This document shows positions 1-64,000 of a stretch of DNA of 64,000 bases, one piece after another (the stretch's first letter is position 1; the number at the start of each line of letters is the position of its first letter). The notes under the pieces are model-generated. The model did no database searches. It saw nothing but the letters and a program-made list of their open reading frames with translations, and was not told the DNA's origin. The stretch covers positions 7,005,001-7,069,000 of the forward strand of contig NC_009445.1 of NCBI RefSeq assembly GCF_000026145.1, in the 5' to 3' direction. This DNA is from Bradyrhizobium sp. ORS 278 (GTDB lineage: Bacteria; Pseudomonadota; Alphaproteobacteria; Rhizobiales; Xanthobacteraceae). The position numbers and the translations under genes are program-made.

Positions 1-239
1 AGCTCGTCGTTGCGCGACCGCTCCCAGCGCAGGCCGTTGCCCAGCGCGTCAGCGTCGACCTCGACCAAAAACAGCGCGCTCTGGCCAAAGAAGTGCTTGC
101 GCGCCGTTTCAGGCACCTGCGAGGCAGTGGAGAAGTGAATGAAGCCGTCGCGCAGATCGTCCGCGCTGCCGCGATAGACGCCCTGCCGCTCCGCCTCGCG
201 CCAGGCCGAAGCTGAGCAGATTTTGTAGATTTTGGGCAC
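1..239 (-). CDS. DUF952 family protein (N-terminal part, cut by window edge)
   Basis: The minus strand reads MPKIYKICSASAWREAER and continues open to the window edge. It contains the DUF952 hallmark DGFIHFSTASQ at about residues 31-41, followed by a stretch resembling LVEVDADALG. Homologues are about 110-120 residues, so about 80 are visible. The start is taken as GTG at 239, preceded by AGGA about 9 bases upstream; no in-frame ATG fits the homology. The family has no firmly assigned biochemical role, so none is claimed. The last third lies outside the window. Confidence 0.8.
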   Translation of the reverse strand, partial: MPKIYKICSASAWREAERQGVYRGSADDLRDGFIHFSTASQVPETARKHFFGQSALFLVEVDADALGNGLRWERSRNDE

Positions 240-518
240 CGTCGCGGTCCTGGTTCGAGCTTGAGTCTGCTGACATTTTGGGGATGCCAAAGACCGTATC
301 GGCAGGATCAGGCGAACTCAAGCCTCGTGTGCCCTGACGCGCCCCACACGGACGTGCAGCAGTTGCATCCGGGCCACCACGGTTGTCCCTCGATGCATCG
401 GGTTCCTCAGCAAGGATTAACCAAAACAGGGTTCCCTGGTTCCCGCGATTCGCTCGCGCCGCCGGGCGCTGACGCGCCGCCCGATTGCATGCATCACGCC
501 TGAGATTTGGAGATTGCC

Positions 519-1280
519 ATGGACCGCCGCCACGTCTTGAAGGCCCTCGCGGGCCTCGCCCTCTGTCCTGTCTGTGCCACGCCGGGCTTCGCCGCCGAAG
601 GCGCGCCGCATTGGAGCTATGAGGGCGCGACCGGGCCGGCCAAGTGGGGCGACCTCGACGCCGCCAACAAGGTGTGCAGCGTCGGCAACCAGCAATCGCC
701 GATCGACATCGAGAACGCCATGAAGACCCGGCTGCCGGACTTCAAGCTGTCCTGGGCCAAGACCGCCGACACCATCGTCAACAACGGCCACACCATCCAG
801 CTCAACTTCGCCGACGGCAGCGGCACGCTCAAGCTCGGCGAGACCAACTACAAGCTGCTGCAGGTGCACTTCCACCGGCCGAGCGAGCACCAGATCGGCG
901 GCAAGAATTTTCCGATGGAGGCGCATTTCGTGCACCGCGCCGCCTCCGGTAGCCTCGCCGTGCTCGGCGTGCTCATGACCACCGGCCGGCCCAATGCCAC
1001 GTTCTCGCAGATCGTGGCGACGATGCCGGACAAGGAAGGCCCGGCGGTGAAGGCCGATCCGCGCATCAATCCCAACATGATGCTGCCCGGCCGCCGCTCC
1101 TATTATCGCTATGCCGGCTCGCTGACGACGCCGCCCTGCTCCGAGGTCGTCGAGTGGCTGCTGCTGAGCGACCCGATCCAGGTGGCGGAAGCCGACGTCG
1201 CAAAATTCGCCAAGCTCTACCCGATGAACGCACGCCCCGTGCAGAAGCTCGATCGCCGCTTCGTACTGCAGGGGATGTAG
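519..1280 (+). CDS. Alpha-class carbonic anhydrase, exported
   Basis: Reversible hydration of CO2 in the periplasm. The 253-residue product starts with a Tat-like signal (MDRRHVLKALAGLALC, cleavage near ATPGFA). It then shows the alpha carbonic anhydrase core: QSPIDI, NNGHTIQLNF, the zinc-ligand strand VHFHRPSEH with its third histidine in MEAHFVH, and the substrate-pocket motif SLTTPPCSE. ATG at 519 is chosen because GGAG lies 6-9 bases upstream; a TTG at 507 would add four residues in front of the signal. The gene stands alone and is followed by a palindromic repeat. The fold and zinc ligands make the class assignment firm; the physiological role is not visible here. Confidence 0.95.
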   Translation: MDRRHVLKALAGLALCPVCATPGFAAEGAPHWSYEGATGPAKWGDLDAANKVCSVGNQQSPIDIENAMKTRLPDFKLSWAKTADTIVNNGHTIQLNFADGSGTLKLGETNYKLLQVHFHRPSEHQIGGKNFPMEAHFVHRAASGSLAVLGVLMTTGRPNATFSQIVATMPDKEGPAVKADPRINPNMMLPGRRSYYRYAGSLTTPPCSEVVEWLLLSDPIQVAEADVAKFAKLYPMNARPVQKLDRRFVLQGM

Positions 1281-1321
1281 TCGACCGCCCGCATGGGGCA
1301 AACGCGCCGCCAAACACTCCG

Positions 1322-1446
1322 CCGTCGTCCCGGCCTCCGAGCCGGGACAAATACCGCGGGATGCTGATTGGTTTGCGAGGTGGCGGAGATCCTCCGCCAA
1401 ACTCGATCCGGTGGTCATGGGTCCCGGCTCGGAGGCCGGGACGACA
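1322..1446. repeat. Palindromic dispersed repeat, family A (copy 1)
   Basis: The outer arms are GTCGTCCCGGCCTCCGAGC and its inverted complement ending GCCGGGACGAC, about 125 bp apart end to end. Each arm is itself a small hairpin. It fills the convergent gap between the carbonic anhydrase gene and lysK. Related copies lie at 8069-8187, 28562-28721 and 41356-41481. Confidence 0.85.
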
Positions 1447-1473
1447 CCGTTTGTGTAATGACCAGCGTGGGCC

Positions 1474-4193
<2,720 letters not shown>

Positions 4194-4296
4194 CAGCGGT
4201 CCCGAGGGTCAGCGCGCCTTATAGACCATCCCGGCGCAAATTCGAGGCTGGAATGGGCACAGCGGCCCACTGCCTCGGGCTTCAGCGTTAATGCGC

Positions 4297-4890
4297 TTAG
4301 AGGTATTTCTTCAGGTCCGCCGCGGCTTCCTCGGGCGTCCGCTTCAAATTGAACGGCGCGACGAAGCGGCCGTTGCGGTCCATCAGATAGACCAGCGCGG
4401 TGTGGTCCATGGTGTAATCGCCGTCCTTGAGCGGAACCTTCTTGGCGTAGACCCGGTACTCGGTGAGCACCTTGGCCAGCACCTCGGGATCGCCGGTCAG
4501 GCCCTTGAGACGCGGATCGAAGCTGGAGAGATAGTCCTTCATCGTCGCCGGATTGTCGCGCTCGGGATCGACCGAGATGAAATAGGCATTGACGCCGTCG
4601 CCGTCCTTGCCCATCGCGCGCAGCACCTCGGAGATCTCGAACAGCGAGGTCGGGCAGACGTCCGGGCAATGGGTGAAGCCGAAGAAGATCAGGGTCGGCC
4701 GGCCCTCGAGGCTCTTCTCGGTGACGACGGCGCCGGTCTGGTCGGTGAGCTGGAACGGGCCGCCGATCGCGGCCGGCGCGGCGATGTTGCGGCCGCCGCC
4801 CATGACCAGGAACATCAGCGAGAGGCCGACCACGAGGCTGGCCGCGAAGGCTCCGACGATCACCAGCGGACGGGTGGCATTGGACGGCAT
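4297..4890 (-). CDS. SCO1/SenC family copper chaperone
   Basis: A membrane-anchored thioredoxin-fold protein that delivers copper to the CuA centre of cytochrome c oxidase. The 197 residues start with one transmembrane anchor (about 9-31). The copper site is CPDVC at about residues 76-80 plus the distal histidine in DYTMDHTAL. FFGFTHCPDVCP and SVDPERD are typical SCO signatures. It lies 19 bases downstream of a small membrane-protein gene on the same strand, so the two are probably co-transcribed. Family assignment is firm; cytochrome oxidase genes are not in the window. Confidence 0.94.
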   Translation of the reverse strand: MPSNATRPLVIVGAFAASLVVGLSLMFLVMGGGRNIAAPAAIGGPFQLTDQTGAVVTEKSLEGRPTLIFFGFTHCPDVCPTSLFEISEVLRAMGKDGDGVNAYFISVDPERDNPATMKDYLSSFDPRLKGLTGDPEVLAKVLTEYRVYAKKVPLKDGDYTMDHTALVYLMDRNGRFVAPFNLKRTPEEAAADLKKYL

Positions 4891-4909
4891 GCCGTATTCC
4901 TTCTCTCTC

Positions 4910-5095
4910 TCAGAAGCAGGCGCTGAAACCGGCGGCGATCATCTCGAAGAACACCGCGGTCCCATACGTCGCCCACAGCATTGCGGCGCCGGCGACGAGC
5001 ACGACACCGATGGTCCCCGCCACCATCGCCAGCACAGAAGCGACGGAACGGTCGGGAGCCGATGGTATCTCTTGCGGCGCTGAAAGCGGCTGCAT
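4910..5095 (-). CDS. Small single-span membrane protein
   Basis: A 61-residue protein starting MQPLSAPQEIPSAP, with one long hydrophobic helix at about residues 19-45 and a short cytoplasmic or periplasmic tail ending SACF. The frame is open further upstream (to 5218), but that extension is Arg/Pro-rich and lacks protein character, so ATG at 5095 is preferred. It sits immediately upstream of the SCO1 gene, on the same strand and 19 bases away, which suggests a link to copper delivery or respiratory oxidase assembly. That link is inference from position only. Confidence 0.6.
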   Translation of the reverse strand: MQPLSAPQEIPSAPDRSVASVLAMVAGTIGVVLVAGAAMLWATYGTAVFFEMIAAGFSACF

Positions 5096-5263
5096 GATGG
5101 CGTGCTCATCCGGCGGAGTGAATGGCCGGAAATGGCACAAGCCACGGCCCGCCTTCCGAGCTCTGAGATAGGCCGCGCCGGCGGGCGAGGCAAGCGCCGA
5201 GGCGCCTGTCGAGGTCACAGGGTGGGGAGCGCACTCAAACGGGGGCCTGGAGCGGCCGCCAGG

Positions 5264-5788
5264 TCAATGCGAGGCGGAGGCCTTGGCGGCGGCCGGGGAG
5301 ATCTCCGGAGCGTTCGGGGCCACCTGCGGCGCCGACGGCGAGGAAGCCTGGGCGTCCATGTAGCAGGGCTTGTACATCGCCTGCAGCTCCCTGCCCTTCA
5401 GGAAGATCATCCGCGGGGTCAGGCCGCCACGCTGCGAGATCCAGCGCCGGATCGGCGACGGATACATCGAGTACAGCATCTGCGTCGCCTCGGGATTGGT
5501 GACGGCCCGGCCGTTGGCGCCAAAGTCCCAGGCGGCATGGAAGCCGAGATTGGCATGCGAGGTGACGCAGATCTTGTCGTGCGGAATGGCGCCGAGCACG
5601 ATGGTGCAGGCGGAGGCGCACAGGCCGTCGATGATCACATACTCGCCGGAGGAGCGCAGGCCCTGGTATTTGTCGACATAGGTGCCGATCCGGCCGCCGC
5701 GATCGTCGGCGATGCGGACCACGGCATGGCTCGCACCGACGCCGGACAGCAAGAGAACAACCGCGAGCAACCCCGTCCAGAATTTCAT
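5264..5788 (-). CDS. Conserved exported protein with a GLCASACT motif
   Basis: 174 residues with a Sec signal peptide (MKFWTGLLAVVLLLSGVGAS, cleavage near SHA). The mature part reads like a small periplasmic protein of the COG3904 type: YQGLRSSGEYVIIDGLCASACTIVLG, where the small-residue and Cys-rich turn resembles a ClpP/crotonase-like oxyanion turn. The C-terminus is Ala/Pro/Ser-rich and probably disordered. ATG at 5788 gives the signal peptide at the N-terminus; the longer open frame to 5905 does not. No enzymatic activity is claimed. Confidence 0.75.
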   Translation of the reverse strand: MKFWTGLLAVVLLLSGVGASHAVVRIADDRGGRIGTYVDKYQGLRSSGEYVIIDGLCASACTIVLGAIPHDKICVTSHANLGFHAAWDFGANGRAVTNPEATQMLYSMYPSPIRRWISQRGGLTPRMIFLKGRELQAMYKPCYMDAQASSPSAPQVAPNAPEISPAAAKASASH

Positions 5789-6329
5789 GTCGAGCCCCAG
5801 TTCAACCCGGCGAAGCCGATCTGACCGACTTTGAGACAAGTCCCTTGCGCCGCGTCGTGTGTGATGCGCGTCGTGTGGTGCTTGGAACTGCGAAGGACCT
5901 TGCAATCACGAGCCCTCCCCAGAACCGGAACGCGAAAGCCAAATCCAAATCGCCCACGCAGCGTGTTGCGAGATCGTGTTTTTGTCCAGGACGGCGCAGC
6001 AGCACGAGCCAAATTCAGGGGAAGTGTTGCAGGGCCGCTGCACCGCCGGTTGCCACCGGGAAAATATCGCCTCACTCTGGTTCCGAGAATGGCAGTCGCG
6101 CCACGAGCGCGGCGACAGGCCGGCATGATTCGCCCACGAGCGCGGCTTTCGGATCACGGCGGCGCAGCAAAGCCCGTGGAATCACGGGACCCGTCGGCAA
6201 CAGGGGGCGGCCGGTCCTGCCGGCACCGGGCTCGGCGCCGCCGATGCGCGCGCGACGCACCGGGTCGATCGGCAGCGAGCCCGCACCGCCGTCGCGGGCC
6301 GATGGTCTTACACGCCGTCGGACGGCGAA
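5789..6329. other. Gene-free stretch between two minus-strand genes
   Basis: About 540 bases with no reading frame that looks like a protein. All open frames here are Arg/Ala/Gly-rich GC-skew frames without a start context. No repeat family, tRNA or strong terminator was recognised. It must hold the promoter of the exported-protein gene that starts at 5788. Confidence 0.6.
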
Positions 6330-6689
6330 CTAATCGTTGGGAAGACGCACCGTCGCGCCGAAGGTGACGAGCGGCGCATCGGCCGCGACGAGTTGGATCT
6401 GCCGCGACGGCACTTCCTGATAGCTGCCGTCTTCAGTCTTTCTTAACTCATATTGCCAGACCGTTAACGGCTCGCCGCGGGACAGCGCGTTGCGGATCCG
6501 GCTCGCGCCACGTCCGGGCAGCTTGAGCAGATCGTCACGCATCATGCCGATCATCATCGGGCTGTCGCCGCGATGCAGCTCGAAGAACACCATGCGATTG
6601 GGCTTGGCCTGCGGCTTGAACACCGTATCCGCCGTGAACAGGACCAGACAGATCGCCACCGCGATCAACTTCCAGGTATCGGACAACAT
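6330..6689 (-). CDS. Hypothetical small membrane-anchored protein
   Basis: 119 residues from ATG at 6689, beginning MLSDTWKLIAVAICLVLFTADTVF. This is one N-terminal hydrophobic segment that could be a signal anchor. The rest is soluble with mixed composition (FFELHRGDSPMMIGMMRDDLLKLPG) and looks like real protein. A TTG three codons upstream is possible, but the GGGGGA purine run is better spaced for the ATG. No family was recognised. It is transcribed away from the acyl-CoA synthetase remnant. Confidence 0.55.
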   Translation of the reverse strand: MLSDTWKLIAVAICLVLFTADTVFKPQAKPNRMVFFELHRGDSPMMIGMMRDDLLKLPGRGASRIRNALSRGEPLTVWQYELRKTEDGSYQEVPSRQIQLVAADAPLVTFGATVRLPND

Positions 6690-6768
6690 GCGACGCAAAT
6701 CCCCCGCATCGTCTCTGCGCGCAGCGGCGTAGGCCTTGCGCGCGGAGACGGCAACTTACAGTTTGGTC

Positions 6769-7371
6769 ATGCCAAATGAGATGACCTCGGACGTAATCGA
6801 TTCGACGCGCGAGCGGCGCAATCATCGCCTCCATTGGCACAAGCCCGAGGAGACCGCGCGCGTGAAGGAGGTCGACGGCTGGCTGCACACCGGCGATCAG
6901 GCCCGCATCGACCACGGGCGCATCACCATCACCGGCCGGATCAAGGACATCCTGGTCACCTCGACCGGCGAGAAGATTGCACCCGCCGATCTCGAAACGG
7001 CGATCCTGACCGACCCTTTGTTCGAGCAGGCCATCGTGATCGGCGAGAACCGGCCGTTCCTCGCCGCGATCGTCGTGCTCAATCCCAAGGGCTGGGCCGA
7101 GCAGCAGGCGCGCCTCGCCGCCCACGGCCAGCGCGGCAGCGAGGCCGAAGCCGCCTCCCTGCTCCGCCACATCGCCCGCGCCGTGAAGGCCTATCCGTCC
7201 TACGCCACGCCGAAGGCGGTGCATTGGACCCTGGAGCCGTGGACCATCCAGGCCGGCCTGATCACGCCCACCCTGAAGAACAAGCGCCCGGCGATCGAAC
7301 GGACCTTCGCGAAGGAGATCGAAGCGATCTACGCGAAGCGCCCGGCGGCCTCACCACACGCGACGCCGTAG
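6769..7371 (+). pseudogene. Truncated long-chain acyl-CoA synthetase (C-terminal remnant)
   Basis: The 200-codon frame matches only the C-terminal third of an AMP-forming acyl-CoA synthetase. It has GWLHTGDQARID (hinge region), ITGRIKDILVTSTGEK (the GRxKD region), DPLFEQAIVIGENRPFL, and the tail ITPTLKNKR with the catalytic-lysine context. Homology begins near base 6835. The first about 22 residues do not resemble the family, and the large N-terminal adenylation domain (P-loop and AMP motif) is absent upstream in every frame. Full enzymes are about 600 residues. The stop codon lies at the edge of the palindromic repeat at 7367, and the missing 5' part suggests a deletion. A translated stand-alone domain cannot be excluded but is unlikely to be active. 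Confidence 0.8.
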
Positions 7372-7483
7372 GGTGGGCAAAGAGGCGCACGTGGCAACGC
7401 CGCGGGCGCATCGTGCCCCCCGTTTTCCCGGTCGCAACGGTGGGCACGCGCCGCCTTGCGGCGTCGCTTTGCCCACCCTACGG
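7367..7483. repeat. Palindromic dispersed repeat, family F
   Basis: The arms are CGTAGGGTGGGCAAAG (7367-7382) and CTTTGCCCACCCTACGG (7467-7483), perfectly complementary over 16 bases. An inner inverted pair lies around GCGCATCGTGCCC. The stop codon of the acyl-CoA synthetase remnant lies inside the left arm. Confidence 0.85.
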
Positions 7484-7576
7484 CAACGCACCTCCAAAGA
7501 TCGACGACTTCCGTGAAAAATAAATATCTTTCATTTTTTCGGAAATCATGATTATCTCCAACTCATCCCGGCCCGC

Positions 7577-7945
7577 GAGAGGGGCGCTTCGCGATCGTCA
7601 CGAGACGTGGGGCCGGAGATGCGGTGGCCGTGAGCGTGCTGCAGCGGGCGTGATGCCCGACGACGAACAGTGCCTTGCGGACGTGAAGACGCGTGGTCCT
7701 GGCGCCCCGAAGCTGGCGCCAAGTCCTCGGGTGATGATCCCGAGGGCGACGGTGGCTAAACAGCCGGACACCGGGGAGAGCGCGCCATAAGCGTGAAAAC
7801 CATCGCGCGGGGAATGCCGGGTGTCCTCGGCTGAACCTGTGGTGACTGCCGCCTGCTTTTTTTGCTGCAGGCGGGCCATGGGTGCGGCCAGCGCCCGGCA
7901 TTCTCCGCGCCCTCTCCTCGTTCGAGGGCGGAACGACCGGCAAGC
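7577..7945 (+). ncRNA. Large structured repeat element, copy 1 (candidate RNA)
   Basis: About 370 bases without protein-like frames but with nested hairpins. Hairpin A is 7700-7706 with 7715-7721 (8-base loop CCGAAGCT). Hairpin B is 7725-7731 with 7739-7745. A 17-bp helix D pairs 7805-7821 with 7894-7910 (one G-U). Hairpin C is 7849-7856 with 7867-7874, looped by a T run. Hairpin E pairs 7910-7914 with 7924-7928. The same architecture is found, diverged but compensated, on the minus strand at 28825-29204. Orientation is assigned from that comparison and from the poly-T loop. Transcription is inferred, not seen. Confidence 0.6.
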
Positions 7946-8068
7946 CTCGGACGCATCGGCGCCGCGAGAGGGCGATGACACGTGTCCCGACGATCACTCC
8001 TCCTGGATCGCCCCTCCCCTGCCGTTTCTGTCCTCGCGGACGTTCGGGAGCGCTTCCCCCACATTCCG

Positions 8069-8187
8069 CTGTCGTCCCTGCGAACGCAGGGACCCATACC
8101 GCGGAATCTCGCGGGTGAACCGGCACTCCCAGTCATCGTCCCAAAGGGGCCGGTGGTTATGGGTCCCTGCGTTCGCAGGGACGACAG
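8069..8187. repeat. Palindromic dispersed repeat, family A (copy 2)
   Basis: The arms are CTGTCGTCCCTGCGAACGCA and the inverted TGCGTTCGCAGGGACGACAG, about 119 bp overall, with inner GGGACCCATA and TTATGGGTCCC. It lies upstream of the LacI regulator gene, between the structured element and the operator at 8327. Confidence 0.88.
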
Positions 8188-8326
8188 CGGGGCTAGACGA
8201 GGGACCGGGCCCTCACCATCGTCCTGTCGAGCGCCCGCATGGGCGGCTGCCCGTGCCGCGATTGCCCTTTTCCGCATGCGATCGTCCCAACCGCCAGGCA
8301 GCCCTTGGACCGCCGTCGGACCCGAT

Positions 8327-8340
8327 TGTTATCGATATCG
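8327..8340. promoter_or_regulatory. LacI-family operator, site 1 (autoregulatory)
   Basis: TGTTATCGATATCG matches the perfect palindrome TGTTATCGATAACA seen at 9522 and 16920 at 12 of 14 positions. It lies 95 bases upstream of the LacI-family gene, consistent with autoregulation. The weaker right half-site suggests lower affinity. Confidence 0.65.
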
Positions 8341-8434
8341 TAAGCGATGTATCCTCTCCCGGCCCGCCGAAGCCCTGCGCGATCGAGATCCATTCGGCGT
8401 GGGCGGCGCGCACGCGACGAGAAGACCGAATGAG

Positions 8435-9484
8435 ATGAAGCCCACACGCCCGACCACCCGACCGATCCCGAAGCGGGCCGCAACCATGGCGGAGGTGGCG
8501 GCGCGGGCGGGCGTGTCGGCGATGACGGTGTCGCGCGCGCTCAAAAGCGATGGCGCCGTCTCCGAGGAGACGCGGCGCAGGATCCTCGCCGCTGTCGACG
8601 AGCTCGGCTACGTGCTCGACCTCTCCGCCGGCGCGCTGTCGTCGAAACGCACCGGCTTTGTCGCCGTGCTGGTGCCCTCGATCAACAATTCCAACTTCTC
8701 CGACACCGCCCGCGGCATCACCGAGGTCATCGAGGGCCAGGGCCTGCAGATGCTGCTCGGCTACACCGACTACGACATGGAGAAGGAGGAGCAACTGGTC
8801 CAGGCGATGCTGACGCGCCGCCCCGACGGCATCATCGTCACCGACGGGCGGCACACGCCGAAGGCGCGGCGCATGCTGCAATCCGCCGGAATTCCCGTCG
8901 TCGAAACCTGGGATTTGCCAGCGGATCCAATCGATCATGTGGTCGGCTTCTCCAATGCCGAGGCGTCGCGCGCACTCGTCCACCGGCTCTATCAGAAGGG
9001 CTATCGCAACATCGGCTTCATCGGCGGCGCCAGCCGGCGCGACACCCGCGGCGCCGACCGCAGGCTCGGCTACACCCGCGCGGTCGAGGAGCTCGGGCTC
9101 CCGGTCGGCCGCACCATCTCGTTCGGCAACCCGCCGATCTCGATGGAGCAAGGCGGCCAGGCCATCGTGCATCTGGTGCAGCAATGGCCCGATGTCGACG
9201 CCGCCGTCTGCGTCTCCGACCTCTCCGCCTTCGGCGCGATCATGGAGTGCCATCGCCGCGGCTGGACGGTGCCCGGCCGGATCGCGATCGCCGGCTTCGG
9301 CGATTTCGAGGTGTCGCGCTGCGCCTGGCCGCGCATCACCACCGTCACTGTGGATTGCCGCAACATCGGCCGCGAGGCCGGCCGCGTGCTTCTGAATGCG
9401 CTCGACGACGTCCAGCACGACCGCACGCCGGCGCCCTCGACCCTGATCGTGCCGTTCGAGGTCATCGAGCGCGAAAGCACCTGA
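8435..9484 (+). CDS. LacI-family transcriptional regulator (GntR/PurR type)
   Basis: 349 residues. The N-terminal HTH is ATMAEVAARAGVSAMTVSRA (about residues 13-32), with the LacI hinge region running through the recognition of SAGALSS. A periplasmic-binding-protein-like effector domain follows (FVAVLVPSINNSNFSDTARG, then RPDGIIVTDG). ATG at 8435 places the HTH at the usual distance from the N-terminus. The long frame upstream only crosses the repeat at 8069-8187. The regulator sits at the head of a sugar importer and catabolic gene set, and three matching operators flank that set. It is therefore very likely their repressor, with a sugar or sugar acid as inducer. Confidence 0.9.
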   Translation: MKPTRPTTRPIPKRAATMAEVAARAGVSAMTVSRALKSDGAVSEETRRRILAAVDELGYVLDLSAGALSSKRTGFVAVLVPSINNSNFSDTARGITEVIEGQGLQMLLGYTDYDMEKEEQLVQAMLTRRPDGIIVTDGRHTPKARRMLQSAGIPVVETWDLPADPIDHVVGFSNAEASRALVHRLYQKGYRNIGFIGGASRRDTRGADRRLGYTRAVEELGLPVGRTISFGNPPISMEQGGQAIVHLVQQWPDVDAAVCVSDLSAFGAIMECHRRGWTVPGRIAIAGFGDFEVSRCAWPRITTVTVDCRNIGREAGRVLLNALDDVQHDRTPAPSTLIVPFEVIEREST

Positions 9485-9494
9485 TCCGCATGGC

Positions 9495-9522
9495 TTGACA
9501 GGGTCTTGGGGACCGCTACGAT
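9495..9522 (+). promoter_or_regulatory. Sigma-70-type promoter of the ABC importer operon
   Basis: TTGACA at 9495-9500 and TACGAT at 9517-9522 with 16 bp between. The -10 box abuts the operator at 9522-9535, an arrangement that lets a bound LacI-type protein block open-complex formation. Confidence 0.7.
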
Positions 9523-9535
9523 GTTATCGATAACA
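9522..9535. promoter_or_regulatory. LacI-family operator, site 2
   Basis: A perfect 14-bp palindrome, TGTTATCGATAACA, starting at the last base of the -10 element and 73 bases before the ABC ATPase start codon. The identical sequence recurs at 16920-16933. Confidence 0.85.
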
Positions 9536-9607
9536 AAAATCGATCAGGGCTGGGCGGCGGTCGGGGTGTCCTCGCCGTCAGCGCAAGCCGGCCCGGGAGG
9601 ATGAGCG

Positions 9608-11110
9608 ATGGCGTCGGCAGCGCTGCGCTTCGAGGGAATCGTCAAGTCGTTCGGCGGCACGCGCGCGCTCAAGGGCGTGAGCTTCGACGTCGGCCGCGGC
9701 GAGATCGTCGCGCTGCTCGGCGAGAACGGCGCCGGCAAATCCACCCTCATCAAGGTGCTCGGCGGCATCCACCGCCCGGACGCCGGCGCGGTGACGATCG
9801 CCGGCCAGCCCTATCAGCACGCCCCCGGCGGCCGCAGCGGCGACCATCAACCGGTGGCCTTCATCCATCAGGATCTCGGCCTGATCGAATGGATGAGCGT
9901 CGCCGAGAATGTCGGCCTCGCCCAGGGCTTTCCGCGCAAATCGCTGTTCGGCCTGATCGACTGGCGCGCCGCGGAAGCGCGCGCGACGAAGGCGCTGGCG
10001 CTGGTCGGCTGCGACATCGATCCGAGCACGCGGGTGTCGAGCCTGTCGCGCACCGAGAAATCGCTGGTCGCGATCGCCCGCGCCCTGGTCGTCAATTGCG
10101 ATTTCCTGGTGCTCGACGAGCCCACCGCCAGCCTGCCCGCCGACGAGGTCGAGCGGCTGTTCACCGCACTCAGGCGGCTGCGCGCGCAGGGCGTCGGCAT
10201 GATCTATGTCTCGCACCGGCTCGACGAGATCTTCCGCATCGCCGACCGCGTCGTGGTCTTACGCGACGGCGAGCTGGTCGGCGAAACCGCGATTGCCGCG
10301 ACGTCGCCGGAGGAGCTGGTGCGGCTGATCGTCGGCCGGCCCCTGGTCGACATGTTCGAGAAGGCCGCCGCGCACACCGGCAAGACCCGCGTCACGGTGC
10401 GCAACCTGATCACGCCCAAGGCCGGCCCGGTGAATTTCGAGGTGCGCGAGGGCGAGCTGCTCGGCCTCGTCGGCCTGCGCGGCGCCGGCCAGGAGGACGT
10501 CGGACGCGCGTTGTTCGGCGCAGTGGCGCATCGCGGCGAGATCCACATCGATGGCGCTGCGCCCGATCTGTCGAGCCCGGTCACGGCGATGTCCAGCGGC
10601 ATCGGCCTGGTCGCGCGCGACCGCACCGAGGAGTCGATCGCCGCCTCGCTGTCGATCCGCGAGAACGCCTTCCTCAATCCCGGGGCGTCAGGGCGCGGCC
10701 TGTTCGACGTGCTGACGCCAGGGCGTGAAGCGGAGGAGGCCGTGAAGCTCGGCGCCCAGGTTGGCCTGCGGCCGAACGATCCGCATCTCGCCATCGAGGG
10801 CCTGTCCGGCGGCAACCAGCAGAAGGTCGTGGTCGGACGCTGGCTCGCAACCGGGCGCCGGCTGCTGGTCGCCGAAGATCCGACCGCCGGCGTCGATGTC
10901 GGCGCCAAGGCGGAGATCTACCGGCTGATCGCGCGCGCCATCACCGCGGGCCTCGCCGTGGTCGTGGTCTCCACCGATTTCGAGGAGGTCGCGCATATCT
11001 GCCACCGCGCGCTGGTGTTCAACCGTGGCCGGATCATCGCCGAGATCGCAGGCGACGCGCTGACGACGGAAGCGCTGATCACTGCCGCCTCGGCCTCCGA
11101 GGCCGCGTAA
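9608..11110 (+). CDS. Sugar ABC transporter ATP-binding protein (RbsA/MglA type)
   Basis: 500 residues with two fused nucleotide-binding domains, as in ribose/galactose-type importers. The first Walker A is GENGAGKST (about 38-46) and its Walker B is LVLDEPTASLP. The second domain has the degenerate loop GLRGAGQEDVG typical of the family, plus a full signature LSGGNQQKVVVGRW and a second Walker-B region LLVAEDPTAGVDVG. It energises import of a sugar with the permease (11155) and binding protein (12309) downstream. Expression is probably controlled by the operator at 9522. Confidence 0.95.
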   Translation: MASAALRFEGIVKSFGGTRALKGVSFDVGRGEIVALLGENGAGKSTLIKVLGGIHRPDAGAVTIAGQPYQHAPGGRSGDHQPVAFIHQDLGLIEWMSVAENVGLAQGFPRKSLFGLIDWRAAEARATKALALVGCDIDPSTRVSSLSRTEKSLVAIARALVVNCDFLVLDEPTASLPADEVERLFTALRRLRAQGVGMIYVSHRLDEIFRIADRVVVLRDGELVGETAIAATSPEELVRLIVGRPLVDMFEKAAAHTGKTRVTVRNLITPKAGPVNFEVREGELLGLVGLRGAGQEDVGRALFGAVAHRGEIHIDGAAPDLSSPVTAMSSGIGLVARDRTEESIAASLSIRENAFLNPGASGRGLFDVLTPGREAEEAVKLGAQVGLRPNDPHLAIEGLSGGNQQKVVVGRWLATGRRLLVAEDPTAGVDVGAKAEIYRLIARAITAGLAVVVVSTDFEEVAHICHRALVFNRGRIIAEIAGDALTTEALITAASASEAA

Positions 11111-11154
11111 ACAAAGTCGGAGCGGGCCGCTCAGAGCTCGCCGGGAGGAACGGG

Positions 11155-12213
11155 ATGGGAATGAACTCGATCGAGTCGAATGCGCTGGAGCCGACGCGCG
11201 CCGATCTCGCCGGCGCCTCGCTGCCGCAGAAGTTCTCGCGCATGCTGCCGGTCTACGGCCTGCCGATCATCACGGTGGGGCTGATCGTGCTGTTCTCGCT
11301 CCTGCTGCCGAACACCTTCCCGACGCTGCTGAACCTGCGCTCGATCATTTCCGACAAGTCGATCATCGCGATGCTGTCCCTGGCGGCGATGATCCCGATG
11401 GCCGCCGGCAAGATCGATCTCACCGTCGGCTACGGCATCGTGCTCTGGCACATCCTTGTCATCAGCCTGCAGACGTCACTCGGCCTGCCCTGGCCCGCCG
11501 CCGTGCTCATCGTGATCGCGCTCGGCGCCATCACCGGACTGCTCAACGGCCTCCTCGTCGAGGTCGCCCGCATCGACAGCTTCATCGCCACGCTCGGCAC
11601 CGGCACCGTGCTCTATGCGCTGGCGCTGTGGCACACCGGCGGCCGCCAGGTCGTCGCGATGCTGCCGGAAGGCTTTCTCGCACTCAACGGCCAGATGATT
11701 TTCGGCCTGCCGATCACCGGCTTCTATGTGCTCGCGCTGGCGCTGGCGATGTGGCTGGTGTTCGAATATCTGCCGCTCGGCCGCTACATCTACGCGATCG
11801 GCGCCAATCCGAAGACGGCCGCGCTGAACGGCATTCCGGTGCAGCGCTTCACCGTCGGCGCCTTCATGACCTCGGGCGCGCTGACCGCCGTCACTGGCGT
11901 GCTGCTGGCCTCGAAGCTGCGCATCGGCCAGGCCAGCGTCGGCCTCGAATATCTGCTGCCGGCATTGGTCGGCGCCTTCCTCGGCTCCACCACGATCAAG
12001 CCTGGCCGCGTCAATGTCTGGGGCACCATCATCGGCGTCGCCGTGCTCGCGGTCGGCATCGCCGGTATCCAGCAGTTCGGCGGTTCGTTCTGGGTCGAGC
12101 CGCTGTTCAACGGCGTTACTCTGCTCGCGGCGATCGGCATGGCCGGCTACGCCCAGCGCAAGCGCGGCGCAGTCGCCAAGCTGCCGATGGGAGCGCCTGA
12201 GCCGAAAGGATGA
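11155..12213 (+). CDS. Sugar ABC transporter permease (RbsC type)
   Basis: 352 residues with about nine hydrophobic segments after a hydrophilic N-terminus. The BPD_transp_2 signature region reads AAMIPMAAGKIDLTVGYGIV, and GLLNGLLVEVARIDSFIATLGT and FEYLPLGRYIYAIGANPKTAALNGIP are diagnostic for ribose-type permeases. The start MGMNSIESNALEP follows a GGGAGGAACGGG purine stretch. It forms an operon with the ATPase upstream and the binding protein downstream. Confidence 0.93.
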   Translation: MGMNSIESNALEPTRADLAGASLPQKFSRMLPVYGLPIITVGLIVLFSLLLPNTFPTLLNLRSIISDKSIIAMLSLAAMIPMAAGKIDLTVGYGIVLWHILVISLQTSLGLPWPAAVLIVIALGAITGLLNGLLVEVARIDSFIATLGTGTVLYALALWHTGGRQVVAMLPEGFLALNGQMIFGLPITGFYVLALALAMWLVFEYLPLGRYIYAIGANPKTAALNGIPVQRFTVGAFMTSGALTAVTGVLLASKLRIGQASVGLEYLLPALVGAFLGSTTIKPGRVNVWGTIIGVAVLAVGIAGIQQFGGSFWVEPLFNGVTLLAAIGMAGYAQRKRGAVAKLPMGAPEPKG

Positions 12214-12308
12214 ACGAATTTCGAGAGGACTACGTGGCCGGCGCGGCGCCGGTCGCGACAACAAGTCCGGCTTTCGACCGGACCCGCATCACACCAGGGA
12301 GACTATCC

Positions 12309-13409
12309 ATGTTGCACACATTGCTACGAACCGGCGCCATCGCCGCCGGTCTCGCCTTCGGCCTGTCAGCCGTCCACGCCGATCCGCTCGGCGACGCCAA
12401 GGCCTATATCGAGAAATACGCCTCGAAGGTCGACAAATGGGACGGCCCGACCACCGGTCCGAAGATCGCCAAGGGCAAGACCATCGTCGTGCTCGCCTCC
12501 GACATGAAGAATGGCGGCGTCCTCGGCGTCACCAAGGGCATCGAGGAGGCCGCCAAGGCCGCCGGCTGGACCGTGCGCACGCTCGACGGCGCCGGCTCGG
12601 TGTCCGGCCGCACCGCGGCGTTCGGCCAGGCGATGACCCTGAAGCCGGATGGGCTCGTGATCTGCGGCTTCGACGCGGTCGAGCAGAAGCCGGGCATGGA
12701 GGCCGCCAAGGCTGCGAAGATTCCGATGGTGTCGTGGCATGCGGCGCCCGTGATCGGACCGGTCGCGGACGCCGGCGTGTTCGCCAACGTGACCACCGAT
12801 CCGATGGCCGTCTCCACCGCCGCCGCCAACTGGGCCTTCGTCGACGCCAACGGCAAGCCCGGCGTGATCATCTTCACCGACTCGACCTATGAGATCGCGA
12901 TCGCCAAGGCCAAGAAGATGAAGGAGGTCATCGAAGGCCTCGGCGGCAAGGTGCTCGAATGGGTCGACACCCCGATCGCCGAGACCTCGACGCGCATGCC
13001 GCAGCTCACCACCTCGCTGCTGCAGAAGCACGGCGCGGCGTGGACGCATTCGCTGGCGATCAACGACCTCTACTACGACTTCATGACACCGTCGCTCGCC
13101 GCGGCCGGCATCAAGGGCACCGGGGCGCCGGTCAACGTCGCCGCCGGCGACGGCTCCGAGAGCGCTTATCAGCGCATCCGCTCCGGCTCCTACCAAGCCG
13201 TGACGGTTGCCGAGCCGCTCAACCTGCAGGGCTGGCAGCTGGTCGACGAACTGAACCGCGCCATCGCCGGAGAGAAGTGGTCCGGCTACGTCTCGCCGCT
13301 GCACGTGGTGACCAAGGCCAATGTCGAGTTCGACGGCGGCCCGACCAACACCTTCGATCCCGGCAACGGCTATCGCAACGCCTACAAGAAGATCTGGGGG
13401 CTCGAGTAA
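12309..13409 (+). CDS. Sugar-binding periplasmic protein of the ABC importer
   Basis: 366 residues with a Sec signal peptide (MLHTLLRTGAIAAGLAFGLSAVHA). The body is of the RbsB/Periplasmic_binding_4 type: KTIVVLASDMKNGGVLGVTKGIEEAAKAAGW, then DGLVICGFDA. ATG at 12309 is chosen for the signal peptide and the AGGGAGAC Shine-Dalgarno. A longer frame begins at 12210, overlapping the permease stop, but would bury the signal. The ligand is unknown; the neighbouring lactonase and sugar-acid dehydrogenases point to a sugar or aldonic acid. Confidence 0.92.
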   Translation: MLHTLLRTGAIAAGLAFGLSAVHADPLGDAKAYIEKYASKVDKWDGPTTGPKIAKGKTIVVLASDMKNGGVLGVTKGIEEAAKAAGWTVRTLDGAGSVSGRTAAFGQAMTLKPDGLVICGFDAVEQKPGMEAAKAAKIPMVSWHAAPVIGPVADAGVFANVTTDPMAVSTAAANWAFVDANGKPGVIIFTDSTYEIAIAKAKKMKEVIEGLGGKVLEWVDTPIAETSTRMPQLTTSLLQKHGAAWTHSLAINDLYYDFMTPSLAAAGIKGTGAPVNVAAGDGSESAYQRIRSGSYQAVTVAEPLNLQGWQLVDELNRAIAGEKWSGYVSPLHVVTKANVEFDGGPTNTFDPGNGYRNAYKKIWGLE

Positions 13410-13521
13410 CAGCTCTCCAGCAAGGTCATCGTGCAGCGCCGGTCTCGGCGCTGCAGAACGAGTCAGTACAACGAGGCTGCAAACCTGTCCTCCCCTCCGT
13501 ACGCAAATGCACCAAGATTGC

Positions 13522-13609
13522 TTCCTCCGTCATTGCGAGCGTAGCGAAGCAATCCAGGGTGGCGGGCGGGACTCTGGATTGCTCCGCTTCGCTCGCAATG
13601 ACGGAGGAA
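13522..13609. repeat. Palindromic dispersed repeat, family B (copy 2)
   Basis: The arms are TCCTCCGTCATTGCGAGCG and the inverted CGCTCGCAATGACGGAGGA, with inner AAGCAATCCAG and CTGGATTGCT. It lies between the binding-protein gene and the small gene at 13893. Confidence 0.88.
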
Positions 13610-13673
13610 AGACCATGGCTCCCTCTCCACGAGCTCGCTGTTCGTCGCTAACGTGCAGCGCCACGCTCGAAAC

Positions 13674-13798
13674 TCACCCCTCATGGTGAGGAGCGTCGCC
13701 CTCGCGAAGCGTCTCGAACCATGAGGCCCCAAGCCGCATGGTCTGGGCCTCGCCCTTCGAGACGCCCGCCTTGGGCAGGCTCCTCAGGGTGAGGGGTG
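13674..13798. repeat. Palindromic dispersed repeat, family C (copy 1)
   Basis: The outer arms are CTCACCCCTCATGGTGAGGA and the inverted CTCCTCAGGGTGAGGGG. The inner arms are GTCTCGAACCATGAGGC and GCCTCGCCCTTCGAGAC. A second copy is at 52385-52497. Confidence 0.88.
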
Positions 13799-13892
13799 AC
13801 GGTGGTGCAGGGCGACACAGGTTGCGAGTTACACATTCCCGGCGGCCGGCACCACACCGGCCGCCGATCCCCTTTCTCCTACCGACGAGCAG

Positions 13893-14237
13893 ATGCCGAT
13901 GTACATCCGTTGCGCTTTCTTCAATGGCCGCGTGAAGCCCGGCCGCGAGGCCGAGTTCACCGCCTATGTCCGCGACAAGCTGGTGCCGCTGTGGACGCGC
14001 TTTCCCGGCGCCGAGGAGGTCCGCGTGCTGCGCCAGGAGGACAGCGACAGCGATGCGCAGCGCTATGAGATGGTGCTGGCGATCCGCTATCCCTCGCATG
14101 CGGCGATCGAGCAGGCGTTGGCCTCACCGGTGCGCGCGGAGAGCCGCGAGGTGACCGGCGGATTGATGGAGATGTTCGACGGCTCGATCTTCCACACCGT
14201 GTTCAAGGCCGACGATTTCCCGCTGCCGACCGACTGA
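13893..14237 (+). CDS. Small protein, probably a dimeric alpha/beta-barrel fold
   Basis: 114 residues, MPMYIRCAFFNGRVKPGREAE at the N-terminus, with the pattern of a ferredoxin-like dimeric alpha/beta-barrel protein. There is a beta strand, then a REAEFTAYVRDKLVPLW helix, then LRQED, then a YEMVLAIRYPSHAAIEQAL strand-helix. Such proteins include mutarotase-like and stress-responsive barrels. It lies 27 bases before the SMP-30 gene, so it probably acts in the same sugar pathway. No catalytic residues can be assigned with confidence. Confidence 0.7.
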   Translation: MPMYIRCAFFNGRVKPGREAEFTAYVRDKLVPLWTRFPGAEEVRVLRQEDSDSDAQRYEMVLAIRYPSHAAIEQALASPVRAESREVTGGLMEMFDGSIFHTVFKADDFPLPTD

Positions 14238-14264
14238 TCGCATCTAGCCGGAGAGCTCGACGCC

Positions 14265-15167
14265 ATGAGCACCTACGACATCCGTGACCCGCGCTTCAAC
14301 GCCCTGATCATCGGCCATGCCAAGCTGGAAAAGCTCTGGACCGGCTGCCGCTGGGCGGAAGGCCCCGTCTATGTACCCGCCGCAAAATCGCTGCTGTGGT
14401 CGGACATTCCCAACGACCGCATTATGCGCTTCGACGAGACCGACGGCTCCGTGTCGGTGTTCGAGACACCGTGCGGCTATCACAACGGCCATACGCGCGA
14501 CGCGCTCGGGCGCGTGATCGCCTGCGAACATGGCGGCCGGCGCATCTCGCGGCTGGAGCACGACGGCAACTGGACCGGGCTAGTCGACCAGTTCGAGGGC
14601 AAGCGTTTCAACTCGCCGAATGATGCTGTGGTGAAGTCGGACGGCACGATCTGGTTCTCCGATCCGACCTACGGCATCGACAGCGCCTATGAGGGCCACG
14701 CGGCCAAAAGCGAGATCGGCGCCAGCAACGTCTATCGGTTCGATCCGGCCAGCAACGCCGTCTCGGCCGTCGTCACCGACATGGTCAAGCCGAACGGCCT
14801 CGCCTTCTCACCCGACGAACGCCTGCTCTATGTCGCCGACACCGGAGCAACGCACGTCCCCGACCTGCCAGCCGTCATCCGCGTCTATGACGTGGCGGCA
14901 ACGGGCACGGAGGTCGGCAAAGGCCGGGTCTTCGCAACCTCGCCAGCCGGCTTCTTCGACGGCTTCCGCGTCGATCGCGGCGGCAACATCTGGACGTCGA
15001 CTGGCGATGCGGTCGCGATCTACGCGCCCGACGGCATGCTGATCGGCCGCATCCCGGTGCCCGAGATCGTCGCCAACGTCACTTTCGGCGGCCCGAAGCG
15101 CAACCGGCTCTACATCACCGCGCAGACGTCGCTCTACGCGATCTTCGTCAACGCCCATGGAACCTAG
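14265..15167 (+). CDS. SMP-30/gluconolactonase/LRE family lactonase
   Basis: 300 residues of a six-bladed beta-propeller that hydrolyses sugar lactones. Visible family landmarks are WAEGPVYVPAAKSLLWSDIPN (the metal-binding Glu in EGP), GHTRDALGRVIACEHGGRRI, FNSPNDAVVKSDGTIWFSDPTYG (metal-ligand Asn region) and KPNGLAFSPDERLLYVADT. ATG at 14265 follows GGAGAG. It probably converts a lactone formed from the imported sugar into the acid that the SDR and the beta-hydroxyacid dehydrogenase then oxidise. Confidence 0.92.
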   Translation: MSTYDIRDPRFNALIIGHAKLEKLWTGCRWAEGPVYVPAAKSLLWSDIPNDRIMRFDETDGSVSVFETPCGYHNGHTRDALGRVIACEHGGRRISRLEHDGNWTGLVDQFEGKRFNSPNDAVVKSDGTIWFSDPTYGIDSAYEGHAAKSEIGASNVYRFDPASNAVSAVVTDMVKPNGLAFSPDERLLYVADTGATHVPDLPAVIRVYDVAATGTEVGKGRVFATSPAGFFDGFRVDRGGNIWTSTGDAVAIYAPDGMLIGRIPVPEIVANVTFGGPKRNRLYITAQTSLYAIFVNAHGT

Positions 15168-15191
15168 ATGGGACTAACTGACGCGACACGA

Positions 15192-16073
15192 TCATTCGGG
15201 CGGCGTTCGCGCCGCCCAATATTCCATCAGCGCGGCCTGGTCCATCGCGCCGAGCCCGACCGCCGTGAGCAGCCGATGGATCTCGGCGCAAACGGCGGTC
15301 ATCGGCATCGCGATTCCGGTCTGCCGCGCAAGATCCTGCGCGCCATTGAGATCCTTGACCATGTTGTCGATCCGCCCAGTCGGACGATAGTCGCGCGTCA
15401 CGAACCGAGGCATGTATTCCTGCAGGATGGCGCTATCAGCTCGCCCGCCGCGCAGCGCCTGCGGGATCTTCGCCGCATTGACTCCGGCCGCCTGCGCCAG
15501 CGCGGTCGCCTCGGCCACCGCCATGAAGTTGAGGCCGCACAGCACCTGGTTGATCAGCTTTGTAACCTGCCCCGCACCGCTCGGCCCCATATGCGTGTAG
15601 TTCGACGCGACCTCGGCCAGCACCGCGCGGGCGTCGGCGACATCGGGAGCCTCGCCGCCGGCCATGCAGGTCAGTTGGCCGATCGCGGCCTTGGGCGCGC
15701 CGCCCGAGAGCGGACTGTCGACCCAGCGCAGGCCTGCAGCCGCGGCATCCGCCGCGAGCGCGCGCGTCGCGTCGGGATCGATCGAGGACATATCGATGAT
15801 GAGCGTGCCCTTGCGCGCGCCAGCGGCGACACCGTCCGTGCCGAATACGGCTGCGCGCACGATCTTAGGCGAGTTGAGGCTGAGGATGACGGCACTGGCT
15901 TCCGCTGCCGCCTTCGCGGCCGAAGCAGCGGCGGTTGCCCCCTGCGCAACGAGCGCCGCGATTTTGGCCGCATCGAGATCGAACACGACGAGGCGGGTTC
16001 CGGTCTGCGCCAGCCGCGCCCCGATCGCTCCCCCCATGGCGCCTGCGCCGATCAATGCGACAACACGACTCAT
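15192..16073 (-). CDS. NAD(P)-dependent beta-hydroxyacid dehydrogenase (3-hydroxyisobutyrate dehydrogenase family)
   Basis: 293 residues. The N-terminal Rossmann motif is VALIGAGAMGGAIGARLAQ and the substrate signature DSPLSGGAPKAAIGQLTCMAGG follows. The GAGQVTKLINQVLCGLNFMAVAE stretch contains the catalytic lysine context. Members reduce or oxidise tartronate semialdehyde, 3-hydroxyisobutyrate, threonate and similar acids, and the sequence alone does not separate them. ATG at 16073 gives the Rossmann fold at the N-terminus. It is 45 bases downstream of the SDR on the same strand and therefore under the operator at 16920. Confidence 0.9.
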   Translation of the reverse strand: MSRVVALIGAGAMGGAIGARLAQTGTRLVVFDLDAAKIAALVAQGATAAASAAKAAAEASAVILSLNSPKIVRAAVFGTDGVAAGARKGTLIIDMSSIDPDATRALAADAAAAGLRWVDSPLSGGAPKAAIGQLTCMAGGEAPDVADARAVLAEVASNYTHMGPSGAGQVTKLINQVLCGLNFMAVAEATALAQAAGVNAAKIPQALRGGRADSAILQEYMPRFVTRDYRPTGRIDNMVKDLNGAQDLARQTGIAMPMTAVCAEIHRLLTAVGLGAMDQAALMEYWAARTPPE

Positions 16074-16118
16074 GACGGCACTCCGCAAGCAACACGGGGG
16101 ATGAGACGACAGCGTGCC

Positions 16119-16874
16119 TCAGAGCGAGGCAGTGATGCCGCCGTCGACATAGAGCACATGGCCATTGACAAACGACGATGCGGCCGAGGCAAGGAAGATG
16201 CAGGCGCCGACGAGTTCCTCCACCTTGCCCCAGCGCCCCGCCGGCGTGCGCTTCTCGAGCCAGGCGGAGAAAGCGGGATCCGCGACCAGCGCCGCGTTGA
16301 GCGGCGTGTCGAAGTAGCCCGGCGCGATGGCGTTGACCTGCAGACCGTGCTTGGCCCAATCCGTCGCCATGCCCTTGGTGAAATTGCCGACCGCGCCCTT
16401 GGAGGCGGTGTACGGCGCGATCGACGGCCGCGCCAGCGAGGTCTGCACGGAGGCGATGTTGATGATCTTGCCGGCGTGGCGCGCGATCATATGCCGCGCG
16501 CAGGCCTGGCCGACATTGAACACAGAGGCGATGTTGGTCTGCAGCAGGCGCTGGAACGCGTCCTCGGGAAACTCCTCCAGCGGCGCGCGGTGCTGCATGC
16601 CGGCATTGTTGACCAGAATGTCGATCGGCCCGATCTCGGCCTCAAAGCGGTCGACGGCCGCGCGCGCCGCGGCGTGGTCGGTGACGTCGAAGGCGAGCAC
16701 GCGCGCTCCCTTGATCGCTGCGGCCGCCGCAGCAAGCTTGGTTGCATCGCGGCCGTTGAGCACGACCTCAGCGCCAGCGTCCGCCAGCCCGCGTGCGAGC
16801 GCAAGACCGATGCCTTGCGAGGACCCGGTCACCAGGGCGCGCCGCCCCGTCAGATCGAACAAGCCGACCGCCAC
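16119..16874 (-). CDS. Short-chain dehydrogenase, gluconate 5-dehydrogenase-like
   Basis: 251 residues of a classical SDR: cofactor loop TGSSQGIG at about 17-24, NNAG at about 89-92, and the catalytic Ser region INIASVQTS with YTASK. Overall sequence (LFDLTGRRALVTGSSQGIGL, WGKVEELVGACIFLASAASSFVNG) resembles gluconate 5-dehydrogenases and 2-deoxygluconate dehydrogenases. The GTG start at 16874 is supported by a strong GGAGGAAG Shine-Dalgarno. It is the first gene of a two-gene minus-strand operon reading away from an operator-controlled promoter. The pathway is inferred to be sugar-acid oxidation. Confidence 0.9.
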   Translation of the reverse strand: MAVGLFDLTGRRALVTGSSQGIGLALARGLADAGAEVVLNGRDATKLAAAAAAIKGARVLAFDVTDHAAARAAVDRFEAEIGPIDILVNNAGMQHRAPLEEFPEDAFQRLLQTNIASVFNVGQACARHMIARHAGKIINIASVQTSLARPSIAPYTASKGAVGNFTKGMATDWAKHGLQVNAIAPGYFDTPLNAALVADPAFSAWLEKRTPAGRWGKVEELVGACIFLASAASSFVNGHVLYVDGGITASL

Positions 16875-16915
16875 GATGCTTCCTCCGCCTGCTGGCTTTC
16901 ATTCATGCTGGGGCG

Positions 16916-16944
16916 ATTATGTTATCGATAACAAGGCCTGTCAA
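16916..16944 (-). promoter_or_regulatory. Promoter of the SDR operon with embedded LacI operator
   Basis: The minus strand has TTGACA (16944-16939), a 17-bp spacer, and CATAAT (16921-16916). The perfect palindrome TGTTATCGATAACA (16920-16933) lies in the spacer and touches the -10 box, so repressor binding would exclude RNA polymerase. It is identical to the site at 9522, tying this operon to the LacI regulator 8 kb away. Confidence 0.85.
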
Positions 16945-17034
16945 CGTGAATGCCCGCGCGCCGCGGTCGTGCTGCGTCGAGCAGCGCGGGGACCGACGCG
17001 ACAAAGTCTTATATGTGCGAGTAACTAATTTGGC

Positions 17035-17108
17035 TGGAGCGGGCGAAGGGAATCGAACCCTCGTATGCAGCTTGGGAAGCTGCCGTTCTACCATTGAACT
17101 ACGCCCGC
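17035..17108 (-). tRNA. tRNA-Gly (anticodon CCC)
   Basis: The 74-nt minus-strand sequence folds into a cloverleaf. The acceptor GCGGGCG pairs with CGCCCGC, the D stem is GTTC/GAAC, and the anticodon stem is GCAGC/GCTGC around the loop TTCCCAA (anticodon CCC). The T arm carries TTCGATT, and CCA is encoded at 17037-17035. CCC reads GGG glycine codons. Confidence 0.96.
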
Positions 17109-17348
17109 GCGGTTTCATGCTTAGCCGAGCGGAGGCGTTTCGCCAAGCGGCTTTCTGCCGGGGCGCCATCGAGCTATCGGCACCGGAACCCGAGGGCCCC
17201 GCTGGATCGCCCGAACGTGATCGTCCGTGCAATGCGCAACCGGAACGGTTCGTTGGACCGCTGCTTTTGCCGTCGCATCCTGTGCCCGTCGGCGACTGCG
17301 GAACGGACCACCGGCCACCGACTCGGCCATGTCCAGGGAGTCCACATC

Positions 17349-17747
17349 ATGCTCAACGACAGCTCCGCAGGCCAGACAGCCCCTGCATCGAAAACATTGG
17401 CGATCCTATCCGGCCCGTCGGCTCTCGACCTCTACACACTGGCCTGCGGCGCGTTTCTGGCGCTCGCGCCGTGGCTGTTCGCCTTTGTTCGTCCCGCGGG
17501 TCGGCTCGATGCGGAGATCGCGGGCGGAGCCGTGATTGCGCTATCCATCGCAGGCCTCACGGCGTTTGCCGATTGGGAGGAGTGGCTGAAGACGGCCGTG
17601 AGATCGTGGTTGATCGCCGCGCCATGGCTGCTCGGCTTCGTCCATACCCCGGCGATGCATGTGAGCGTCGGCGTCGGCGTCGCCGTGACGTTTCTCAGTT
17701 TGCTGGAGCTCTGGCTCGCGCATGATCCTGATTTTGCGAGCGGCTGA
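17349..17747 (+). CDS. SPW-repeat membrane protein
   Basis: 132 residues with four hydrophobic segments arranged as two similar halves. Each half carries a tryptophan-rich motif of the SPW family (APWLFAF at about 39-45 and APWLLGF at about 93-99), followed by ADWEEWLK-like helices. Start ATG at 17349 follows the Shine-Dalgarno AGGGAG. A longer open frame upstream is Arg/Cys-rich and not protein-like. The family's role is unknown; an inner-membrane location is expected. Confidence 0.82.
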   Translation: MLNDSSAGQTAPASKTLAILSGPSALDLYTLACGAFLALAPWLFAFVRPAGRLDAEIAGGAVIALSIAGLTAFADWEEWLKTAVRSWLIAAPWLLGFVHTPAMHVSVGVGVAVTFLSLLELWLAHDPDFASG

Positions 17748-17865
17748 ACCGCGGGGTGCGCGTGCTGCGCCGCACCCGATCGCGGCGGCACCAACAGAGA
17801 AGAGATGAGAGGGCGCTTGACAACCACGACCCAAATCAGGGCAAACCCGCCCCGGTCGCGCCGCG

Positions 17866-17887
17866 CTGTTAACAAACTGTTAACAAA
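17866..17887. repeat. Perfect tandem 11-bp repeat upstream of ogt
   Basis: CTGTTAACAAA occurs twice head to tail with no spacer. Each unit contains GTTAAC. It lies 44 bases before the start of the alkyltransferase gene, so it may be part of its promoter or a binding site. Confidence 0.7.
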
Positions 17888-17930
17888 GTTGATGCGGGCG
17901 AATGATTGTGGTGTGGGTTGGGGTGGCGTC

Positions 17931-18503
17931 ATGGGGCGTGGGTATACGATCTTTGATACGGCCCTCGGCCGTTGCGGCATTGCCTGGAGTGATGCTGGCG
18001 TCACTGGCGTGCAGTTGCCGGAAGCGCGGGAAATCGAGACGCGGCGGCGGCTGTTTCGGCAGTTTCCGGAAGCACGCGAGCAACGCCCGTGTTCGAATAC
18101 TGAACTCGCCATTGCGGGCGTCACGGCCATGCTGCGCGGGCAGCCGGTCGACTTCTCCGGCGTCACTCTCGATCTCAGCGGCGTCACGCCTTTCAACCAG
18201 CGCGTTTATGAGGCCATCCGCGCGATTCCGCGCGGCGAGACCCGCAGCGCGGACGAACTCGCGACCGAGCTGCATGTCCCGAAGGCGCTCACCTCGATCA
18301 CCCAGGCGCTGATGAAGAATACGTTCGTGCTGATCGTGCCCTGCCACCGCGTCCGAGACGTAGGCAACGGCCTCGACAAGCCATCGCCGAACAGCGGGAT
18401 CATCTCCAAGCGCCGCCTGCTGTCGCTGGAGGGCGCAGGGCCGCAAGCGGGCCTGACCTTGTTCGACGCCCTGTTGGCCGAGGACCGGCGACGGGCCTCA
18501 TAG
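17931..18503 (+). CDS. ogt: Methylated-DNA--[protein]-cysteine S-methyltransferase
   Basis: A DNA repair protein that takes the alkyl group from O6-alkylguanine onto a cysteine in a suicidal reaction. 190 residues with the active-site motif VPCHRV near residue 138. The winged-helix part is PFNQRVYEAIRAIPRGETRSADELA, and the C-terminal KRRLLSLEGA is typical. The start MGRGYTIFDTALG (ATG at 17931) has a GGGGTGG purine run upstream. An ATG at 17892 would add 13 Gly/Val-rich residues. The N-terminal domain is degenerate, as in Ogt-type rather than Ada-type proteins. Confidence 0.9.
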   Translation: MGRGYTIFDTALGRCGIAWSDAGVTGVQLPEAREIETRRRLFRQFPEAREQRPCSNTELAIAGVTAMLRGQPVDFSGVTLDLSGVTPFNQRVYEAIRAIPRGETRSADELATELHVPKALTSITQALMKNTFVLIVPCHRVRDVGNGLDKPSPNSGIISKRRLLSLEGAGPQAGLTLFDALLAEDRRRAS

Positions 18504-18574
18504 CCAGCGCGCATCGTGCAAGAATATCCGCACGGTGCCCTCGTCTTCCTCGCGCAGCCACCTAAATCTTCCGG

Positions 18575-19417
18575 ATGACCGCGACACTTCTGTTCGATAG
18601 TCCATCGCTCGCCGTTTCAGAGTTTCGCTGTGCAGCGACCGTGGGCGAGCAGCCGTTCGCCGAGCAATATGCCGGCTATTCGCTGTCCTACGTGCGCAAG
18701 GGAAGCTTTGGTTGCCACCATCGCGGCCGCTTCTTCGAGCTGGTGACGGGCGCCCTGCTGGTCGGATATCCGGGCGACGAGTTCATGTGCACGCATGATC
18801 ACGTTTGCGGCGACGAGTGTCTGTCTTTCTTCTTTGATGACGCGGTCGTCGAGGAAGTCGGCGGCGGAAAACAGGTGTGGCAGACCGGCGCCGTGCCGCC
18901 GTTGCCGCAGCTCATGGTGCTCGGCGAGTTGGCGCAGGCGGTGACCGCACGAGACCAGACTGTCGGCCTCGATGAGATCGGCTATGTCATCGCGAGCCGC
19001 TTCGTCGAGGCCGTGAGCGGCGAAGCCACGCGGCCCGAGCCGTTGAGCCTCCGCGATCGTCGGCGCGCAGTCGACAGCGCGTTGTGGATCGACGACAATT
19101 CGGAGCACGACATCGCTCTCGCGGATGCGGCGCGCGAAGCCGGCGTCAGCCCCTTCCACTTCCTGCGCCTGTTCGCAGCGACAATCGGTGTCACTCCGCA
19201 TCAATATTTGATCCGAACGCGGCTGCGGCGTGCTGCGCGGCGCCTGAGCGAGTCGGACACGCCCGTCACCACGATCGCTTACGACACGGGCTTCGCCGAT
19301 CTGTCCAACTTCACCCGCACCTTCACCCGCGCCGCCGGTTTGTCTCCGCTGAAATTCCGCAAGGCTTCGCGAGGCGACCGCAAGATTTTCCAAGATCGGA
19401 TCGGCCGGTACCGGTGA
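18575..19417 (+). CDS. AraC-family transcriptional regulator
   Basis: 280 residues. The N-terminal cupin-like sensing domain (about 1-150) includes YSLSYVRKGSFGCHHRGRFFELVTGALLVGYPGDEF. The C-terminal double HTH includes IALADAAREAGVSPFHFLRLF and TTIAYDTGFADLSNFTRTFTRAAGLSPLKFRK, the canonical AraC signature. The neighbouring VOC and SRPBCC genes start 35 and 404 bases downstream and are plausible targets or operon partners. Confidence 0.93.
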   Translation: MTATLLFDSPSLAVSEFRCAATVGEQPFAEQYAGYSLSYVRKGSFGCHHRGRFFELVTGALLVGYPGDEFMCTHDHVCGDECLSFFFDDAVVEEVGGGKQVWQTGAVPPLPQLMVLGELAQAVTARDQTVGLDEIGYVIASRFVEAVSGEATRPEPLSLRDRRRAVDSALWIDDNSEHDIALADAAREAGVSPFHFLRLFAATIGVTPHQYLIRTRLRRAARRLSESDTPVTTIAYDTGFADLSNFTRTFTRAAGLSPLKFRKASRGDRKIFQDRIGRYR

Positions 19418-19452
19418 GATGGCTCCCGCGCATCTGAACAGGGAGACCATCG

Positions 19453-19812
19453 ATGTACGATCATATCGGCCTGAGGGTCCGCAATCTCGACGCCAGCGTC
19501 CGCTTCTACACGGCCGCGCTCGCGCCGCTCGGGCACATCCTCTGCTGCAAGGACGAGACCTCGGCAGGCCTCGGCCCGAAGGGCGAACCAGCCCTGTGGC
19601 TCTATCTCGACACCACCTCAACCAAGGGGGCTGCGCACATCGCGTTCCGCGCGAACGATCATACTGCGGTCGCCAGGTTTCACAGCGAGGGCCTCAAGGC
19701 CGGCGGCACCGACAATGGCGGCGCAGGACCGCGCGCGGACTACGGTCCGACGTACTATGCGGCGTTTCTGATCGACCCCGATGGCAACAACATCGAAGCC
19801 ATGTCCCAGTGA
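19453..19812 (+). CDS. VOC/glyoxalase-superfamily protein
   Basis: 119 residues of the vicinal-oxygen-chelate fold. The beginning MYDHIGLRVRNLDASVRFY supplies the first metal-ligand His. AHIAFRANDHTAVARFH follows mid-protein, and the end FLIDPDGNNIEAM supplies the Glu ligand. The family includes glyoxalases, dioxygenases and antibiotic-binding proteins, and the substrate is not predictable. It has its own GGGAGACC Shine-Dalgarno and probably shares a transcript with the SRPBCC gene 9 bases downstream. Confidence 0.88.
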   Translation: MYDHIGLRVRNLDASVRFYTAALAPLGHILCCKDETSAGLGPKGEPALWLYLDTTSTKGAAHIAFRANDHTAVARFHSEGLKAGGTDNGGAGPRADYGPTYYAAFLIDPDGNNIEAMSQ

Positions 19813-19821
19813 GACTATTTG

Positions 19822-20220
19822 ATGGCATCGATCCAGAGAGACATCCCAATCGCCGCTCCCGCCGCTGCTGTGTGGGACGCTGTCCGTGATTTCGGCGCGG
19901 TTCACGCCAGACTGGCGCCGGGATTCGTGGTCGACACCCGACTTGACGGAGACATCCGCACCGTGAGCTTCGCCAACGGCAATGCGGTGCGCGAGCGCCT
20001 CGTCGACTGCGACGACCGATGTCGTAGGCTCGTCTACGCGGCAGCAAGTGAGCGCGTGACCCACCACAACGCCTCGATGCAGATCATCGCGGATGGCGAG
20101 CAGCGCTGCCGGATGATCTGGATCACCGACGTGCTGCCGCATGAAATCGCACCCTACATCGCCCAGCAGATGGAGCTCGGCGCGCGGGCCATGCAGGACG
20201 CCTTCGCGAAGGGCGGCTGA
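19822..20220 (+). CDS. SRPBCC-family protein (polyketide cyclase/START-like)
   Basis: 132 residues of the hydrophobic-cavity SRPBCC fold: IPIAAPAAAVWDAVRDFGAVHA at the N-terminus, VRERLVDCDDRCRRLVYAAAS in the middle, and a long C-terminal helix IAQQMELGARAMQDAF. It is usually a small-molecule binding or cyclase-like protein. ATG at 19822 is preferred over the adjacent in-frame TTG at 19819. It is tightly linked to the VOC gene. Confidence 0.85.
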   Translation: MASIQRDIPIAAPAAAVWDAVRDFGAVHARLAPGFVVDTRLDGDIRTVSFANGNAVRERLVDCDDRCRRLVYAAASERVTHHNASMQIIADGEQRCRMIWITDVLPHEIAPYIAQQMELGARAMQDAFAKGG

Positions 20221-20241
20221 GATGGGCGCGGTTACAACGTC

Positions 20242-21690
20242 TCACCGCGAAACGGAGCCTTGCTCGGCCGCGACGCCGGCCGGGTGCAACGACAGCGCGG
20301 TCGGCTGCGGGCCCCAGCGGGTCAGCATGACGCTGGTCAGCGTCAGCACGCCGAGCAGGACCATCGACACCGCGGCCAGCGTGAAGAACTGGCCTTCGGT
20401 CGCGGCATGGCTCAGCAGGTAGCTCCCGCCGGCGGCGATGAAGACGAGCCGCGCCGTCTGCGCCAGCACCGGGCCGATCACCTTGGCTGCGCCTTGCGAG
20501 GAAAAGTACATTGCGATCGCGAGACCGATGAAGGCGTACATCGGGGCCGCGATCTGCAGATAATGCCGGCCCGCGCTGCGCGCGCTCTCATCCTGGGTAA
20601 AGATGTCGACCCACAGCTGCGGAACGATCGCGATGATCGTCGAAAGCACGCCCATTGCGGAGAAAGAAACGAGACCCGCAGTCCATGCGATCCGGCGGGC
20701 GCGCGCGATGTTTCCGCCGCCGATCGCCATCCCGACCATCGGCACCGAGGCCATGCCGATCGAGAAGCCGACCGTCGTCATCATGAACTCCAGCCGGGCG
20801 CCAATGCCGTAGCCAGCGAGCACTGCGGTGCCGAACCCCGCGAGCATGTGCGTGAAGATCGCGATCGAGAGCACCGATTGCAGCGGCGAAAAGCAGGCGA
20901 CCGCGCCGACCTTGAGGATGTCGGCGAACATCGCCCAGCTGATCTTCAGCCCCCGCAGCTTCGGCCGCACCCGCGCACGTCCCGAGAACAGGTACCAGCC
21001 CATCACGGAGATGCTGACGCTGAAGGCCAGCAGAGCGCCGGCAGCAACACCGCGCATCCCGAGCCCGAGGCCAAGACTCAGCGTGCCGCCGAGCACGATC
21101 TGCAGCATCGCCGAGCTCAGGATCATGAACGACGGCAGCTTCATGTTGCCGGTGCCGCGCAGAATGCCGGCCATCGAGTTCATCAGCCACGGCAGCATCG
21201 CGCCGCCGAAGAAGATCTGCAGATAGGCGACAGCATGGTCCAGCACCGCGCCGCGGCCACCGAGTGTTTCCAGCAGAGCGGGTCCGAACACGAGCATGCC
21301 GACCAGGAAGGTCGCACCGAACGACAATGCAATCAGCAGCGCGTGCGAAGCGAGTGTCGAAGCGCGCTCGGTCTCCCCCGCGCCGAGCGCCCGCGCGATC
21401 GCCGAGGCGACGCCGCCGCCCATGGCGCCGCCGGACATCGTCATGGTCAGGATCACAAGCGGGAAGACCAGGGCCATCGCGGCCAGCGCCTCGATTCCGA
21501 GGCGGCCGATATAGGAGGTCTCGGCGATGACGACGCAGGTTCCGGCCGAGTTCGCGATGAGGTTGGGCCAGGCCAGCGACAGCAGTGTCTTCAGGATCGG
21601 GCCGTCGGCCACCGCATTCCGCGCCGGCTTCACGGGCGGCACCGGCCGCCCCTCGCCGACCGGAGTGTCGGCCAGGCCGATCTCGGACAT
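20242..21690 (-). CDS. MATE-family multidrug efflux protein
   Basis: 482 residues with about 12 hydrophobic segments; an inner-membrane cation-coupled drug exporter. The two-half MATE pattern is visible: LLSLAWPNLIANSAGTCVVIAETSYIGRLG near the N-terminus and GYGIGARLEFMMTTVGFSIGMASVPMVGM in the second half. The start MSEIGLADTPVGEG at 21690 is preferred because residues encoded further upstream are Arg-rich and non-hydrophobic. No local regulator is adjacent on its strand. Confidence 0.92.
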   Translation of the reverse strand: MSEIGLADTPVGEGRPVPPVKPARNAVADGPILKTLLSLAWPNLIANSAGTCVVIAETSYIGRLGIEALAAMALVFPLVILTMTMSGGAMGGGVASAIARALGAGETERASTLASHALLIALSFGATFLVGMLVFGPALLETLGGRGAVLDHAVAYLQIFFGGAMLPWLMNSMAGILRGTGNMKLPSFMILSSAMLQIVLGGTLSLGLGLGMRGVAAGALLAFSVSISVMGWYLFSGRARVRPKLRGLKISWAMFADILKVGAVACFSPLQSVLSIAIFTHMLAGFGTAVLAGYGIGARLEFMMTTVGFSIGMASVPMVGMAIGGGNIARARRIAWTAGLVSFSAMGVLSTIIAIVPQLWVDIFTQDESARSAGRHYLQIAAPMYAFIGLAIAMYFSSQGAAKVIGPVLAQTARLVFIAAGGSYLLSHAATEGQFFTLAAVSMVLLGVLTLTSVMLTRWGPQPTALSLHPAGVAAEQGSVSR

Positions 21691-21815
21691 GTTCGCTCCC
21701 CGCGTACGCCGCGCTCGCGTCGCGGCTTCTTGTCGTTCGTTCCTAGCACATCGTGCCAGGGTGCCCCCGTGCGGCGAACGCAAGGGGGGTGCGCGCGTCG
21801 CGCGCAGCCGCGGCT

Positions 21816-22949
21816 CTACAGGCGGAAGTGCTTGGAGAGCTTCAGGCCTTGTGCCTGGTAGTTGGAGCCGATGCGGCTGCCATACATCGCATTCGGTCGC
21901 GCCAGCATCCTCTCATAGACGAGGCGGCCGACGATCTGGCCGTGCTCGAGAATGAACGGCACCTCACGCGAGCGCACCTCGAGCACCGCGCGCGAGCCCT
22001 GCCCGCCGGCGCCGGCATAGCCGAAGCCGGGGTCGAAAAAACCGGCATAGTGGACGCGGAATTCGCCGACCAGCGGATCGAACGGCACCATCTCCGCGGC
22101 GTAGTCCGGCGGCACCTGCACCGCTTCCTTTGAGGCCAGGATATAGAACTCGCCGGGATCGAGGATGAGGCTGCCATCGGGCCGCGCCTTGATCGGCTCC
22201 CAGAACTCCTCCACCGGATAGCCGCCGCGGCGATCGACATCGACGACGCCGGTATGGCGCTTGGCGCGGTAGCCGACGAAGCCGTTGGCATTGCTGCCGG
22301 ACAGGTCGACCGACAGCGCCACGCCGCCGGCGAGATCGGCATCGTCGCGGTCGACCAGCCGCTCGGCCTCGTGCAGCGCGATCAGCTCGTCCTCGGACAA
22401 GACCGCGTCGCGGTAGCGGAAGCGGACCTGAGACAGGCGGGAGCCTTCGCGCAACAAGACTGGAAACGTCTTGGGGCTGATCTCGGCATAGAGCGGGCCG
22501 TGATACCCGGCGCCGATCATGTCGAAGCGGCGGGTGCCGTCGGCGATCACGCGCGTGAACACGTCGAGCCGCCCGGTCGAGCTCTTCGGGTTGGCGGCGG
22601 CGACGATGTCCTTCGGCAGCGCGAGGCTCTCCAGCAGCGGCACGATGTAGACGCAGTTGGTCTCCAGCACCGCGCCGTCGGCGAGCCCGATCTCGTGCAG
22701 CTTCAATTCGTCGATGCGTTCGGCGACCGTGGATCCCGGTCCCGGCAGGAAGCTCGCCCGCACCCGATAGGCGACATCGCCGAGCCGAAGGTCCAGGCTC
22801 GCCGGCTGGATCTGGCTCTCGACGAAATCGTATTCGGGGATAATCAGGCCAGCCTCGGCCATCGCCACGATCATGCGGTCGGGCAGGATGCCATGGGCGT
22901 CGGCGGGAAGCGAAAACGGCAAGACCTGATCCTTTGCAGGCGCCGGCAT
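21816..22949 (-). CDS. dcd: dCTP deaminase (2'-deoxycytidine 5'-triphosphate deaminase, long form)
   Basis: Converts dCTP to dUTP for thymidylate synthesis. 377 residues, about twice the length of the E. coli enzyme. It belongs to the long alphaproteobacterial form in which two dUTPase-like folds are fused. Landmarks are QIQPASLDLRLGDVAYRVRAS, NPKSSTGRLDVFTRVI, GYHGPLYAEISPKTFPVLLREGSRLSQVRFR in the first half, and PGEFYILASKEAVQVPPDYAAEMVPFDPLVGEFRVHYAGFFDPGFG in the second. It is divergent from the metZ riboswitch region. Confidence 0.93.
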   Translation of the reverse strand: MPAPAKDQVLPFSLPADAHGILPDRMIVAMAEAGLIIPEYDFVESQIQPASLDLRLGDVAYRVRASFLPGPGSTVAERIDELKLHEIGLADGAVLETNCVYIVPLLESLALPKDIVAAANPKSSTGRLDVFTRVIADGTRRFDMIGAGYHGPLYAEISPKTFPVLLREGSRLSQVRFRYRDAVLSEDELIALHEAERLVDRDDADLAGGVALSVDLSGSNANGFVGYRAKRHTGVVDVDRRGGYPVEEFWEPIKARPDGSLILDPGEFYILASKEAVQVPPDYAAEMVPFDPLVGEFRVHYAGFFDPGFGYAGAGGQGSRAVLEVRSREVPFILEHGQIVGRLVYERMLARPNAMYGSRIGSNYQAQGLKLSKHFRL

Positions 22950-23039
22950 GGCGGCTATGCGAGCCTATATAGGTTTCTTTTACCGGTTATCCGATGGCTG
23001 GCTTGACGGAAAGGCCAGGGGAGACTAAGAGCACGACTT

Positions 23040-23098
23040 ATCCCGTGGTGATTTGAGCCGGCCGGCTTGCAGCCACGTTAAATAAGTCGCTAAACAGG
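23040..23098 (+). ncRNA. SAM-II riboswitch aptamer
   Basis: Binds S-adenosylmethionine. The sequence matches the SAM-II (metA) motif: CGTGGTGATTTGAGCCGGCC, then GGCTTGCAGCCACG, then TTAAATAAGTCGCTAAA. P1 is CGTGG/CCACG and the 3' AAGTCGCTAAA forms the pseudoknot. It lies about 95 bases upstream of metZ, the usual target in Rhizobiales. Confidence 0.95.
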
Positions 23099-23151
23099 CC
23101 GGGGACGATTGTGATCCCGGCCGTGAGGAGTTTTCCCAGGCCGGTTTTTTT
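23097..23151 (+). terminator. Attenuator with mutually exclusive hairpins after the SAM-II aptamer
   Basis: CCGGCC (23117-23122) can pair with GGCCGG (23139-23144), followed by seven T, giving an intrinsic terminator. The same CCGGCC is also the 3' arm of GGCCGGGGA...TCCCGGCC (23098-23122), so only one hairpin can form. SAM binding upstream would plausibly switch between them. Confidence 0.75.
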
Positions 23152-23192
23152 GTGCTCATCGCGCTGACAGCGGTGGTCACGATGGAGGTCAC

Positions 23193-24431
23193 ATGTCCAA
23201 TTCTCCTGCGTCCAACTCTCCTGCGTCGAAGTCCTCCGCGAAGGCCCCGGCGTCGTTCTCTCACTACCGTCCTGAAACGCGACTGGTGCATTCCGGCGGC
23301 CTGAGGTCCGAATTCGGCGAGACCGCCGAGGCGCTCTACCTCACGCAAGGGTTCGTCTACGCCAGCGCCGAGGAGTGCGAGGCGCGCTTCAAGGGCGAGG
23401 ATCCCGGCTTTATCTATTCGCGGTTCTCCAACCCGACGACCGCGATGTTCGAGCGCCGGATGATCGAGCTCGAAGGCGCCGAAGCCTGCCGCTCGGCCGC
23501 GACCGGCATGGCCGCGGTCACCACCGCGATCCTGGCCCCCTTGCGCGCCGGCGATCACGTCGTCGCGGCCAAGGCGCTGTTCGGCTCCTGCCGCTACGTC
23601 GTCGAGGACCTGCTGCCGCGCTACGGCATCGAGTCGACGCTGGTCGACGGGCTCGATCTCGACCAGTGGCAGAAGGCGGTCAGGCCAAACACCAAGTCGT
23701 TCTTCCTGGAGAGCCCCACCAATCCGACCCTCGACGTCATGGACATTCCGGCGATCGCCGAGATCGCGCATGCCCATGGCGCGCGGCTGATCGTCGACAA
23801 CGTGTTCGCGACGCCGATCTGGCAGAGCCCGCTGGCGCTCGGCGCCGATGTCGTCGTGTACTCCGCGACCAAGCATATCGACGGCCAGGGCCGCTGCCTC
23901 GGCGGCGTGATCCTGTCGTCTGAGGCGTTCATCGCCGAGCACATCCACAACTTCATGCGCCAGACCGGCCCGTCGATCTCGCCATTCAACGCCTGGGTGC
24001 TGCTCAAGGGCCTGGAGACGCTTGCGGTGCGCGTGCGCGCACAGACGGATACGGCGGGAAAGGTCGCCAACTTCCTCGCCGCGCATCCGAAGATCTCGCG
24101 GCTGATCTATCCGGGCCGCGAGGACCATCCGCAGGCGGCGACGGTCAGGAAGCAGATGCGTGCCGGCTCGACCCTGGTCGGCTTCGAGGTGAAGGGCGGC
24201 AAGGCCGCTGCGTTCCGCACGCTCAACGGGCTCAGGCTCGCGCGGATCTCGAACAATCTCGGCGACTCCAAGACGCTGGTCACGCATCCCGCGACCACCA
24301 CGCATCAGCGGCTGACGCCGGAGGCGCGCGCCGAGCTCGGCATCAGCGAGGGCTTCATCCGCTTCTCCGCGGGGCTCGAGCATGCGGATGATCTGATCGA
24401 GGATCTCGACGCGGCCCTGAAGGCCGCGTAG
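23193..24431 (+). CDS. metZ: O-succinylhomoserine sulfhydrylase
   Basis: Forms homocysteine from O-succinylhomoserine and sulfide in methionine synthesis; PLP-dependent. 412 residues in the Cys/Met metabolism family. RPETRLVHSGG lies near the N-terminus, FIYSRFSNPT and EACRSAATGMAAV bind PLP phosphate, and the Schiff-base lysine is in YSATKHIDGQGR. The N-terminal 20 residues carry a Ser/Ala-rich imperfect repeat (SNSPAS). GGAGGTCAC before ATG 23193 is a strong ribosome-binding site. Control by the upstream SAM-II riboswitch and attenuator matches the pathway: high SAM lowers methionine synthesis. Confidence 0.96.
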   Translation: MSNSPASNSPASKSSAKAPASFSHYRPETRLVHSGGLRSEFGETAEALYLTQGFVYASAEECEARFKGEDPGFIYSRFSNPTTAMFERRMIELEGAEACRSAATGMAAVTTAILAPLRAGDHVVAAKALFGSCRYVVEDLLPRYGIESTLVDGLDLDQWQKAVRPNTKSFFLESPTNPTLDVMDIPAIAEIAHAHGARLIVDNVFATPIWQSPLALGADVVVYSATKHIDGQGRCLGGVILSSEAFIAEHIHNFMRQTGPSISPFNAWVLLKGLETLAVRVRAQTDTAGKVANFLAAHPKISRLIYPGREDHPQAATVRKQMRAGSTLVGFEVKGGKAAAFRTLNGLRLARISNNLGDSKTLVTHPATTTHQRLTPEARAELGISEGFIRFSAGLEHADDLIEDLDAALKAA

Positions 24432-24500
24432 CGAGTGGCGCATAGGGAGTACCGAGTAGATGATCTGATCCCCTATTCGCCATTCCCAACTCGCTACTCG
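24431..24500. repeat. Imperfect inverted repeat, family G
   Basis: The left arm is GTAGCGAGTGGCGCATAGGG and the right arm is the inverted CTATTCGCCATTCCCAACTC followed by GCTACTCGCC. It fills the convergent gap between metZ and the SGNH hydrolase gene and may serve as a transcription stop for both. Confidence 0.65.
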
Positions 24501-24508
24501 CCCCCTGA

Positions 24509-25654
24509 TCACATCGGCCGATAGGTCAGCACGTCGGCCGGGGCGTTGACGCCGAGCTTCACCTGGCCGACGGAGCGGATGATGTCGTCGCCGAGCAGCT
24601 GGGCGAAGCAGGCGTAGCCCCAGTCGCTCATATGCAGGCCGTCCGAGATCACGAACTCGTTCATCGGGATCGCCTGCCGCTCGTGCCAGTCGCGCATCAC
24701 CTCGAAGCGCGGGAAGATGCCGGCGTGACGCAGCTCGGCGATGCGGCCGAGCAGCATGTTCATGCGGCTGGCGTTCTCCGATCGCTCGTTGACGCGCGGC
24801 GAATATTGCAGGTCGACCAGCACGACGTCGGACGCCGCCGCCTGGATCTTGGCGACGCCATCCTCGACCAGCTTGGCGGTGTCGGTCGGATCGAGGCCAC
24901 GCAGCACGGCATTGGTGCCGACCTGCCAGATCACGAGATCCGGGTGGCGGTCGATCACCGACGTCTCCAACCGCTTCATCATTTCCGGCGCATCCTCGCC
25001 GCCGACGCCGGCATTGATGACGCTGATGTCGGCCATCGGATATTGCCGACGCAGCTGCGCGGCGAGCCGGTTCGGATAGGTGTAGTCCGGCCCGCTCGCG
25101 CCGAAGCCCTGCGTCGACGACGAGCCGAAGGCGACGATGACCACCGGCAGGCCGGAGGCGAGCTTGTTGGCGACGTGCGGCAGCGAGATGAAATTCTTCT
25201 TCGCCACGCCCTTGGGCGGCAGGCACGGCACGCGGTTGAAGATGTCGGACGCCGATTTGGCGACCTGCTTGACCTTGTCGATGGCACGCTCGGTGATGCT
25301 CCGGGACGGCGGCTGCCCTGCCGCGGCGGATGGCGCCGCTGCTGCGGCCGGCGCATTGGCGTCCGAGGCCGTCGCCGCCGGCTGCGTTGCCGGCGCCTGA
25401 TTGGCCCCGGCCGACGGGTGCACGGCTGCGATCTGGCCGGGTCCCTGATTGCCGGCCTGAGCGACCGTGATGTGACCGATCGTCGGTCGGAGCTCGTCGA
25501 TCGGAGCGGCCGCTGCGTCGGGGACCGACGGCGACGGCGCAGCGCTCTGCGCATGCGCCCATTGCGGGATCACCGAGAGCGCGAACATCATGGCAGCGAC
25601 GACGGAGAGCTTCTCCCATGGCCCGGATACGCGGTGGCAACGACTGAAAGTCAT
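24509..25654 (-). CDS. SGNH/GDSL-type hydrolase, exported (first copy)
   Basis: 381 residues with an N-terminal signal segment (VAAMMFALSVIPQWAHAQS) and an Ala/Pro-rich linker to about residue 145. The SGNH core follows: block I VIVAFGSSSTQGFG (nucleophile Ser in GSSS), the NAGVGGED oxyanion Gly block, the IWQVGTNAV Asn block, and the catalytic DGLHMSDWG (Asp and His). All four catalytic blocks are present, so it should be an active periplasmic esterase or acyl-transferase-like enzyme. It is the last gene of opgC-SGNH-SGNH (gap 14 bases), pointing to acyl groups on periplasmic glucans. Confidence 0.85.
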   Translation of the reverse strand: MTFSRCHRVSGPWEKLSVVAAMMFALSVIPQWAHAQSAAPSPSVPDAAAAPIDELRPTIGHITVAQAGNQGPGQIAAVHPSAGANQAPATQPAATASDANAPAAAAAPSAAAGQPPSRSITERAIDKVKQVAKSASDIFNRVPCLPPKGVAKKNFISLPHVANKLASGLPVVIVAFGSSSTQGFGASGPDYTYPNRLAAQLRRQYPMADISVINAGVGGEDAPEMMKRLETSVIDRHPDLVIWQVGTNAVLRGLDPTDTAKLVEDGVAKIQAAASDVVLVDLQYSPRVNERSENASRMNMLLGRIAELRHAGIFPRFEVMRDWHERQAIPMNEFVISDGLHMSDWGYACFAQLLGDDIIRSVGQVKLGVNAPADVLTYRPM

Positions 25655-25668
25655 GAAAACGACGAGTC

Positions 25669-26427
25669 CTAGTTCTGCTGCGCCGGACTGAGATGCGCCG
25701 CATCGATGATGAACTTCGACAGCGCTCGTCCGAGACAGTCGTGGACCTGCTTGGCCAGTTCGATCCCGTGCGTCGGATTGAACAGGTCGAAATCTCCCTG
25801 CTCGTTCCATTGCCGCATGATGGCGAAGCGGTCGAACAGCGGGATGTCGCGCTGCTGCGCCACCACCCGCATGTTGTCGATGTAAGGCGGCACGGAGATC
25901 AGCGTTTCCGTCCGCGGGCTGTACTGCAGGTTCATCAAGATGACATCAGCTCCTGCGTTCTGCAGCGTCGCCACACCGTCATTGACCGCCTGGCGGAACT
26001 CATCAGGATCGATCGATCGCATGGCATCGACCGTTCCAGTCTGCCAGACGACCAAATTAGGCCTTTTTCCTTCCACGAGTTTAACAAGATTGCCAGCGAT
26101 TTCCTCGGCCGTCTTCTTTGGCTGCAGCTCGACGCTGACATTGACGGTGATGGATGGCAGCTTGTCTTTCAGGGCCGACTGCAACCGTGCGGGGTAGGCA
26201 TTGCCGTCGGACGCACTCACGATTGTCGACGAGCGGCTTCCAACCACCAGAATGTCGAGTGCGCGGCCGTTCCTCACAGCCTCGGCGACTTTCGGGAGCG
26301 GGCTCTCGGTCGTGAGCAGGTAGGCCGGCACCTCGCAGGTCTGCGGCGCATCTTCGGCGCGAGCCGACACCGCCAGCGAAGCCGCCAGCGCCGCGATACC
26401 AAACCTTAACCACGAGACGGACTTCAT
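25669..26427 (-). CDS. SGNH-hydrolase-like protein with altered catalytic blocks (second copy)
   Basis: 252 residues with a signal peptide (MKSVSWLRFGIAALAASLAVSARA). It resembles the downstream SGNH protein: ILVVGSRSSTI in block I, LVVWQTGTVDAM in place of the usual GTN, and ADVILMNLQYSPRT shared nearly word for word with the neighbour. The expected C-terminal Asp-x-x-His is NPTHGIEL, so the catalytic Asp is missing, and the block II glycine motif is not evident. It is probably a non-hydrolytic or carbohydrate-binding partner, or has shifted chemistry. Its ATG overlaps the opgC stop by one base (TGATG), indicating translational coupling. Confidence 0.8.
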   Translation of the reverse strand: MKSVSWLRFGIAALAASLAVSARAEDAPQTCEVPAYLLTTESPLPKVAEAVRNGRALDILVVGSRSSTIVSASDGNAYPARLQSALKDKLPSITVNVSVELQPKKTAEEIAGNLVKLVEGKRPNLVVWQTGTVDAMRSIDPDEFRQAVNDGVATLQNAGADVILMNLQYSPRTETLISVPPYIDNMRVVAQQRDIPLFDRFAIMRQWNEQGDFDLFNPTHGIELAKQVHDCLGRALSKFIIDAAHLSPAQQN

Positions 26428-27716
26428 CAGCCCCCTCCCGCCAGATCGGCGTTGGCGCGCACACCTTTTCGCGCCGCACCCTTATCGGCCTCACGCTTGT
26501 ACCACGAAATCAGCGAGGCAACGCCCCACATGGCGAGGATGCCGCACAGGCTGATCATCGCGTGCATCATGGCGCCGCCTGATACTTCGGCAAGTACGAA
26601 GTGGCCCGCGAAGGCCAGAAACACGCCGAGACAGAAGATCTCCAGCGAGTGTTGCCCACAAACAATCAGCGGGCGCAGCCAGCGCGATTTCAACAGCGGC
26701 CAATCCTTGGGCAGATAGTGCACGGTCAGTGCTGCGAGTGCGAGGAAATGCGCGAACCGCAACACGTCAAGATCGGTCTTGTCGATCGGATACATCCACT
26801 GCTCGATAAGACGCGGCATCAGATGACCGAGCTGCGGGATGTACCAGGTCAGCGTGACGAAGAAGGCGGCAACGAGATAGGCCACGCAGATGCCGAGCGT
26901 GATCGGCGAGTTGAGGATCCGCGACATCCGCTTGGCGCCGCCCAGCGCACACCAGGCGCCGAATACGAACAGCAGCTGCCAGGCGAACGGATTGAAGGCC
27001 CAGAACCCGTTGGGATAGGCGGACAGATAGAGATCAAGCTCCCAAGTGACCGCGTACAGAACAACCGACAGCCCCAAGGTGAAATCCGGGCGCCAACGCA
27101 TCAGCGCCAGGATCAGCGGCAGGAACAGCATCAGCACGATGTAGAGCGGCAGCACGTCCATGTTGACGGGCCGGAAGCGCAGGATGAGCGCCTGAACAAT
27201 CGTGACGTCCGGCTGCTTCAGGAAGTCCATGATCCCCATCTCTTCGGTGTAGAGCGGGTTCTCGAAGCTGGTCGCGACGTAGGAGATCTCGGCGAGGAAG
27301 ATCGTGAACAGGAAGACGTGGGCGACGTAGATCTGCCAGACGCGGCGCAGGATGCGCGCGGTGGCGACGATGAAGCCGGCGTCCTCCATCGCCCGTCCAT
27401 AGACGAACGCCGCGGTGTAGCCGGAGATGAAGATGAAGATCTCGGTGGCGTCGGAGAAGCCGTAGTTCCGGATCGTGAACCAGGTCAGGATGTTCGGCGG
27501 CAGGTGATCGATGAAGATCAGCCACAGAGCGAGCCCGCGGAACAGGTCGAGCCTGAGCTCGCGCTCGCCGACGGCGGGGAAGCTGATCTTGGACGCAGTC
27601 GCCTTGCTGGCGGGCGCAGCAGGGCTCGCCGCCGCGGCCGACTCGGCGCCCGGCGCGGGCGCTGCAGTGGCTCCGGGGACAGACGGTCCGGCAAGGCGAT
27701 CGGCAATCGACGTCAT
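26427..27716 (-). CDS. opgC: OpgC-type acyltransferase for periplasmic glucan substitution
   Basis: 429 residues, about ten membrane helices after an Ala/Pro-rich cytoplasmic N-terminus (residues 1-50). Characteristic sequences are ELRLDLFRGLALWLIFIDHLPPNILTWFTIRNYGFSDATEIFIFISGY (the conserved His/Asp-rich opening of OpgC) and WQLLFVFGAWCALGG. OpgC succinylates osmoregulated periplasmic glucans in the inner membrane. It forms an operon with two SGNH-type exported proteins, an arrangement reminiscent of acyltransferase plus SGNH pairs that decorate polysaccharides. Confidence 0.92.
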   Translation of the reverse strand: MTSIADRLAGPSVPGATAAPAPGAESAAAASPAAPASKATASKISFPAVGERELRLDLFRGLALWLIFIDHLPPNILTWFTIRNYGFSDATEIFIFISGYTAAFVYGRAMEDAGFIVATARILRRVWQIYVAHVFLFTIFLAEISYVATSFENPLYTEEMGIMDFLKQPDVTIVQALILRFRPVNMDVLPLYIVLMLFLPLILALMRWRPDFTLGLSVVLYAVTWELDLYLSAYPNGFWAFNPFAWQLLFVFGAWCALGGAKRMSRILNSPITLGICVAYLVAAFFVTLTWYIPQLGHLMPRLIEQWMYPIDKTDLDVLRFAHFLALAALTVHYLPKDWPLLKSRWLRPLIVCGQHSLEIFCLGVFLAFAGHFVLAEVSGGAMMHAMISLCGILAMWGVASLISWYKREADKGAARKGVRANADLAGGG

Positions 27717-27772
27717 CAGTCACCACGTCAAGGCTGCCTGCCCCTCGAGGCCCGGCAGGTGAAATGTAGGGC

Positions 27773-27789
27773 TGCGCAATTTTTGCGCA
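27773..27789. promoter_or_regulatory. Short palindrome upstream of opgC
   Basis: TGCGCAA (27773-27779) and TTGCGCA (27783-27789) flank TTT. It lies 57 bases before the opgC start codon in the otherwise featureless 331-bp gap to apaG. It could be an operator or a small leader hairpin; no function is shown. Confidence 0.45.
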
Positions 27790-28047
27790 AGCGATGAAGG
27801 ACTTATCCGCGGGGCCGTGCCCAGTTTTTCGGCCCTCGCGGGCGGCACCCAACCATCGCATGACGCGCAACCAGAGGATGGCTCGCCTGACGCTACCCTT
27901 CGCATCGACGAGCTCCGCCCGACACAGGGACAAAAGCGCGCATACGGATGGCAGAGTCCGCGATTCTGGTGCCATAATGCGGAACTGTGTTGAAAGCACG
28001 ATGGCGTTACGATTGGTTCCGCGACAAGTTTCCGCTAGAATGCACCG

Positions 28048-28440
28048 ATGTACCGTGCCGTGACTCGCCACATCGAAGTGACCGTCGAGCCGAACTTCCT
28101 GCCAGAGAAGTCGTCGGTCGCCGATGGCCGCTGGTTCTGGTCCTACACCGTGGTCATCACCAATAGCGGCGCGGAGACGGTACAGCTGCGCAGCCGGCAC
28201 TGGGTCATCACCGACGGTGCCGGCCGGCAGCAGGAGGTCCGCGGCGAGGGCGTCGTCGGCGAGCAGCCGGTTCTCGCACCGGGCGAGCGCTTCGAATACA
28301 CCTCCGGCGTCCCGCTCTCCACCGCCTCCGGCTTCATGTCCGGCTCCTACCAGATGGAGAGCGCCAGCGGCGAGCAGTTCGACATCGTGGTGCCTGCGTT
28401 CTCGCTGGACAGCCCCGATGGCAAGCGGGTGTTGAACTAG
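28048..28440 (+). CDS. apaG: ApaG protein (Co2+/Mg2+ efflux-associated)
   Basis: 130 residues, the normal ApaG length, with an Ig-like beta fold. Diagnostic sequences are EVTVEPNFLPEKSS, WFWSYTVVITNSGAETVQLRSRHWVITD, and the Gly-rich LAPGERFEYTSGVPLSTASGFMSGSYQM. The role is poorly defined; mutants in enterobacteria show altered cobalt resistance and Ap4A-linked phenotypes. ATG at 28048 fits the family N-terminus (MYRAVTRHIEVTVEP). It stands alone. Confidence 0.95.
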   Translation: MYRAVTRHIEVTVEPNFLPEKSSVADGRWFWSYTVVITNSGAETVQLRSRHWVITDGAGRQQEVRGEGVVGEQPVLAPGERFEYTSGVPLSTASGFMSGSYQMESASGEQFDIVVPAFSLDSPDGKRVLN

Positions 28441-28561
28441 CACGGCGGGAAGCGGTGGCGACTGGCGCACCATGGTGCAATCGCGTCGCCGAATGCGATT
28501 CCCGACATTCATTCCCCTCGTCCTCGTTCGGCCTGCCGCACCTGTCGATGACTCCCACCTC

Positions 28562-28721
28562 CGTCGTCCCGGGCAAGCGTCCGGCAACGCGCCAGCGTTG
28601 GCGGATGCGCCGACCCGGGATCCATAGCCACAGGGTTAAGTTTGGCGATGCGCTGGAGCGGCGATCTTGTCTCACCACCACCGCCTGTGGTTATGGGTCC
28701 CGGCGCGAGGCCGGGACGACA
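28562..28721. repeat. Palindromic dispersed repeat, family A (copy 3)
   Basis: The arms are CGTCGTCCCGG and the inverted CCGGGACGAC, with inner CCATAGCCACAGGGT and the partly complementary CCTGTGGTTATGGG. This copy is longer (about 160 bp) and its central part has diverged. Confidence 0.8.
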
Positions 28722-28824
28722 CTGTGGGTGTCAAGCCAGCATACGTCACCCCCACGCACGCGGATGAACTGAGAGTTCGCGATCACGCCGAGCCTCATCG
28801 TTCTCGCCGCGCATTCCGCGCCCG

Positions 28825-29204
28825 AGCTTTATTCGTTCGTCCGCCCTCGTCAGAGTGAGGGCGCAGGGAAGGCCAGGCCTCGGCTGAGGCCTGCGGCCCG
28901 CCTGCGAGAAAAAATGCAGGCGGCAGGTACCACAGGTTCAGCCGGATGGACCCGGCCCTCCCTGCGCGATCGGTTTTAACGGCTGCTTCGCGTTCTCCCT
29001 GGTGCGCCGGGCTGTCTGGCCACCATACCGCGACAATGCGCTGAAGCGCATTGCGCGGGTGATATCAGCATCGGGATATCAGGACCGCGCGACTTGACCG
29101 TGCGTGCACCGCCGTTCGTCCGCGCAGGAGACCCACGCTGCGTCGACACACGCCCATCGCATCCCACTGCCAACGTCTCGTGACGGTCGCGACACGCCCC
29201 TCAT
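28825..29204 (-). ncRNA. Large structured repeat element, copy 2 (candidate RNA)
   Basis: Read on the minus strand it parallels the plus-strand element at 7577-7945. Hairpin A pairs 29081-29075 with 29066-29060 around loop CCGATGCT. Hairpin B pairs 29053-29046 with 29041-29034. The 17-bp helix D pairs 28967-28951 with 28877-28861 (two G-U). Hairpin C pairs 28923-28916 with 28905-28898, and hairpin E uses GAGGG at 28847-28843. Stem sequences differ from copy 1 but remain paired, while loops are conserved. There is no protein-like frame across it. The gap 28441-29608 otherwise holds only repeats. Confidence 0.6.
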
Positions 29205-29379
29205 GCGGCAGCAGGGACGCGCGGAAATCTGCCAGTGATTTGCCCGACGGCACAAGCGATTTTTGAGTCCGACGGAGCAGTGCGACGGGCAATCGAGAGA
29301 GCGCGACGACGGCTCGTCCGCGAACTAACAGCCCTAGATTTTTCGCATGCTCGGCCCCGGCGCAGTGCGAATGGAGTGC

Positions 29380-29536
29380 GCCCTCTCCCCTTGCGGGAGA
29401 GGGCATGTAGGACAGCGCGACGAGCTCGGGCGGGTGAGGGGTATGTCTCTGCGAGGATCATTCGCGGAGAGATACCCCTCACCCGATCGCGCAAGTAGAT
29501 CGAGCGAAGATGCCCTCTCCCGCAAGGGGAGAGGGC
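29380..29536. repeat. Palindromic dispersed repeat, family D (copy 1)
   Basis: Two end units, GCCCTCTCCCC TTGCGGGAGAGGGC at 29380-29404 and its inverse at 29512-29536, are each palindromic and are inverted relative to one another. Between them GGTGAGGGGTAT and ATACCCCTCACC form an inner pair. Confidence 0.88.
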
Positions 29537-29608
29537 GCTGTATCCAACAGCGAACCGCAGAAACCTATCGGTCCGTGACAACAGAACTGAGCGCAGCTCG
29601 CTCAGCTC

Positions 29609-30616
29609 TCAATTCTCGGTCACGCCCGCTTCATGCGGGGTGAACTCATACACCGAGGAGCAGAACTCGCAGGTGACGACGACCTTGTCGTCCTTGACCA
29701 TGTCGGCGCGGTCCTGCGGCGAAAAGCTCTTCAGCATGTTGGCGACCGCGTCGCGCGAGCAGGAGCAGCGCGCCTGCAGCGGCACGAGGTCGAACACGCG
29801 GACGCCGCGCTCGTGGAACAGGCGATACAGCAGCCGTTCGCCGGACAGCGCCGGATCGATCAGCTCGATGTCCTCGATGGTGGCGACCAGCGACTGTCCC
29901 TCGACCCAGGCCTCGTCCTCCTCAATCGTGTGCAGTTCGGTGCCCTCCGGCGCATCGCCGGGATGCAGGTCGGCCTGGCGCAGGCGCTCGGGGGCCTGCG
30001 GCAGGAACTGCGCCAGCAGGCCGCCGGCGCGCCAGCGGTGCTTGCCGCCGCTCCACTCCTCGCCGACAGCGAGGCGCACACGGGTCGGGATCTGCTCGGA
30101 GCGCAGGAAGTATTCGTGCGCGGCCTCCTCAAGACTGCCGCCGGTGAGCGCGACGAGACCCTGATAGCGGCTCATGTCCGGCCCCTGGTCGATGGTCATC
30201 GCCAGATGGCCCTTGCCGAGCAGCGCGCCGGAGTCCTTGGCCTGCTCCTTCAGCTCCTGCAGCCGCGCTTCGTCATAGCGCGCATAGGCGCGCAGCCGGT
30301 CGGGCGCCTGGAAGTCGACCACCAAAAACGAGACGGGACCGTCGGTCTGCGTCTGCAGGATGAAGCGGCCGTCGAACTTCAGCGCGGAGCCGAGCAGGGT
30401 CGTCAGCACGATGGCTTCGCCGAGCAGCTTGCCGACCGGCGCCGGATAGGCGTGCTTGGTGAGGATGTCGTCGAGCGCCGGCCCCATCCGGGTGAGCCGG
30501 CCGCGCAGATCCAGCGCCGCGACCTCGAACGGCAGCACGGCGTCGTCCACCGGCACAGCCGAGGGCGCGCGGCTGGTGTCGAGGTTGATGTTGGTGTCGG
30601 GGGGATTGGCTGTCAT
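29609..30616 (-). CDS. hslO: 33 kDa redox-regulated chaperonin Hsp33
   Basis: A cytoplasmic holdase activated by oxidative unfolding. 335 residues. The C-terminal zinc redox switch has CSCS at about residue 279 and CEFC at about 313 (CxC and CxxC). The N-terminal core includes PVGKLLGEAIVLTTLLGSALKFDGRFILQTQTDGPVSFLVVDF and GKGHLAMTIDQG. ATG at 30616 (MTANPPDTNINL) is preferred; the frame is open to 30823, but that extension covers the divergent DUF559 gene. The normal family length is about 290; the extra is N-terminal and unstructured. Confidence 0.93.
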   Translation of the reverse strand: MTANPPDTNINLDTSRAPSAVPVDDAVLPFEVAALDLRGRLTRMGPALDDILTKHAYPAPVGKLLGEAIVLTTLLGSALKFDGRFILQTQTDGPVSFLVVDFQAPDRLRAYARYDEARLQELKEQAKDSGALLGKGHLAMTIDQGPDMSRYQGLVALTGGSLEEAAHEYFLRSEQIPTRVRLAVGEEWSGGKHRWRAGGLLAQFLPQAPERLRQADLHPGDAPEGTELHTIEEDEAWVEGQSLVATIEDIELIDPALSGERLLYRLFHERGVRVFDLVPLQARCSCSRDAVANMLKSFSPQDRADMVKDDKVVVTCEFCSSVYEFTPHEAGVTEN

Positions 30617-30729
30617 GGGGCGTATTTGGGGATGGCGCGGGCAAAGGGAAAGGGGCTTGGGAACTAGCGCATATAGCGGGCTCCGTATACCGTCTTGGGG
30701 AAGGGATAGGCCGCATCGGAGGCTGGGTG

Positions 30730-31116
30730 ATGTCAGACACACCGCATCATCGACCGACCGGCAAGCGCATCCGTACTTTCGCGAAAGCGATGCGCCGGGA
30801 GCCGACTGATGCCGAAGCCGCAATGTGGCGGCTGCTGCGCGGCCGGCGACTGTCAGAGTTCAAGTTTCGCCGACAGGTGCCGTTCCGAAACTACATCCTG
30901 GACTTCGTCTGCTTCGAGCAGCGGCTGGTGATCGAGATCGATGGCAGCCAGCATGCGGATGCCACGGGTGATCGGACGAGAGACGAGGTGCTTGCTGGCG
31001 AAGGATTCAAAGTGGCTCGATACTGGAACAATGATGTCCTTCAAAAACGAACGGCTGTTCTCGAGGACATCCTCGCAAAGTTGAGCGAGAGGAGAGAGAT
31101 CCCTCACCCGGCATGA
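30730..31116 (+). CDS. DUF559 (Vsr-like) endonuclease-fold protein
   Basis: 128 residues with the DUF559 core: FAKAMRREPTDAEAAMWRLLRGRRLSEFKFRRQVPFRNYILDFVCFEQRLVIEIDGSQHAD. It matches the restriction-endonuclease-like fold (D-FVC...VIEIDG with acidic residues and QH). Biological role is unknown. ATG at 30730 follows GGAGGCTGG; an adjacent in-frame GTG at 30727 is possible. Its last seven codons (REIPHPA) lie within a copy of a dispersed repeat, so the native C-terminus may have been replaced. Confidence 0.85.
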   Translation: MSDTPHHRPTGKRIRTFAKAMRREPTDAEAAMWRLLRGRRLSEFKFRRQVPFRNYILDFVCFEQRLVIEIDGSQHADATGDRTRDEVLAGEGFKVARYWNNDVLQKRTAVLEDILAKLSERREIPHPA

Positions 31117-31411
31117 TCGAGCTAAGCTCGATCATGCCACCCTCTCCCCTTGTGGGAGAGGGTGCAGCGAGCAAGCCGGGCGAAATTGGACAAACATTCA
31201 ATTCGCCGACGAACGCGATCCAACAATCAGCCCTGACAGTGCCCGCGACTGCGCCCTCTCCCCTTGTGGGAGAGGGCTACACCGGCATGAGCTACAAACT
31301 CACTCGGGTGAGGGGTTCGTGCCACAAACTTGGGCCTGCGCCCGGGGCAACCCCTCACCCGGTTTCCATGCTGCGCATGGAAACCACCCTCTCCCACAAG
31401 GGGAGAGGGTG
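31108..31411. repeat. Composite palindromic repeat, family D (copies 2-4)
   Basis: Starts with the 29-bp palindrome around GCATGATCGAGCT/AGCTCGATCATGC (31111-31137). Three units of the CCCTCTCCCCTTGTGGGAGAGGG palindrome type follow, at 31139-31164, 31252-31276 and 31385-31410 (the last inverted). An inner CTCACTCGGGTGAGG pairs with CCTCACCCGG. The composite fills the gap between DUF559 and argF. Confidence 0.85.
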
Positions 31412-31462
31412 CACCGATTGCTGGGCTTCGGGCTTCCTTTGCAACTAGCGCCTTAGTGGCGA

Positions 31463-32401
31463 CTACGCCCTCTCGCCGAAGCACCAGGCCAAAATGCCCT
31501 TCTGGGCGTGCAGGCGGTTTTCGGCTTCGTCGAAGACGACGGACTGCGGGCCGTCGATGACCTCGTCGGTGACCTCCTCGCCGCGGTGGGCGGGGAGGCA
31601 GTGCATGAAGAGGGCCTCGGGCTTCGCCAAGGACATCAGCTTGGCGTTGACCTGATAGGGCTTCAACAGATTGTGGCGGTGCTCGCCGTCCTTGTCGCCC
31701 ATCGAGACCCAGGTGTCGGTGATGACGCAATCGGCGTTTTTCACCGCGCCCTCTGGGTCGTGACCGAGATGAATGTCGGCGCGGGTGGCGCGGATGAAAT
31801 CCTTCATCGGCTTGCCGGGCGAGAGCTGCGGCGGCGTGGCGACGTTGAGGCGGAACTTGAAGCGCTCGGCGGCGTGGGCCCAGGAGGCCAGCACGTTGTT
31901 GTCGTCGCCGGTCCAGGCCACGGTGCGGCCCTCGATCGAGCCGCGATGCTCCTCGAAGGTCATGACGTCGGCCATCACCTGGCAGGGATGCGAGCGCCGC
32001 GTCAGGCCGTTGATGACCGGCACGGTGGCGTGCGCGGCGAGCTCGAGCAGCGCCTCGTGGCTGAGGATGCGGATCATGATCGCATCGACATAGCGCGACA
32101 GTACGCGCGCGGTGTCGGCGATGGTCTCGCCGCGGCCGAGCTGCATCTCGGTGCCGGTCAGCATGATCGCCTCGCCGCCGAGCTGGCGCATGCCGACATC
32201 GAACGACACGCGCGTGCGGGTCGACGGCTTGTCGAAGATCATCGCCAGCACCTTGCCTTCGAGCGGCTTCCTCGACGGCTCGTTGGATTTCAGCGTCTGC
32301 TTCATCCGGCTGGACAGCGCCAGCATGTTGCGCAGCTCCTCGACCGGCATCTCGGTGAGATCGAGGAAGTGACGCGGCGGGTTGCCCATAGTCTTGCTCA
32401 T
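31463..32401 (-). CDS. argF: Ornithine carbamoyltransferase
   Basis: Makes citrulline from ornithine and carbamoyl phosphate in arginine synthesis. 312 residues with the carbamoyl-phosphate site [14 protein letters not shown] (STRTR at about 60), HPCQVMAD, and the ornithine/Cys loop [12 protein letters not shown] at 32401 overlaps the argD stop by four bases (ATGA), so argD and argF are translationally coupled. The longer open frame (to 32446) lies inside argD. Length and motifs are typical. Confidence 0.97.
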
Positions 32402-33609
32402 GATGCGGCCGCCTGCCTGGCAGGACCGCCCGACAGCGCCGTGCAAGCGCGATCGAGCATCTCGACCGACTGTTCGATTTCGGACTCGTTCACGATCAGA
32501 GGCGGCAGGAAGCGCACCACATTGTCGCCGGCGCCGACCGTCAGCAGCTTCTGGTCACGCAGCGCCGCCACCAGATCACCGGACGGCACCACCGCCTTGA
32601 CGCCGATCAAGAGACCCTCGCCGCGGATTTCCGCGATGATATCAGGATGACGATCCTTCACCGCCGCAAGCTTCTGCTTCAACAGCAGCGACATCTTGCG
32701 CACATGATCGAAGAAGCCGGGCGCCAGCATCACGTCGAGCACCGCATTGGCCGCCGACACCGCCAGCGGATTGCCACCGAAGGTCGAGCCGTGCGAGCCC
32801 GGCGTCATGCCCGAGGCCGCCTCGGCCGTCGCCAGCACCGCGCCGATCGGGAAGCCGCCGCCCAGCGCCTTGGCGAGCGACATGACGTCAGGCGTGACGC
32901 CGAGCCAGCGATGCGCGAACAGGTCGCCGGTGCGGCCCATGCCGGTCTGCACCTCGTCGATGACGAGCAACAAGCCGTTGTCGTCGCAGAGCTGGCGCAG
33001 CGCCTTGTAGAACGTGAGCGGCGCGGTGCGCACGCCGCCTTCGCCCTGCACCGGCTCGACCAGGATGCCGGCGGTGTGCGGACCGATCGCCTTCTTCACC
33101 GCCTCGATGTCGCCGAATGGAACCTGGTCGAAGCCGTCCATCGGCGGGCCGAAGCCGTCGAGATATTTCGCGGAACCGGTGGCGGCGAGCGTTGCCAGCG
33201 TGCGGCCGTGGAACGCGCCTTCGAACGTGATGATGCGGTAACGCTCGGGATGCCCCTTGGATGCGTGATATTTGCGCGTGATCTTGATCGCGCCTTCCAT
33301 CGCCTCGGCGCCGGAATTGGCGAAGAACACGTAGTCGGCGAAGCTCTGCTCACAGAGCCTGGCGGCAAGGCGCTCGCCATCCGGACTCTTGAACAGGTTC
33401 GACATGTGCCACAGCTTCGTCGCCTGCTCCTGCAGCGCCTTGACGAGATGCGGATGCGCATGGCCGAGCGAGTTGACGGCGACGCCGGAGGTGAAGTCGA
33501 GATAGCGATCACCATTGGCCGCGATCAGCCACGCGCCCTCGCCGCGCTCGAACGACAAATCGACCCGGGCGAATACGGGGAGAAGATGCGTAGCAGCAAC
33601 ACTCGTCAT
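32398..33609 (-). CDS. argD: Acetylornithine aminotransferase
   Basis: PLP enzyme of arginine (and lysine) synthesis. 403 residues from [17 protein letters not shown], with [20 protein letters not shown] (PLP phosphate loop), [13 protein letters not shown], and the Schiff-base lysine in [16 protein letters not shown] at 33609 fits the family N-terminus but lacks a good Shine-Dalgarno. An in-frame ATG at 33651 would add 14 residues. It lies just downstream of a promoter with a 5'-terminal hairpin and a 17-codon Arg-rich frame that stops five bases before ATG 33609. It heads the argD-argF operon. Confidence 0.95.
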
Positions 33610-33614
33610 GACAA

Positions 33615-33668
33615 TCACATGAGTTGACGGGCTGGCCGAGACACGCGCCATGCGGCGTCATCGCGCAT
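33615..33668 (-). CDS. Possible Arg-rich leader peptide of argD
   Basis: A 17-codon frame, [17 protein letters not shown], has four Arg codons (CGC, CGC, CGG, CGT) and stops five bases before the argD start. Purines GGGTGGGG lie about 7-14 bases before its ATG. The frame is too short for composition statistics, and the in-frame alternative argD start overlaps it in another frame. It is reported because of its position and arginine content; translation is not shown. Confidence 0.35.
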
Positions 33669-33683
33669 CAGGGACCCCACCCT

Positions 33684-33718
33684 GGAAAACAAAATGTGCC
33701 GCCTTTTCAAGGCGGCAC
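33684..33718 (-). terminator. Hairpin plus U-run in the argD leader
   Basis: On the minus strand GTGCCGCCTT pairs with AAGGCGGCAC (33718-33696), and ATTTTGTTTT follows immediately. This is the form of an intrinsic terminator, but it lies at the very start of the argD transcript, about 75-85 bases before the coding region. It may act as an attenuator or a protective 5' hairpin. Confidence 0.6.
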
Positions 33719-33726
33719 GTGCACCT

Positions 33727-33754
33727 ATTGTATGCGGGCGGCCGTGGGAGTCAA
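33727..33754 (-). promoter_or_regulatory. Sigma-70-type promoter of argD-argF
   Basis: TTGACT (33754-33749), a 16-bp spacer, and TACAAT (33732-33727). Transcription would begin near 33720, only a few bases before the hairpin at 33718. Confidence 0.7.
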
Positions 33755-34000
33755 CTACGCGTCGCCGATCCAATGGGCGCCGGTCCGTGAGATTGCGGGC
33801 GCATGACACAGCTCAAAACATGCAACACGGAACCCCGGAATGTGTGGACGGTGGTTACCGACTCTTGCGCGGGAGTCACGCCATATTGTAGCGTTTTCAG
33901 CGTCGAGTACGACATCTCGTGCGGCAGTTCTGATCCCTCTTTGAGTTTCCTCGTTCGCGTAACGTCCGGGTGCTTCACGCGCTCCCGGCGAGGGATAAGG

Positions 34001-34005
34001 GATTC
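34001..34005. promoter_or_regulatory. CcrM methylation site (GANTC) upstream of gcrA
   Basis: GATTC lies 79 bases before the gcrA start. GcrA acts with CcrM-methylated GANTC sites in Alphaproteobacteria, so a methylation-sensitive promoter is plausible. The rest of 33755-34083 holds the two divergent promoters and no gene. Confidence 0.5.
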
Positions 34006-34083
34006 TGCCGTCAGGGATATTCTTGAGACAGATATCGCAGCGCCGTCCCAGAATTGGCCGGCATCCGCGAAGGGAAAGGTTCG

Positions 34084-34602
34084 ATGACGGTATTGACCTG
34101 GTCCGACGATCGCGTCGAGCAGCTGAAGAAACTCTGGGAGGCCGGGCTGTCGGCCAGCCAAATCGCCGCGGAACTCGGGAACGTGACGCGCAACGCCGTG
34201 ATCGGCAAGGTGCACCGGCTGGGCCTGTCCGGCCGCGCCAAGAGCCCCGCGACCGCGGCTCCGCGTCAGCGCAAGGCGGCGGCCCGTCCCGCCCAGCCGA
34301 TGATGCGGGTGGCGCGTCCGGTGGCGCGCGGCAACACCGCGCTCGCGCAGGTTTTCGAGGTCGAGGCGGAACCAGATCCGGTTGCATTCGATAACGTCGT
34401 GCCGATGAACCAGCGGTTGTCGCTGCTGGAACTGAATGAGGCGACCTGCCACTGGCCCGTCGGCGATCCCTCCAGCCCGGACTTCTTCTTCTGCGGCGGC
34501 AAGGCGCTTGCCGGACTGCCCTATTGCGCGCAGCATTCGCGCGTCGCCTATCAGCCGGCGGCCGACCGCCGCCGCCAGCCGTCGAAGTCGCCGACGCGCT
34601 GA
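34084..34602 (+). CDS. gcrA: GcrA cell-cycle regulator
   Basis: A sigma-70-associated cell-cycle transcription factor of Alphaproteobacteria. 172 residues. The N-terminal DNA-binding domain is TWSDDRVEQLKKLWEAGLSASQIAAELG followed by VTRNAVIGKVHRLGLSGR. The linker is Ala/Pro/Arg-rich. The conserved C-terminal domain includes LLELNEATCHWPVGDPSSPDFFFCGG and LPYCAQHSRVAYQPA. ATG at 34084 follows GAAGGGAAAGG and matches the known N-terminus. It is divergent from argD and convergent with phoR. Confidence 0.97.
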   Translation: MTVLTWSDDRVEQLKKLWEAGLSASQIAAELGNVTRNAVIGKVHRLGLSGRAKSPATAAPRQRKAAARPAQPMMRVARPVARGNTALAQVFEVEAEPDPVAFDNVVPMNQRLSLLELNEATCHWPVGDPSSPDFFFCGGKALAGLPYCAQHSRVAYQPAADRRRQPSKSPTR

Positions 34603-34636
34603 GGCGCGCGCGCCGCGGCAACTAACAACTGACGAG

Positions 34637-34663
34637 AAAGGCCCGGCCCGCGCCGGGCCTTTT
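34637..34663. terminator. Bidirectional terminator between gcrA and phoR
   Basis: AAAGGCCCGGC pairs with GCCGGGCCTTT, with short A and T runs on the two sides. It lies in the convergent 76-bp gap and can serve both genes. Confidence 0.85.
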
Positions 34664-34678
34664 GCATTCTGGATCATG

Positions 34679-35986
34679 TCAGGAGGCGCGGGCCGGCCGC
34701 GACTGCGGGAAGCAGGCGGTGAAGGCCGCGCCGTTGCGCGGCACGCTCTCGATCAACAGCCGGCCGCGATGGCGGTTCAGGATGTGCTTCACCAGCGCGA
34801 GGCCAAGGCCGGTTCCGCCCTGCGCGCGGCTGTCGCCGACATCGACGCGGTAGAACCGCTCGGTCAGGCGCGGCAGATGCTCGGGCGCGATGCCCGGGCC
34901 GAAATCGCGCACCTTCACCCGGATCTCCGGCGCGTTCTCGGCCGAGACGGCGTGCTCCAGCGACACGATCACCCGGCCACCGGACGCGCCGTATTTCAGC
35001 GCGTTCTCGATCAGGTTCTCGAACACCCGCAACAATTCCTCGCGGTCGCCGGCGATGGTGACGGGCGTCTCCGGCAGGCTGGTCTCGATCACCACCTGGC
35101 GTTCGCGCGCCAGGGATTCGAGGCCGTCGGTGACCTGGCGGATGATGGGAACGACATCGACCAGCGTGTCGGGACGGACATGCGCCGACAACTCGACGCG
35201 CGACAGCGACAGGAGATCGTCGATCAACCGCGCCATGCGCGTCGCCTGGGTGTGCATGATCCCGAGGAAGCGCTCGCGCGCCTTGGGATCATCCTTGGCC
35301 GGGCCCTGCAGGGTGTCGATGAAGCCGGACAGAGCGGCGAGCGGCGTACGCAGCTCATGGCTGGCATTGGCGACGAAATCGGCACGCATCTCCTCGACCC
35401 GCCGCAGCGGCGTCAGGTCGCGGAACGTCATCAGCATGCACTTGTCGGTGCCGCCGAAGGCCGTGGGCACCGGCACCGGCGTGATGATCAGCTCCATCCA
35501 GCGATCGACCGGCACGTGGTCGTGATAGCTGGCGCGGCGGATCTCGGTGGTGGCGATCGCCTCGCGCAGCGCGGTGATGATCTCCGGCGTGCGTAGCGCG
35601 AACTGGGCGAGCTCGCCCTTGCGCAAGGCGGGCGCGAGCTGGGCCGCGGCGGCATTGAGGTGGATCACGCGGCCGGCGCGGTCGAGCAGCACGGCGGGAT
35701 CGGGGATGCCATCGACCACAGCGCTGACCGCCGGCGACTCCACCGGATTGGCGAGCCGCTCGTCCTCGCGCTTGGCCACCGCGCTGTGTAACCGCCATGG
35801 CACCAGGGCCGCGGCCGCGATGCAGAGGAATGCAGCGAGGGCGCGCAGCGGCAGCAGCTCGTCGAGCAGCACCAAGCCGGCCAGCGCCAGCGCGGCCGCC
35901 AGCAGGATGATGGCGGCGTGCCGCAGGCGGTCCGGCCACGGCGCAAAGATGGTCACCGGGGATTGGGAGGGAGCATCGAGCGCCAT
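34679..35986 (-). CDS. phoR: Phosphate-regulon-type sensor histidine kinase
   Basis: 435 residues: two N-terminal membrane segments (about 24-41 and 47-64), a PAS domain (about 85-195, VVDGIPDPAVLLDRAGRVIHLNAAA), HisKA with the phospho-accepting histidine in FVANASHELRTPLAALSGFIDTLQGP, and HATPase with ENLIENALKYG, VRDFGPGIAPEHL and GGTGLGLALVKHIL. The order and the DTLQGPA phrase match PhoR. Here the pst/phoU/phoB genes that usually lie downstream are absent, since gcrA converges on its 3' end. It may still pair with a PhoB elsewhere. Confidence 0.88.
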   Translation of the reverse strand: MALDAPSQSPVTIFAPWPDRLRHAAIILLAAALALAGLVLLDELLPLRALAAFLCIAAAALVPWRLHSAVAKREDERLANPVESPAVSAVVDGIPDPAVLLDRAGRVIHLNAAAAQLAPALRKGELAQFALRTPEIITALREAIATTEIRRASYHDHVPVDRWMELIITPVPVPTAFGGTDKCMLMTFRDLTPLRRVEEMRADFVANASHELRTPLAALSGFIDTLQGPAKDDPKARERFLGIMHTQATRMARLIDDLLSLSRVELSAHVRPDTLVDVVPIIRQVTDGLESLARERQVVIETSLPETPVTIAGDREELLRVFENLIENALKYGASGGRVIVSLEHAVSAENAPEIRVKVRDFGPGIAPEHLPRLTERFYRVDVGDSRAQGGTGLGLALVKHILNRHRGRLLIESVPRNGAAFTACFPQSRPARAS

Positions 35987-36014
35987 GGCGGCCTAGTCAG
36001 CTCCCCTGATCGGG

Positions 36015-37070
36015 TCAGGCACCGGAATCGCTGCGTTTCCTTGCAAAAGCGGCCTCGGGCGGAGGACCAGGATCGAGGCTGAGCGCCGCCTGGCGCAACC
36101 GTTTCGACCGCGCGCTGATGATGACCTCACGAAACGTCAGCAAGATTACAGAAATGAGAAACGGCGCCAAATAATACAGCATCCGGAACAGCAACATTCC
36201 GGCGAGCAGCTCCTCGCGGTCCATCTGCCAGAGGCCGACCAGCATCGCCGCGTCGAACACGCCGAGCCCGCCCGGCGAATGGCTGGCGAAGCCGAGCAGG
36301 GTCGCCGAGACGAAGATGACGGCGACGACGACGAAGCCGAGATTGGGCTCGTCCGGCACCAGCACGTACATCGCCAGCGCGCAGAAGCCGAGATCGACAA
36401 TGCCGATCGCGATCTGCAGCAGAGTCAGCGGGCCGCCCGGCAGCACCACGGTCCACGGCCCGCGCCCGACCACGCGCGGCTTGGTCCACACCCAGGCGAC
36501 ATAGCCCATCAGGCCGATCAGGATGGCGATCGCCGCCATGCGGTTGACCGATGGCGGAAGCTGGTCGATCGAGGCCGCAGCCTCCGGATGATAGCTGATG
36601 CCGAGCCCGAGCACGGCGGCGTTGCCCAGCCAGAAGGTGAGACCGGCGAGGAAGCAGATCTTGGCGACGTCGATCGCATTCAACCCATGGGCCGAGTAGA
36701 TGCGGTAGCGCACCGCGCCGCCGGTGAACACGCTGGCGCCGACATTGTGGCCGATCGAATAGCTGGTGAAGGCGGCCAGCGCATTGACGCGGTAGGGCAC
36801 GTGGTCGTGGCCGATCGTGCGCACGGCGAACAGATCGTAGAAGGTCAGCGTGAAATAGCCGGCGGCGACGAACAGGGCGGCGAGTGCGATCTGATGCGGC
36901 TCGGTGCTCTTGATCGCTTCCAGCACCTCATAGGTGTCGATGCCGCGCAGCATGTGGTAGAGGACGTAGCAGGCGACCGCGATGACCGCGACGCTGATCA
37001 GCACGCCGAGCTTGTGCAGCACTTGCTTCTCGCGCAGAAACGTGGCCGCTCTGCGTATGGCTTCAAGCAT
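36015..37070 (-). CDS. UPF0104 / lysylphosphatidylglycerol synthase-like membrane protein
   Basis: 351 residues with about eight transmembrane helices. It resembles the flippase-like domain of MprF and the YbhN family: AAFTSYSIGHNVGASVFTGGAVRYRIY is the diagnostic conserved stretch, and FASHSPGGLGVFDAAML follows in the second half. The C-terminus is charged and cytoplasmic. ATG at 37070 has AGAGG five bases upstream; an in-frame GTG two codons earlier is less well spaced. It lacks the catalytic synthase domain of MprF, so lipid transport rather than aminoacylation is likely. It is 28 bases upstream of phoR on the same strand. Confidence 0.88.
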   Translation of the reverse strand: MLEAIRRAATFLREKQVLHKLGVLISVAVIAVACYVLYHMLRGIDTYEVLEAIKSTEPHQIALAALFVAAGYFTLTFYDLFAVRTIGHDHVPYRVNALAAFTSYSIGHNVGASVFTGGAVRYRIYSAHGLNAIDVAKICFLAGLTFWLGNAAVLGLGISYHPEAAASIDQLPPSVNRMAAIAILIGLMGYVAWVWTKPRVVGRGPWTVVLPGGPLTLLQIAIGIVDLGFCALAMYVLVPDEPNLGFVVVAVIFVSATLLGFASHSPGGLGVFDAAMLVGLWQMDREELLAGMLLFRMLYYLAPFLISVILLTFREVIISARSKRLRQAALSLDPGPPPEAAFARKRSDSGA

Positions 37071-37471
37071 CGACACCTCTCACCGTGATCCGATCACGAC
37101 GGCCGGGGACCGGGCGCCCTGGAGGTCGCCATGTCATGTGCGCATACAACGCCCTGGTAGCGCGTTTCGGCGCATTGGGGAACACAGGGCCTGTGAACGG
37201 AGCGTACACCTGGGCATACTTAGCAGGCTTCGCGAAAAGGCGATGCACCGTTTTGCCGCACATGGGGCAGAACCTGAACGCTGACATGGGGCCGAATGTG
37301 GTCCCGTTCAACCTGCGCGCCCCGGGTTAAACTTCGGTGAGGAGCGGCCTTCCCCGCAATTTCCGGGGGGCCTGTGTGACGACGACGGCGCATGATGCAA
37401 CGATATGCGCGCGCTGCTGCTTTGACAGGCCACGCTGCTGTCAAACCTTCGTGTCTGGTGCTGCGGCGCAA
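37071..37471. other. Gap with a weak Cys-containing minus-strand frame
   Basis: About 400 bases between two minus-strand genes. A 74-codon minus-strand frame (37287-37063, beginning MSAFRFCPMCGKTVHRLF) contains one CxxC pair and runs 8 bases into the next gene, but it has no Shine-Dalgarno and a second CxxC is missing. I do not call it a gene. No tRNA, repeat family or clear terminator was recognised. Confidence 0.4.
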
Positions 37472-37777
37472 TCACGCCGCCGAGCGCTGGCGCATGCTTC
37501 GCATGACCACCAGGGCGCGCAACCAGCTGCCGATCGCGCAGCCGATGAGATAGGGCACGAACAGGATCAGCAGCAGCTCCAGCCAATAGCCGGCCCGGCC
37601 AGGCACCAGGCACGCCAGCGCGGTCGCCACCAGCGCTGCCGCGAGCGCCGCCAGCAGCCAGGTCAGCCAGCCCGAGACACTCGGGGCGCGATGCACCACG
37701 GCAACCCAGCCCATCGCCAGTCCGATGGCGAAGGCGCCAGCCAGCCAGGCCCAGTGGAAGGCAACGAAATACGCCAT
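37472..37777 (-). CDS. Small integral membrane protein next to an OmpA-family gene
   Basis: 101 residues with three hydrophobic helices (MAYFVAFHWAWLAGAFAIGLAMGWVAVV, WLTWLLAALAAALVATALACLV, YWLELLLILFVPYLIGCAIGSWLRALVV) and a short Arg-rich tail. It starts four bases after the stop of the BON-OmpA gene on the same strand, so the two are probably co-translated. The pairing suggests a shared envelope function. No named family was recognised. Confidence 0.75.
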   Translation of the reverse strand: MAYFVAFHWAWLAGAFAIGLAMGWVAVVHRAPSVSGWLTWLLAALAAALVATALACLVPGRAGYWLELLLILFVPYLIGCAIGSWLRALVVMRSMRQRSAA

Positions 37778-37781
37778 GACG

Positions 37782-39176
37782 TCACCTCACCACGAATTCG
37801 ATGCGCCGGTTCTGCGTCCGGCCCTCGGCGGTATCATTTGAAGCTATGGGCTGCGTGCTGCCATAGCCGATCGGCGTGAAGCGGTCGGCCGGCAACCCGG
37901 CCTTGACCAGATAATCAGCCACGGCCTGGGCGCGCTTCTGAGAGAGCACTTGATTGGCGGCTGAATCGCCCTCGGCGTCGGTGTGGCCGATGATGTCGAC
38001 ATTGGCGGTCGGACAGCGGAAGGCGATCTCGACCAGGCGGTCGAGCAGGCCGGTGGAGTCGCGGTCGAGGTCGCTGCGGCCGGTCTCGAAGCGGATCTTG
38101 GCCTTGCCGAGCAGGTCCGAGAACAGCTGCTGGCAGACGGTCGGATCGACCGGCGCCGCGGCCGGCTTGACCGTGATCTCGGCCTTCACCTGCCAGCCCT
38201 GCGGCACGTCCTTGGCGAGCCCTGTCCGGATCTGGGCGGCCGCCGCGTCATACAGCGCGTCGCCGGAGATCTTGATGTCGCGGTCCGACACCACCAGCGT
38301 GCCGGTCGAGAGCCGCGACAGCGCGCCGAGCGCCGGCACCACGGCGTTGACGAAATTGGCCGGCGCACCGACGCTGTTCTTGAGATTGTCGACGACCTTC
38401 TCGCTGAAGAATTTGCGCGACGACGAGCCGACCACGACCGCATGGATGTTCTCGTCGGGGACGTTGCCCGACAAGGTCACCGTGACAGCCACCGGATCCT
38501 TGTAGGCCTGGAAGATGTAGGGCGGCGCCCTGACCTCGTTGCTCGCCACCTTGAAGCCGTCCGGCAGCTTGGCCAGCGCAGTTGCGAGCGCCTCGCGGCC
38601 GCCGAGCTCGCGCGCCATGCCGGTCAGCGTGACATCGCCATCGGAGATCGTGAACTTGCCGTCCTTGAGCTTGCCGATCTGCCCGATCAGGAGCAGCGCG
38701 GCGTCCTCGAAGCGCGGCGGCGCGCCGCGCGCCAGCCCCATCTGATCGGCCACTTCGACGCCCGGCAGCGCCGCGCGCGTCGCCTCGACCAACCTGCCCT
38801 TCAGCGCCGGCAGCGGCGCATTGCCGCCGAGCGTCACCCGGACGACATCGCGCTCGGCCGACCACACAAACGGCTTGGCCTCGGGCACCAGCCTGGTCTG
38901 GTCGTTGACGAGACGCACGCCGGCCACCGCATCGACGGCGGCCACGGCGTCACGGCGGCCGGCCTCGGAGAACGCGTCGGCCCGCAGCGACACGTCACGA
39001 CCATCCACGGCAATGCTCGTCTTGTCGAGCACGGCCCCCTTGAGCGCGGCCGAACTGCGGCTTGCCAGATCATTCTCGAGCGGAACGGTGCTGGTCCAGG
39101 CGGCAAAGCCCCAAAGCACGATCAGCGGGATGACGCCGGGCCACCATTTGCCGCTCCACCTGAAAAGTCCGCGCAT
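37782..39176 (-). CDS. BON-domain and OmpA-domain envelope protein (ArfA-like)
   Basis: 464 residues. One N-terminal membrane anchor (about 14-29) is followed by several BON-like repeats (for example DGRDVSLRADAFSEAGRRDAV and RDIKISGDALYDAAAA). The C-terminal OmpA peptidoglycan-binding domain has IRFETGRSDLDRDSTGLLDRL, VDIIGHTDAEGDSAANQVLSQKRAQAV and a final NRRIEFVV. The domain order resembles mycobacterial ArfA. It probably tethers the inner membrane to peptidoglycan. It precedes a small membrane-protein gene by four bases. Confidence 0.9.
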   Translation of the reverse strand: MRGLFRWSGKWWPGVIPLIVLWGFAAWTSTVPLENDLASRSSAALKGAVLDKTSIAVDGRDVSLRADAFSEAGRRDAVAAVDAVAGVRLVNDQTRLVPEAKPFVWSAERDVVRVTLGGNAPLPALKGRLVEATRAALPGVEVADQMGLARGAPPRFEDAALLLIGQIGKLKDGKFTISDGDVTLTGMARELGGREALATALAKLPDGFKVASNEVRAPPYIFQAYKDPVAVTVTLSGNVPDENIHAVVVGSSSRKFFSEKVVDNLKNSVGAPANFVNAVVPALGALSRLSTGTLVVSDRDIKISGDALYDAAAAQIRTGLAKDVPQGWQVKAEITVKPAAAPVDPTVCQQLFSDLLGKAKIRFETGRSDLDRDSTGLLDRLVEIAFRCPTANVDIIGHTDAEGDSAANQVLSQKRAQAVADYLVKAGLPADRFTPIGYGSTQPIASNDTAEGRTQNRRIEFVVR

Positions 39177-39342
39177 TCGTCATCCGTCGCATCGAGGAAG
39201 CAGAGAGAAAACAAACCCTTGCAGGCCTGTCAAACCGGAAATGAAGAGCGCCGCAACGGGCCGTTGCGTGTCCCGGGCTAAGGTTTTCTTCAATCATTCG
39301 TCGGTAACCTTGTCCCGACAGTCACCGGGCCGCTTATTTCAG

Positions 39343-40401
39343 ATGAGGCGATTTCGCAAAACCTTTATCCGCGCCGGCCTGGAAGCGCTGTATCTCAGCG
39401 GAGCCCATGTCTGGCTGCGACCGATGTTCTCGGGCGTCGGCGCCATCTACACGCTGCACCATGTGCGGCCGCCGCGCGACGCCGATTTCCAGCCCAATTG
39501 CCACCTCGAGGTCACTCCCGACTTCCTGCGCGAAATGTTGTCGCACCTGCGCGACAACGACATCGACATCATCACGCTCGACGAGATGCATCACCGCCTG
39601 GTGGAGCGGAATTTCGCCCGCCGTTTTGCCTGCTTCACTTTCGACGACGGCTATCGCGACAACCGCGATTTCGCGCTTCCGGTCATGCGCGCGTTCGGCG
39701 CGCCGTTCACGATCTACGTGACGACCGATTTCGCCGGGGGTCGCGGGCGGCTGTGGTGGGTCACGCTCGAACGCATTGTGGCCAAGGCAGAGATGATCGA
39801 GGTCCAGATTGGCAGGCTCGCCTTGCGGCTCGACGCCTCGACCCCGGCCGCGAAATGCGTCACCTTCCAGCGCCTGCACGATTGGCTGCGCTCGCTGCCC
39901 GGCGACCACGACGTCCAACGCGAGATCAGCGCGCTGTGCGCGTGTCATGGCATTGACGAAACGTCGATCTGCCCGGAGCTCTGCATGTCCTGGGACGAAT
40001 TGCGGTCCCTCGCGGCCGAGCCGCTGGTTTCTATCGGAGCGCATTCGATCAGTCACTGCAATCTCGCCAAGCAGACCGAGGAGACCGCCCGGGTCGAGAT
40101 CGTCGACAGCCGCACTCGGATCGAGGCGGAGTTGCAGCGCCCGGTGCTGCACATGGCCTATCCGTATGGCGACCGCGCCGCTGCGTCCCAGCGCGAGTTC
40201 GTGCTGGCGGCAGCGGGCGGCTACAAGACGGCCGTCACGACGCGCCCCGGCATGATCTTCGCCGAGAGTGCGGAGCATCTCACCGCGCTGTCGCGTGTCT
40301 CACTCAACGGCCATTACCAGGATGCCCGCGTGCTGCCGGTGCTGACCTCCGGCGCCGCGACCGCGATGTGGAACGGCTTCCGCCGCATCGACGCGGCGTG
40401 A
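39343..40401 (+). CDS. Polysaccharide deacetylase family protein
   Basis: 352 residues of the NodB-homology (carbohydrate esterase 4) fold. The metal-site motif FACFTFDDGYRDN (TFDDG) and the second motif VSIGAHSISHCNL (HSxxH) are intact, and PYGDRAAAS follows. ATG at 39343 (MRRFRKTFIRAGLEALYL) is used; the frame is open for 520 bases upstream only because it lies opposite the BON-OmpA gene. No signal peptide is evident, so it may act in the cytoplasm on a glycan precursor. Substrate unknown. Confidence 0.88.
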   Translation: MRRFRKTFIRAGLEALYLSGAHVWLRPMFSGVGAIYTLHHVRPPRDADFQPNCHLEVTPDFLREMLSHLRDNDIDIITLDEMHHRLVERNFARRFACFTFDDGYRDNRDFALPVMRAFGAPFTIYVTTDFAGGRGRLWWVTLERIVAKAEMIEVQIGRLALRLDASTPAAKCVTFQRLHDWLRSLPGDHDVQREISALCACHGIDETSICPELCMSWDELRSLAAEPLVSIGAHSISHCNLAKQTEETARVEIVDSRTRIEAELQRPVLHMAYPYGDRAAASQREFVLAAAGGYKTAVTTRPGMIFAESAEHLTALSRVSLNGHYQDARVLPVLTSGAATAMWNGFRRIDAA

Positions 40402-40521
40402 GCCCCTGCCCGACCAACGTCCCGCTGCAGTTGAACCGCGCCGCATTCATGCGGCTGCGTCTCACTTGACAGCGCCGGCGCCTCCCGCTCACAAGCGCCA
40501 TCGACAACAACGGGAGGCATC

Positions 40522-41331
40522 ATGCTCAAGAATTTGTTCTCGCTCGACGGGCGCGTCGCGCTCGTGACCGGCGGCTCGCGCGGCATCGGCAAGATGATCG
40601 CGTCCGGTCTGCTCGCGCATGGCGCGGCGCGGGTCTACATCACCGCGCGCAAGGCCGGACCGTGCGAGGAGACCGCCAAGGCCTTGACGGCCGAGTATGG
40701 CGGCGAATGCATCGCGCTGCCGATCGACATCTCGACCATGGCCGGCATCGACCTGCTCGCGGCCGAGATCAAGACGCGTGAGCCGAAGCTCGACATCCTC
40801 GTCAACAATGCGGGCGCTGCCTGGGGCGCCGAGTTCGACGAGTTTCCGGAGAGCGGCTGGGACAAGGTGATGAACCTCAACGTCAAGACGCCGTTCTTCC
40901 TGACCAAGGCGCTGGCGGCGCCGCTGCGCGCGGCTGCGAGCGCCGAGCGGCCGTCCAAGGTGATCAACATCGCCTCGATCGACGGCATCTTCGTCAACCC
41001 GCTGGAGACCTATTCCTACGCCGCGAGCAAGTCCGGCCTGATCCATCTGACGCGGCGCATGGCGGCGAAGCTGATCAAGGACCACATCGTCGTGACGGCG
41101 ATCGCGCCGGGGCCGTTCAAGTCCGACATGAACAAGGCGGCCCGCGACCACGCCGACGAGGTCGCGACGCGCGTGCCCGCGGGCCGCATCGGCACCGACG
41201 AGGACATGGCGGGCACCGCGATCTTCCTGGCGTCGCGCGCAGGCGACTACGTGGTGGGCAACACGATCGCGGTCGACGGCGGGATCGTCTACGCGAACCC
41301 GGGCATTCCGGGCGCGGGCTGGGATAGTTGA
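40522..41331 (+). CDS. Short-chain dehydrogenase/reductase (RhlG-like)
   Basis: 269 residues of a classical SDR: TGGSRGIGKMIA at about 16-27, NNAG at about 95-98, INIASIDG with YSYAASKSG for the catalytic Ser/Tyr/Lys, and PGPFKSDM. The length and the split INIASIDGIFVNPLETYSYAASK resemble RhlG/3-oxoacyl reductase-type SDRs. GGGAGGCATC before ATG 40522 is a strong ribosome-binding site. It lies beyond boxB and reads the opposite way, so a role in benzoate breakdown is not implied. Confidence 0.88.
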   Translation: MLKNLFSLDGRVALVTGGSRGIGKMIASGLLAHGAARVYITARKAGPCEETAKALTAEYGGECIALPIDISTMAGIDLLAAEIKTREPKLDILVNNAGAAWGAEFDEFPESGWDKVMNLNVKTPFFLTKALAAPLRAAASAERPSKVINIASIDGIFVNPLETYSYAASKSGLIHLTRRMAAKLIKDHIVVTAIAPGPFKSDMNKAARDHADEVATRVPAGRIGTDEDMAGTAIFLASRAGDYVVGNTIAVDGGIVYANPGIPGAGWDS

Positions 41332-41355
41332 GGGCTGCACTGGAGCCACATCAAC

Positions 41356-41481
41356 GGTGTCGTCCCGGCGAACGCCGGGACCCATAGCCACCGATGCTGG
41401 TTGTCAGGCACGGCGGCGGCCACTTTGCTCTCACCGCCACATCACGCGGTATGCCTCCCGGCTCAAGGCCGGGACGACACC
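41356..41481. repeat. Palindromic dispersed repeat, family A (copy 4)
   Basis: The arms are GGTGTCGTCCCGGCGAACG and the inverted CAAGGCCGGGACGACACC, about 126 bp overall. It fills the convergent gap between the SDR gene and boxB. Confidence 0.85.
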
Positions 41482-41510
41482 GGTTTTAGGACTGCGCGAG
41501 GTGATCGAGC

Positions 41511-42962
<1,452 letters not shown>

Positions 42963-42990
42963 GGCGTGCCTCCCTGAAACCTTTCCGGTG

Positions 42991-43071
42991 GTCATGCCCG
43001 GCCTTGTTCCGGGCATCCACGTCGTGCGAGCTGCTTGGCTCGTGGATGGCCGGGTCAAGCCCGGCCATGAC
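42991..43071. repeat. Palindromic dispersed repeat, family E (copy 1), inside the box operon
   Basis: The arms are GTCATGCCCGGCCTTGTTC and the inverted GTCAAGCCCGGCCATGAC, with inner CATCCACG and CGTGGATG. It separates boxC from boxB. A related copy is at 45687-45769. Confidence 0.88.
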
Positions 43072-43081
43072 GGATGAGAAC

Positions 43082-44770
43082 TTAAACGCGGGTCATGTCG
43101 TATTGCGGCCGCTCGCCGGTGCCGTAGCGCCGGAGTGCGCCGTCCTCGCCGACCGCGTTGGGCCGCTGGAAGATCCAGTTCTGCCAGGCGGTGAGGCGGG
43201 CGAAGATCTTCGATTCCATCGTCTCGGGACCGGCGAAGCGCAGATTGGCTTCGAGACCGGTGAGACTGTCGGGCGAGAAGCTGGCGCGCTCCTCGAGGAA
43301 CACACGGATCTCGTCCTCCCAGTCGATGTCATCCAGCGCGAAGGTGACGAGGCCGAGCTCCTCGGCGTCCTCAGCCTCGAGCGGCTTGCCGACCTGCTCG
43401 TGCACGCGCGCGAGCCCGTTGGGATCGTCGAGGAAGCGCGACTGCAGCCGCGTCAGGCCGTGGCTCATCGGATAGGGGCCGAAATTCATCGCCGACAATT
43501 CGATCGACGGCGCCGGGCGGTTGTCGCCCTGAATGGTGCCGATCAGCATGTAGGAGCGGTCGGAAGCGAACACGAGTTCGGCCAAGGTGCCGGCGAAGCA
43601 GGAGCCGGGCTCGACCAGCGTGACCAGCGTGCGCGACGTCACGTCGATGCGCTTGAGCACGCGCTTCCAGTAGTGCCTGATTTCGTTGACCAGCCAGTGC
43701 GCCTTGTTGGCTTCGAGGAAGGCGTCGTAGGCCAGGACCTGGGAGTTCTCGCCCTGAGACTTGAACACGAGCATCGCGATGCCGAGTTCGTTGATGCGCA
43801 GATGCAGGATGGCATCATCGAGCTCGCGCGCGACCTGCAGCGGCCAGAACGACGCGCCCTGCCCGATCATGCCGTCGATGTCGGCCGGCGGCGCCGCCTC
43901 GGGTGCTGAGATCGTGATGGTCGCGATACGGGCGACGCGGTCGATGTCGACATTGACGAAGCCGTAGCGCACGCTGGACGCATCGACCACGCGCTTGAGC
44001 GGCGTCAGCGCAACGCCCTTGCCGCTGCCGTTGCGCTTCGAGGCGGCCGCGAATTCCTTGGCGCGCTCGGCGACCTTGGCATCGACCTTGGAGTTCGGCG
44101 CGATCTCGTCGACCAGGCGCCACTGCACGGCGCGCTTGCCCTTGACGCCCTCCTCCGTGGTGCAGAATGCGTCCGCACGATCGCGGCGCACCTTGCGCTT
44201 GTCGACGACGCGGGTGAGACCGCCTGTGCCCGGCAGCACCGCCAGCAGCGGCACCTCCGGCAGCGACACCGACGACGAGCCGTCATCGGCGAGGATGATG
44301 TGGTCGGTGGCGAGCGCGAGCTCATAGCCGCCGCCGGCCGCGGTGCCGTTGACGACGGTGATGAAGCGCTGGCCGGAATTCTCGCTCGAATCCTCGAAGC
44401 CGTTGCGGGTTTCGTTGGTGAATTTGCAGAAGTTCACCTTGTGGGCGTGGGTGGCGCCCGCGAGCATGCGGATGTTGGCGCCGGCGCAGAACACGCGCGG
44501 CTTGGCCGAGCGCAGCACCACGACCTTCACTTGCGGGTGCTCGAAGCGCAGCCGCTGCACGGCGTCGGCGAGCTCGATGTCGACGCCGAGATCATAGGAA
44601 TTGAGCTTGAGCTGGTAGCCCTCGAACAGGCCGCCATTCTCGTCGACGTCCATGGCGAGCGTCGCCACCTCGCCGTCGATCGAGAGCTTCCAATGCTTGT
44701 AGCGGGAGGGATCGGTCTGGAAATCGATGAACGTCTTGCCTCCCGCGAGCACGCGGTCTTCCCCGGCCAT
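43082..44770 (-). CDS. boxC: 2,3-epoxybenzoyl-CoA dihydrolase
   Basis: Opens the epoxidised ring of benzoyl-CoA. 562 residues with two crotonase-fold halves. The first has GGLFEGYQLKLNSYDLGVDIELADAVQRLRF, KPRVFCAGANIRML and VNGTAAGGGYELALATDHIILADD. The second has EPGSCFAGTLAELVFASDRSYML. The start MAGEDRVLAGGK at 44770 has AAGGGTGG upstream; a longer frame runs into the regulatory region. The length (about 550) and double-domain form are diagnostic of BoxC. Confidence 0.96.
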   Translation of the reverse strand: MAGEDRVLAGGKTFIDFQTDPSRYKHWKLSIDGEVATLAMDVDENGGLFEGYQLKLNSYDLGVDIELADAVQRLRFEHPQVKVVVLRSAKPRVFCAGANIRMLAGATHAHKVNFCKFTNETRNGFEDSSENSGQRFITVVNGTAAGGGYELALATDHIILADDGSSSVSLPEVPLLAVLPGTGGLTRVVDKRKVRRDRADAFCTTEEGVKGKRAVQWRLVDEIAPNSKVDAKVAERAKEFAAASKRNGSGKGVALTPLKRVVDASSVRYGFVNVDIDRVARIATITISAPEAAPPADIDGMIGQGASFWPLQVARELDDAILHLRINELGIAMLVFKSQGENSQVLAYDAFLEANKAHWLVNEIRHYWKRVLKRIDVTSRTLVTLVEPGSCFAGTLAELVFASDRSYMLIGTIQGDNRPAPSIELSAMNFGPYPMSHGLTRLQSRFLDDPNGLARVHEQVGKPLEAEDAEELGLVTFALDDIDWEDEIRVFLEERASFSPDSLTGLEANLRFAGPETMESKIFARLTAWQNWIFQRPNAVGEDGALRRYGTGERPQYDMTRV

Positions 44771-44804
44771 GAGCCACCCTTGCGTTGGAGTGCTTATCGT
44801 TGAG

Positions 44805-44875
44805 ATGCACAATAATTCATGTTTCGGCCGCCGTCTATCGCGAAAAGCCGAAACATGCACTTTGTTTCATGTTCG
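44805..44875. promoter_or_regulatory. Inverted and direct repeats upstream of boxC, candidate BoxR site
   Basis: CATGTTTCGGC (44818-44828) and GCCGAAACATG (44847-44857) form a perfect 11-bp inverted repeat with 18 bases between. Superimposed on it are two direct copies of ATGCAC-N7-CATGTT (starting at 44805 and 44855). They lie 35-105 bases before boxC. The second copy runs into the 3' end of the hydrolase gene. Confidence 0.6.
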
Positions 44876-45670
44876 TGATCTCGGCGTCGGCAAGGTGGCC
44901 GCCGCGAACTCGGCGATGACCCGCAAGGTCGCGTCCGGCGCCTCGCGATGCGGGGAATGGCCGGTGCTGGGCAGCATCGTCACCTCGACCGGGCAGTAGC
45001 ACTCCTCCTGGATGATCTCGACCTGGCGGACGGTGCCGTATTGGTCATCGACGCCCTGGATGACCGCGACCGGGACACGGATATGAGCGAGGTCGGCGGT
45101 GATGTCCCAGGCGCGGAACGCCGGATCGAGCCAGGCGCCGTTCCAGCCATGAAACGCGTTGTCGACATCCTTGTGCCAGCGCGCCAGCCTGGCGCGCAGC
45201 TCGGTGGTCTCATAGGCGGCCTTGATCGCGGCGATCGACGACACCGAAACATCCTCGACGATGACATGCGGCGCGATCAGGACGATGCCGTCGAGGCGGT
45301 GGTCGACGTGGCTGCCGGCGTAGATCGCAGCGATCGAAGCGCCATCGGAATGGCCGACGAGCAGACCGCGCTGGAAGCCAATGAGGTCGAGCAGTTTTGG
45401 CAGCACCTCGCGGGCCTCGCGCTGCATGTAGTCGAGCGGGCGCGGCAGGGGCACCGGGGTGGAGGCGCCATAGCCGGCACGGGAATAGGCGAACACGGAG
45501 GCGCCCGTGGCGGATTGCAGCTTGTCGGGAAAATCGCCCCACAGGCCGACCGAGCCGAGGCCTTCATGCAGCAGCACGATGCACGGGGCGCCGGATGGCT
45601 GCGGACCGATCAAGCGATATTCGAGTGAGGCGCCGTCGATGGCGAGGAAGCCGTTAGCTTCGAGCGTCAT
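44867..45670 (-). CDS. Alpha/beta hydrolase of the box cluster
   Basis: 267 residues of the alpha/beta-hydrolase fold. The nucleophile elbow is GHSDGAS (about residues 103-109), preceded by the oxyanion segment LLHEGLGSVGLWGDF. The acid is near QGVDDQYGT and the catalytic His is in PSTGHSPHREAP. Similar hydrolases occur in box clusters and could hydrolyse a CoA ester or lactone intermediate; the substrate is not established. It lies between bclA and boxC and is followed by the candidate boxC operator. Confidence 0.9.
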   Translation of the reverse strand: MTLEANGFLAIDGASLEYRLIGPQPSGAPCIVLLHEGLGSVGLWGDFPDKLQSATGASVFAYSRAGYGASTPVPLPRPLDYMQREAREVLPKLLDLIGFQRGLLVGHSDGASIAAIYAGSHVDHRLDGIVLIAPHVIVEDVSVSSIAAIKAAYETTELRARLARWHKDVDNAFHGWNGAWLDPAFRAWDITADLAHIRVPVAVIQGVDDQYGTVRQVEIIQEECYCPVEVTMLPSTGHSPHREAPDATLRVIAEFAAATLPTPRSRT

Positions 45671-45686
45671 GCGCTATTCTCTCCTT

Positions 45687-45769
45687 CGTCATGCCCGGGC
45701 TTGATCCGGGCATCCACGTCTTTCCTTCTCGCAGAGAGATGGATGGCCGGGTCAAGCCCTGCAATGACG
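45687..45769. repeat. Palindromic dispersed repeat, family E (copy 2), inside the box operon
   Basis: The arms are CGTCATGCCCGGGCTTGATC and the inverted GGGTCAAGCCCTGCAATGACG (one mismatched arm base pair). It separates the alpha/beta hydrolase from bclA. Confidence 0.85.
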
Positions 45770-45809
45770 ACGACTAACAGCAGGGCCAACTCACGGGCAG
45801 GAAGACCAA

Positions 45810-47351
45810 CTACTGACTCGCTCCCTCGCGCAGCTTGAAGCGCTGGATCTTGCCGGTGGCGGTCTTTGGCAAGGACTCCACCACCTCGATCCAGCGCGGG
45901 TATTTCCAAGGGCCGATCTTCTGCTTCACGTGCTCCTTCAGCGCCTCGTGCAAGGTCGCGCGATCGACGCTCGGGCGCAGCACGACATAGGCCTTCGGCT
46001 TCAGCAGTCCTTCGGGATCCGCGTCGGGCACGACGGCGGCTTCGAGCACGGACGGATGCGTGATCAGCGCGCTCTCGACCTCGAACGGCGACACCCAGAT
46101 GCCGGAGACCTTGAACATGTCGTCGGAGCGGCCGCAGAAGGTGTAGCGGCCCTCGGCGTCGCGGACATATTTGTCGCCGGTGCGCGTCCAGTAGCCCTCA
46201 AAGGTCGACCGCGTCTTGTGGCGCTGATTCCAATAGCCCTCGCCGGCCGAGGGCGCGTGCACCAGCATCTCGCCGACCTCGCCGTCCGGGACATCCTGGC
46301 CCGCTTCGTTGACGAGACGCACCTGATAGCCCGGCACCGGACGCCCCGAGGAGCCGTATTTGATGTCGCCGGGCGCGTTCGACAGGAAGATGTGCAACAA
46401 CTCGGTCGAGCCGACGCCATCGAGAATGTCGACGCCGAAGCGCGCCTTCCAGGCGTTGCCGACCGACTCCGGCAGCGCTTCTCCGGCGGAGGTACAGATG
46501 CGCAACGCGTTGCCGGCCTTCTCATGGCGCAGCGACTCGTCGTGGAGCATCGCCGCGAACAAGGTCGGCACACCGTAGAAGATGGTCGGGTTGTAGCGGT
46601 TCATCAGCTTGAACATCAACGCCGGCGTCGGCCGCTCGGAGTTGAGGATCGTGGTGGCGCCGACCGACAAGGGGAAGGTCAGCGCATTGCCGAGACCATA
46701 GGCGAAGAACAGTTTTGCGGCGGACAGGCAGATGTCGCTTTCGCGGATGCCGAGCACCTGCTTGGCATAGGTCTCGGCGGTCGCCGCGAGATTGCCGTGC
46801 AGATGGCGCACGCCCTTGGGCATGCCGGTCGAGCCCGACGAGTACAGCCAGAACGCCGGCTCGTCCTCGTGGGTCGCCACCGTCTCGAACTGATCGCTCT
46901 CACCGGCAAGTTCTTCCGACAGCAGCTTGTGGCCGAAGGCGTTCGTGCCGGAGACCACGACGCAATCGAGATCGGGCATCCGCCCCCCGACGATGTCCTT
47001 CACCGCCGGATAAAGCGCCTCGGACACGAACAGCACCCGGGCGCGGCAGTCCGCCAGCACATAGGCGTATTGCTCCGTCGTCAGCAAAGTGTTGAGCGGC
47101 ACCGGGACGATGCCGGCGCGCATCGCGCCGAGGAACACCGCCGGGAAATCCACCGTGTCGAGCATGATCATCGCCACGCGCTCCTCGCGGCGGACGCCGA
47201 GGCGGCGCAGCATGTTGGCGACGCGGAAGGACTGCTGCTGCAGACCGCGATAGGTCAGCTCGGAGACCGTGTCCGTGTAGGCGAGCTTGTCGCCACGTCC
47301 GGCCTCGACATTGCGGTCAAGCAGCCATGACACCGCATTGTACGACTTCAC
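45810..47351 (-). CDS. bclA: Benzoate-CoA ligase
   Basis: Activates benzoate to benzoyl-CoA with ATP, the first step of the box pathway. 513 residues of the AMP-forming family: FWLYSSGSTGMPKGVRHLHG (P-loop), ICTSAGEALPESVG, DGVGSTELLHIFLSN, YWTRTGDKYVRD, FCGRSDDMFKVSGIWVSPFEVES, and the C-terminal lysine in LPKTATGKIQRFKLRE. The LFFAYGLGNALTFPLSVGATTIL stretch is typical of benzoate and 4-hydroxybenzoate CoA ligases. The GTG start at 47351 is supported by GGGGGAGGGAACG; the frame is open further upstream through the promoter. It is divergent from boxR. Confidence 0.95.
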   Translation of the reverse strand: MKSYNAVSWLLDRNVEAGRGDKLAYTDTVSELTYRGLQQQSFRVANMLRRLGVRREERVAMIMLDTVDFPAVFLGAMRAGIVPVPLNTLLTTEQYAYVLADCRARVLFVSEALYPAVKDIVGGRMPDLDCVVVSGTNAFGHKLLSEELAGESDQFETVATHEDEPAFWLYSSGSTGMPKGVRHLHGNLAATAETYAKQVLGIRESDICLSAAKLFFAYGLGNALTFPLSVGATTILNSERPTPALMFKLMNRYNPTIFYGVPTLFAAMLHDESLRHEKAGNALRICTSAGEALPESVGNAWKARFGVDILDGVGSTELLHIFLSNAPGDIKYGSSGRPVPGYQVRLVNEAGQDVPDGEVGEMLVHAPSAGEGYWNQRHKTRSTFEGYWTRTGDKYVRDAEGRYTFCGRSDDMFKVSGIWVSPFEVESALITHPSVLEAAVVPDADPEGLLKPKAYVVLRPSVDRATLHEALKEHVKQKIGPWKYPRWIEVVESLPKTATGKIQRFKLREGASQ

Positions 47352-47372
47352 GGCGTTCCCTCCCCCGATTTT

Positions 47373-47386
47373 TGAATTATAATTCA
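47373..47386. promoter_or_regulatory. Palindrome in the boxR-bclA divergent promoter region
   Basis: TGAATTATAATTCA is a perfect 14-bp palindrome in the 110-bp divergent gap, 22 bases before the bclA start. A TTGACA element for bclA transcription lies at about 47418-47413. AT-rich and symmetric, it is a candidate regulator site, but its sequence is only loosely like the repeats before boxC. Confidence 0.5.
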
Positions 47387-47461
47387 TAGAAGGCCACCAA
47401 CGGCGCTTGCTGTCAATCCTCTCCGGCATTATGTTTCCGCTTCAAAAGAAGTCAGAGGGAC

Positions 47462-48385
47462 ATGGCGCTCAACAGCGACGCTGCCAGGGATGATTCCGGC
47501 CAGTCGGCGGCCGAGACCGATTTCCTCGACCAGCTGGGGCAGCGGGTGCGGCGGATGCGCGGCCTCGCCGGCATGTCACGCAAGGTGCTGGCCGAGGTCT
47601 CCGGGATTTCCGAGCGCTACATCGCCCAGCTCGAAAGCGGCAAAGGTAATGTCTCGATCGTGCTGCTGCGCCGCATCGCCAACGCCATCAACGCGCCGCT
47701 CGACGACATCATTCCCGGCGGCGAGCCTTCGCCGGACTGGCCGGTCATCCGCGATCTCCTGAAGAAGGCGAGCCCGAGCCAGATCGCCCAGGTCAGGGAG
47801 CTGCTCGCCGGCGGTGCCTCGGCGCCGCTACGACGCACCTTCTCGGGCATCGCGCTGATCGGCCTGCGCGGCGCCGGCAAGTCGACTCTCGGCAGAATGC
47901 TCGCCGAGCGGATCGGCTGGAGCTTTGTCGAGCTCAACAAGGAGATCGAGCGGCAGAACGGCCTGTCGGCTGCCGAAATCATCGCGCTCTACGGCCAGGA
48001 AGGCTTCCGCCGCATGGAGCAGACGGCGCTGGTCCAGCTATTGGCGCGCAAGGAGCCGATAGTGCTGGCGACCGGCGGCGGCATCGTCTCCGAGCCCGTC
48101 ACCTTCGACCTGATCCTGACCTCGTTCTACACGATCTGGCTCAAGGCCGAGCCGGAGGAGCACATGGCGCGCGTACGCAAGCAGGGCGATCTGCGGCCGA
48201 TGGCCGACGACCGCTCGGCGATGGCCGAGCTGCGCAACATCCTGGCGAGCCGCGAGCCGCTGTATGCGCGGGCGAATGCGGTGGTGGATACGGCAGGGCT
48301 GACGGTCGATGCGGCGGCGGCGCGGCTCGGCGACGCGGTGAAGCCGGTGATCGCCAGCGAGGCGCGGATGTTCGCGCGGGGATGA
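47462..48385 (+). CDS. boxR: BoxR transcriptional regulator
   Basis: 307 residues in two parts. The N-terminal XRE-type HTH is LGQRVRRMRGLAGMSRKVLAEVSGISERYIAQLESGKGNVSI (about 24-65). The C-terminal shikimate-kinase-like domain has P-loop LIGLRGAGKSTLGRMLA (about 138-154) and FVELNKEIERQNG. This fusion is the hallmark of BoxR, which senses benzoyl-CoA and represses box genes. It is divergent from bclA. The ATG at 47462 follows CAGAGGGAC. Confidence 0.96.
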   Translation: MALNSDAARDDSGQSAAETDFLDQLGQRVRRMRGLAGMSRKVLAEVSGISERYIAQLESGKGNVSIVLLRRIANAINAPLDDIIPGGEPSPDWPVIRDLLKKASPSQIAQVRELLAGGASAPLRRTFSGIALIGLRGAGKSTLGRMLAERIGWSFVELNKEIERQNGLSAAEIIALYGQEGFRRMEQTALVQLLARKEPIVLATGGGIVSEPVTFDLILTSFYTIWLKAEPEEHMARVRKQGDLRPMADDRSAMAELRNILASREPLYARANAVVDTAGLTVDAAAARLGDAVKPVIASEARMFARG

Positions 48386-48456
48386 GGCAAAAGCCGCCGA
48401 GAGCTCCCCAGTCGACGCTTTGCGGGATCTTAAGCAGCGGGCCGGCGCGCTGCAGG

Positions 48457-48819
48457 TTAGTCCCTCGAGACCTCGCACTCATCGGCATGAAACACCAGGA
48501 AGCGCCCAGGAGCGACGAGTTCGCCGGCATTCTCGCGCCACCAAGCTGCGGCCGCCGGGCTCGATTCGGCGAGAATGCCGACCGCGCGATCCGCATACAC
48601 GGCATAACCAAGAATGCGTTCTGCGCGCCCCAGCAAGAGGCCCCATACTTGTCCGATCCATGAGCGCGGCCCCGCTACGGCGCCGAAGGCTAAAAAGTTG
48701 CGCGGCGCCGAACCGCCCGCCAGTGGCAACTCAAGACCAACCCATTTCTCGCGGACCCAGAGCGGCGGTTCGCCTTTAGGGATCCCGATGATCCGGACCT
48801 TTATGGAATTCTGTTTCAT
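48457..48819 (-). CDS. Conserved hypothetical protein
   Basis: 120 residues with good protein character: MKQNSIKVRIIGIPKGEPPLWVREKWVGLELPL at the N-terminus, and AAAWWRENAGELVAPGRFLVFHADECEV at the C-terminus. No domain was recognised and no signal peptide or membrane span is visible. It lies 149 bases downstream of the guanidine operon on the same strand and convergent with boxR. Membership in the guanidine operon is possible but not supported by close spacing. Confidence 0.7.
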   Translation of the reverse strand: MKQNSIKVRIIGIPKGEPPLWVREKWVGLELPLAGGSAPRNFLAFGAVAGPRSWIGQVWGLLLGRAERILGYAVYADRAVGILAESSPAAAAWWRENAGELVAPGRFLVFHADECEVSRD

Positions 48820-48968
48820 ATTGCAGACCCTGGTGCCTGTCGCTCGACACCAGTGAGCTTAACGCAGATGCGGCGGCGGCGCGCATCGTCGCTCACTTCA
48901 GACTCGCGCCGCACTCTTCGATGTCATAACCCGCGCGCGCGACGCGAGCGCGCCGCACGCGGCCGACG

Positions 48969-49478
48969 TCAGCCCTGCGTCTCGATCCCCCGCAGCTCTG
49001 CGTAGGTGAGCGGCTTGATTCTTGCGCCATCGAAATAGACGAAGCGCAGGCGGCGGCGGCGGGAGATGAAGTTGGACGGCAGCGGGTCGTAGCGGAAGCT
49101 GCTGCCGCCGAGATGCGGGGTGAGGCTGCCGACGTCGGTCAGCGCGTCGATCTCGACACGCAGCAGCTTCAGGCTCTCGCCGTCGCGCAGGATCTCGAAC
49201 GGGATGCGCGCGAGCCGCAGGAAGCTGGTCGGATCAGGGGCGGCGATAAAGCCGTCAACGAAGGCGGCCTCGACCTTGTCGAGATCGGGCTCGACCACCG
49301 GCGCGGGCTTGGCGCCCTCGGGCTGGTGCGGCGTCTGCCACTGCACCGGAGAGCGGTGGCCGTGCGGATGGTTGTGGCCGGGGCCATGCGGCGGATGATC
49401 GTGATCATGGTGATGATCATGATCGTGAGAATGACCATGATCATGATGATGGCCGTGATAGTGGTGATGATGGCGCAT
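48969..49478 (-). CDS. Protein with extreme His-rich N-terminus, linked to guanidine hydrolase
   Basis: 169 residues. The first about 42 contain roughly 22 histidines interspersed with Asp and Gly (MRHHHHYHGHHHDHGHSHDH at the start), the composition of a nickel or zinc storage segment such as those of HypB or SlyD. From about residue 55 a compact, unfamiliar domain follows (DLDKVEAAFVDGFIAAPDPTSFLRLARIPFEILRDGESLKLLRVEIDALTDVG). It starts eight bases after the ureohydrolase stop, with GAGG upstream. No GTPase motif is present, so it is not HypB. A metal-delivery role for the neighbouring metalloenzyme is inferred. Confidence 0.85.
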   Translation of the reverse strand: MRHHHHYHGHHHDHGHSHDHDHHHDHDHPPHGPGHNHPHGHRSPVQWQTPHQPEGAKPAPVVEPDLDKVEAAFVDGFIAAPDPTSFLRLARIPFEILRDGESLKLLRVEIDALTDVGSLTPHLGGSSFRYDPLPSNFISRRRRLRFVYFDGARIKPLTYAELRGIETQG

Positions 49479-49486
49479 CGCGGACC

Positions 49487-50692
49487 TCAGAAGCTGACCG
49501 GCTTGTTGATGATGTGCTTGTGGCTGCCGAGCTTGCCGTGGGCGACCATCGAGCCCAGCGCCTCGACGACGACGCGCACGCCGATCAGCGCGGTGATGTC
49601 GGACGTATCGTAGGGCGGCGAGACCTCGACCACTTCGAGGCCGCAGAGGCCCTCGGCGGCGACGAGGCCGAGCAGCTTCAGCGCCTCGCGCGGCAGGAAG
49701 CCGCCGGGCTCCGGCCAGCCGGTGCCGGGCACGAAGCCGCAATCGATGGAATCGACGTCGAACGAGATGTAGACGGCGTCGGCATCCTTCCAGGCCAGCT
49801 CCAGCGCGATCTCGGCGGTCTTCTCCAGGCCGATCTTCTCGATGTCGGCGATGGTCAGCACGTTGGTGTTGCGCTTGCGCGCGACCTCGACGCCCTCGCG
49901 CGGCACCTGCCAGCCGCCGATGCCGAGCTGGACCAGATTGGTCGGCGAGACGTTCGGCAGATTGGTTGCCCAGTACCAGGGCGTGGTGTGCATGCGCTCG
50001 TCGAGATCCTTCTCCTGGATGTCGATGTGGCGGTCGAAATGGATGATGCCGATCCTCTTGTCGGTGCACTGCGCGATGCCGCGCACGCAGGGGAAGCCGA
50101 TCGAGTGGTCGCCGCCGAGCATGATCGGCAGCGCGCCAGACGAGAACACATGCGCGACGCCGCGGCTGATCTGGTCGAAGCTCTTTTCGAGGTTCGCCGG
50201 GATGGTGAAGACGTCACCGGCATCGCACAAAGTCATCTGCTCGCGCAGGTCGACGCCGAGCTCGTAATTGTAGGGCGTGTAGAGCGCGGAGATGCGGCGG
50301 ATGCCCTGCGGCCCGAAGCGCGTGCCGGGACGATAGGTGGTGCCGGAATCGAACGGGATGCCGATCACGGCGGCGTCGTATTTGCCGACGTCGCGGACGT
50401 TCTCGACATAGGGCGCCTTCATGAAGGTGTTGATCCCAGCGAAATGCGGCAGCTCACCGCGCGCGAAGGTCGGGATGTCGCGATCGGTCAGGCTGTCCGA
50501 GCCGGGCAGGCCCATGTCGAGCGCCCATTGCCGCTCCTTGCGCCAGCCGTTGCTCGGCAGCTTGCCCTCGGCCTCCAGCGCCTGCCAGCCTTGCGTCGCC
50601 ATCTTGTCAAAGTCCGGATGATGCCGGCGCAGGCGCGAGCGCTGCGGCTGCAATCCGGCACGGCGGCTGCGCCGCATGGCTGGGAATGACAT
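49487..50692 (-). CDS. gdmH: Ureohydrolase (agmatinase family), probable guanidine hydrolase
   Basis: 401 residues, about 90 longer than classical agmatinases, which matches the long guanidine hydrolase (Sll1077/GdmH) group. The dinuclear metal site is intact: GGDHSIGFP, HFDRHIDIQ (Asp/His/Asp) and SFDVDSID. DRH replaces the DAH usual in agmatinases. IPFDSGTTYRPGTRFGPQGIRRISALY and VPGTGWPEPGGFLPREAL also resemble that group from memory. The expected reaction is guanidine to urea and ammonia with nickel. The operon has a guanidine-I riboswitch and a His-rich protein, which supports this over agmatine or guanidinobutyrate. The specific assignment remains an inference. Confidence 0.85.
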   Translation of the reverse strand: MSFPAMRRSRRAGLQPQRSRLRRHHPDFDKMATQGWQALEAEGKLPSNGWRKERQWALDMGLPGSDSLTDRDIPTFARGELPHFAGINTFMKAPYVENVRDVGKYDAAVIGIPFDSGTTYRPGTRFGPQGIRRISALYTPYNYELGVDLREQMTLCDAGDVFTIPANLEKSFDQISRGVAHVFSSGALPIMLGGDHSIGFPCVRGIAQCTDKRIGIIHFDRHIDIQEKDLDERMHTTPWYWATNLPNVSPTNLVQLGIGGWQVPREGVEVARKRNTNVLTIADIEKIGLEKTAEIALELAWKDADAVYISFDVDSIDCGFVPGTGWPEPGGFLPREALKLLGLVAAEGLCGLEVVEVSPPYDTSDITALIGVRVVVEALGSMVAHGKLGSHKHIINKPVSF

Positions 50693-50719
50693 GGAGTTCT
50701 CCTTCGTTTCTTCTGAGTG

Positions 50720-51493
50720 TTATTGCGCCGCCTGCACGCTGGCGCGGATGAAGCCGAGCACGGGCACAGGACTGTCGCGGGTGAGATCGAGGTCGTAGGT
50801 GATGCGCGCGCCGAAGCGCTCCGGCGCCTGCGGGTCCTTGCGCGGACGGTCGAGCGCGATCAGTCGGGTGGCGAGGCCGAACGCCTCCTTGATGTCGTGG
50901 GTGACCATCACGATGGTCATCTTGTGCTCGCGCCACAGCGGCTTGATCAGCGCGTGCATCTGCGCGCGCGTGCCGGGATCGAGCGCGCCGAAGGGTTCGT
51001 CGAGCAGGAGCACGCGCGGCTGCTTCGCGAGCGCCTGCGCGATCGCGAGCCGCTGCTGCATGCCGCCGGACAGCGCGCTCGGATATTTGTCCGCGTGCGG
51101 GCCGAGGCCGACGGCCTCGATCAATGCGCGGCTCTTCTCCACCGCCTCTTTGCGTGCGCCCCCGAACAGGCGCGCCGTGAGCGGGCTCGCGGCGAGCTCA
51201 TAGCCGAGCAGCACGTTGCCGAGCACGGTCAGATGCGGGAACACCGAGTAGCGCTGGAACACGATGCCGCGGTCGGGCCCCGGCTCGGCGGGAAACGGCT
51301 GGCCGTCGAGCAGCACCGCGCCCTGGCTCGGTCTCTCCTGGCCGAGGATCAGCCGCAGGAAGGTGCTCTTGCCGGCGCCGGACGGGCCGACGATCGAGAG
51401 AAACGTGCCGGAGGTGATCTCGAGATTGATGCGCTCGAGCACGACCTGGTTGCCGTACTCGACCCAGACGTTGCGGAAGGACAGCGTGCTCAT
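50720..51493 (-). CDS. NitT/TauT-type ABC transporter ATP-binding protein (guanidine operon)
   Basis: 257 residues: Walker A VGPSGAGKSTFLRL, signature ALSGGMQQRLAIAQALA, Walker B LLLDEPFGALDPGTR, and H-loop VMVTHDIKEAFGLA. The sequence is of the SsuB/TauB/NrtD type, which carries small nitrogen or sulfur compounds. Its start overlaps the permease stop at 51493, and the gene is 27 bases before the ureohydrolase. With the permease and binding protein it most likely imports guanidine. Confidence 0.93.
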   Translation of the reverse strand: MSTLSFRNVWVEYGNQVVLERINLEITSGTFLSIVGPSGAGKSTFLRLILGQERPSQGAVLLDGQPFPAEPGPDRGIVFQRYSVFPHLTVLGNVLLGYELAASPLTARLFGGARKEAVEKSRALIEAVGLGPHADKYPSALSGGMQQRLAIAQALAKQPRVLLLDEPFGALDPGTRAQMHALIKPLWREHKMTIVMVTHDIKEAFGLATRLIALDRPRKDPQAPERFGARITYDLDLTRDSPVPVLGFIRASVQAAQ

Positions 51494-52314
51494 CAGCGGC
51501 TCCCTTGCGCATAGGCCCAGGGGAACGCGCGCTGCCCGAACCAGACGAGCGCATAGTCGAAGACATAGGCGAGCAAGGTGATCCAGACGACGTAAGGCAG
51601 GATCACGTCCATCGACAGATAGCGCCGGACCAGGAAGATGCGATAGCCGAGCCCGACGTCGGAGGCGATCGCCTCCGCCGAGATCAAGAACAGGAAGGCC
51701 GGGCCGATCATCAGCCGCAGCCCCTGGATCAGCCGCGGCATGATCTGCGGCAGCACCACGCGGATCGCGACCTGCCAGGTCGAGCCGCCCAAGGTCTGCG
51801 CCTTGATCAGCTGCTCCCTGGGCATGTTCTGCACCTCGAGCGAGAGATCGCGCACCAGCGTCGGCGTCACGCCGATGATGATCAGCACCACCTTCGAGAG
51901 TTCACCGAGGCCGAACACGATGAACAGCACCGGAAGCACCGCCATCGGCGGGATCATCGACAGCACCGCGACCAGCGTGCCGAAGCCAGCGCCGGCGACC
52001 GGGAGCAAGCCGATCGCCAGACCGAGCGTGAGACCGATGATTGCTGAGATGCCGAGCCCGAGCGCGAGGCGCTGCAGGCTCGCCGCCGTGTCCGACCACA
52101 GCACGTAGTCACCGGAGCGCCGGTCCGGCTCGGTCGCGAGCCGCTTCGAGGTGGCGACCATCTCCGAGATGGGCGGCAGCAGCTTGTCGTCGGGATTGTC
52201 GGCGCGCCGCTGCGCGGAGCCGACCACGTAGATCAGCGCGATCAGCAGGAACGGCAGGAATGCCAGCAACAGCCGGCTTCCGCGGTTCGGAACGACGTTC
52301 ATCGCACGCGGCAT
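51493..52314 (-). CDS. NitT/TauT-type ABC transporter permease (guanidine operon)
   Basis: 273 residues with about six membrane segments. The binding-protein-dependent transport signature is LLFVI-type, seen as PREQLIKAQTLGGSTWQVAIRVVLPQIMPRLIQGLRLMIGPAFLFLISAEAIASDVGLGYRI, characteristic of SsuC/TauC-like permeases. It starts 205 bases after the binding-protein stop, the gap holding a family-C repeat, and its 3' end overlaps the ATPase start. Confidence 0.92.
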   Translation of the reverse strand: MPRAMNVVPNRGSRLLLAFLPFLLIALIYVVGSAQRRADNPDDKLLPPISEMVATSKRLATEPDRRSGDYVLWSDTAASLQRLALGLGISAIIGLTLGLAIGLLPVAGAGFGTLVAVLSMIPPMAVLPVLFIVFGLGELSKVVLIIIGVTPTLVRDLSLEVQNMPREQLIKAQTLGGSTWQVAIRVVLPQIMPRLIQGLRLMIGPAFLFLISAEAIASDVGLGYRIFLVRRYLSMDVILPYVVWITLLAYVFDYALVWFGQRAFPWAYAQGSR

Positions 52315-52384
52315 GGAGAAGCTCCGTCATTCCAATCCATGGGTACGCTGCTCATGGTCCATGTGCAGCGCCGATCTCAGCTGT

Positions 52385-52497
52385 TCCTCCTCATGGTGAG
52401 GAGGCGCGTAGCACCGTCTCGAACCATGAGGCCACGGCACGGGCCTCGCCCTTCGAGACGCCCGCCTGCGGCGGGCTCCGCAGGGTGAGGGGAGGTG
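52385..52497. repeat. Palindromic dispersed repeat, family C (copy 2), inside the guanidine operon
   Basis: The outer arms are TCCTCCTCATGGTGAGGAGG and the inverted CTCCGCAGGGTGAGGGGAGG. The inner arms are GTCTCGAACCATGAGGC and GCCTCGCCCTTCGAGAC, shared with 13674-13798. It separates the binding-protein gene from the permease gene. Confidence 0.9.
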
Positions 52498-52519
52498 CTG
52501 GTGGGGCGACGGAGGATGA

Positions 52520-53590
52520 TCAGAGCTTCCCGTCCGCCGCCATCTTCATGTAGGTCGGGTCGAAGCGCAGCTTGACGTTGGTCGTGGAGCCCAGCGCCTT
52601 CGACGGCGTCGAGATGCCGACTGCGTCCTTCGACTTCAAGTTCTCGCCAAGCAGATTGTGGTCGAAGCAGAAGGTGCGGACGTGGTCCATGATCTTCGGC
52701 AACTCCGGACCGGTCATGAAGGCAAGCGCGTCCTTGGGCTCGTAGTACATGAAGGTGGTCTTGAGCTGGGTCTCGAAGCCCGCGAGATCGGTGCCGGAGA
52801 GCTTGGCCATCGCCTCTCGCGCGGCCTTGCCCTTCTCGCTCTGGTCCTTCATCAGCGCGATCGTCTCGTACCAGATGCCGGTCAGCGCCTTGCCGAGCTC
52901 CGGGTTGTCCTTCAGCGTCTGCGTGTTCACGACCAGGAGATCCTCGATCTCGCCGGGGATCTTGCTCGAGTCGAACACCAAGGTCGCGCCCGGCTCGGCC
53001 TTGACCTCGAGCAGCTGCGGATTCCAGGTGACAACAGCGGTCGTGTCCGGCGACTTCGCGGCGGCGACGATGTCGGCGTCGGACGTGTTGACGGTCTTGA
53101 TGTTCTTCTCCGAGAGCTTCACCGTCTCCAGGCCACGCGCCAGCAGATAATGCGATACCGAGAGCTCGACGAGGTTGACCTTCTGGCCCTTGATGTCGGC
53201 CAGCGTCTTGCCCTTCTTCAGCACCACGCCATCATTGCCGTTGGAATAGTCGCCCATGATGATCGCGGAGGTGTCGACGCCGCCGGCGGCGGGAATGGTC
53301 AGCGCGTCCATGTTGGTGACGGTCACGCCGTCGAATTTGCCGGCGGTGTACTGGTTGATCGATTCGACGTAGTCATTGATCTGGGTGACCTTGATCGAGA
53401 TGCCGTATTTGTCGGCCCACTTCTTGACGATCCCGGACTCGGCGGCATAGGGCCACGGCATCCAGCCGACATAGATCGTCCAGGCGATGTTGAATTCCTT
53501 CTTCTTCTCGGCGAAAGCGGGCGACAGCGATGCGGTCGCCAGCGTCGAAGCTGCGAGCAGTGCAACAAACAGATTTCGTGCTTTGAACAT
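52520..53590 (-). CDS. NitT/TauT-type ABC substrate-binding protein (guanidine operon)
   Basis: 356 residues with a signal peptide (MFKARNLFVALLAASTLATASLSPAFA). The mature part has the type-2 periplasmic fold of nitrate/taurine-type receptors: FNIAWTIYVGWMPWPYAAESGIVKKWADKYGI, VTVTNMDALTIPAAGGVDTSAIIMGDYSNGNDGVV, and VTWNPQLLEV. ATG at 53590 is preceded by GAGGGA. That Shine-Dalgarno lies within the 3' arm of a hairpin (CCAGTCC with GGACTGG). First gene after the guanidine-I riboswitch, so guanidine is the expected ligand. Confidence 0.93.
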   Translation of the reverse strand: MFKARNLFVALLAASTLATASLSPAFAEKKKEFNIAWTIYVGWMPWPYAAESGIVKKWADKYGISIKVTQINDYVESINQYTAGKFDGVTVTNMDALTIPAAGGVDTSAIIMGDYSNGNDGVVLKKGKTLADIKGQKVNLVELSVSHYLLARGLETVKLSEKNIKTVNTSDADIVAAAKSPDTTAVVTWNPQLLEVKAEPGATLVFDSSKIPGEIEDLLVVNTQTLKDNPELGKALTGIWYETIALMKDQSEKGKAAREAMAKLSGTDLAGFETQLKTTFMYYEPKDALAFMTGPELPKIMDHVRTFCFDHNLLGENLKSKDAVGISTPSKALGSTTNVKLRFDPTYMKMAADGKL

Positions 53591-53619
53591 ATCCAGTCCC
53601 TCACCGGTTTTCTGACCGC
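53591..53619 (-). promoter_or_regulatory. Hairpin sequestering the ribosome-binding site of the guanidine operon
   Basis: On the minus strand CCAGTCC pairs with GGACTGG, which overlaps the GAGGGA Shine-Dalgarno two to eleven bases before ATG 53590. An inner CGGT/ACCG pair closes the loop. It lies about 45 bases after the riboswitch and is the likely expression platform. Confidence 0.6.
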
Positions 53620-53659
53620 GGACTGGCAAAGACAACCTCGAGCCTGCCAAGCGCGGCCA

Positions 53660-53765
53660 CTGAGGTCTCCCGGGTTTTTATCCCGCCGTGCACCAGGGCT
53701 CTCCCCTGGCGGCTGCTCTCGGACCAGCGTTCTCGCGATGAGAACCGGAACCCTAGCTGCCAACT
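53660..53765 (-). ncRNA. Guanidine-I riboswitch (ykkC class)
   Basis: The minus strand carries the conserved blocks of the guanidine-I aptamer in order: GCTAGGGTTCCG, CTGGTCCGAGAG, and a 3' CACGGCGGGATAAAA followed by CCCGGGAGA. The variable stems TTCTC/GAGAA and CAGGGG/CCCTGG separate them. Guanidine binding turns genes on. It lies between a sigma-54 promoter and the binding-protein gene. Confidence 0.95.
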
Positions 53766-53779
53766 CTGATGTCGATGTG

Positions 53780-53795
53780 AGCAAGCTGCGTGCCA
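53780..53795 (-). promoter_or_regulatory. Sigma-54 (RpoN) promoter of the guanidine operon
   Basis: TGGCACGCAGCTTGCT matches the -24/-12 consensus TGGCAC-N5-TTGCW exactly. The -12 GC pair places the start site near 53770, a few bases before the riboswitch. RpoN dependence implies nitrogen control through an activator such as NtrC. Confidence 0.85.
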
Positions 53796-53983
53796 GAGAA
53801 AAACACTTGCGATTCAACGGAACCGAACGCAGCATATGCTCAAAAAGACGGCATCACGAATTCATCTTGGGCGATGAGCATCGTAGCGGCGATGGCCATG
53901 CACGCGCGGCATGAACCGGCCAACGCGCGCGAACGACCTCATCTCGTCGGCACATGACGTGCCGTGGTTGGGAGTCTTGTGTC

Positions 53984-54340
53984 ATGATCAGATTGTCCGG
54001 AGTTGCCGTGGCGGGCCTGCTGGCTGTGGGTCTGATGTCAGGAGCGGCGCTCGCGCAAACGGCGCCTCCAACGGACGCGCCGGCCCAGCCCGCTCCCGCA
54101 GCAACGCCATCCCCGACGCCAAACCCGTCCCCTTCAGCGGCGGCCCCCGCCCCGGCAGCCACCACCGACAAGCCGGCTGAGAGCAAGCCCGCAGCCGAGG
54201 CCGCCGCACCGAAAAAGAAAAAGCGGACGAAGACCACGCGGCAGGAGGTCGAGGACTCGCTGCGCAGCGGCACAGTGCCCTCGCGCTATCGCAGCCGGGT
54301 GCCGAAGGAGTACCAGAAGTACATCCCCCTCGACCGCTGA
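53984..54340 (+). CDS. Exported Ala/Pro-rich protein with basic C-terminus
   Basis: 118 residues with a clear signal peptide (MIRLSGVAVAGLLAVGLMSGAALAQ). A low-complexity Ala/Pro/Thr stretch (about 26-75) follows, then a lysine run (KKKKRTKTTRQEVEDSLRSG) and the tail VPSRYRSRVPKEYQKYIPLDR. The conserved-looking C-terminus suggests a real short periplasmic protein, common in Bradyrhizobium, with no assigned function. It is divergent from the guanidine operon. Confidence 0.72.
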   Translation: MIRLSGVAVAGLLAVGLMSGAALAQTAPPTDAPAQPAPAATPSPTPNPSPSAAAPAPAATTDKPAESKPAAEAAAPKKKKRTKTTRQEVEDSLRSGTVPSRYRSRVPKEYQKYIPLDR

Positions 54341-54368
54341 TCGCGATCCGCGCGTCGATCGCCGTCGC

Positions 54369-54521
54369 CTAGATCGGCGGCGTCAGCTTGACGATGAAGG
54401 CGACGATCAACATGAAAGCGAGACACAACGCGGTCTCGAGGTCGGAATGAGCTGACCAGAAGCCGCGCAGACCGGCGGCGGCTCTTTTCGGTGCTTCGAG
54501 TCGAAGATGGGGCGCACGCAT
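54369..54521 (-). CDS. Possible 50-residue single-span membrane protein
   Basis: The frame MRAPHLRLEAPKRAAAGLRG ends with one hydrophobic helix (TALCLAFMLIVAFIVKLTPPI). AGGTTGAG lies five bases before the ATG at 54521. The upstream extension of the frame to 54668 is Arg/Ser-rich and unconvincing. It lies between two other genes with no shared-strand partner; function unknown. Confidence 0.45.
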   Translation of the reverse strand: MRAPHLRLEAPKRAAAGLRGFWSAHSDLETALCLAFMLIVAFIVKLTPPI

Positions 54522-54705
54522 TTGCTCAACCTTTGATAAAAGGCAAAACAAACTACTATCCTGAAAGATAGTCGCAGCTGAGCTGCGCCTCAATGCGAAA
54601 AATCGGCGCACGTCAGCATGGCCGCCCAATCTACGCACCCCGCGCGACGCCGTCTTGACATGAGTCAATTCGCGCTGATGTCGTCACGCCGCCAGCACGG
54701 AGCCG

Positions 54706-55449
54706 TCAAATCCCGAGATAGCGGTGCTGCAGCTCCGGCTCGGCCATCAGTTGCTCGGACGTGCCGTGCCACACGGTGCGGCCGCGCTCGATGATGTAAT
54801 GGCGGTCGCAGATGCGAGTGAGGTGCTCGACATTCTTGTCGATCACCAGGATGGACTGTCCGCGTGTTTTCAACAGCGACAGGCAGTTCCAGATCTCCTC
54901 GCGGATCAGCGGCGCGAGCCCTTCTGTCGCCTCGTCGAGGATGAGGAGTTTTGGATTGGTCATCAGCGCGCGACCGATCGCCAGCATCTGCTGCTCGCCG
55001 CCAGACAGCTGGTTGCCCATGTTGCCGCCGCGCTCGGCGAGCCGTGGGAACAGTCCGTGTATCTTGTCCAGCGTCCACGGATCGGCCGCGCCGAGCCGGT
55101 TGGTCGAGGCGGCCACGAGATTCTCAGTCACGGTGAGGTTCGGGAAGATCTGCCGACCCTCGGGGACCAACCCGATGCCGAGCTGCGCGATCCGGTAGGA
55201 CGGCAGCCTGCGCGTCTCCTGGCCGCTGAAGCGGATCTCGCCGGCGCGCGCCTGGGTCAGGCCCATGATCGAGCGGATCGTCGTGGTCTTGCCCATGCCG
55301 TTGCGGCCCATCAGCGAGACCATCTCGCCGGGACGAATCGCCAGTGAAAGTCCGAACAGGACCTGGCTCAGGCCGTAGCAGGTCTCGATGCCGTCAACCT
55401 CGAGCAGCATGCCGTTCTCTTTCTGCTCAGCCATTTTCTGATCAACCAT
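54706..55449 (-). CDS. livF: Branched-chain-type ABC transporter ATPase
   Basis: 247 residues: Walker A LMGRNGMGKTTTIRSIMG (GRNGMGKTT is typical of LivF), signature QLSGGEQQMLAIGRALM, Walker B LLILDEATEGLAP. It is the last gene of the SBP-livH-livM-livG-livF operon. Its ATG overlaps the livG stop by eight bases. Given the P450 and box genes in the region, the operon may import an aromatic acid rather than leucine; the substrate is unproven. Confidence 0.94.
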   Translation of the reverse strand: MVDQKMAEQKENGMLLEVDGIETCYGLSQVLFGLSLAIRPGEMVSLMGRNGMGKTTTIRSIMGLTQARAGEIRFSGQETRRLPSYRIAQLGIGLVPEGRQIFPNLTVTENLVAASTNRLGAADPWTLDKIHGLFPRLAERGGNMGNQLSGGEQQMLAIGRALMTNPKLLILDEATEGLAPLIREEIWNCLSLLKTRGQSILVIDKNVEHLTRICDRHYIIERGRTVWHGTSEQLMAEPELQHRYLGI

Positions 55450-56212
55450 GGCCGACCACCACGTGCTGATCGCCGAGATAGGCGCGCTTGACCTCCTCGT
55501 TCTGCCGGATCTCGTCCGGCTTGCCGGACGCGATGATGCGGCCGTAGACGAGGACGGAGATGCGGTCGGCGAGCGCGAACACCGCTTCCATGTCGTGCTC
55601 GACCAGCACGATCGAGACCTCGTTGCGCAGCTCCGCGAGCAGCTTCACCATGCGCTGCGACTCCGTCACACCGAGGCCGGCCATCGGCTCGTCGAGCAGC
55701 AGCAGCTGCGGCTTGGTGGCGAGCGCGACAGCGAGCTCGAGCTCGCGCTGCTCGCCATGGCTGAGTTTCGACACCAGCACATCGGCGCGATGGCCGAGGC
55801 CGACGCGCTCCAGCGCGGCGCGCGCGGCGTCGCGCAGCGGCTTCTCCTTGCGCGCATTGGCGAAGAAGCGGAACGAATGCTTGCCGTCATGGGCCTGCGC
55901 GGCGAGCGCCACGTTGTCGGCGGCGGTGAAATCGGTCAGCAGCGAGGTGATCTGGAACGAACGCGCCAGCCCGAGCGCGCTGCGCTTGTAGGCCGGGAAA
56001 TGCGAGATATCGCGACCGGCGAGGAAGATGCGCCCGGCATGCGGCGCCAGATGGCCGGTGAGCTGGCTGATCAAGGTGGTCTTGCCGGCGCCATTGGGCC
56101 CGATGATGGCGTGGATCTCGCCCTGGGAGACGTCGAGACAGACGTGGTCGGTGGCGATGATGCCGCCGAAGCGGCGCACCAGATTGTCGACGCGGAGCAG
56201 CGGCTCAGCCAC
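55442..56212 (-). CDS. livG: Branched-chain-type ABC transporter ATPase
   Basis: 256 residues: Walker A IIGPNGAGKTTLISQLTG, LSHGEQRELELAVALA signature (LSHGEQR is typical of LivG), Walker B LLLDEPMAGLG, and the C-terminal ALADRISVLVYGRIIASGKPDEIR. It overlaps livM upstream and livF downstream by eight bases each, so the three are tightly coupled. Confidence 0.94.
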   Translation of the reverse strand: MAEPLLRVDNLVRRFGGIIATDHVCLDVSQGEIHAIIGPNGAGKTTLISQLTGHLAPHAGRIFLAGRDISHFPAYKRSALGLARSFQITSLLTDFTAADNVALAAQAHDGKHSFRFFANARKEKPLRDAARAALERVGLGHRADVLVSKLSHGEQRELELAVALATKPQLLLLDEPMAGLGVTESQRMVKLLAELRNEVSIVLVEHDMEAVFALADRISVLVYGRIIASGKPDEIRQNEEVKRAYLGDQHVVVGHG

Positions 56213-57152
56213 GGTTCACCCTCCCGAGCATGCCCATGATGCCGCCGCGGCCGAACAGCACGATCAGCAGCAGCAGCGGCCCCATGATCAGCGCCCAATA
56301 TTCGGTGAGCTGCGACAGCACCTCCTCGAGCACCAGGAACACGACGGAGCCGACGACCGGCCCCATGAGGGTGCCCATGCCGCCGAGGATCACCATCACC
56401 ATCAGGTCGCCGGAGCGGGTCCAGTACATCACCGCGGGGCTGACGAAATCGGTGTTGTTGGCAAGCAGCGCGCCCGAGAGCCCGCACAGCATGCCGGCGA
56501 TGACGAAGCAGGCGAGCTTGTAGCGCTTGGCCGGGAAGCCGATCGCCTGCATGCGCTGCTCGTTGGAGCGCAGGCCCTGCAGCACGAGGCCGAAGCGCGA
56601 ATTGACGATACGCCAGACCAGCACGACGACGGCGAGCAGACAGGCCAGGCAGAGATAGTAGAACTGCACCCGGTTGCCGAGATTGATCAGGCCGCCGAAG
56701 TCGCTGCGCTTGTAGACCGTCAGTCCGTCATCGCCGCCATATCGGGCGAGGCCCGAGGCGACGTAATAGGCCATCTGCGCGAAGGCCAGCGTGATCATGA
56801 TGAAGTAGACGCCGCGCGTCCGCAAGGACAGCGCGCCGATGACGAGCGCATAGAGTGCCGAGACGGCGATCGCGACCGCGAATTGCGCCCAGCCGGAGGC
56901 GATGCCTTCCTGCGCGAGAATGCCGACGGCATAGCCGCCGATGCCGAGATAGGCCGCATGACCAAAGCTCATCATGCCGCCATAGCCCATGATGAGATTC
57001 AGGCTGACCGCCGCGAGCGCCAGGATGACGATGCGGGTGAACAGCGTGAGGATGAAGATGTTGCCGGTGAGGTTCGAGTAAACCGGCAGCAGGACGAGGC
57101 CGGCCACGACGATGATGGCGACGACGCCTGAGACGTTGAGCTTGGATATCAT
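56205..57152 (-). CDS. livM: Branched-chain-type ABC transporter permease
   Basis: 315 residues with about nine membrane segments. Characteristic stretches are LAAVSLNLIMGYGGMMSFGHAAYLGIGGYAVG and RFGLVLQGLRSNEQRMQAIGFPAKRYKLACFVIAGMLCGLSGALLANN. Its ATG overlaps the livH stop (ATGA). Confidence 0.94.
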   Translation of the reverse strand: MISKLNVSGVVAIIVVAGLVLLPVYSNLTGNIFILTLFTRIVILALAAVSLNLIMGYGGMMSFGHAAYLGIGGYAVGILAQEGIASGWAQFAVAIAVSALYALVIGALSLRTRGVYFIMITLAFAQMAYYVASGLARYGGDDGLTVYKRSDFGGLINLGNRVQFYYLCLACLLAVVVLVWRIVNSRFGLVLQGLRSNEQRMQAIGFPAKRYKLACFVIAGMLCGLSGALLANNTDFVSPAVMYWTRSGDLMVMVILGGMGTLMGPVVGSVVFLVLEEVLSQLTEYWALIMGPLLLLIVLFGRGGIMGMLGRVNRG

Positions 57153-58066
57153 CTGCGGTTGGCCGGAAACAGACCTTCAGGCCGCGCCACCAGCACGATC
57201 GCCATCAGGAGATAGATCAGCATCGACGACATCGCTGGCGCCGCCGTGGACGCTGCGGCCGAATTCAGCACCTGGCGCAGCAAATTGGGCAGGAATGCGC
57301 GCCCCATCGTGTCGATCAGGCCGATCATGATCGCCGCGACGAAGGCGCCGCGGATCGAGCCGATGCCCCCGATCACGATCACGACGAAGGCAAGGATCAG
57401 GATGTTCTCGCCCATGCCGATCTGCACCGTGAGGATCGGCGCCTGCATCAGACCGGCGAGGCCGGCGAGCGCGGCTCCGAGGCCGAACACCAGCGTGTAC
57501 AGCAGCTTGATGTTGATGCCGAGCGCGCCGATCATCTCCCGGTTGGAGGCGCCGGCGCGGATCAGCATGCCGATGCGGGTGCGCATGACGCCGAGATAGA
57601 GCAGCAGCGCCACCAACAACGCCACCACGATGATGGCAAGACGATAGGCCGGATATTGGATGCCGGGCGGGATTGTGACCGGAAAGGACAGCCAGGACGG
57701 CACCGGCAAGGACAATCCTGCGGGGCCCCAGATCAGCCGGACAGCTTCGTTGAAGAACAGGATCAGGCCGAAGGTTGCAAGCACGTGGTCGAGATGATCG
57801 CGCCCGTAGAGATGGCGCAATGCCGTGAATTCGAGCACGATGCCGAGCAGTAACGTGGCACCGAGCGCCATGATCCCGCCGAGCACGAAGCTGCCGGTCC
57901 AGGCCGCGAAGGTCGCCGCGAAATAGGCGCCCATCATGTAGAGCGAGCCGTGCGCGAGGTTGACGAGGTCCATGATGCCGAACACCAGCGTCAGGCCGGC
58001 AGCCAGCAGGAACAGCAGCAGCCCGTACTGCAGACCGTTCAGGAATTGTTCGACGACGAGAAGCAT
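57149..58066 (-). CDS. livH: Branched-chain-type ABC transporter permease
   Basis: 305 residues with about eight membrane segments: FLNGLQYGLLLFLLAAGLTLVFGIMDLVNLAHGSLYMMGAY at the N-terminus and RIGMLIRAGASNREMIGALGINIKLLYTLVFGLGAALAGLAGLM. ATG at 58066 is preferred; an in-frame GTG at 58075 gives three more residues. It is 144 bases after the binding-protein gene, with an intervening small hairpin region. Confidence 0.93.
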   Translation of the reverse strand: MLLVVEQFLNGLQYGLLLFLLAAGLTLVFGIMDLVNLAHGSLYMMGAYFAATFAAWTGSFVLGGIMALGATLLLGIVLEFTALRHLYGRDHLDHVLATFGLILFFNEAVRLIWGPAGLSLPVPSWLSFPVTIPPGIQYPAYRLAIIVVALLVALLLYLGVMRTRIGMLIRAGASNREMIGALGINIKLLYTLVFGLGAALAGLAGLMQAPILTVQIGMGENILILAFVVIVIGGIGSIRGAFVAAIMIGLIDTMGRAFLPNLLRQVLNSAAASTAAPAMSSMLIYLLMAIVLVARPEGLFPANRR

Positions 58067-58210
58067 GCCCCTCACTTCACGCTCAAAAAGACGGCGGCAG
58101 AACCATCGCAGGCGCTGCCGCCATGTCCGTCCCGATCTTAGGCCGGAGATGTTTTAAGCTTCAAGCAAATTCCAGGCCGGTCGAGGCCGGCCGGGAGATT
58201 TTCTCGATCG

Positions 58211-59383
58211 CTATTTCATCTGGCACTTGTCGTGGAAGCGGTCCTGGTCGTTCTCGACGATGGTGGCCACCGTCTTCAGCGAGAGCTGGCCGTCGGCATC
58301 CTTGACCACGTCCTGGAGATAGAAGCTCTGGATCGGGATGTGGTTGTTGCCGAACTTGAAGGCGCCGCGCAGCGACTTGAAGTTGGCCTTCTCCATTTCG
58401 GCCTTCATCTCCGCCTTCTTGGAGGTGTCGCCCTTGACCGCGACGACGGCGCTGTTGATCAGCTGCGCCGCGTCATAGGCCTGGGCACCGTAATAAGTGG
58501 GGCGCAGGCCGGTGTATTTCTTGCGGTAATCGGCGACGAAGGTCTTGTTCTGCTCGTTGGGCAGGTCGTTGACCCATTCCTGGGCGCCGGGCACGCCGAT
58601 GGCATTGTCCTTTTGCAGCGGCAGCGACAATTCGTCGACCGTGAAGGCGGTGTAAAGCGGCATCTTCTCCTTCAGGCCGGCCTGCGCGTATTGATTGAGG
58701 AACTGCACGCCCGCCGCGCCCGGATAGAACACGAAGATCGACTCGGCGCCGGAGGCGCGCGCCTTGGAGAGCTCGGCGGAGAAGTCGAGCTGGCTCGGCC
58801 AAACCGTATATTCCTCGCCGACCACCTGCCCCTTGAACGTGCTCTTCACGCCCGCCAGCATGTCCTTGCCGGCCGCATAGTTCGGGCCGATCAGGAACAC
58901 CGACTTCACGCCCTTCTGGTTCATGTAGAGGCCCATCGCCGCGGGCGTCTGGTCGTTCTGCCAGGAGGTCGAGAACACGTAAGGCGAGCACAATTCGCCG
59001 GCGAGCTGCGACGGGCCGGCATTGGCGGAGATCAGGAAGGTCTGGGAATCGACCGCGGTCTTCAGCGAGGCCAAGAGCACGTTCGACCAGATGTAGCCGA
59101 CGATGAAATCGACCTTGTCGGACTGCACCAGCTTCTCGGTCTTCTGCTTGCCGACGTCAGGCTTCTGCTGATCGTCCTCGTAGATCACCTCGACCGGCTT
59201 GCCATCCATCTTGCGGCCGAGATGGTCGAGTGCGAGCTCGAACGAGTTGCGCATGTCGTTGCCGATCACGGCGGTCGGGCCGCTGAAGGTCGAAACGAAG
59301 CCGATCTTGATGGTGTCGCCGGCAAAGGCGGTGCTCGAGAACAGCAGTGCCGCGGCGCCTGCCAGCCAGAAGCTCGTTTTCAT
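58211..59383 (-). CDS. ABC transporter substrate-binding protein (LivK/aromatic-acid type)
   Basis: 390 residues with a signal peptide (MKTSFWLAGAAALLFSSTAFA) and the type-1 periplasmic fold: IKIGFVSTFSGPTAVIGNDMRNSFELALDHLGRKMDGKPVEVIYEDDQQKPDVGKQ, NAGPSQLAGELCSPYVFSTSWQNDQTPAAMG, GPNYAAGKDML. Such receptors bind branched amino acids or benzoate, hydroxybenzoate and phenylpropenoid acids; the latter is favoured by the neighbourhood. It heads the livHMGF operon. Confidence 0.92.
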   Translation of the reverse strand: MKTSFWLAGAAALLFSSTAFAGDTIKIGFVSTFSGPTAVIGNDMRNSFELALDHLGRKMDGKPVEVIYEDDQQKPDVGKQKTEKLVQSDKVDFIVGYIWSNVLLASLKTAVDSQTFLISANAGPSQLAGELCSPYVFSTSWQNDQTPAAMGLYMNQKGVKSVFLIGPNYAAGKDMLAGVKSTFKGQVVGEEYTVWPSQLDFSAELSKARASGAESIFVFYPGAAGVQFLNQYAQAGLKEKMPLYTAFTVDELSLPLQKDNAIGVPGAQEWVNDLPNEQNKTFVADYRKKYTGLRPTYYGAQAYDAAQLINSAVVAVKGDTSKKAEMKAEMEKANFKSLRGAFKFGNNHIPIQSFYLQDVVKDADGQLSLKTVATIVENDQDRFHDKCQMK

Positions 59384-59738
59384 CGTCTTCCCTCCCCTTC
59401 TTGGGTCGTTCTTATCGTTGTTTCGTCACCCGCGCGCAGCGACACCGGCCGGCGGCGGCGTTTCGCCGCAACGACCCGTCGCGCAGAGTTCGTCAGCGCG
59501 CTTTCGATCCATGCACCATATTTCGCATAAATGGCCAATGGCAAGAACTATACTGCCGGTTAACCCGTCCGCCGATCTCGGAATCCGTCCGCAGCCGGGC
59601 TGTTGTCGGGAATTACAGCCCCAAAGAAGGCCGCGCCGGCGGATTCGATCCCACATCGTTGCTGCGGCATGCTGGATGGGGGTTCATTCGCGCTTAACGG
59701 ATGAGCACCAAGGTGTCCGTGCATTTAAGGAGATTTTG
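59384..59738. other. Divergent promoter gap
   Basis: About 355 bases between the binding-protein gene (minus) and a small plus-strand gene. A TTGCCA/ATATGG pair on the minus strand (59543-59538 and about 59520-59515) and a TATACT on the plus strand (59549-59554) are possible promoter elements. No repeat, RNA or gene is recognised. Confidence 0.4.
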
Positions 59739-59978
59739 ATGTTCGTCACCGAGCAGGCGGCGCGAGAGAAGTGGTGCCCCTACGTGCGTATCGACAACAA
59801 CAACCGGCTGTTCAACAGCGTGACGGGCGGTTTCCAGGGGAGCGACCGCCAGTACCACTGCATCGGCAACGACTGCATGGGCTGGCGACAACTTCATCTA
59901 TCCCACTTGAAGGGTAGCGACGACGGCGTGACTGCCCATGGCTATTGTGGTTATGCCGGACGGCCCGAGCGGGACTGA
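59739..59978 (+). CDS. Small Cys-containing protein (zinc-finger-like spacing)
   Basis: 79 residues: MFVTEQAAREKWCPYVRIDN at the N-terminus, then DRQYHCIGNDCMGWRQLHL and GYCGYAG. The cysteines (CP, C-x4-C, C) and the CMGWR phrase recall small conserved or phage-type proteins, but no family was identified. AAGGAG lies six bases before the ATG at 59739, an excellent site. A metal-binding role is possible and unproven. Confidence 0.7.
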   Translation: MFVTEQAAREKWCPYVRIDNNNRLFNSVTGGFQGSDRQYHCIGNDCMGWRQLHLSHLKGSDDGVTAHGYCGYAGRPERD

Positions 59979-60037
59979 GTCCTGCACACGACACCGACCG
60001 CGACAGTTGGCCGCGGCCGGGGCTGCTGGGCCTTTTG

Positions 60038-61255
60038 TCACTTCACCAACGGGCAGCCGCCATCGGTGATCGGACGGAACGCCTGCTCCGCCGGAATCGT
60101 CGAGACCAGACGGTAGTAGTCGTAAGCATATTTCGATTCCTCGGGCTTCTTGACCTCGAACAGATACATCGGATGCACCACGCGGCCGTCGGCGCGAATG
60201 GCGACGTCGCCGAATAGTTTATCTTTGCCCTTCGTTGCCTTCATCTGCGGCACGACATCCTTGGCATCGTCGCTGCCGGTGGCGGCAACCGCGTTCAGAT
60301 AGGCGAGCGTTGCGGCGTAGACTCCCGCCTGGTTGCCGCTCGGCATCTTCCCGTTCATCCCGGGACGCGCGGCAAACCGCCTGGCGAAGGCGCGGGTGTC
60401 GTCGTCCATGTCCCAGTAGAAGGCTTCCAAGAGCTGCAGTCCCTGCGCCGCCTTCAGCCCCATGCCGTGGATGTCGTTGATGAACAGCAGGAACGCGACC
60501 AGCGACTGGCCGCCCTGCTGGATGCCGAACTCGGCGGCCTGCTTGACCGCGTTGATGGTGTCGCCACCGGCATTGGCGAGCCCGATGACCTTGGCCTTGG
60601 AGCCCTGCGCCTGCAGCAGGAACGACGCAAAGTCCGTGGTGCCGAGCGGGTGCTTGGCCGAGCCCAGCACCTTGCCGCCATGCTTCTCGATGTAGTTGGT
60701 CGCCTCCGCCTCGATACCCTGGCCGAGCGCGTAGTTAACCGTGATGAAATACCAGTCCTTGCCGCCGCGGCCCAGCATCGCGGCCGCCGTGGTGTTGCCG
60801 GTCGCCCAGGCGTCGTTGACCCATTGGATGGTGTTCGGCGAGCAGGCTTTCCCGGTGAGATCGGAGCTCGCGGTCGACGAGGCCAGGAACGTCATCCGGC
60901 TGTTGCGCAGGAGCTCGTTGATCGTCAGGCCCACCGCCGAGTTGGGCACGTCGACGATGGCGTCGACCTTGTCGACGTCGAGCCATTTGCGCGCGATCGC
61001 CGAGCCGACATCGGCCTTGTTCTGATGATCGGCATAGACGATCTCGACCTTGATGCCCTTAGCCCCGCCGTTGAAATCCTCCGCCGCCATCCGCGCGGCC
61101 TCGACCGAGCCCATGCCGTTGGTGTCCTGGAAGATGCCGGAGATGTCGTTGAGCACGCCGACGCGCACGACGTTGTCGGATATCTCGCCGGCGAGCGCGG
61201 TCGCCGCGCCGAACGATGCGGTCAGCGCCAGCGCGCAGGCTCTGAGTTGCTTCAT
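60038..61255 (-). CDS. ABC transporter substrate-binding protein (Liv type, orphan)
   Basis: 405 residues with a signal peptide (MKQLRACALALTASFGAATALAG). The body is a type-1 periplasmic receptor: VRVGVLNDISGIFQDTNGMGSVEAARMAAEDFNGGAKGIKVEIVYADHQNKADVG, SSTASSDLTGKACSPNTIQWVND, and GPGF-like YNALGQ. The DNNGM... phrases resemble aromatic-acid receptors of R. palustris. It lies 44 bases downstream of the ferredoxin gene, and the closest permease set is the livHMGF operon. Confidence 0.9.
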   Translation of the reverse strand: MKQLRACALALTASFGAATALAGEISDNVVRVGVLNDISGIFQDTNGMGSVEAARMAAEDFNGGAKGIKVEIVYADHQNKADVGSAIARKWLDVDKVDAIVDVPNSAVGLTINELLRNSRMTFLASSTASSDLTGKACSPNTIQWVNDAWATGNTTAAAMLGRGGKDWYFITVNYALGQGIEAEATNYIEKHGGKVLGSAKHPLGTTDFASFLLQAQGSKAKVIGLANAGGDTINAVKQAAEFGIQQGGQSLVAFLLFINDIHGMGLKAAQGLQLLEAFYWDMDDDTRAFARRFAARPGMNGKMPSGNQAGVYAATLAYLNAVAATGSDDAKDVVPQMKATKGKDKLFGDVAIRADGRVVHPMYLFEVKKPEESKYAYDYYRLVSTIPAEQAFRPITDGGCPLVK

Positions 61256-61299
61256 GATGGTCCTCCCCCTGTGTTATTATTTTGATAGGTGTCGATGAA

Positions 61300-61623
61300 C
61301 TAGCTCTGCTTGTCAGGGATCCGGACCACCAGCCCGGCGAGCGCCGGCTGCACCTTGATCTGGCAGGACAGCCGGCTGTTCGGCAGCCGCTCGGCGGCGG
61401 TGCCGTCGAGCAACGCATCCTCGTCATCGGAGACGGGATCGAGCCTCGCCGTCCAGGCTTCGTCGATATAGACGTGGCAGGTGGCGCAGACGGCGTTGCC
61501 GCCGCATTCGGCGACGATGCCGTCGACGCCATGGGTCAGCGCCGCCATCATCAGGCTGTCGCCATCCGACGCCTCCACGGTCTGGCTGCGGTTGTCGGCA
61601 TGAATGAAGGTGATCGTCGTCAT
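61300..61623 (-). CDS. [2Fe-2S] ferredoxin (adrenodoxin/palustrisredoxin type)
   Basis: 107 residues, the usual length of P450-partner ferredoxins. The cluster ligands are in ECGGNAVCATCHVY (C-x5-C-x2-C) and the fourth Cys in RLSCQIKV. It lies 20 bases downstream of the P450 gene on the same strand. This arrangement is known for CYP199A2 and its ferredoxin in Rhodopseudomonas palustris. It should pass electrons from a ferredoxin reductase, not encoded here, to the P450. Confidence 0.95.
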   Translation of the reverse strand: MTTITFIHADNRSQTVEASDGDSLMMAALTHGVDGIVAECGGNAVCATCHVYIDEAWTARLDPVSDDEDALLDGTAAERLPNSRLSCQIKVQPALAGLVVRIPDKQS

Positions 61624-61643
61624 GGCTTGCTCAGACTCTTGGC

Positions 61644-62864
61644 TCAGGCTGGAGTGAAGGTGACCGGCAGGCTCTCCAGCCCGCGCAGCGTGTTGTTGTA
61701 GCGGCGCTTCGGCGCGCCGCTCATCGTGATCGACCCGACCTTGCGCGCGAGCGCGGTCAGCACCGCCTCGCCCTCCAGCCGCGCGACGAGCTGGCCGACG
61801 CACATGTGGATGCCCGAGCCGAAGCCGACATGGCCCGACACTTTGCGCGTGATGTCGTAGCTGTCCGGCTGCTCCCAGCGGCGCGGATCGCGATTGGCGC
61901 TACCTAAGAACATCAGCACCTTCTCGCCTCCCGGGATCGTCACGCCGCCGAGCTCGATGTCGCGCGTGGTGGTGCGGAAGAAGGTCTGCACCGGGCTTTC
62001 GAACCGCACCGCCTCCTCGAACGCATTGCGCGCCAGCGACGGATCGGCGCGCAGCCGCGCCCATTGGTCCGGGAAGCGCGCCAGGCAATACACCGCAGCG
62101 CCGATGCCATAGACCGTGGTGTCGAGGCCGGCGGACAGCAGCGAGCGCACCAGCAATGGCGCCTCGGCCGGCGTGATCTCGCCGCTATCGCTGAAGGCGT
62201 GAATGCAGGCGCCGAAGCCGCCGGGCGCGAGATTGTCGCGCTGGCATTGCTCCGTGACATAGGCCTGGTGCGGCGCCGAGCGCTCGATCGCCTGCTGTCG
62301 CAATTCGTTCGGCGGCCCGAAGGCGTTGAACACGAGGCTCGCATAGGAGATGAGATGGTCGCGGCCTTCGGCCTTGAGGCCGAGCGCATCGGGGAACACC
62401 GACAGCGGATAGGCCTCGGCGAGATCGGGGATGGCATCGAACGAGCCACGCGCCACGAGGTCATCGATCTTGGCCTCGGCCGCGGCCATGAAGCCGTCCC
62501 GCAGCCGCTTCATCACCGCCGGCGAGAGCACCTTGCTCAGCACCGCGCGGGTGCGCGTATGCGCCGGCGGATCGGCCTCGAGGATCAGGCTCGGCGGCCG
62601 CCACGGCTTCTCCTTGGCGAAGTCGCTGAGACCCACGCCGCGGCTGGAGCAGAATGTCTGCGGATCGTTGAACACGGTATAGACCTCGGCATAGCGCGCG
62701 ACGCCGTAGACGTTCCACTGGTCGAGATAGACGACGGGGCCCGCCTCGCGCATCTGCTCGTGCGCCGGATAGGGATCGTCGAAGAAGCCGTAGGAGAACG
62801 GATCGATGGCGAGGCGCGGGATGGCGGACGCGACAGCGGCGGAGGAAAGAGCTGTTGGGTTCAT
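61644..62864 (-). CDS. Cytochrome P450, CYP199A-like (4-methoxybenzoate demethylase type)
   Basis: 406 residues. I-helix motif LLSAGLDTTVYG with the Asp-Thr pair, ExxR in EEAVRFESP, and the heme loop GHVGFGSGIHMCVGQLVARLE with Cys ligand. The C-terminal KRRYNNTLRGLESLPVTFTPA closely resembles CYP199A2/A4. Those enzymes demethylate 4-methoxybenzoate to 4-hydroxybenzoate. ATG at 62864 (MNPTALSSAA) gives the family N-terminus. The paired ferredoxin and divergent MarR regulator support a regulated aromatic-acid oxidation unit. Confidence 0.92.
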   Translation of the reverse strand: MNPTALSSAAVASAIPRLAIDPFSYGFFDDPYPAHEQMREAGPVVYLDQWNVYGVARYAEVYTVFNDPQTFCSSRGVGLSDFAKEKPWRPPSLILEADPPAHTRTRAVLSKVLSPAVMKRLRDGFMAAAEAKIDDLVARGSFDAIPDLAEAYPLSVFPDALGLKAEGRDHLISYASLVFNAFGPPNELRQQAIERSAPHQAYVTEQCQRDNLAPGGFGACIHAFSDSGEITPAEAPLLVRSLLSAGLDTTVYGIGAAVYCLARFPDQWARLRADPSLARNAFEEAVRFESPVQTFFRTTTRDIELGGVTIPGGEKVLMFLGSANRDPRRWEQPDSYDITRKVSGHVGFGSGIHMCVGQLVARLEGEAVLTALARKVGSITMSGAPKRRYNNTLRGLESLPVTFTPA

Positions 62865-62941
62865 GCTGACCTCTCGAAGTTTGGCCTTGTCATGCGGCTT
62901 TTCGTATCCGTATGAGTGGCGATGCATGGACGCTGGGGATC

Positions 62942-63460
62942 ATGAGCGAGACAAAGGGAACGCCGCGCAAGACGCTGCCGCGCGAGCCTGAGGGACAAGG
63001 TCGGGGCCACGGCCTCACGCTCGACCTCGACCGCTACGTGCCGGCCTTCATCACCTTCATCGCCAACAAGCTGTCGAACAGCGCCACCGCGTTCTATCAG
63101 CGCAATTTCGGCGTCAACGTCACGGAATGGCGGATCATGTCGCTGCTGGCGATCGAGCCGGGCATTCCGGCCTCGCGCATCTGCAGCGTGATCGGCTTCG
63201 ACAAGGGGCCCGTCAGCCGCACTCTGGCGCTGATGAAGAACCGCGGCCTGATCGCGATACGCAACGATCCGCAGGACGGCCGCAGCCATTCGATCTCGCT
63301 GACCGCAAAGGGACGGGCGACCCACGACAGGGTGATCATCGCCGCGCTCGAGCGCGAGCGGCGGCTGCTGGCCTGCCTCGACGAGAGTGAGCGCGAAGTC
63401 CTCATCACGCTGCTGCGCCGCCTCCACGACAATCTCGACGCCGTCACCGGCGCGGGCTGA
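62942..63460 (+). CDS. MarR-family transcriptional regulator
   Basis: 172 residues with the MarR winged helix: FGVNVTEWRIMSLLAIEPGIPASRICSVIGFDKGPVSRTLALMKNRGLI, and the wing RNDPQDGRSHSISLTAKGRATHD. ATG at 62942 has GGGG upstream; an in-frame ATG at 62912 would add ten residues. It is divergent from the P450 gene and probably controls it in response to an aromatic acid. A direct CGTATCCGTAT pair lies at 62903-62913 in the shared promoter region. Confidence 0.92.
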   Translation: MSETKGTPRKTLPREPEGQGRGHGLTLDLDRYVPAFITFIANKLSNSATAFYQRNFGVNVTEWRIMSLLAIEPGIPASRICSVIGFDKGPVSRTLALMKNRGLIAIRNDPQDGRSHSISLTAKGRATHDRVIIAALERERRLLACLDESEREVLITLLRRLHDNLDAVTGAG

Positions 63461-63807
63461 TCGGCACGCGCACGATCGAACGCGCGACTGACCCTTCCGG
63501 TCAGCGCATCCCACCGCGCGCGCGCAAGCGGCCGCGCCTGCTGCGAGCAGGCCGCACATGGCATTTCCGTCCCTTGTTCGAACGCGCCGGATCCTGCGCG
63601 CGTCACTTGTTTACGGGACCATCGTTCCACGGATTAGTTGCTTTGGCAACGATAAATTTTGCGCGGCGCGACCTGCCGCAGCGCGAGAGAGGCGCCTCGC
63701 CTCATAAGTCGCATTTTAATCATCGGCGAAGCGGCGCAGCAATTTCGCCCTGTTATGCAAGGTCATATCGGCGCGCCGCAGTCGTGGCGCGCTTGCGGGA
63801 GGGGCGC
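63461..63807. other. Gap before the DUF805 gene
   Basis: About 347 bases. A small hairpin TGACC...GGTCA lies at 63486-63502 just after the MarR gene and may end its transcript. The rest has no coding frame or recognised element. Confidence 0.4.
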
Positions 63808-64000
63808 ATGTTGGGGTTCATCTTCGGGTTCAATGCGCGCCTCGGCCGGCTGCAGTTCTTCCTGGCTTCGCTGGCCCTCGGCGTCATCACGGTGATCCTG
63901 GCGGTCGCAGTAGCCTTTGCCGTGGCCGCCATGGCGCCGCAGAAATCGGTGCTGGCCATCAGCGTGCCGATCCTTGCGGTGATCGGCATTTCCCTGCTGG
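63808..64000 (+). CDS. DUF805 membrane protein (N-terminal part, cut by window edge)
   Basis: 64 residues are visible: MLGFIFGFNARLGRLQFFLASLALG followed by hydrophobic helices. FNARLGRLQFF is the DUF805 signature. ATG at 63808 follows GGGAGGGGCGC. It should be an inner-membrane protein of about 120 residues or longer; the rest lies outside the window. Confidence 0.8.
   Translation, partial: MLGFIFGFNARLGRLQFFLASLALGVITVILAVAVAFAVAAMAPQKSVLAISVPILAVIGISLL

Follow-up and report, generated by a model that had tools for sequence, protein, structure and literature searches.

Oriented copies of a predicted structured RNA gene and the one-sided order around them in Bradyrhizobium sp. ORS 278

Bradyrhizobium sp. 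ORS 278 is listed as a photosynthetic strain (NC_009445; Table 1 of PMC3899966). Its chromosome is a single replicon of 7,456,587 bp, of which positions 7005001-7069000, a stretch of 64,000 nucleotides referred to here as the window, were analysed. The window holds two convergent copies of a structured element, 21.1 kb apart (Table 1). A preliminary description had placed two colinear copies here and, upon re-reading, both were located at these positions. It had taken the element to be structured and ~370 nt long. The first part stands but the length does not, as the body of copy 1 extends over ~407 nt and the terminal hairpin had been cut off. Over 121 copies in the ORS278 genome, the body measures 382-478 nt, with a median of 409. 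A 211-aa open reading frame (ORF; 6736-7371, + strand) adjoins copy 1 and encodes an AMP-binding enzyme C-terminal domain (PF23562). It is perhaps a fragment of a larger gene and lies on the side that is non-syntenic with the SSBR45G locus L255.

Table 1. Positions of the predicted features within the window
Feature	Position	Strand	Remarks
Promoter-like block, copy 1	7511-7563	+	Conserved in the alignment of 121 copies; A-rich start
CTTTC, possible -35	7528-7532	+	Within the promoter-like block
AAATCA	7543-7548	+	Within the promoter-like block
Possible -10	~7551-7557	+	Within the promoter-like block
Predicted RNA gene body, copy 1	7564-7970	+	407 nt; from the alignment of 121 copies
Hairpin A	7700-7721	+	Stem 7700-7706/7715-7721, loop CCGAAGCT
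Long-range helix	7805-7821 with 7894-7910	+	Encloses an inner stem and hairpin C
Hairpin C	7849-7874	+	Stem 7849-7856/7867-7874 around a T run
Terminal hairpin	~7945-7968	+	Outside the ~370-nt boundary of the preliminary description
Predicted RNA gene body, copy 2	28801-29219	-	419 nt; 155.5 bits (covariance model)
Upstream module, copy 2	29236-29292	-	TTGCCCGTCG ... CGTCGGGCAAATCA; one of several module types

Folding of the two copies was compared with dinucleotide shuffles and gave z scores of -4.0 (copy 1) and -4.8 (copy 2), versus -1.7 for the antisense strand of copy 1. RNAalifold on 31 copies returned 111 consensus pairs, 47 of them with double changes. In this structure 96.6% of cells pair, as against 38.5-44.6% when partners are slid by 1-3 columns, and none of 500 shuffles reached any of five structure measures. 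The stem of hairpin A reads TGGCGCC/GGCGCCA in copy 1 and TGATATC/GATATCA in copy 2; as previously noted, four pairs are changed and all are kept. Among the 31 copies this hairpin (helix 9) is paired in 100% of cells, with double changes in four of six pairs. The 17-bp long-range helix is present in both copies, with one G-U pair in copy 1 and, by reading, two in copy 2. It is the sole inverted repeat of at least 12 nt in 7400-8060, where the scan scored it at 94% complementarity with its one G-U counted as a mismatch. In the 31-copy structure (helix 13) it comprises 14 consensus pairs, two with double changes, and 100% of its cells are paired. The stem of hairpin C (helix 16) is likewise kept around its T run, with 100% of cells paired and double changes in two of eight pairs. 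The terminal hairpin (helix 17) is 94.4% paired and shows double changes in five of eight pairs. No T run follows it on the 3' side in copy 1, and a scan for terminator-like sites at this copy found a single one at 7839-7852 and none at the 3' end.

The structure was then read across all 121 copies. Standard pairs occupy 95.4% of 12,617 cells, and G-U accounts for 11.0% and A-C for 1.0%; this excess of 11 to 1 indicates that the strand that folds is the sense strand. When each copy is compared with its nearest relative, 1493 pair changes are kept (584 of them double) versus 377 broken, and divergence is 12% at paired and 23% at unpaired positions. Because kinship among the sequences can mislead shuffle and slide controls, a tree-based null was built, in which the changes inferred for each column on a tree of the 121 copies are re-dealt over its branches (a home-made, R-scape-like procedure rather than R-scape itself). 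Against this null, the covariation of 19 of the 106 pairs rises above the family-wise threshold, versus 0 or 1 in slid structures, and 57 of the 106 reach p<=0.05, where 5.3 are expected. Covariation thus goes beyond phylogeny, and the selection on RNA structure that had been suggested from two copies is borne out in the ORS278 genome by the 121 copies, the tree-based null and the ratio of G-U to A-C. When the test was tightened to take in all 83,028 column pairs, nine pairs remained significant. Five of them belong to the predicted structure, and pairs 154-167 and 155-166 (alignment A1) of hairpin A are significant in this test. The other four lie outside helices and involve columns 130, 195, 199, 210 and 222 of the 411-column body; they possibly reflect a tertiary contact or linked changes within subfamilies.

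These observations strongly support a predicted sense RNA fold that is maintained by selection, copy by copy, and the element is almost certainly, on comparative sequence grounds, a family of genes for a structured RNA of ~410 nt. Three ORFs run across the element and none matches Pfam at E 0.01, so that the protein-coding match that would have spoken against an RNA was not found; G-U covariation together with variable length likewise indicates an RNA rather than a protein-coding gene. It was also considered whether the family might be a repeat or cruciform that acts at the level of DNA and has no RNA function. The family is indeed repetitive and hairpin-rich, but tolerance of G-U is strand-specific, the folding advantage belongs to the sense strand and a promoter-like block is present on one side, which makes this reading very improbable. 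The statement that no described RNA class covers the element agrees with Rfam, no family of which matches it. In the window, Rfam 15 reports only guanidine-I, SAM_alpha and one tRNA, all elsewhere than the element, and in 7500-8020 (E up to 5, both strands) only MIR1437 at 30 and 18 bits, with a cut-off of 168. The guanidine-I riboswitch (53665-53767, - strand) and SAM_alpha (23035-23114, + strand) both score above the Rfam gathering score.

The 60 nt that precede the start contain AAATCA in 58 of the 121 copies, a near variant in 90 and TTGAC in 8. Several types of upstream module are found among the 121 copies, 25 of which have the GGGCAAATCA core ahead of the body. The two halves of the TTGCCCGTCG ... 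CGTCGGGCAAATCA module, carried by 25 of the 121 copies, are inverted with respect to each other, and it may be an operator. A strict scan for E. coli sigma-70 sites found none at copy 1, and we therefore infer the promoter from conservation; the element would be transcribed from this promoter-like block.

Copies were counted with a covariance model built on the 3' half, with 168 positions and 43 pairs. In ORS278, where the best 150 of 6254 first-look candidates were scored, the search returned 121 full-length sense copies at 121-202 bits. Below 48 bits there were only 28 antisense shadow rows at full-length copies; these, and one antisense row in the search of other genomes, are left out of all counts. 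A DNA search of the same genome scored 40 of 180 candidates, and 40 of 40 matched. As a check on completeness, an exact pattern gave 106 matches, and among the 100 listed, 98 fall inside the 121 copies. The site at 6132026, outside the 121, has no model match at E 1, and the remaining one, at 2649441, adjoins a known copy. Identity to the nearest copy has a median of 0.81 and a maximum of 0.955, and the median over all pairs is 0.70. By heuristic gene calls, 114 of the 121 copies overlap no predicted ORF, and the four strand combinations of the neighbouring genes occur 32, 29, 28 and 27 times in the 116 copies with both neighbours called. No neighbour strand is preferred, which argues against a cis-regulatory leader or riboswitch. 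The element is, as predicted from these data, a stand-alone and mostly intergenic gene with 121 intact copies.

Similar sequences had been said to be dispersed in Bradyrhizobium genomes, and searches of ORS278 and related genomes agree. Within the taxonomic family, with strict filters and the best 23 candidates per genome scored, matches were obtained in 43 of 119 genomes and 18 of 47 genera, ORS278 included. A class-wide sample of 288 other genomes gave none among the best nine candidates of each, a setting at which weak matches would be lost. Among the loci listed from a genome scan (at least 120), 119 are from Bradyrhizobium and one from an alphaproteobacterial bin. Ten Bradyrhizobium genomes of one to three contigs yielded 1 to 46 rows each, B. 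aeschynomenes 83002 has 129 copies, and BTAi1 has 68 rows, of which 63 score above 105 bits and the 5 under 105 bits look decayed.

Such a distribution could be expected of a selfish, non-autonomous mobile RNA gene whose machinery lies elsewhere and whose one-sided target immunity blocks insertion over ~40-50 kb on its 5' side. The copies are dispersed over the genome, their number ranges from 1 to 129 among the Bradyrhizobium genomes searched with models, and transposase-like ORFs were seen by eye near copies at 2 of 28 loci, both in other genera (L077, L078). Insertion alone, however, would not maintain a fold at ~20% divergence from the nearest copy, and even the closest two copies are 95.5% identical. 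Terminal inverted repeats of at least 12 nt are absent from 7400-8060, no neighbour protein was seen repeatedly when 28 loci of other genomes were read by eye, and neither viral contigs (exact pattern) nor phage and plasmid collections (one 491-bp query) gave a match. A mobile RNA gene of this kind seems rather unlikely, although the spacing of the copies, described below, bears on it as well.

REP elements resemble the element in being high-copy, intergenic and palindromic and in belonging to the same genus. Those of Bradyrhizobium include Br-REP1 and Br-REP2 (PMC5082802), and the GTAG/CGTC REPs of ORS278 are given as short palindromes of 20-40 bp (PMC3733652); both the REP palindromes of ORS278 and the Br-REPs have already been described (PMC5082802, PMC4842269, PMC3899966 and PMC3733652). 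Whereas these REPs are short palindromes, the element is a unit of ~410 nt with its own promoter-like block, and neither the Br-REP1 consensus (up to 3 mismatches) nor the 15-nt Br-REP2 core (up to 2) matches in the 64-kb window. HEARO/omega RNA is a large structured RNA with many dispersed copies and an adjacent IscB-type gene. The element is likewise large, structured and dispersed in many copies; it has no Rfam match, and the neighbour ORFs of 28 loci, read by eye, showed no recurrent family. The BjrC RNAs are non-coding RNAs of Bradyrhizobium. They and the B. japonicum USDA 110 small RNAs BjsR1-BjsR10 (PMC5082802) are akin to the element as non-coding RNAs of the genus, some of them multi-copy. 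BjsR1-BjsR10 are reported to reach up to four copies versus more than 100 for the element, and they are set apart here by copy number.

The copies are distributed along the ORS278 chromosome in a polar manner. A neighbour lies within 25 kb on the 3' side of 35 of the 121 copies, compared with 1 of 121 on the 5' side. Gaps are even (CV 0.53 versus 0.99 +- 0.09 for random placement; 0 of 20,000 random sets as even) and depend on orientation, with means of 31.8 kb for 32 convergent, 78.7 kb for 32 divergent and ~69 kb for 57 tandem gaps. Convergent gaps are shorter than divergent ones (Mann-Whitney p 8e-9), and this holds in all four quarters of the chromosome. When all pairs are considered, 4 copies are found within 30 kb on the 5' side versus ~59 expected, and the depletion reaches ~50 kb. 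On the 3' side, copies on the opposite strand do lie close by, and at 10-20 kb they outnumber expectation (22 versus 9.8).

The same asymmetry is seen in the two relatives with many copies. Pairs under 40 kb number 25 convergent, 7 tandem and 2 divergent in ORS278; 24, 10 and 3 in 83002; and 7, 2 and 0 among the intact copies of BTAi1. In 83002 (108 within-contig gaps), convergent gaps average 28.9 kb and divergent gaps 70.8 kb (p 7e-8); in BTAi1 the values are 42 and 190 kb for 68 rows, or 77 and 200 kb for the 63 above 105 bits. Both genomes share copy positions with ORS278 by descent and are not independent replicates. In ten other Bradyrhizobium genomes, with wrap-round gaps left out of the counts, 15 pairs lie under 40 kb, of which 10 are convergent, 5 tandem and none divergent (p 8e-4); genomes G005 and G009 together contribute 7 such pairs, 3 convergent and 4 tandem. 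Evenness is a separate matter. The gap CV is near random in G019 (1.05), G008 (0.84) and G021 (0.86), and among the first four other genomes tested even spacing is significant only in G015 (p 0.007). Even spacing as such is not general among Bradyrhizobium. The polar rule, by which a second copy is rare within ~30-50 kb on the 5' side in either orientation while 3'-3' neighbours are common at 10-40 kb, is very probably real. The support is strong within the photosynthetic clade, and the rule also has support in other genomes, where it is weaker.

Random filling of a chromosome with one soft exclusion of 40-50 kb on the 5' side only reproduces most of these values: convergent gaps of 34-36 kb, divergent gaps of 75-78 kb, tandem gaps of ~72 kb and a CV of 0.55-0.61. 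The simulation departs from the data in the number of tandem neighbours (42-47 versus 57 observed) and in the convergent minima (~1 kb versus 7.3 kb observed). That filling with exclusion fits the mean gaps is in keeping with a mobile RNA gene subject to target immunity, as is the finding that the 5'-side distance is alike in copies with and without the GGGCAAATCA module. Since identity is independent of distance, local hopping was rejected as an origin of the close convergent pairs.

Two further readings are touched by the spacing. The element may be an ordinary multi-copy regulatory or scaffold RNA that acts in trans, the spacing being a by-product of genome history. The several types of promoter module suggest different regulation of the copies, and Bradyrhizobium has known multi-copy small RNAs, for which up to four copies are reported (PMC5082802). 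More than 100 copies is far beyond four, though, and function in trans predicts no polar exclusion. Nor does genome history readily account for the gaps: repeat-mediated deletion or inversion would act in the same way on 3'-3' and 5'-5' pairs, yet these differ, and it was rejected as the cause of the spacing. The trans-acting reading is distinctly improbable.

Alternatively, the copies may be strongly transcribed, oriented genes that set domain borders or supercoiling, such that a second copy on the 5' side costs fitness. The nearest ideas are the nucleoid-associated naRNA4 of E. coli and the Caulobacter domain borders that lie at highly expressed genes. An even, oriented spacing and constraint on every copy would suit such a chromosome-organising RNA. 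On each chromosome arm, highly expressed genes tend to share one orientation, as do the 17 copies of G005 under 105 bits (L211-L227), the lowest-scoring of that genome, in 17 of 17 cases; these copies have their own common promoter block. The orientation of the ORS278 copies, however, ignores the arms (68 of 121 at best, against a random mean of 70), and simple twin-domain supercoiling would, by reasoning, penalise convergent copies, yet these are tolerated. A chromosome-organising role is unlikely, and like mobility with target immunity it leaves unexplained the one-sided turnover of the flanks.

This turnover was observed on comparison of orthologous copies. Among the loci of relatives listed (at least 120), 82 have a flank that matches the flank of an ORS278 copy and 38 have none; by reading of the table, 6 of the 82 are inverted or match on the other side. 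Of the orthologous pairs, 33 had 5' flanks of at least 1.3 kb and 3' flanks of at least 1.1 kb available, with either side more than 30% covered; they use 25 ORS278 copies, some up to four times. All 33 of these pairs have a syntenic 3' flank, and 14 have a syntenic 5' flank. Of the 19 that lack 5' synteny, 18 lose similarity 1-179 nt upstream of the start and one loses it within the body; L235 and L291, counted among the 14 5'-syntenic pairs, also show such a loss, at -65 and -63. The profile of flank end points took in 30 of the 33 pairs. Base composition is one-sided as well. For the 91 of 121 copies with long enough flanks, GC within ~1.5 kb is lower on the 5' than on the 3' side (p 8e-5), and it falls below 58% on the 5' side of 11 of the 91 loci and on the 3' side of none.

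Synteny was followed over 20 kb upstream in ten ORS278/BTAi1 pairs. In nine of them it returns 0.4-10.8 kb further on, and in the tenth, a control, it runs unbroken from the element. Seven of these nine belong to the 19 pairs without 5' synteny and two lie outside that set. Given this return, a 45-kb island on the 5' side was rejected. Eight proteins from or near the 5' pockets were scanned, and six match Pfam: an addiction-module antitoxin (PF09720), a ParE toxin (PF05016), a DUF1902 protein, a KAP NTPase, an FkbM methyltransferase and an acyltransferase. No motif was found to be common to the far ends of the 5' pockets, and an empty-site comparison aimed at target-site duplications gave no clean empty site among 39 rows, many of them index artefacts. 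In G015, a more distant genome of which 30 of 35 copies were compared, ~8 of the 30 occupy, by reading, an orthologous site and share its orientation, and one has the opposite orientation. In this last case (L204 versus ORS278 L178), the element adjoins the same gene in opposite orientation.

Taken as a whole, the data are best explained by a constrained family of RNA genes that serve as oriented landmarks and whose action in cis makes their 5' side prone to recombination, a reading to which we assign a probability of roughly 0.4. The mechanism itself, a cis-acting RNA locus that renders its own 5' side recombination-prone, is put forward tentatively. Either the RNA itself or a complex that it forms with protein at its own gene would act in cis on the 5' side, which would become prone to recombination in the manner of a polar recombination hotspot. 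Accessory genes would be exchanged beside the promoter, and a second copy within 5' reach would be overwritten or not tolerated. The 3' side, not being acted on, would stay syntenic, and convergent copies could sit close together. Such an action would produce exclusion in either orientation, a break at the edge of the promoter and a quiet 3' side. The 5' pockets of 0.4-10.8 kb (nine pairs) are much smaller than the exclusion of 40-50 kb, so one process may not explain both. In its widest form, which we hold as a doubtful but possible proposal, chromosomes of this group would be partitioned by up to ~120 oriented RNA genes, each governing ~40-50 kb of its own 5' side, and the RNA would be a polar cis landmark deciding both the uptake of foreign DNA and the siting of further landmarks.

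Several known systems share features with the element and its proposed recombination-prone 5' side. Chi is an oriented octamer, a recombination hotspot that acts on its 5' side; the element is also an oriented site, with a proposed action on the 5' side, but Chi is a short DNA octamer with a shorter range and the element an RNA gene. In the target immunity of Tn7 and Mu, a resident copy bars others from tens of kilobases on both sides. Copies of the element also exclude others over tens of kilobases, although on the 5' side, and no transposon ends were found. tRNA genes are integration sites of islands, with accessory DNA on one fixed side of the RNA gene, as in the element. Here, however, the accessory DNA is on the 5' side, and no integrase was recognised by eye in the lists of neighbours. 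We know of no bacterial RNA or repeat described with an end-dependent rule that reaches neighbours tens of kilobases away, and the portions of the open-access literature consulted contain no description matching the element family or the polar rule. Even without the rule, it is unusual for a genome to carry a large structured RNA in more than 100 copies, each under constraint of its own. If the rule reflects mechanism, it would offer a genetic handle on the sites of bacterial gene gain and on the subdivision of the chromosome in a soil bacterium amenable to laboratory work.

The idea of a guide RNA was also considered. An excess of copy-specific 12-mers was seen on the 5' flank (47 versus 13 +- 4.5, 91 loci), and it was rejected as evidence. 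The excess was attributed to the locus L173 (ORS278 6794047-6802247), because the strongest match by far is a truncated direct copy there. It lies ~2.2 kb upstream of a full copy and consists of the promoter and the first ~156 nt (279 bp, 93% identical), with lower-GC DNA in between. This locus may represent a snapshot of a 5' pocket gaining DNA.
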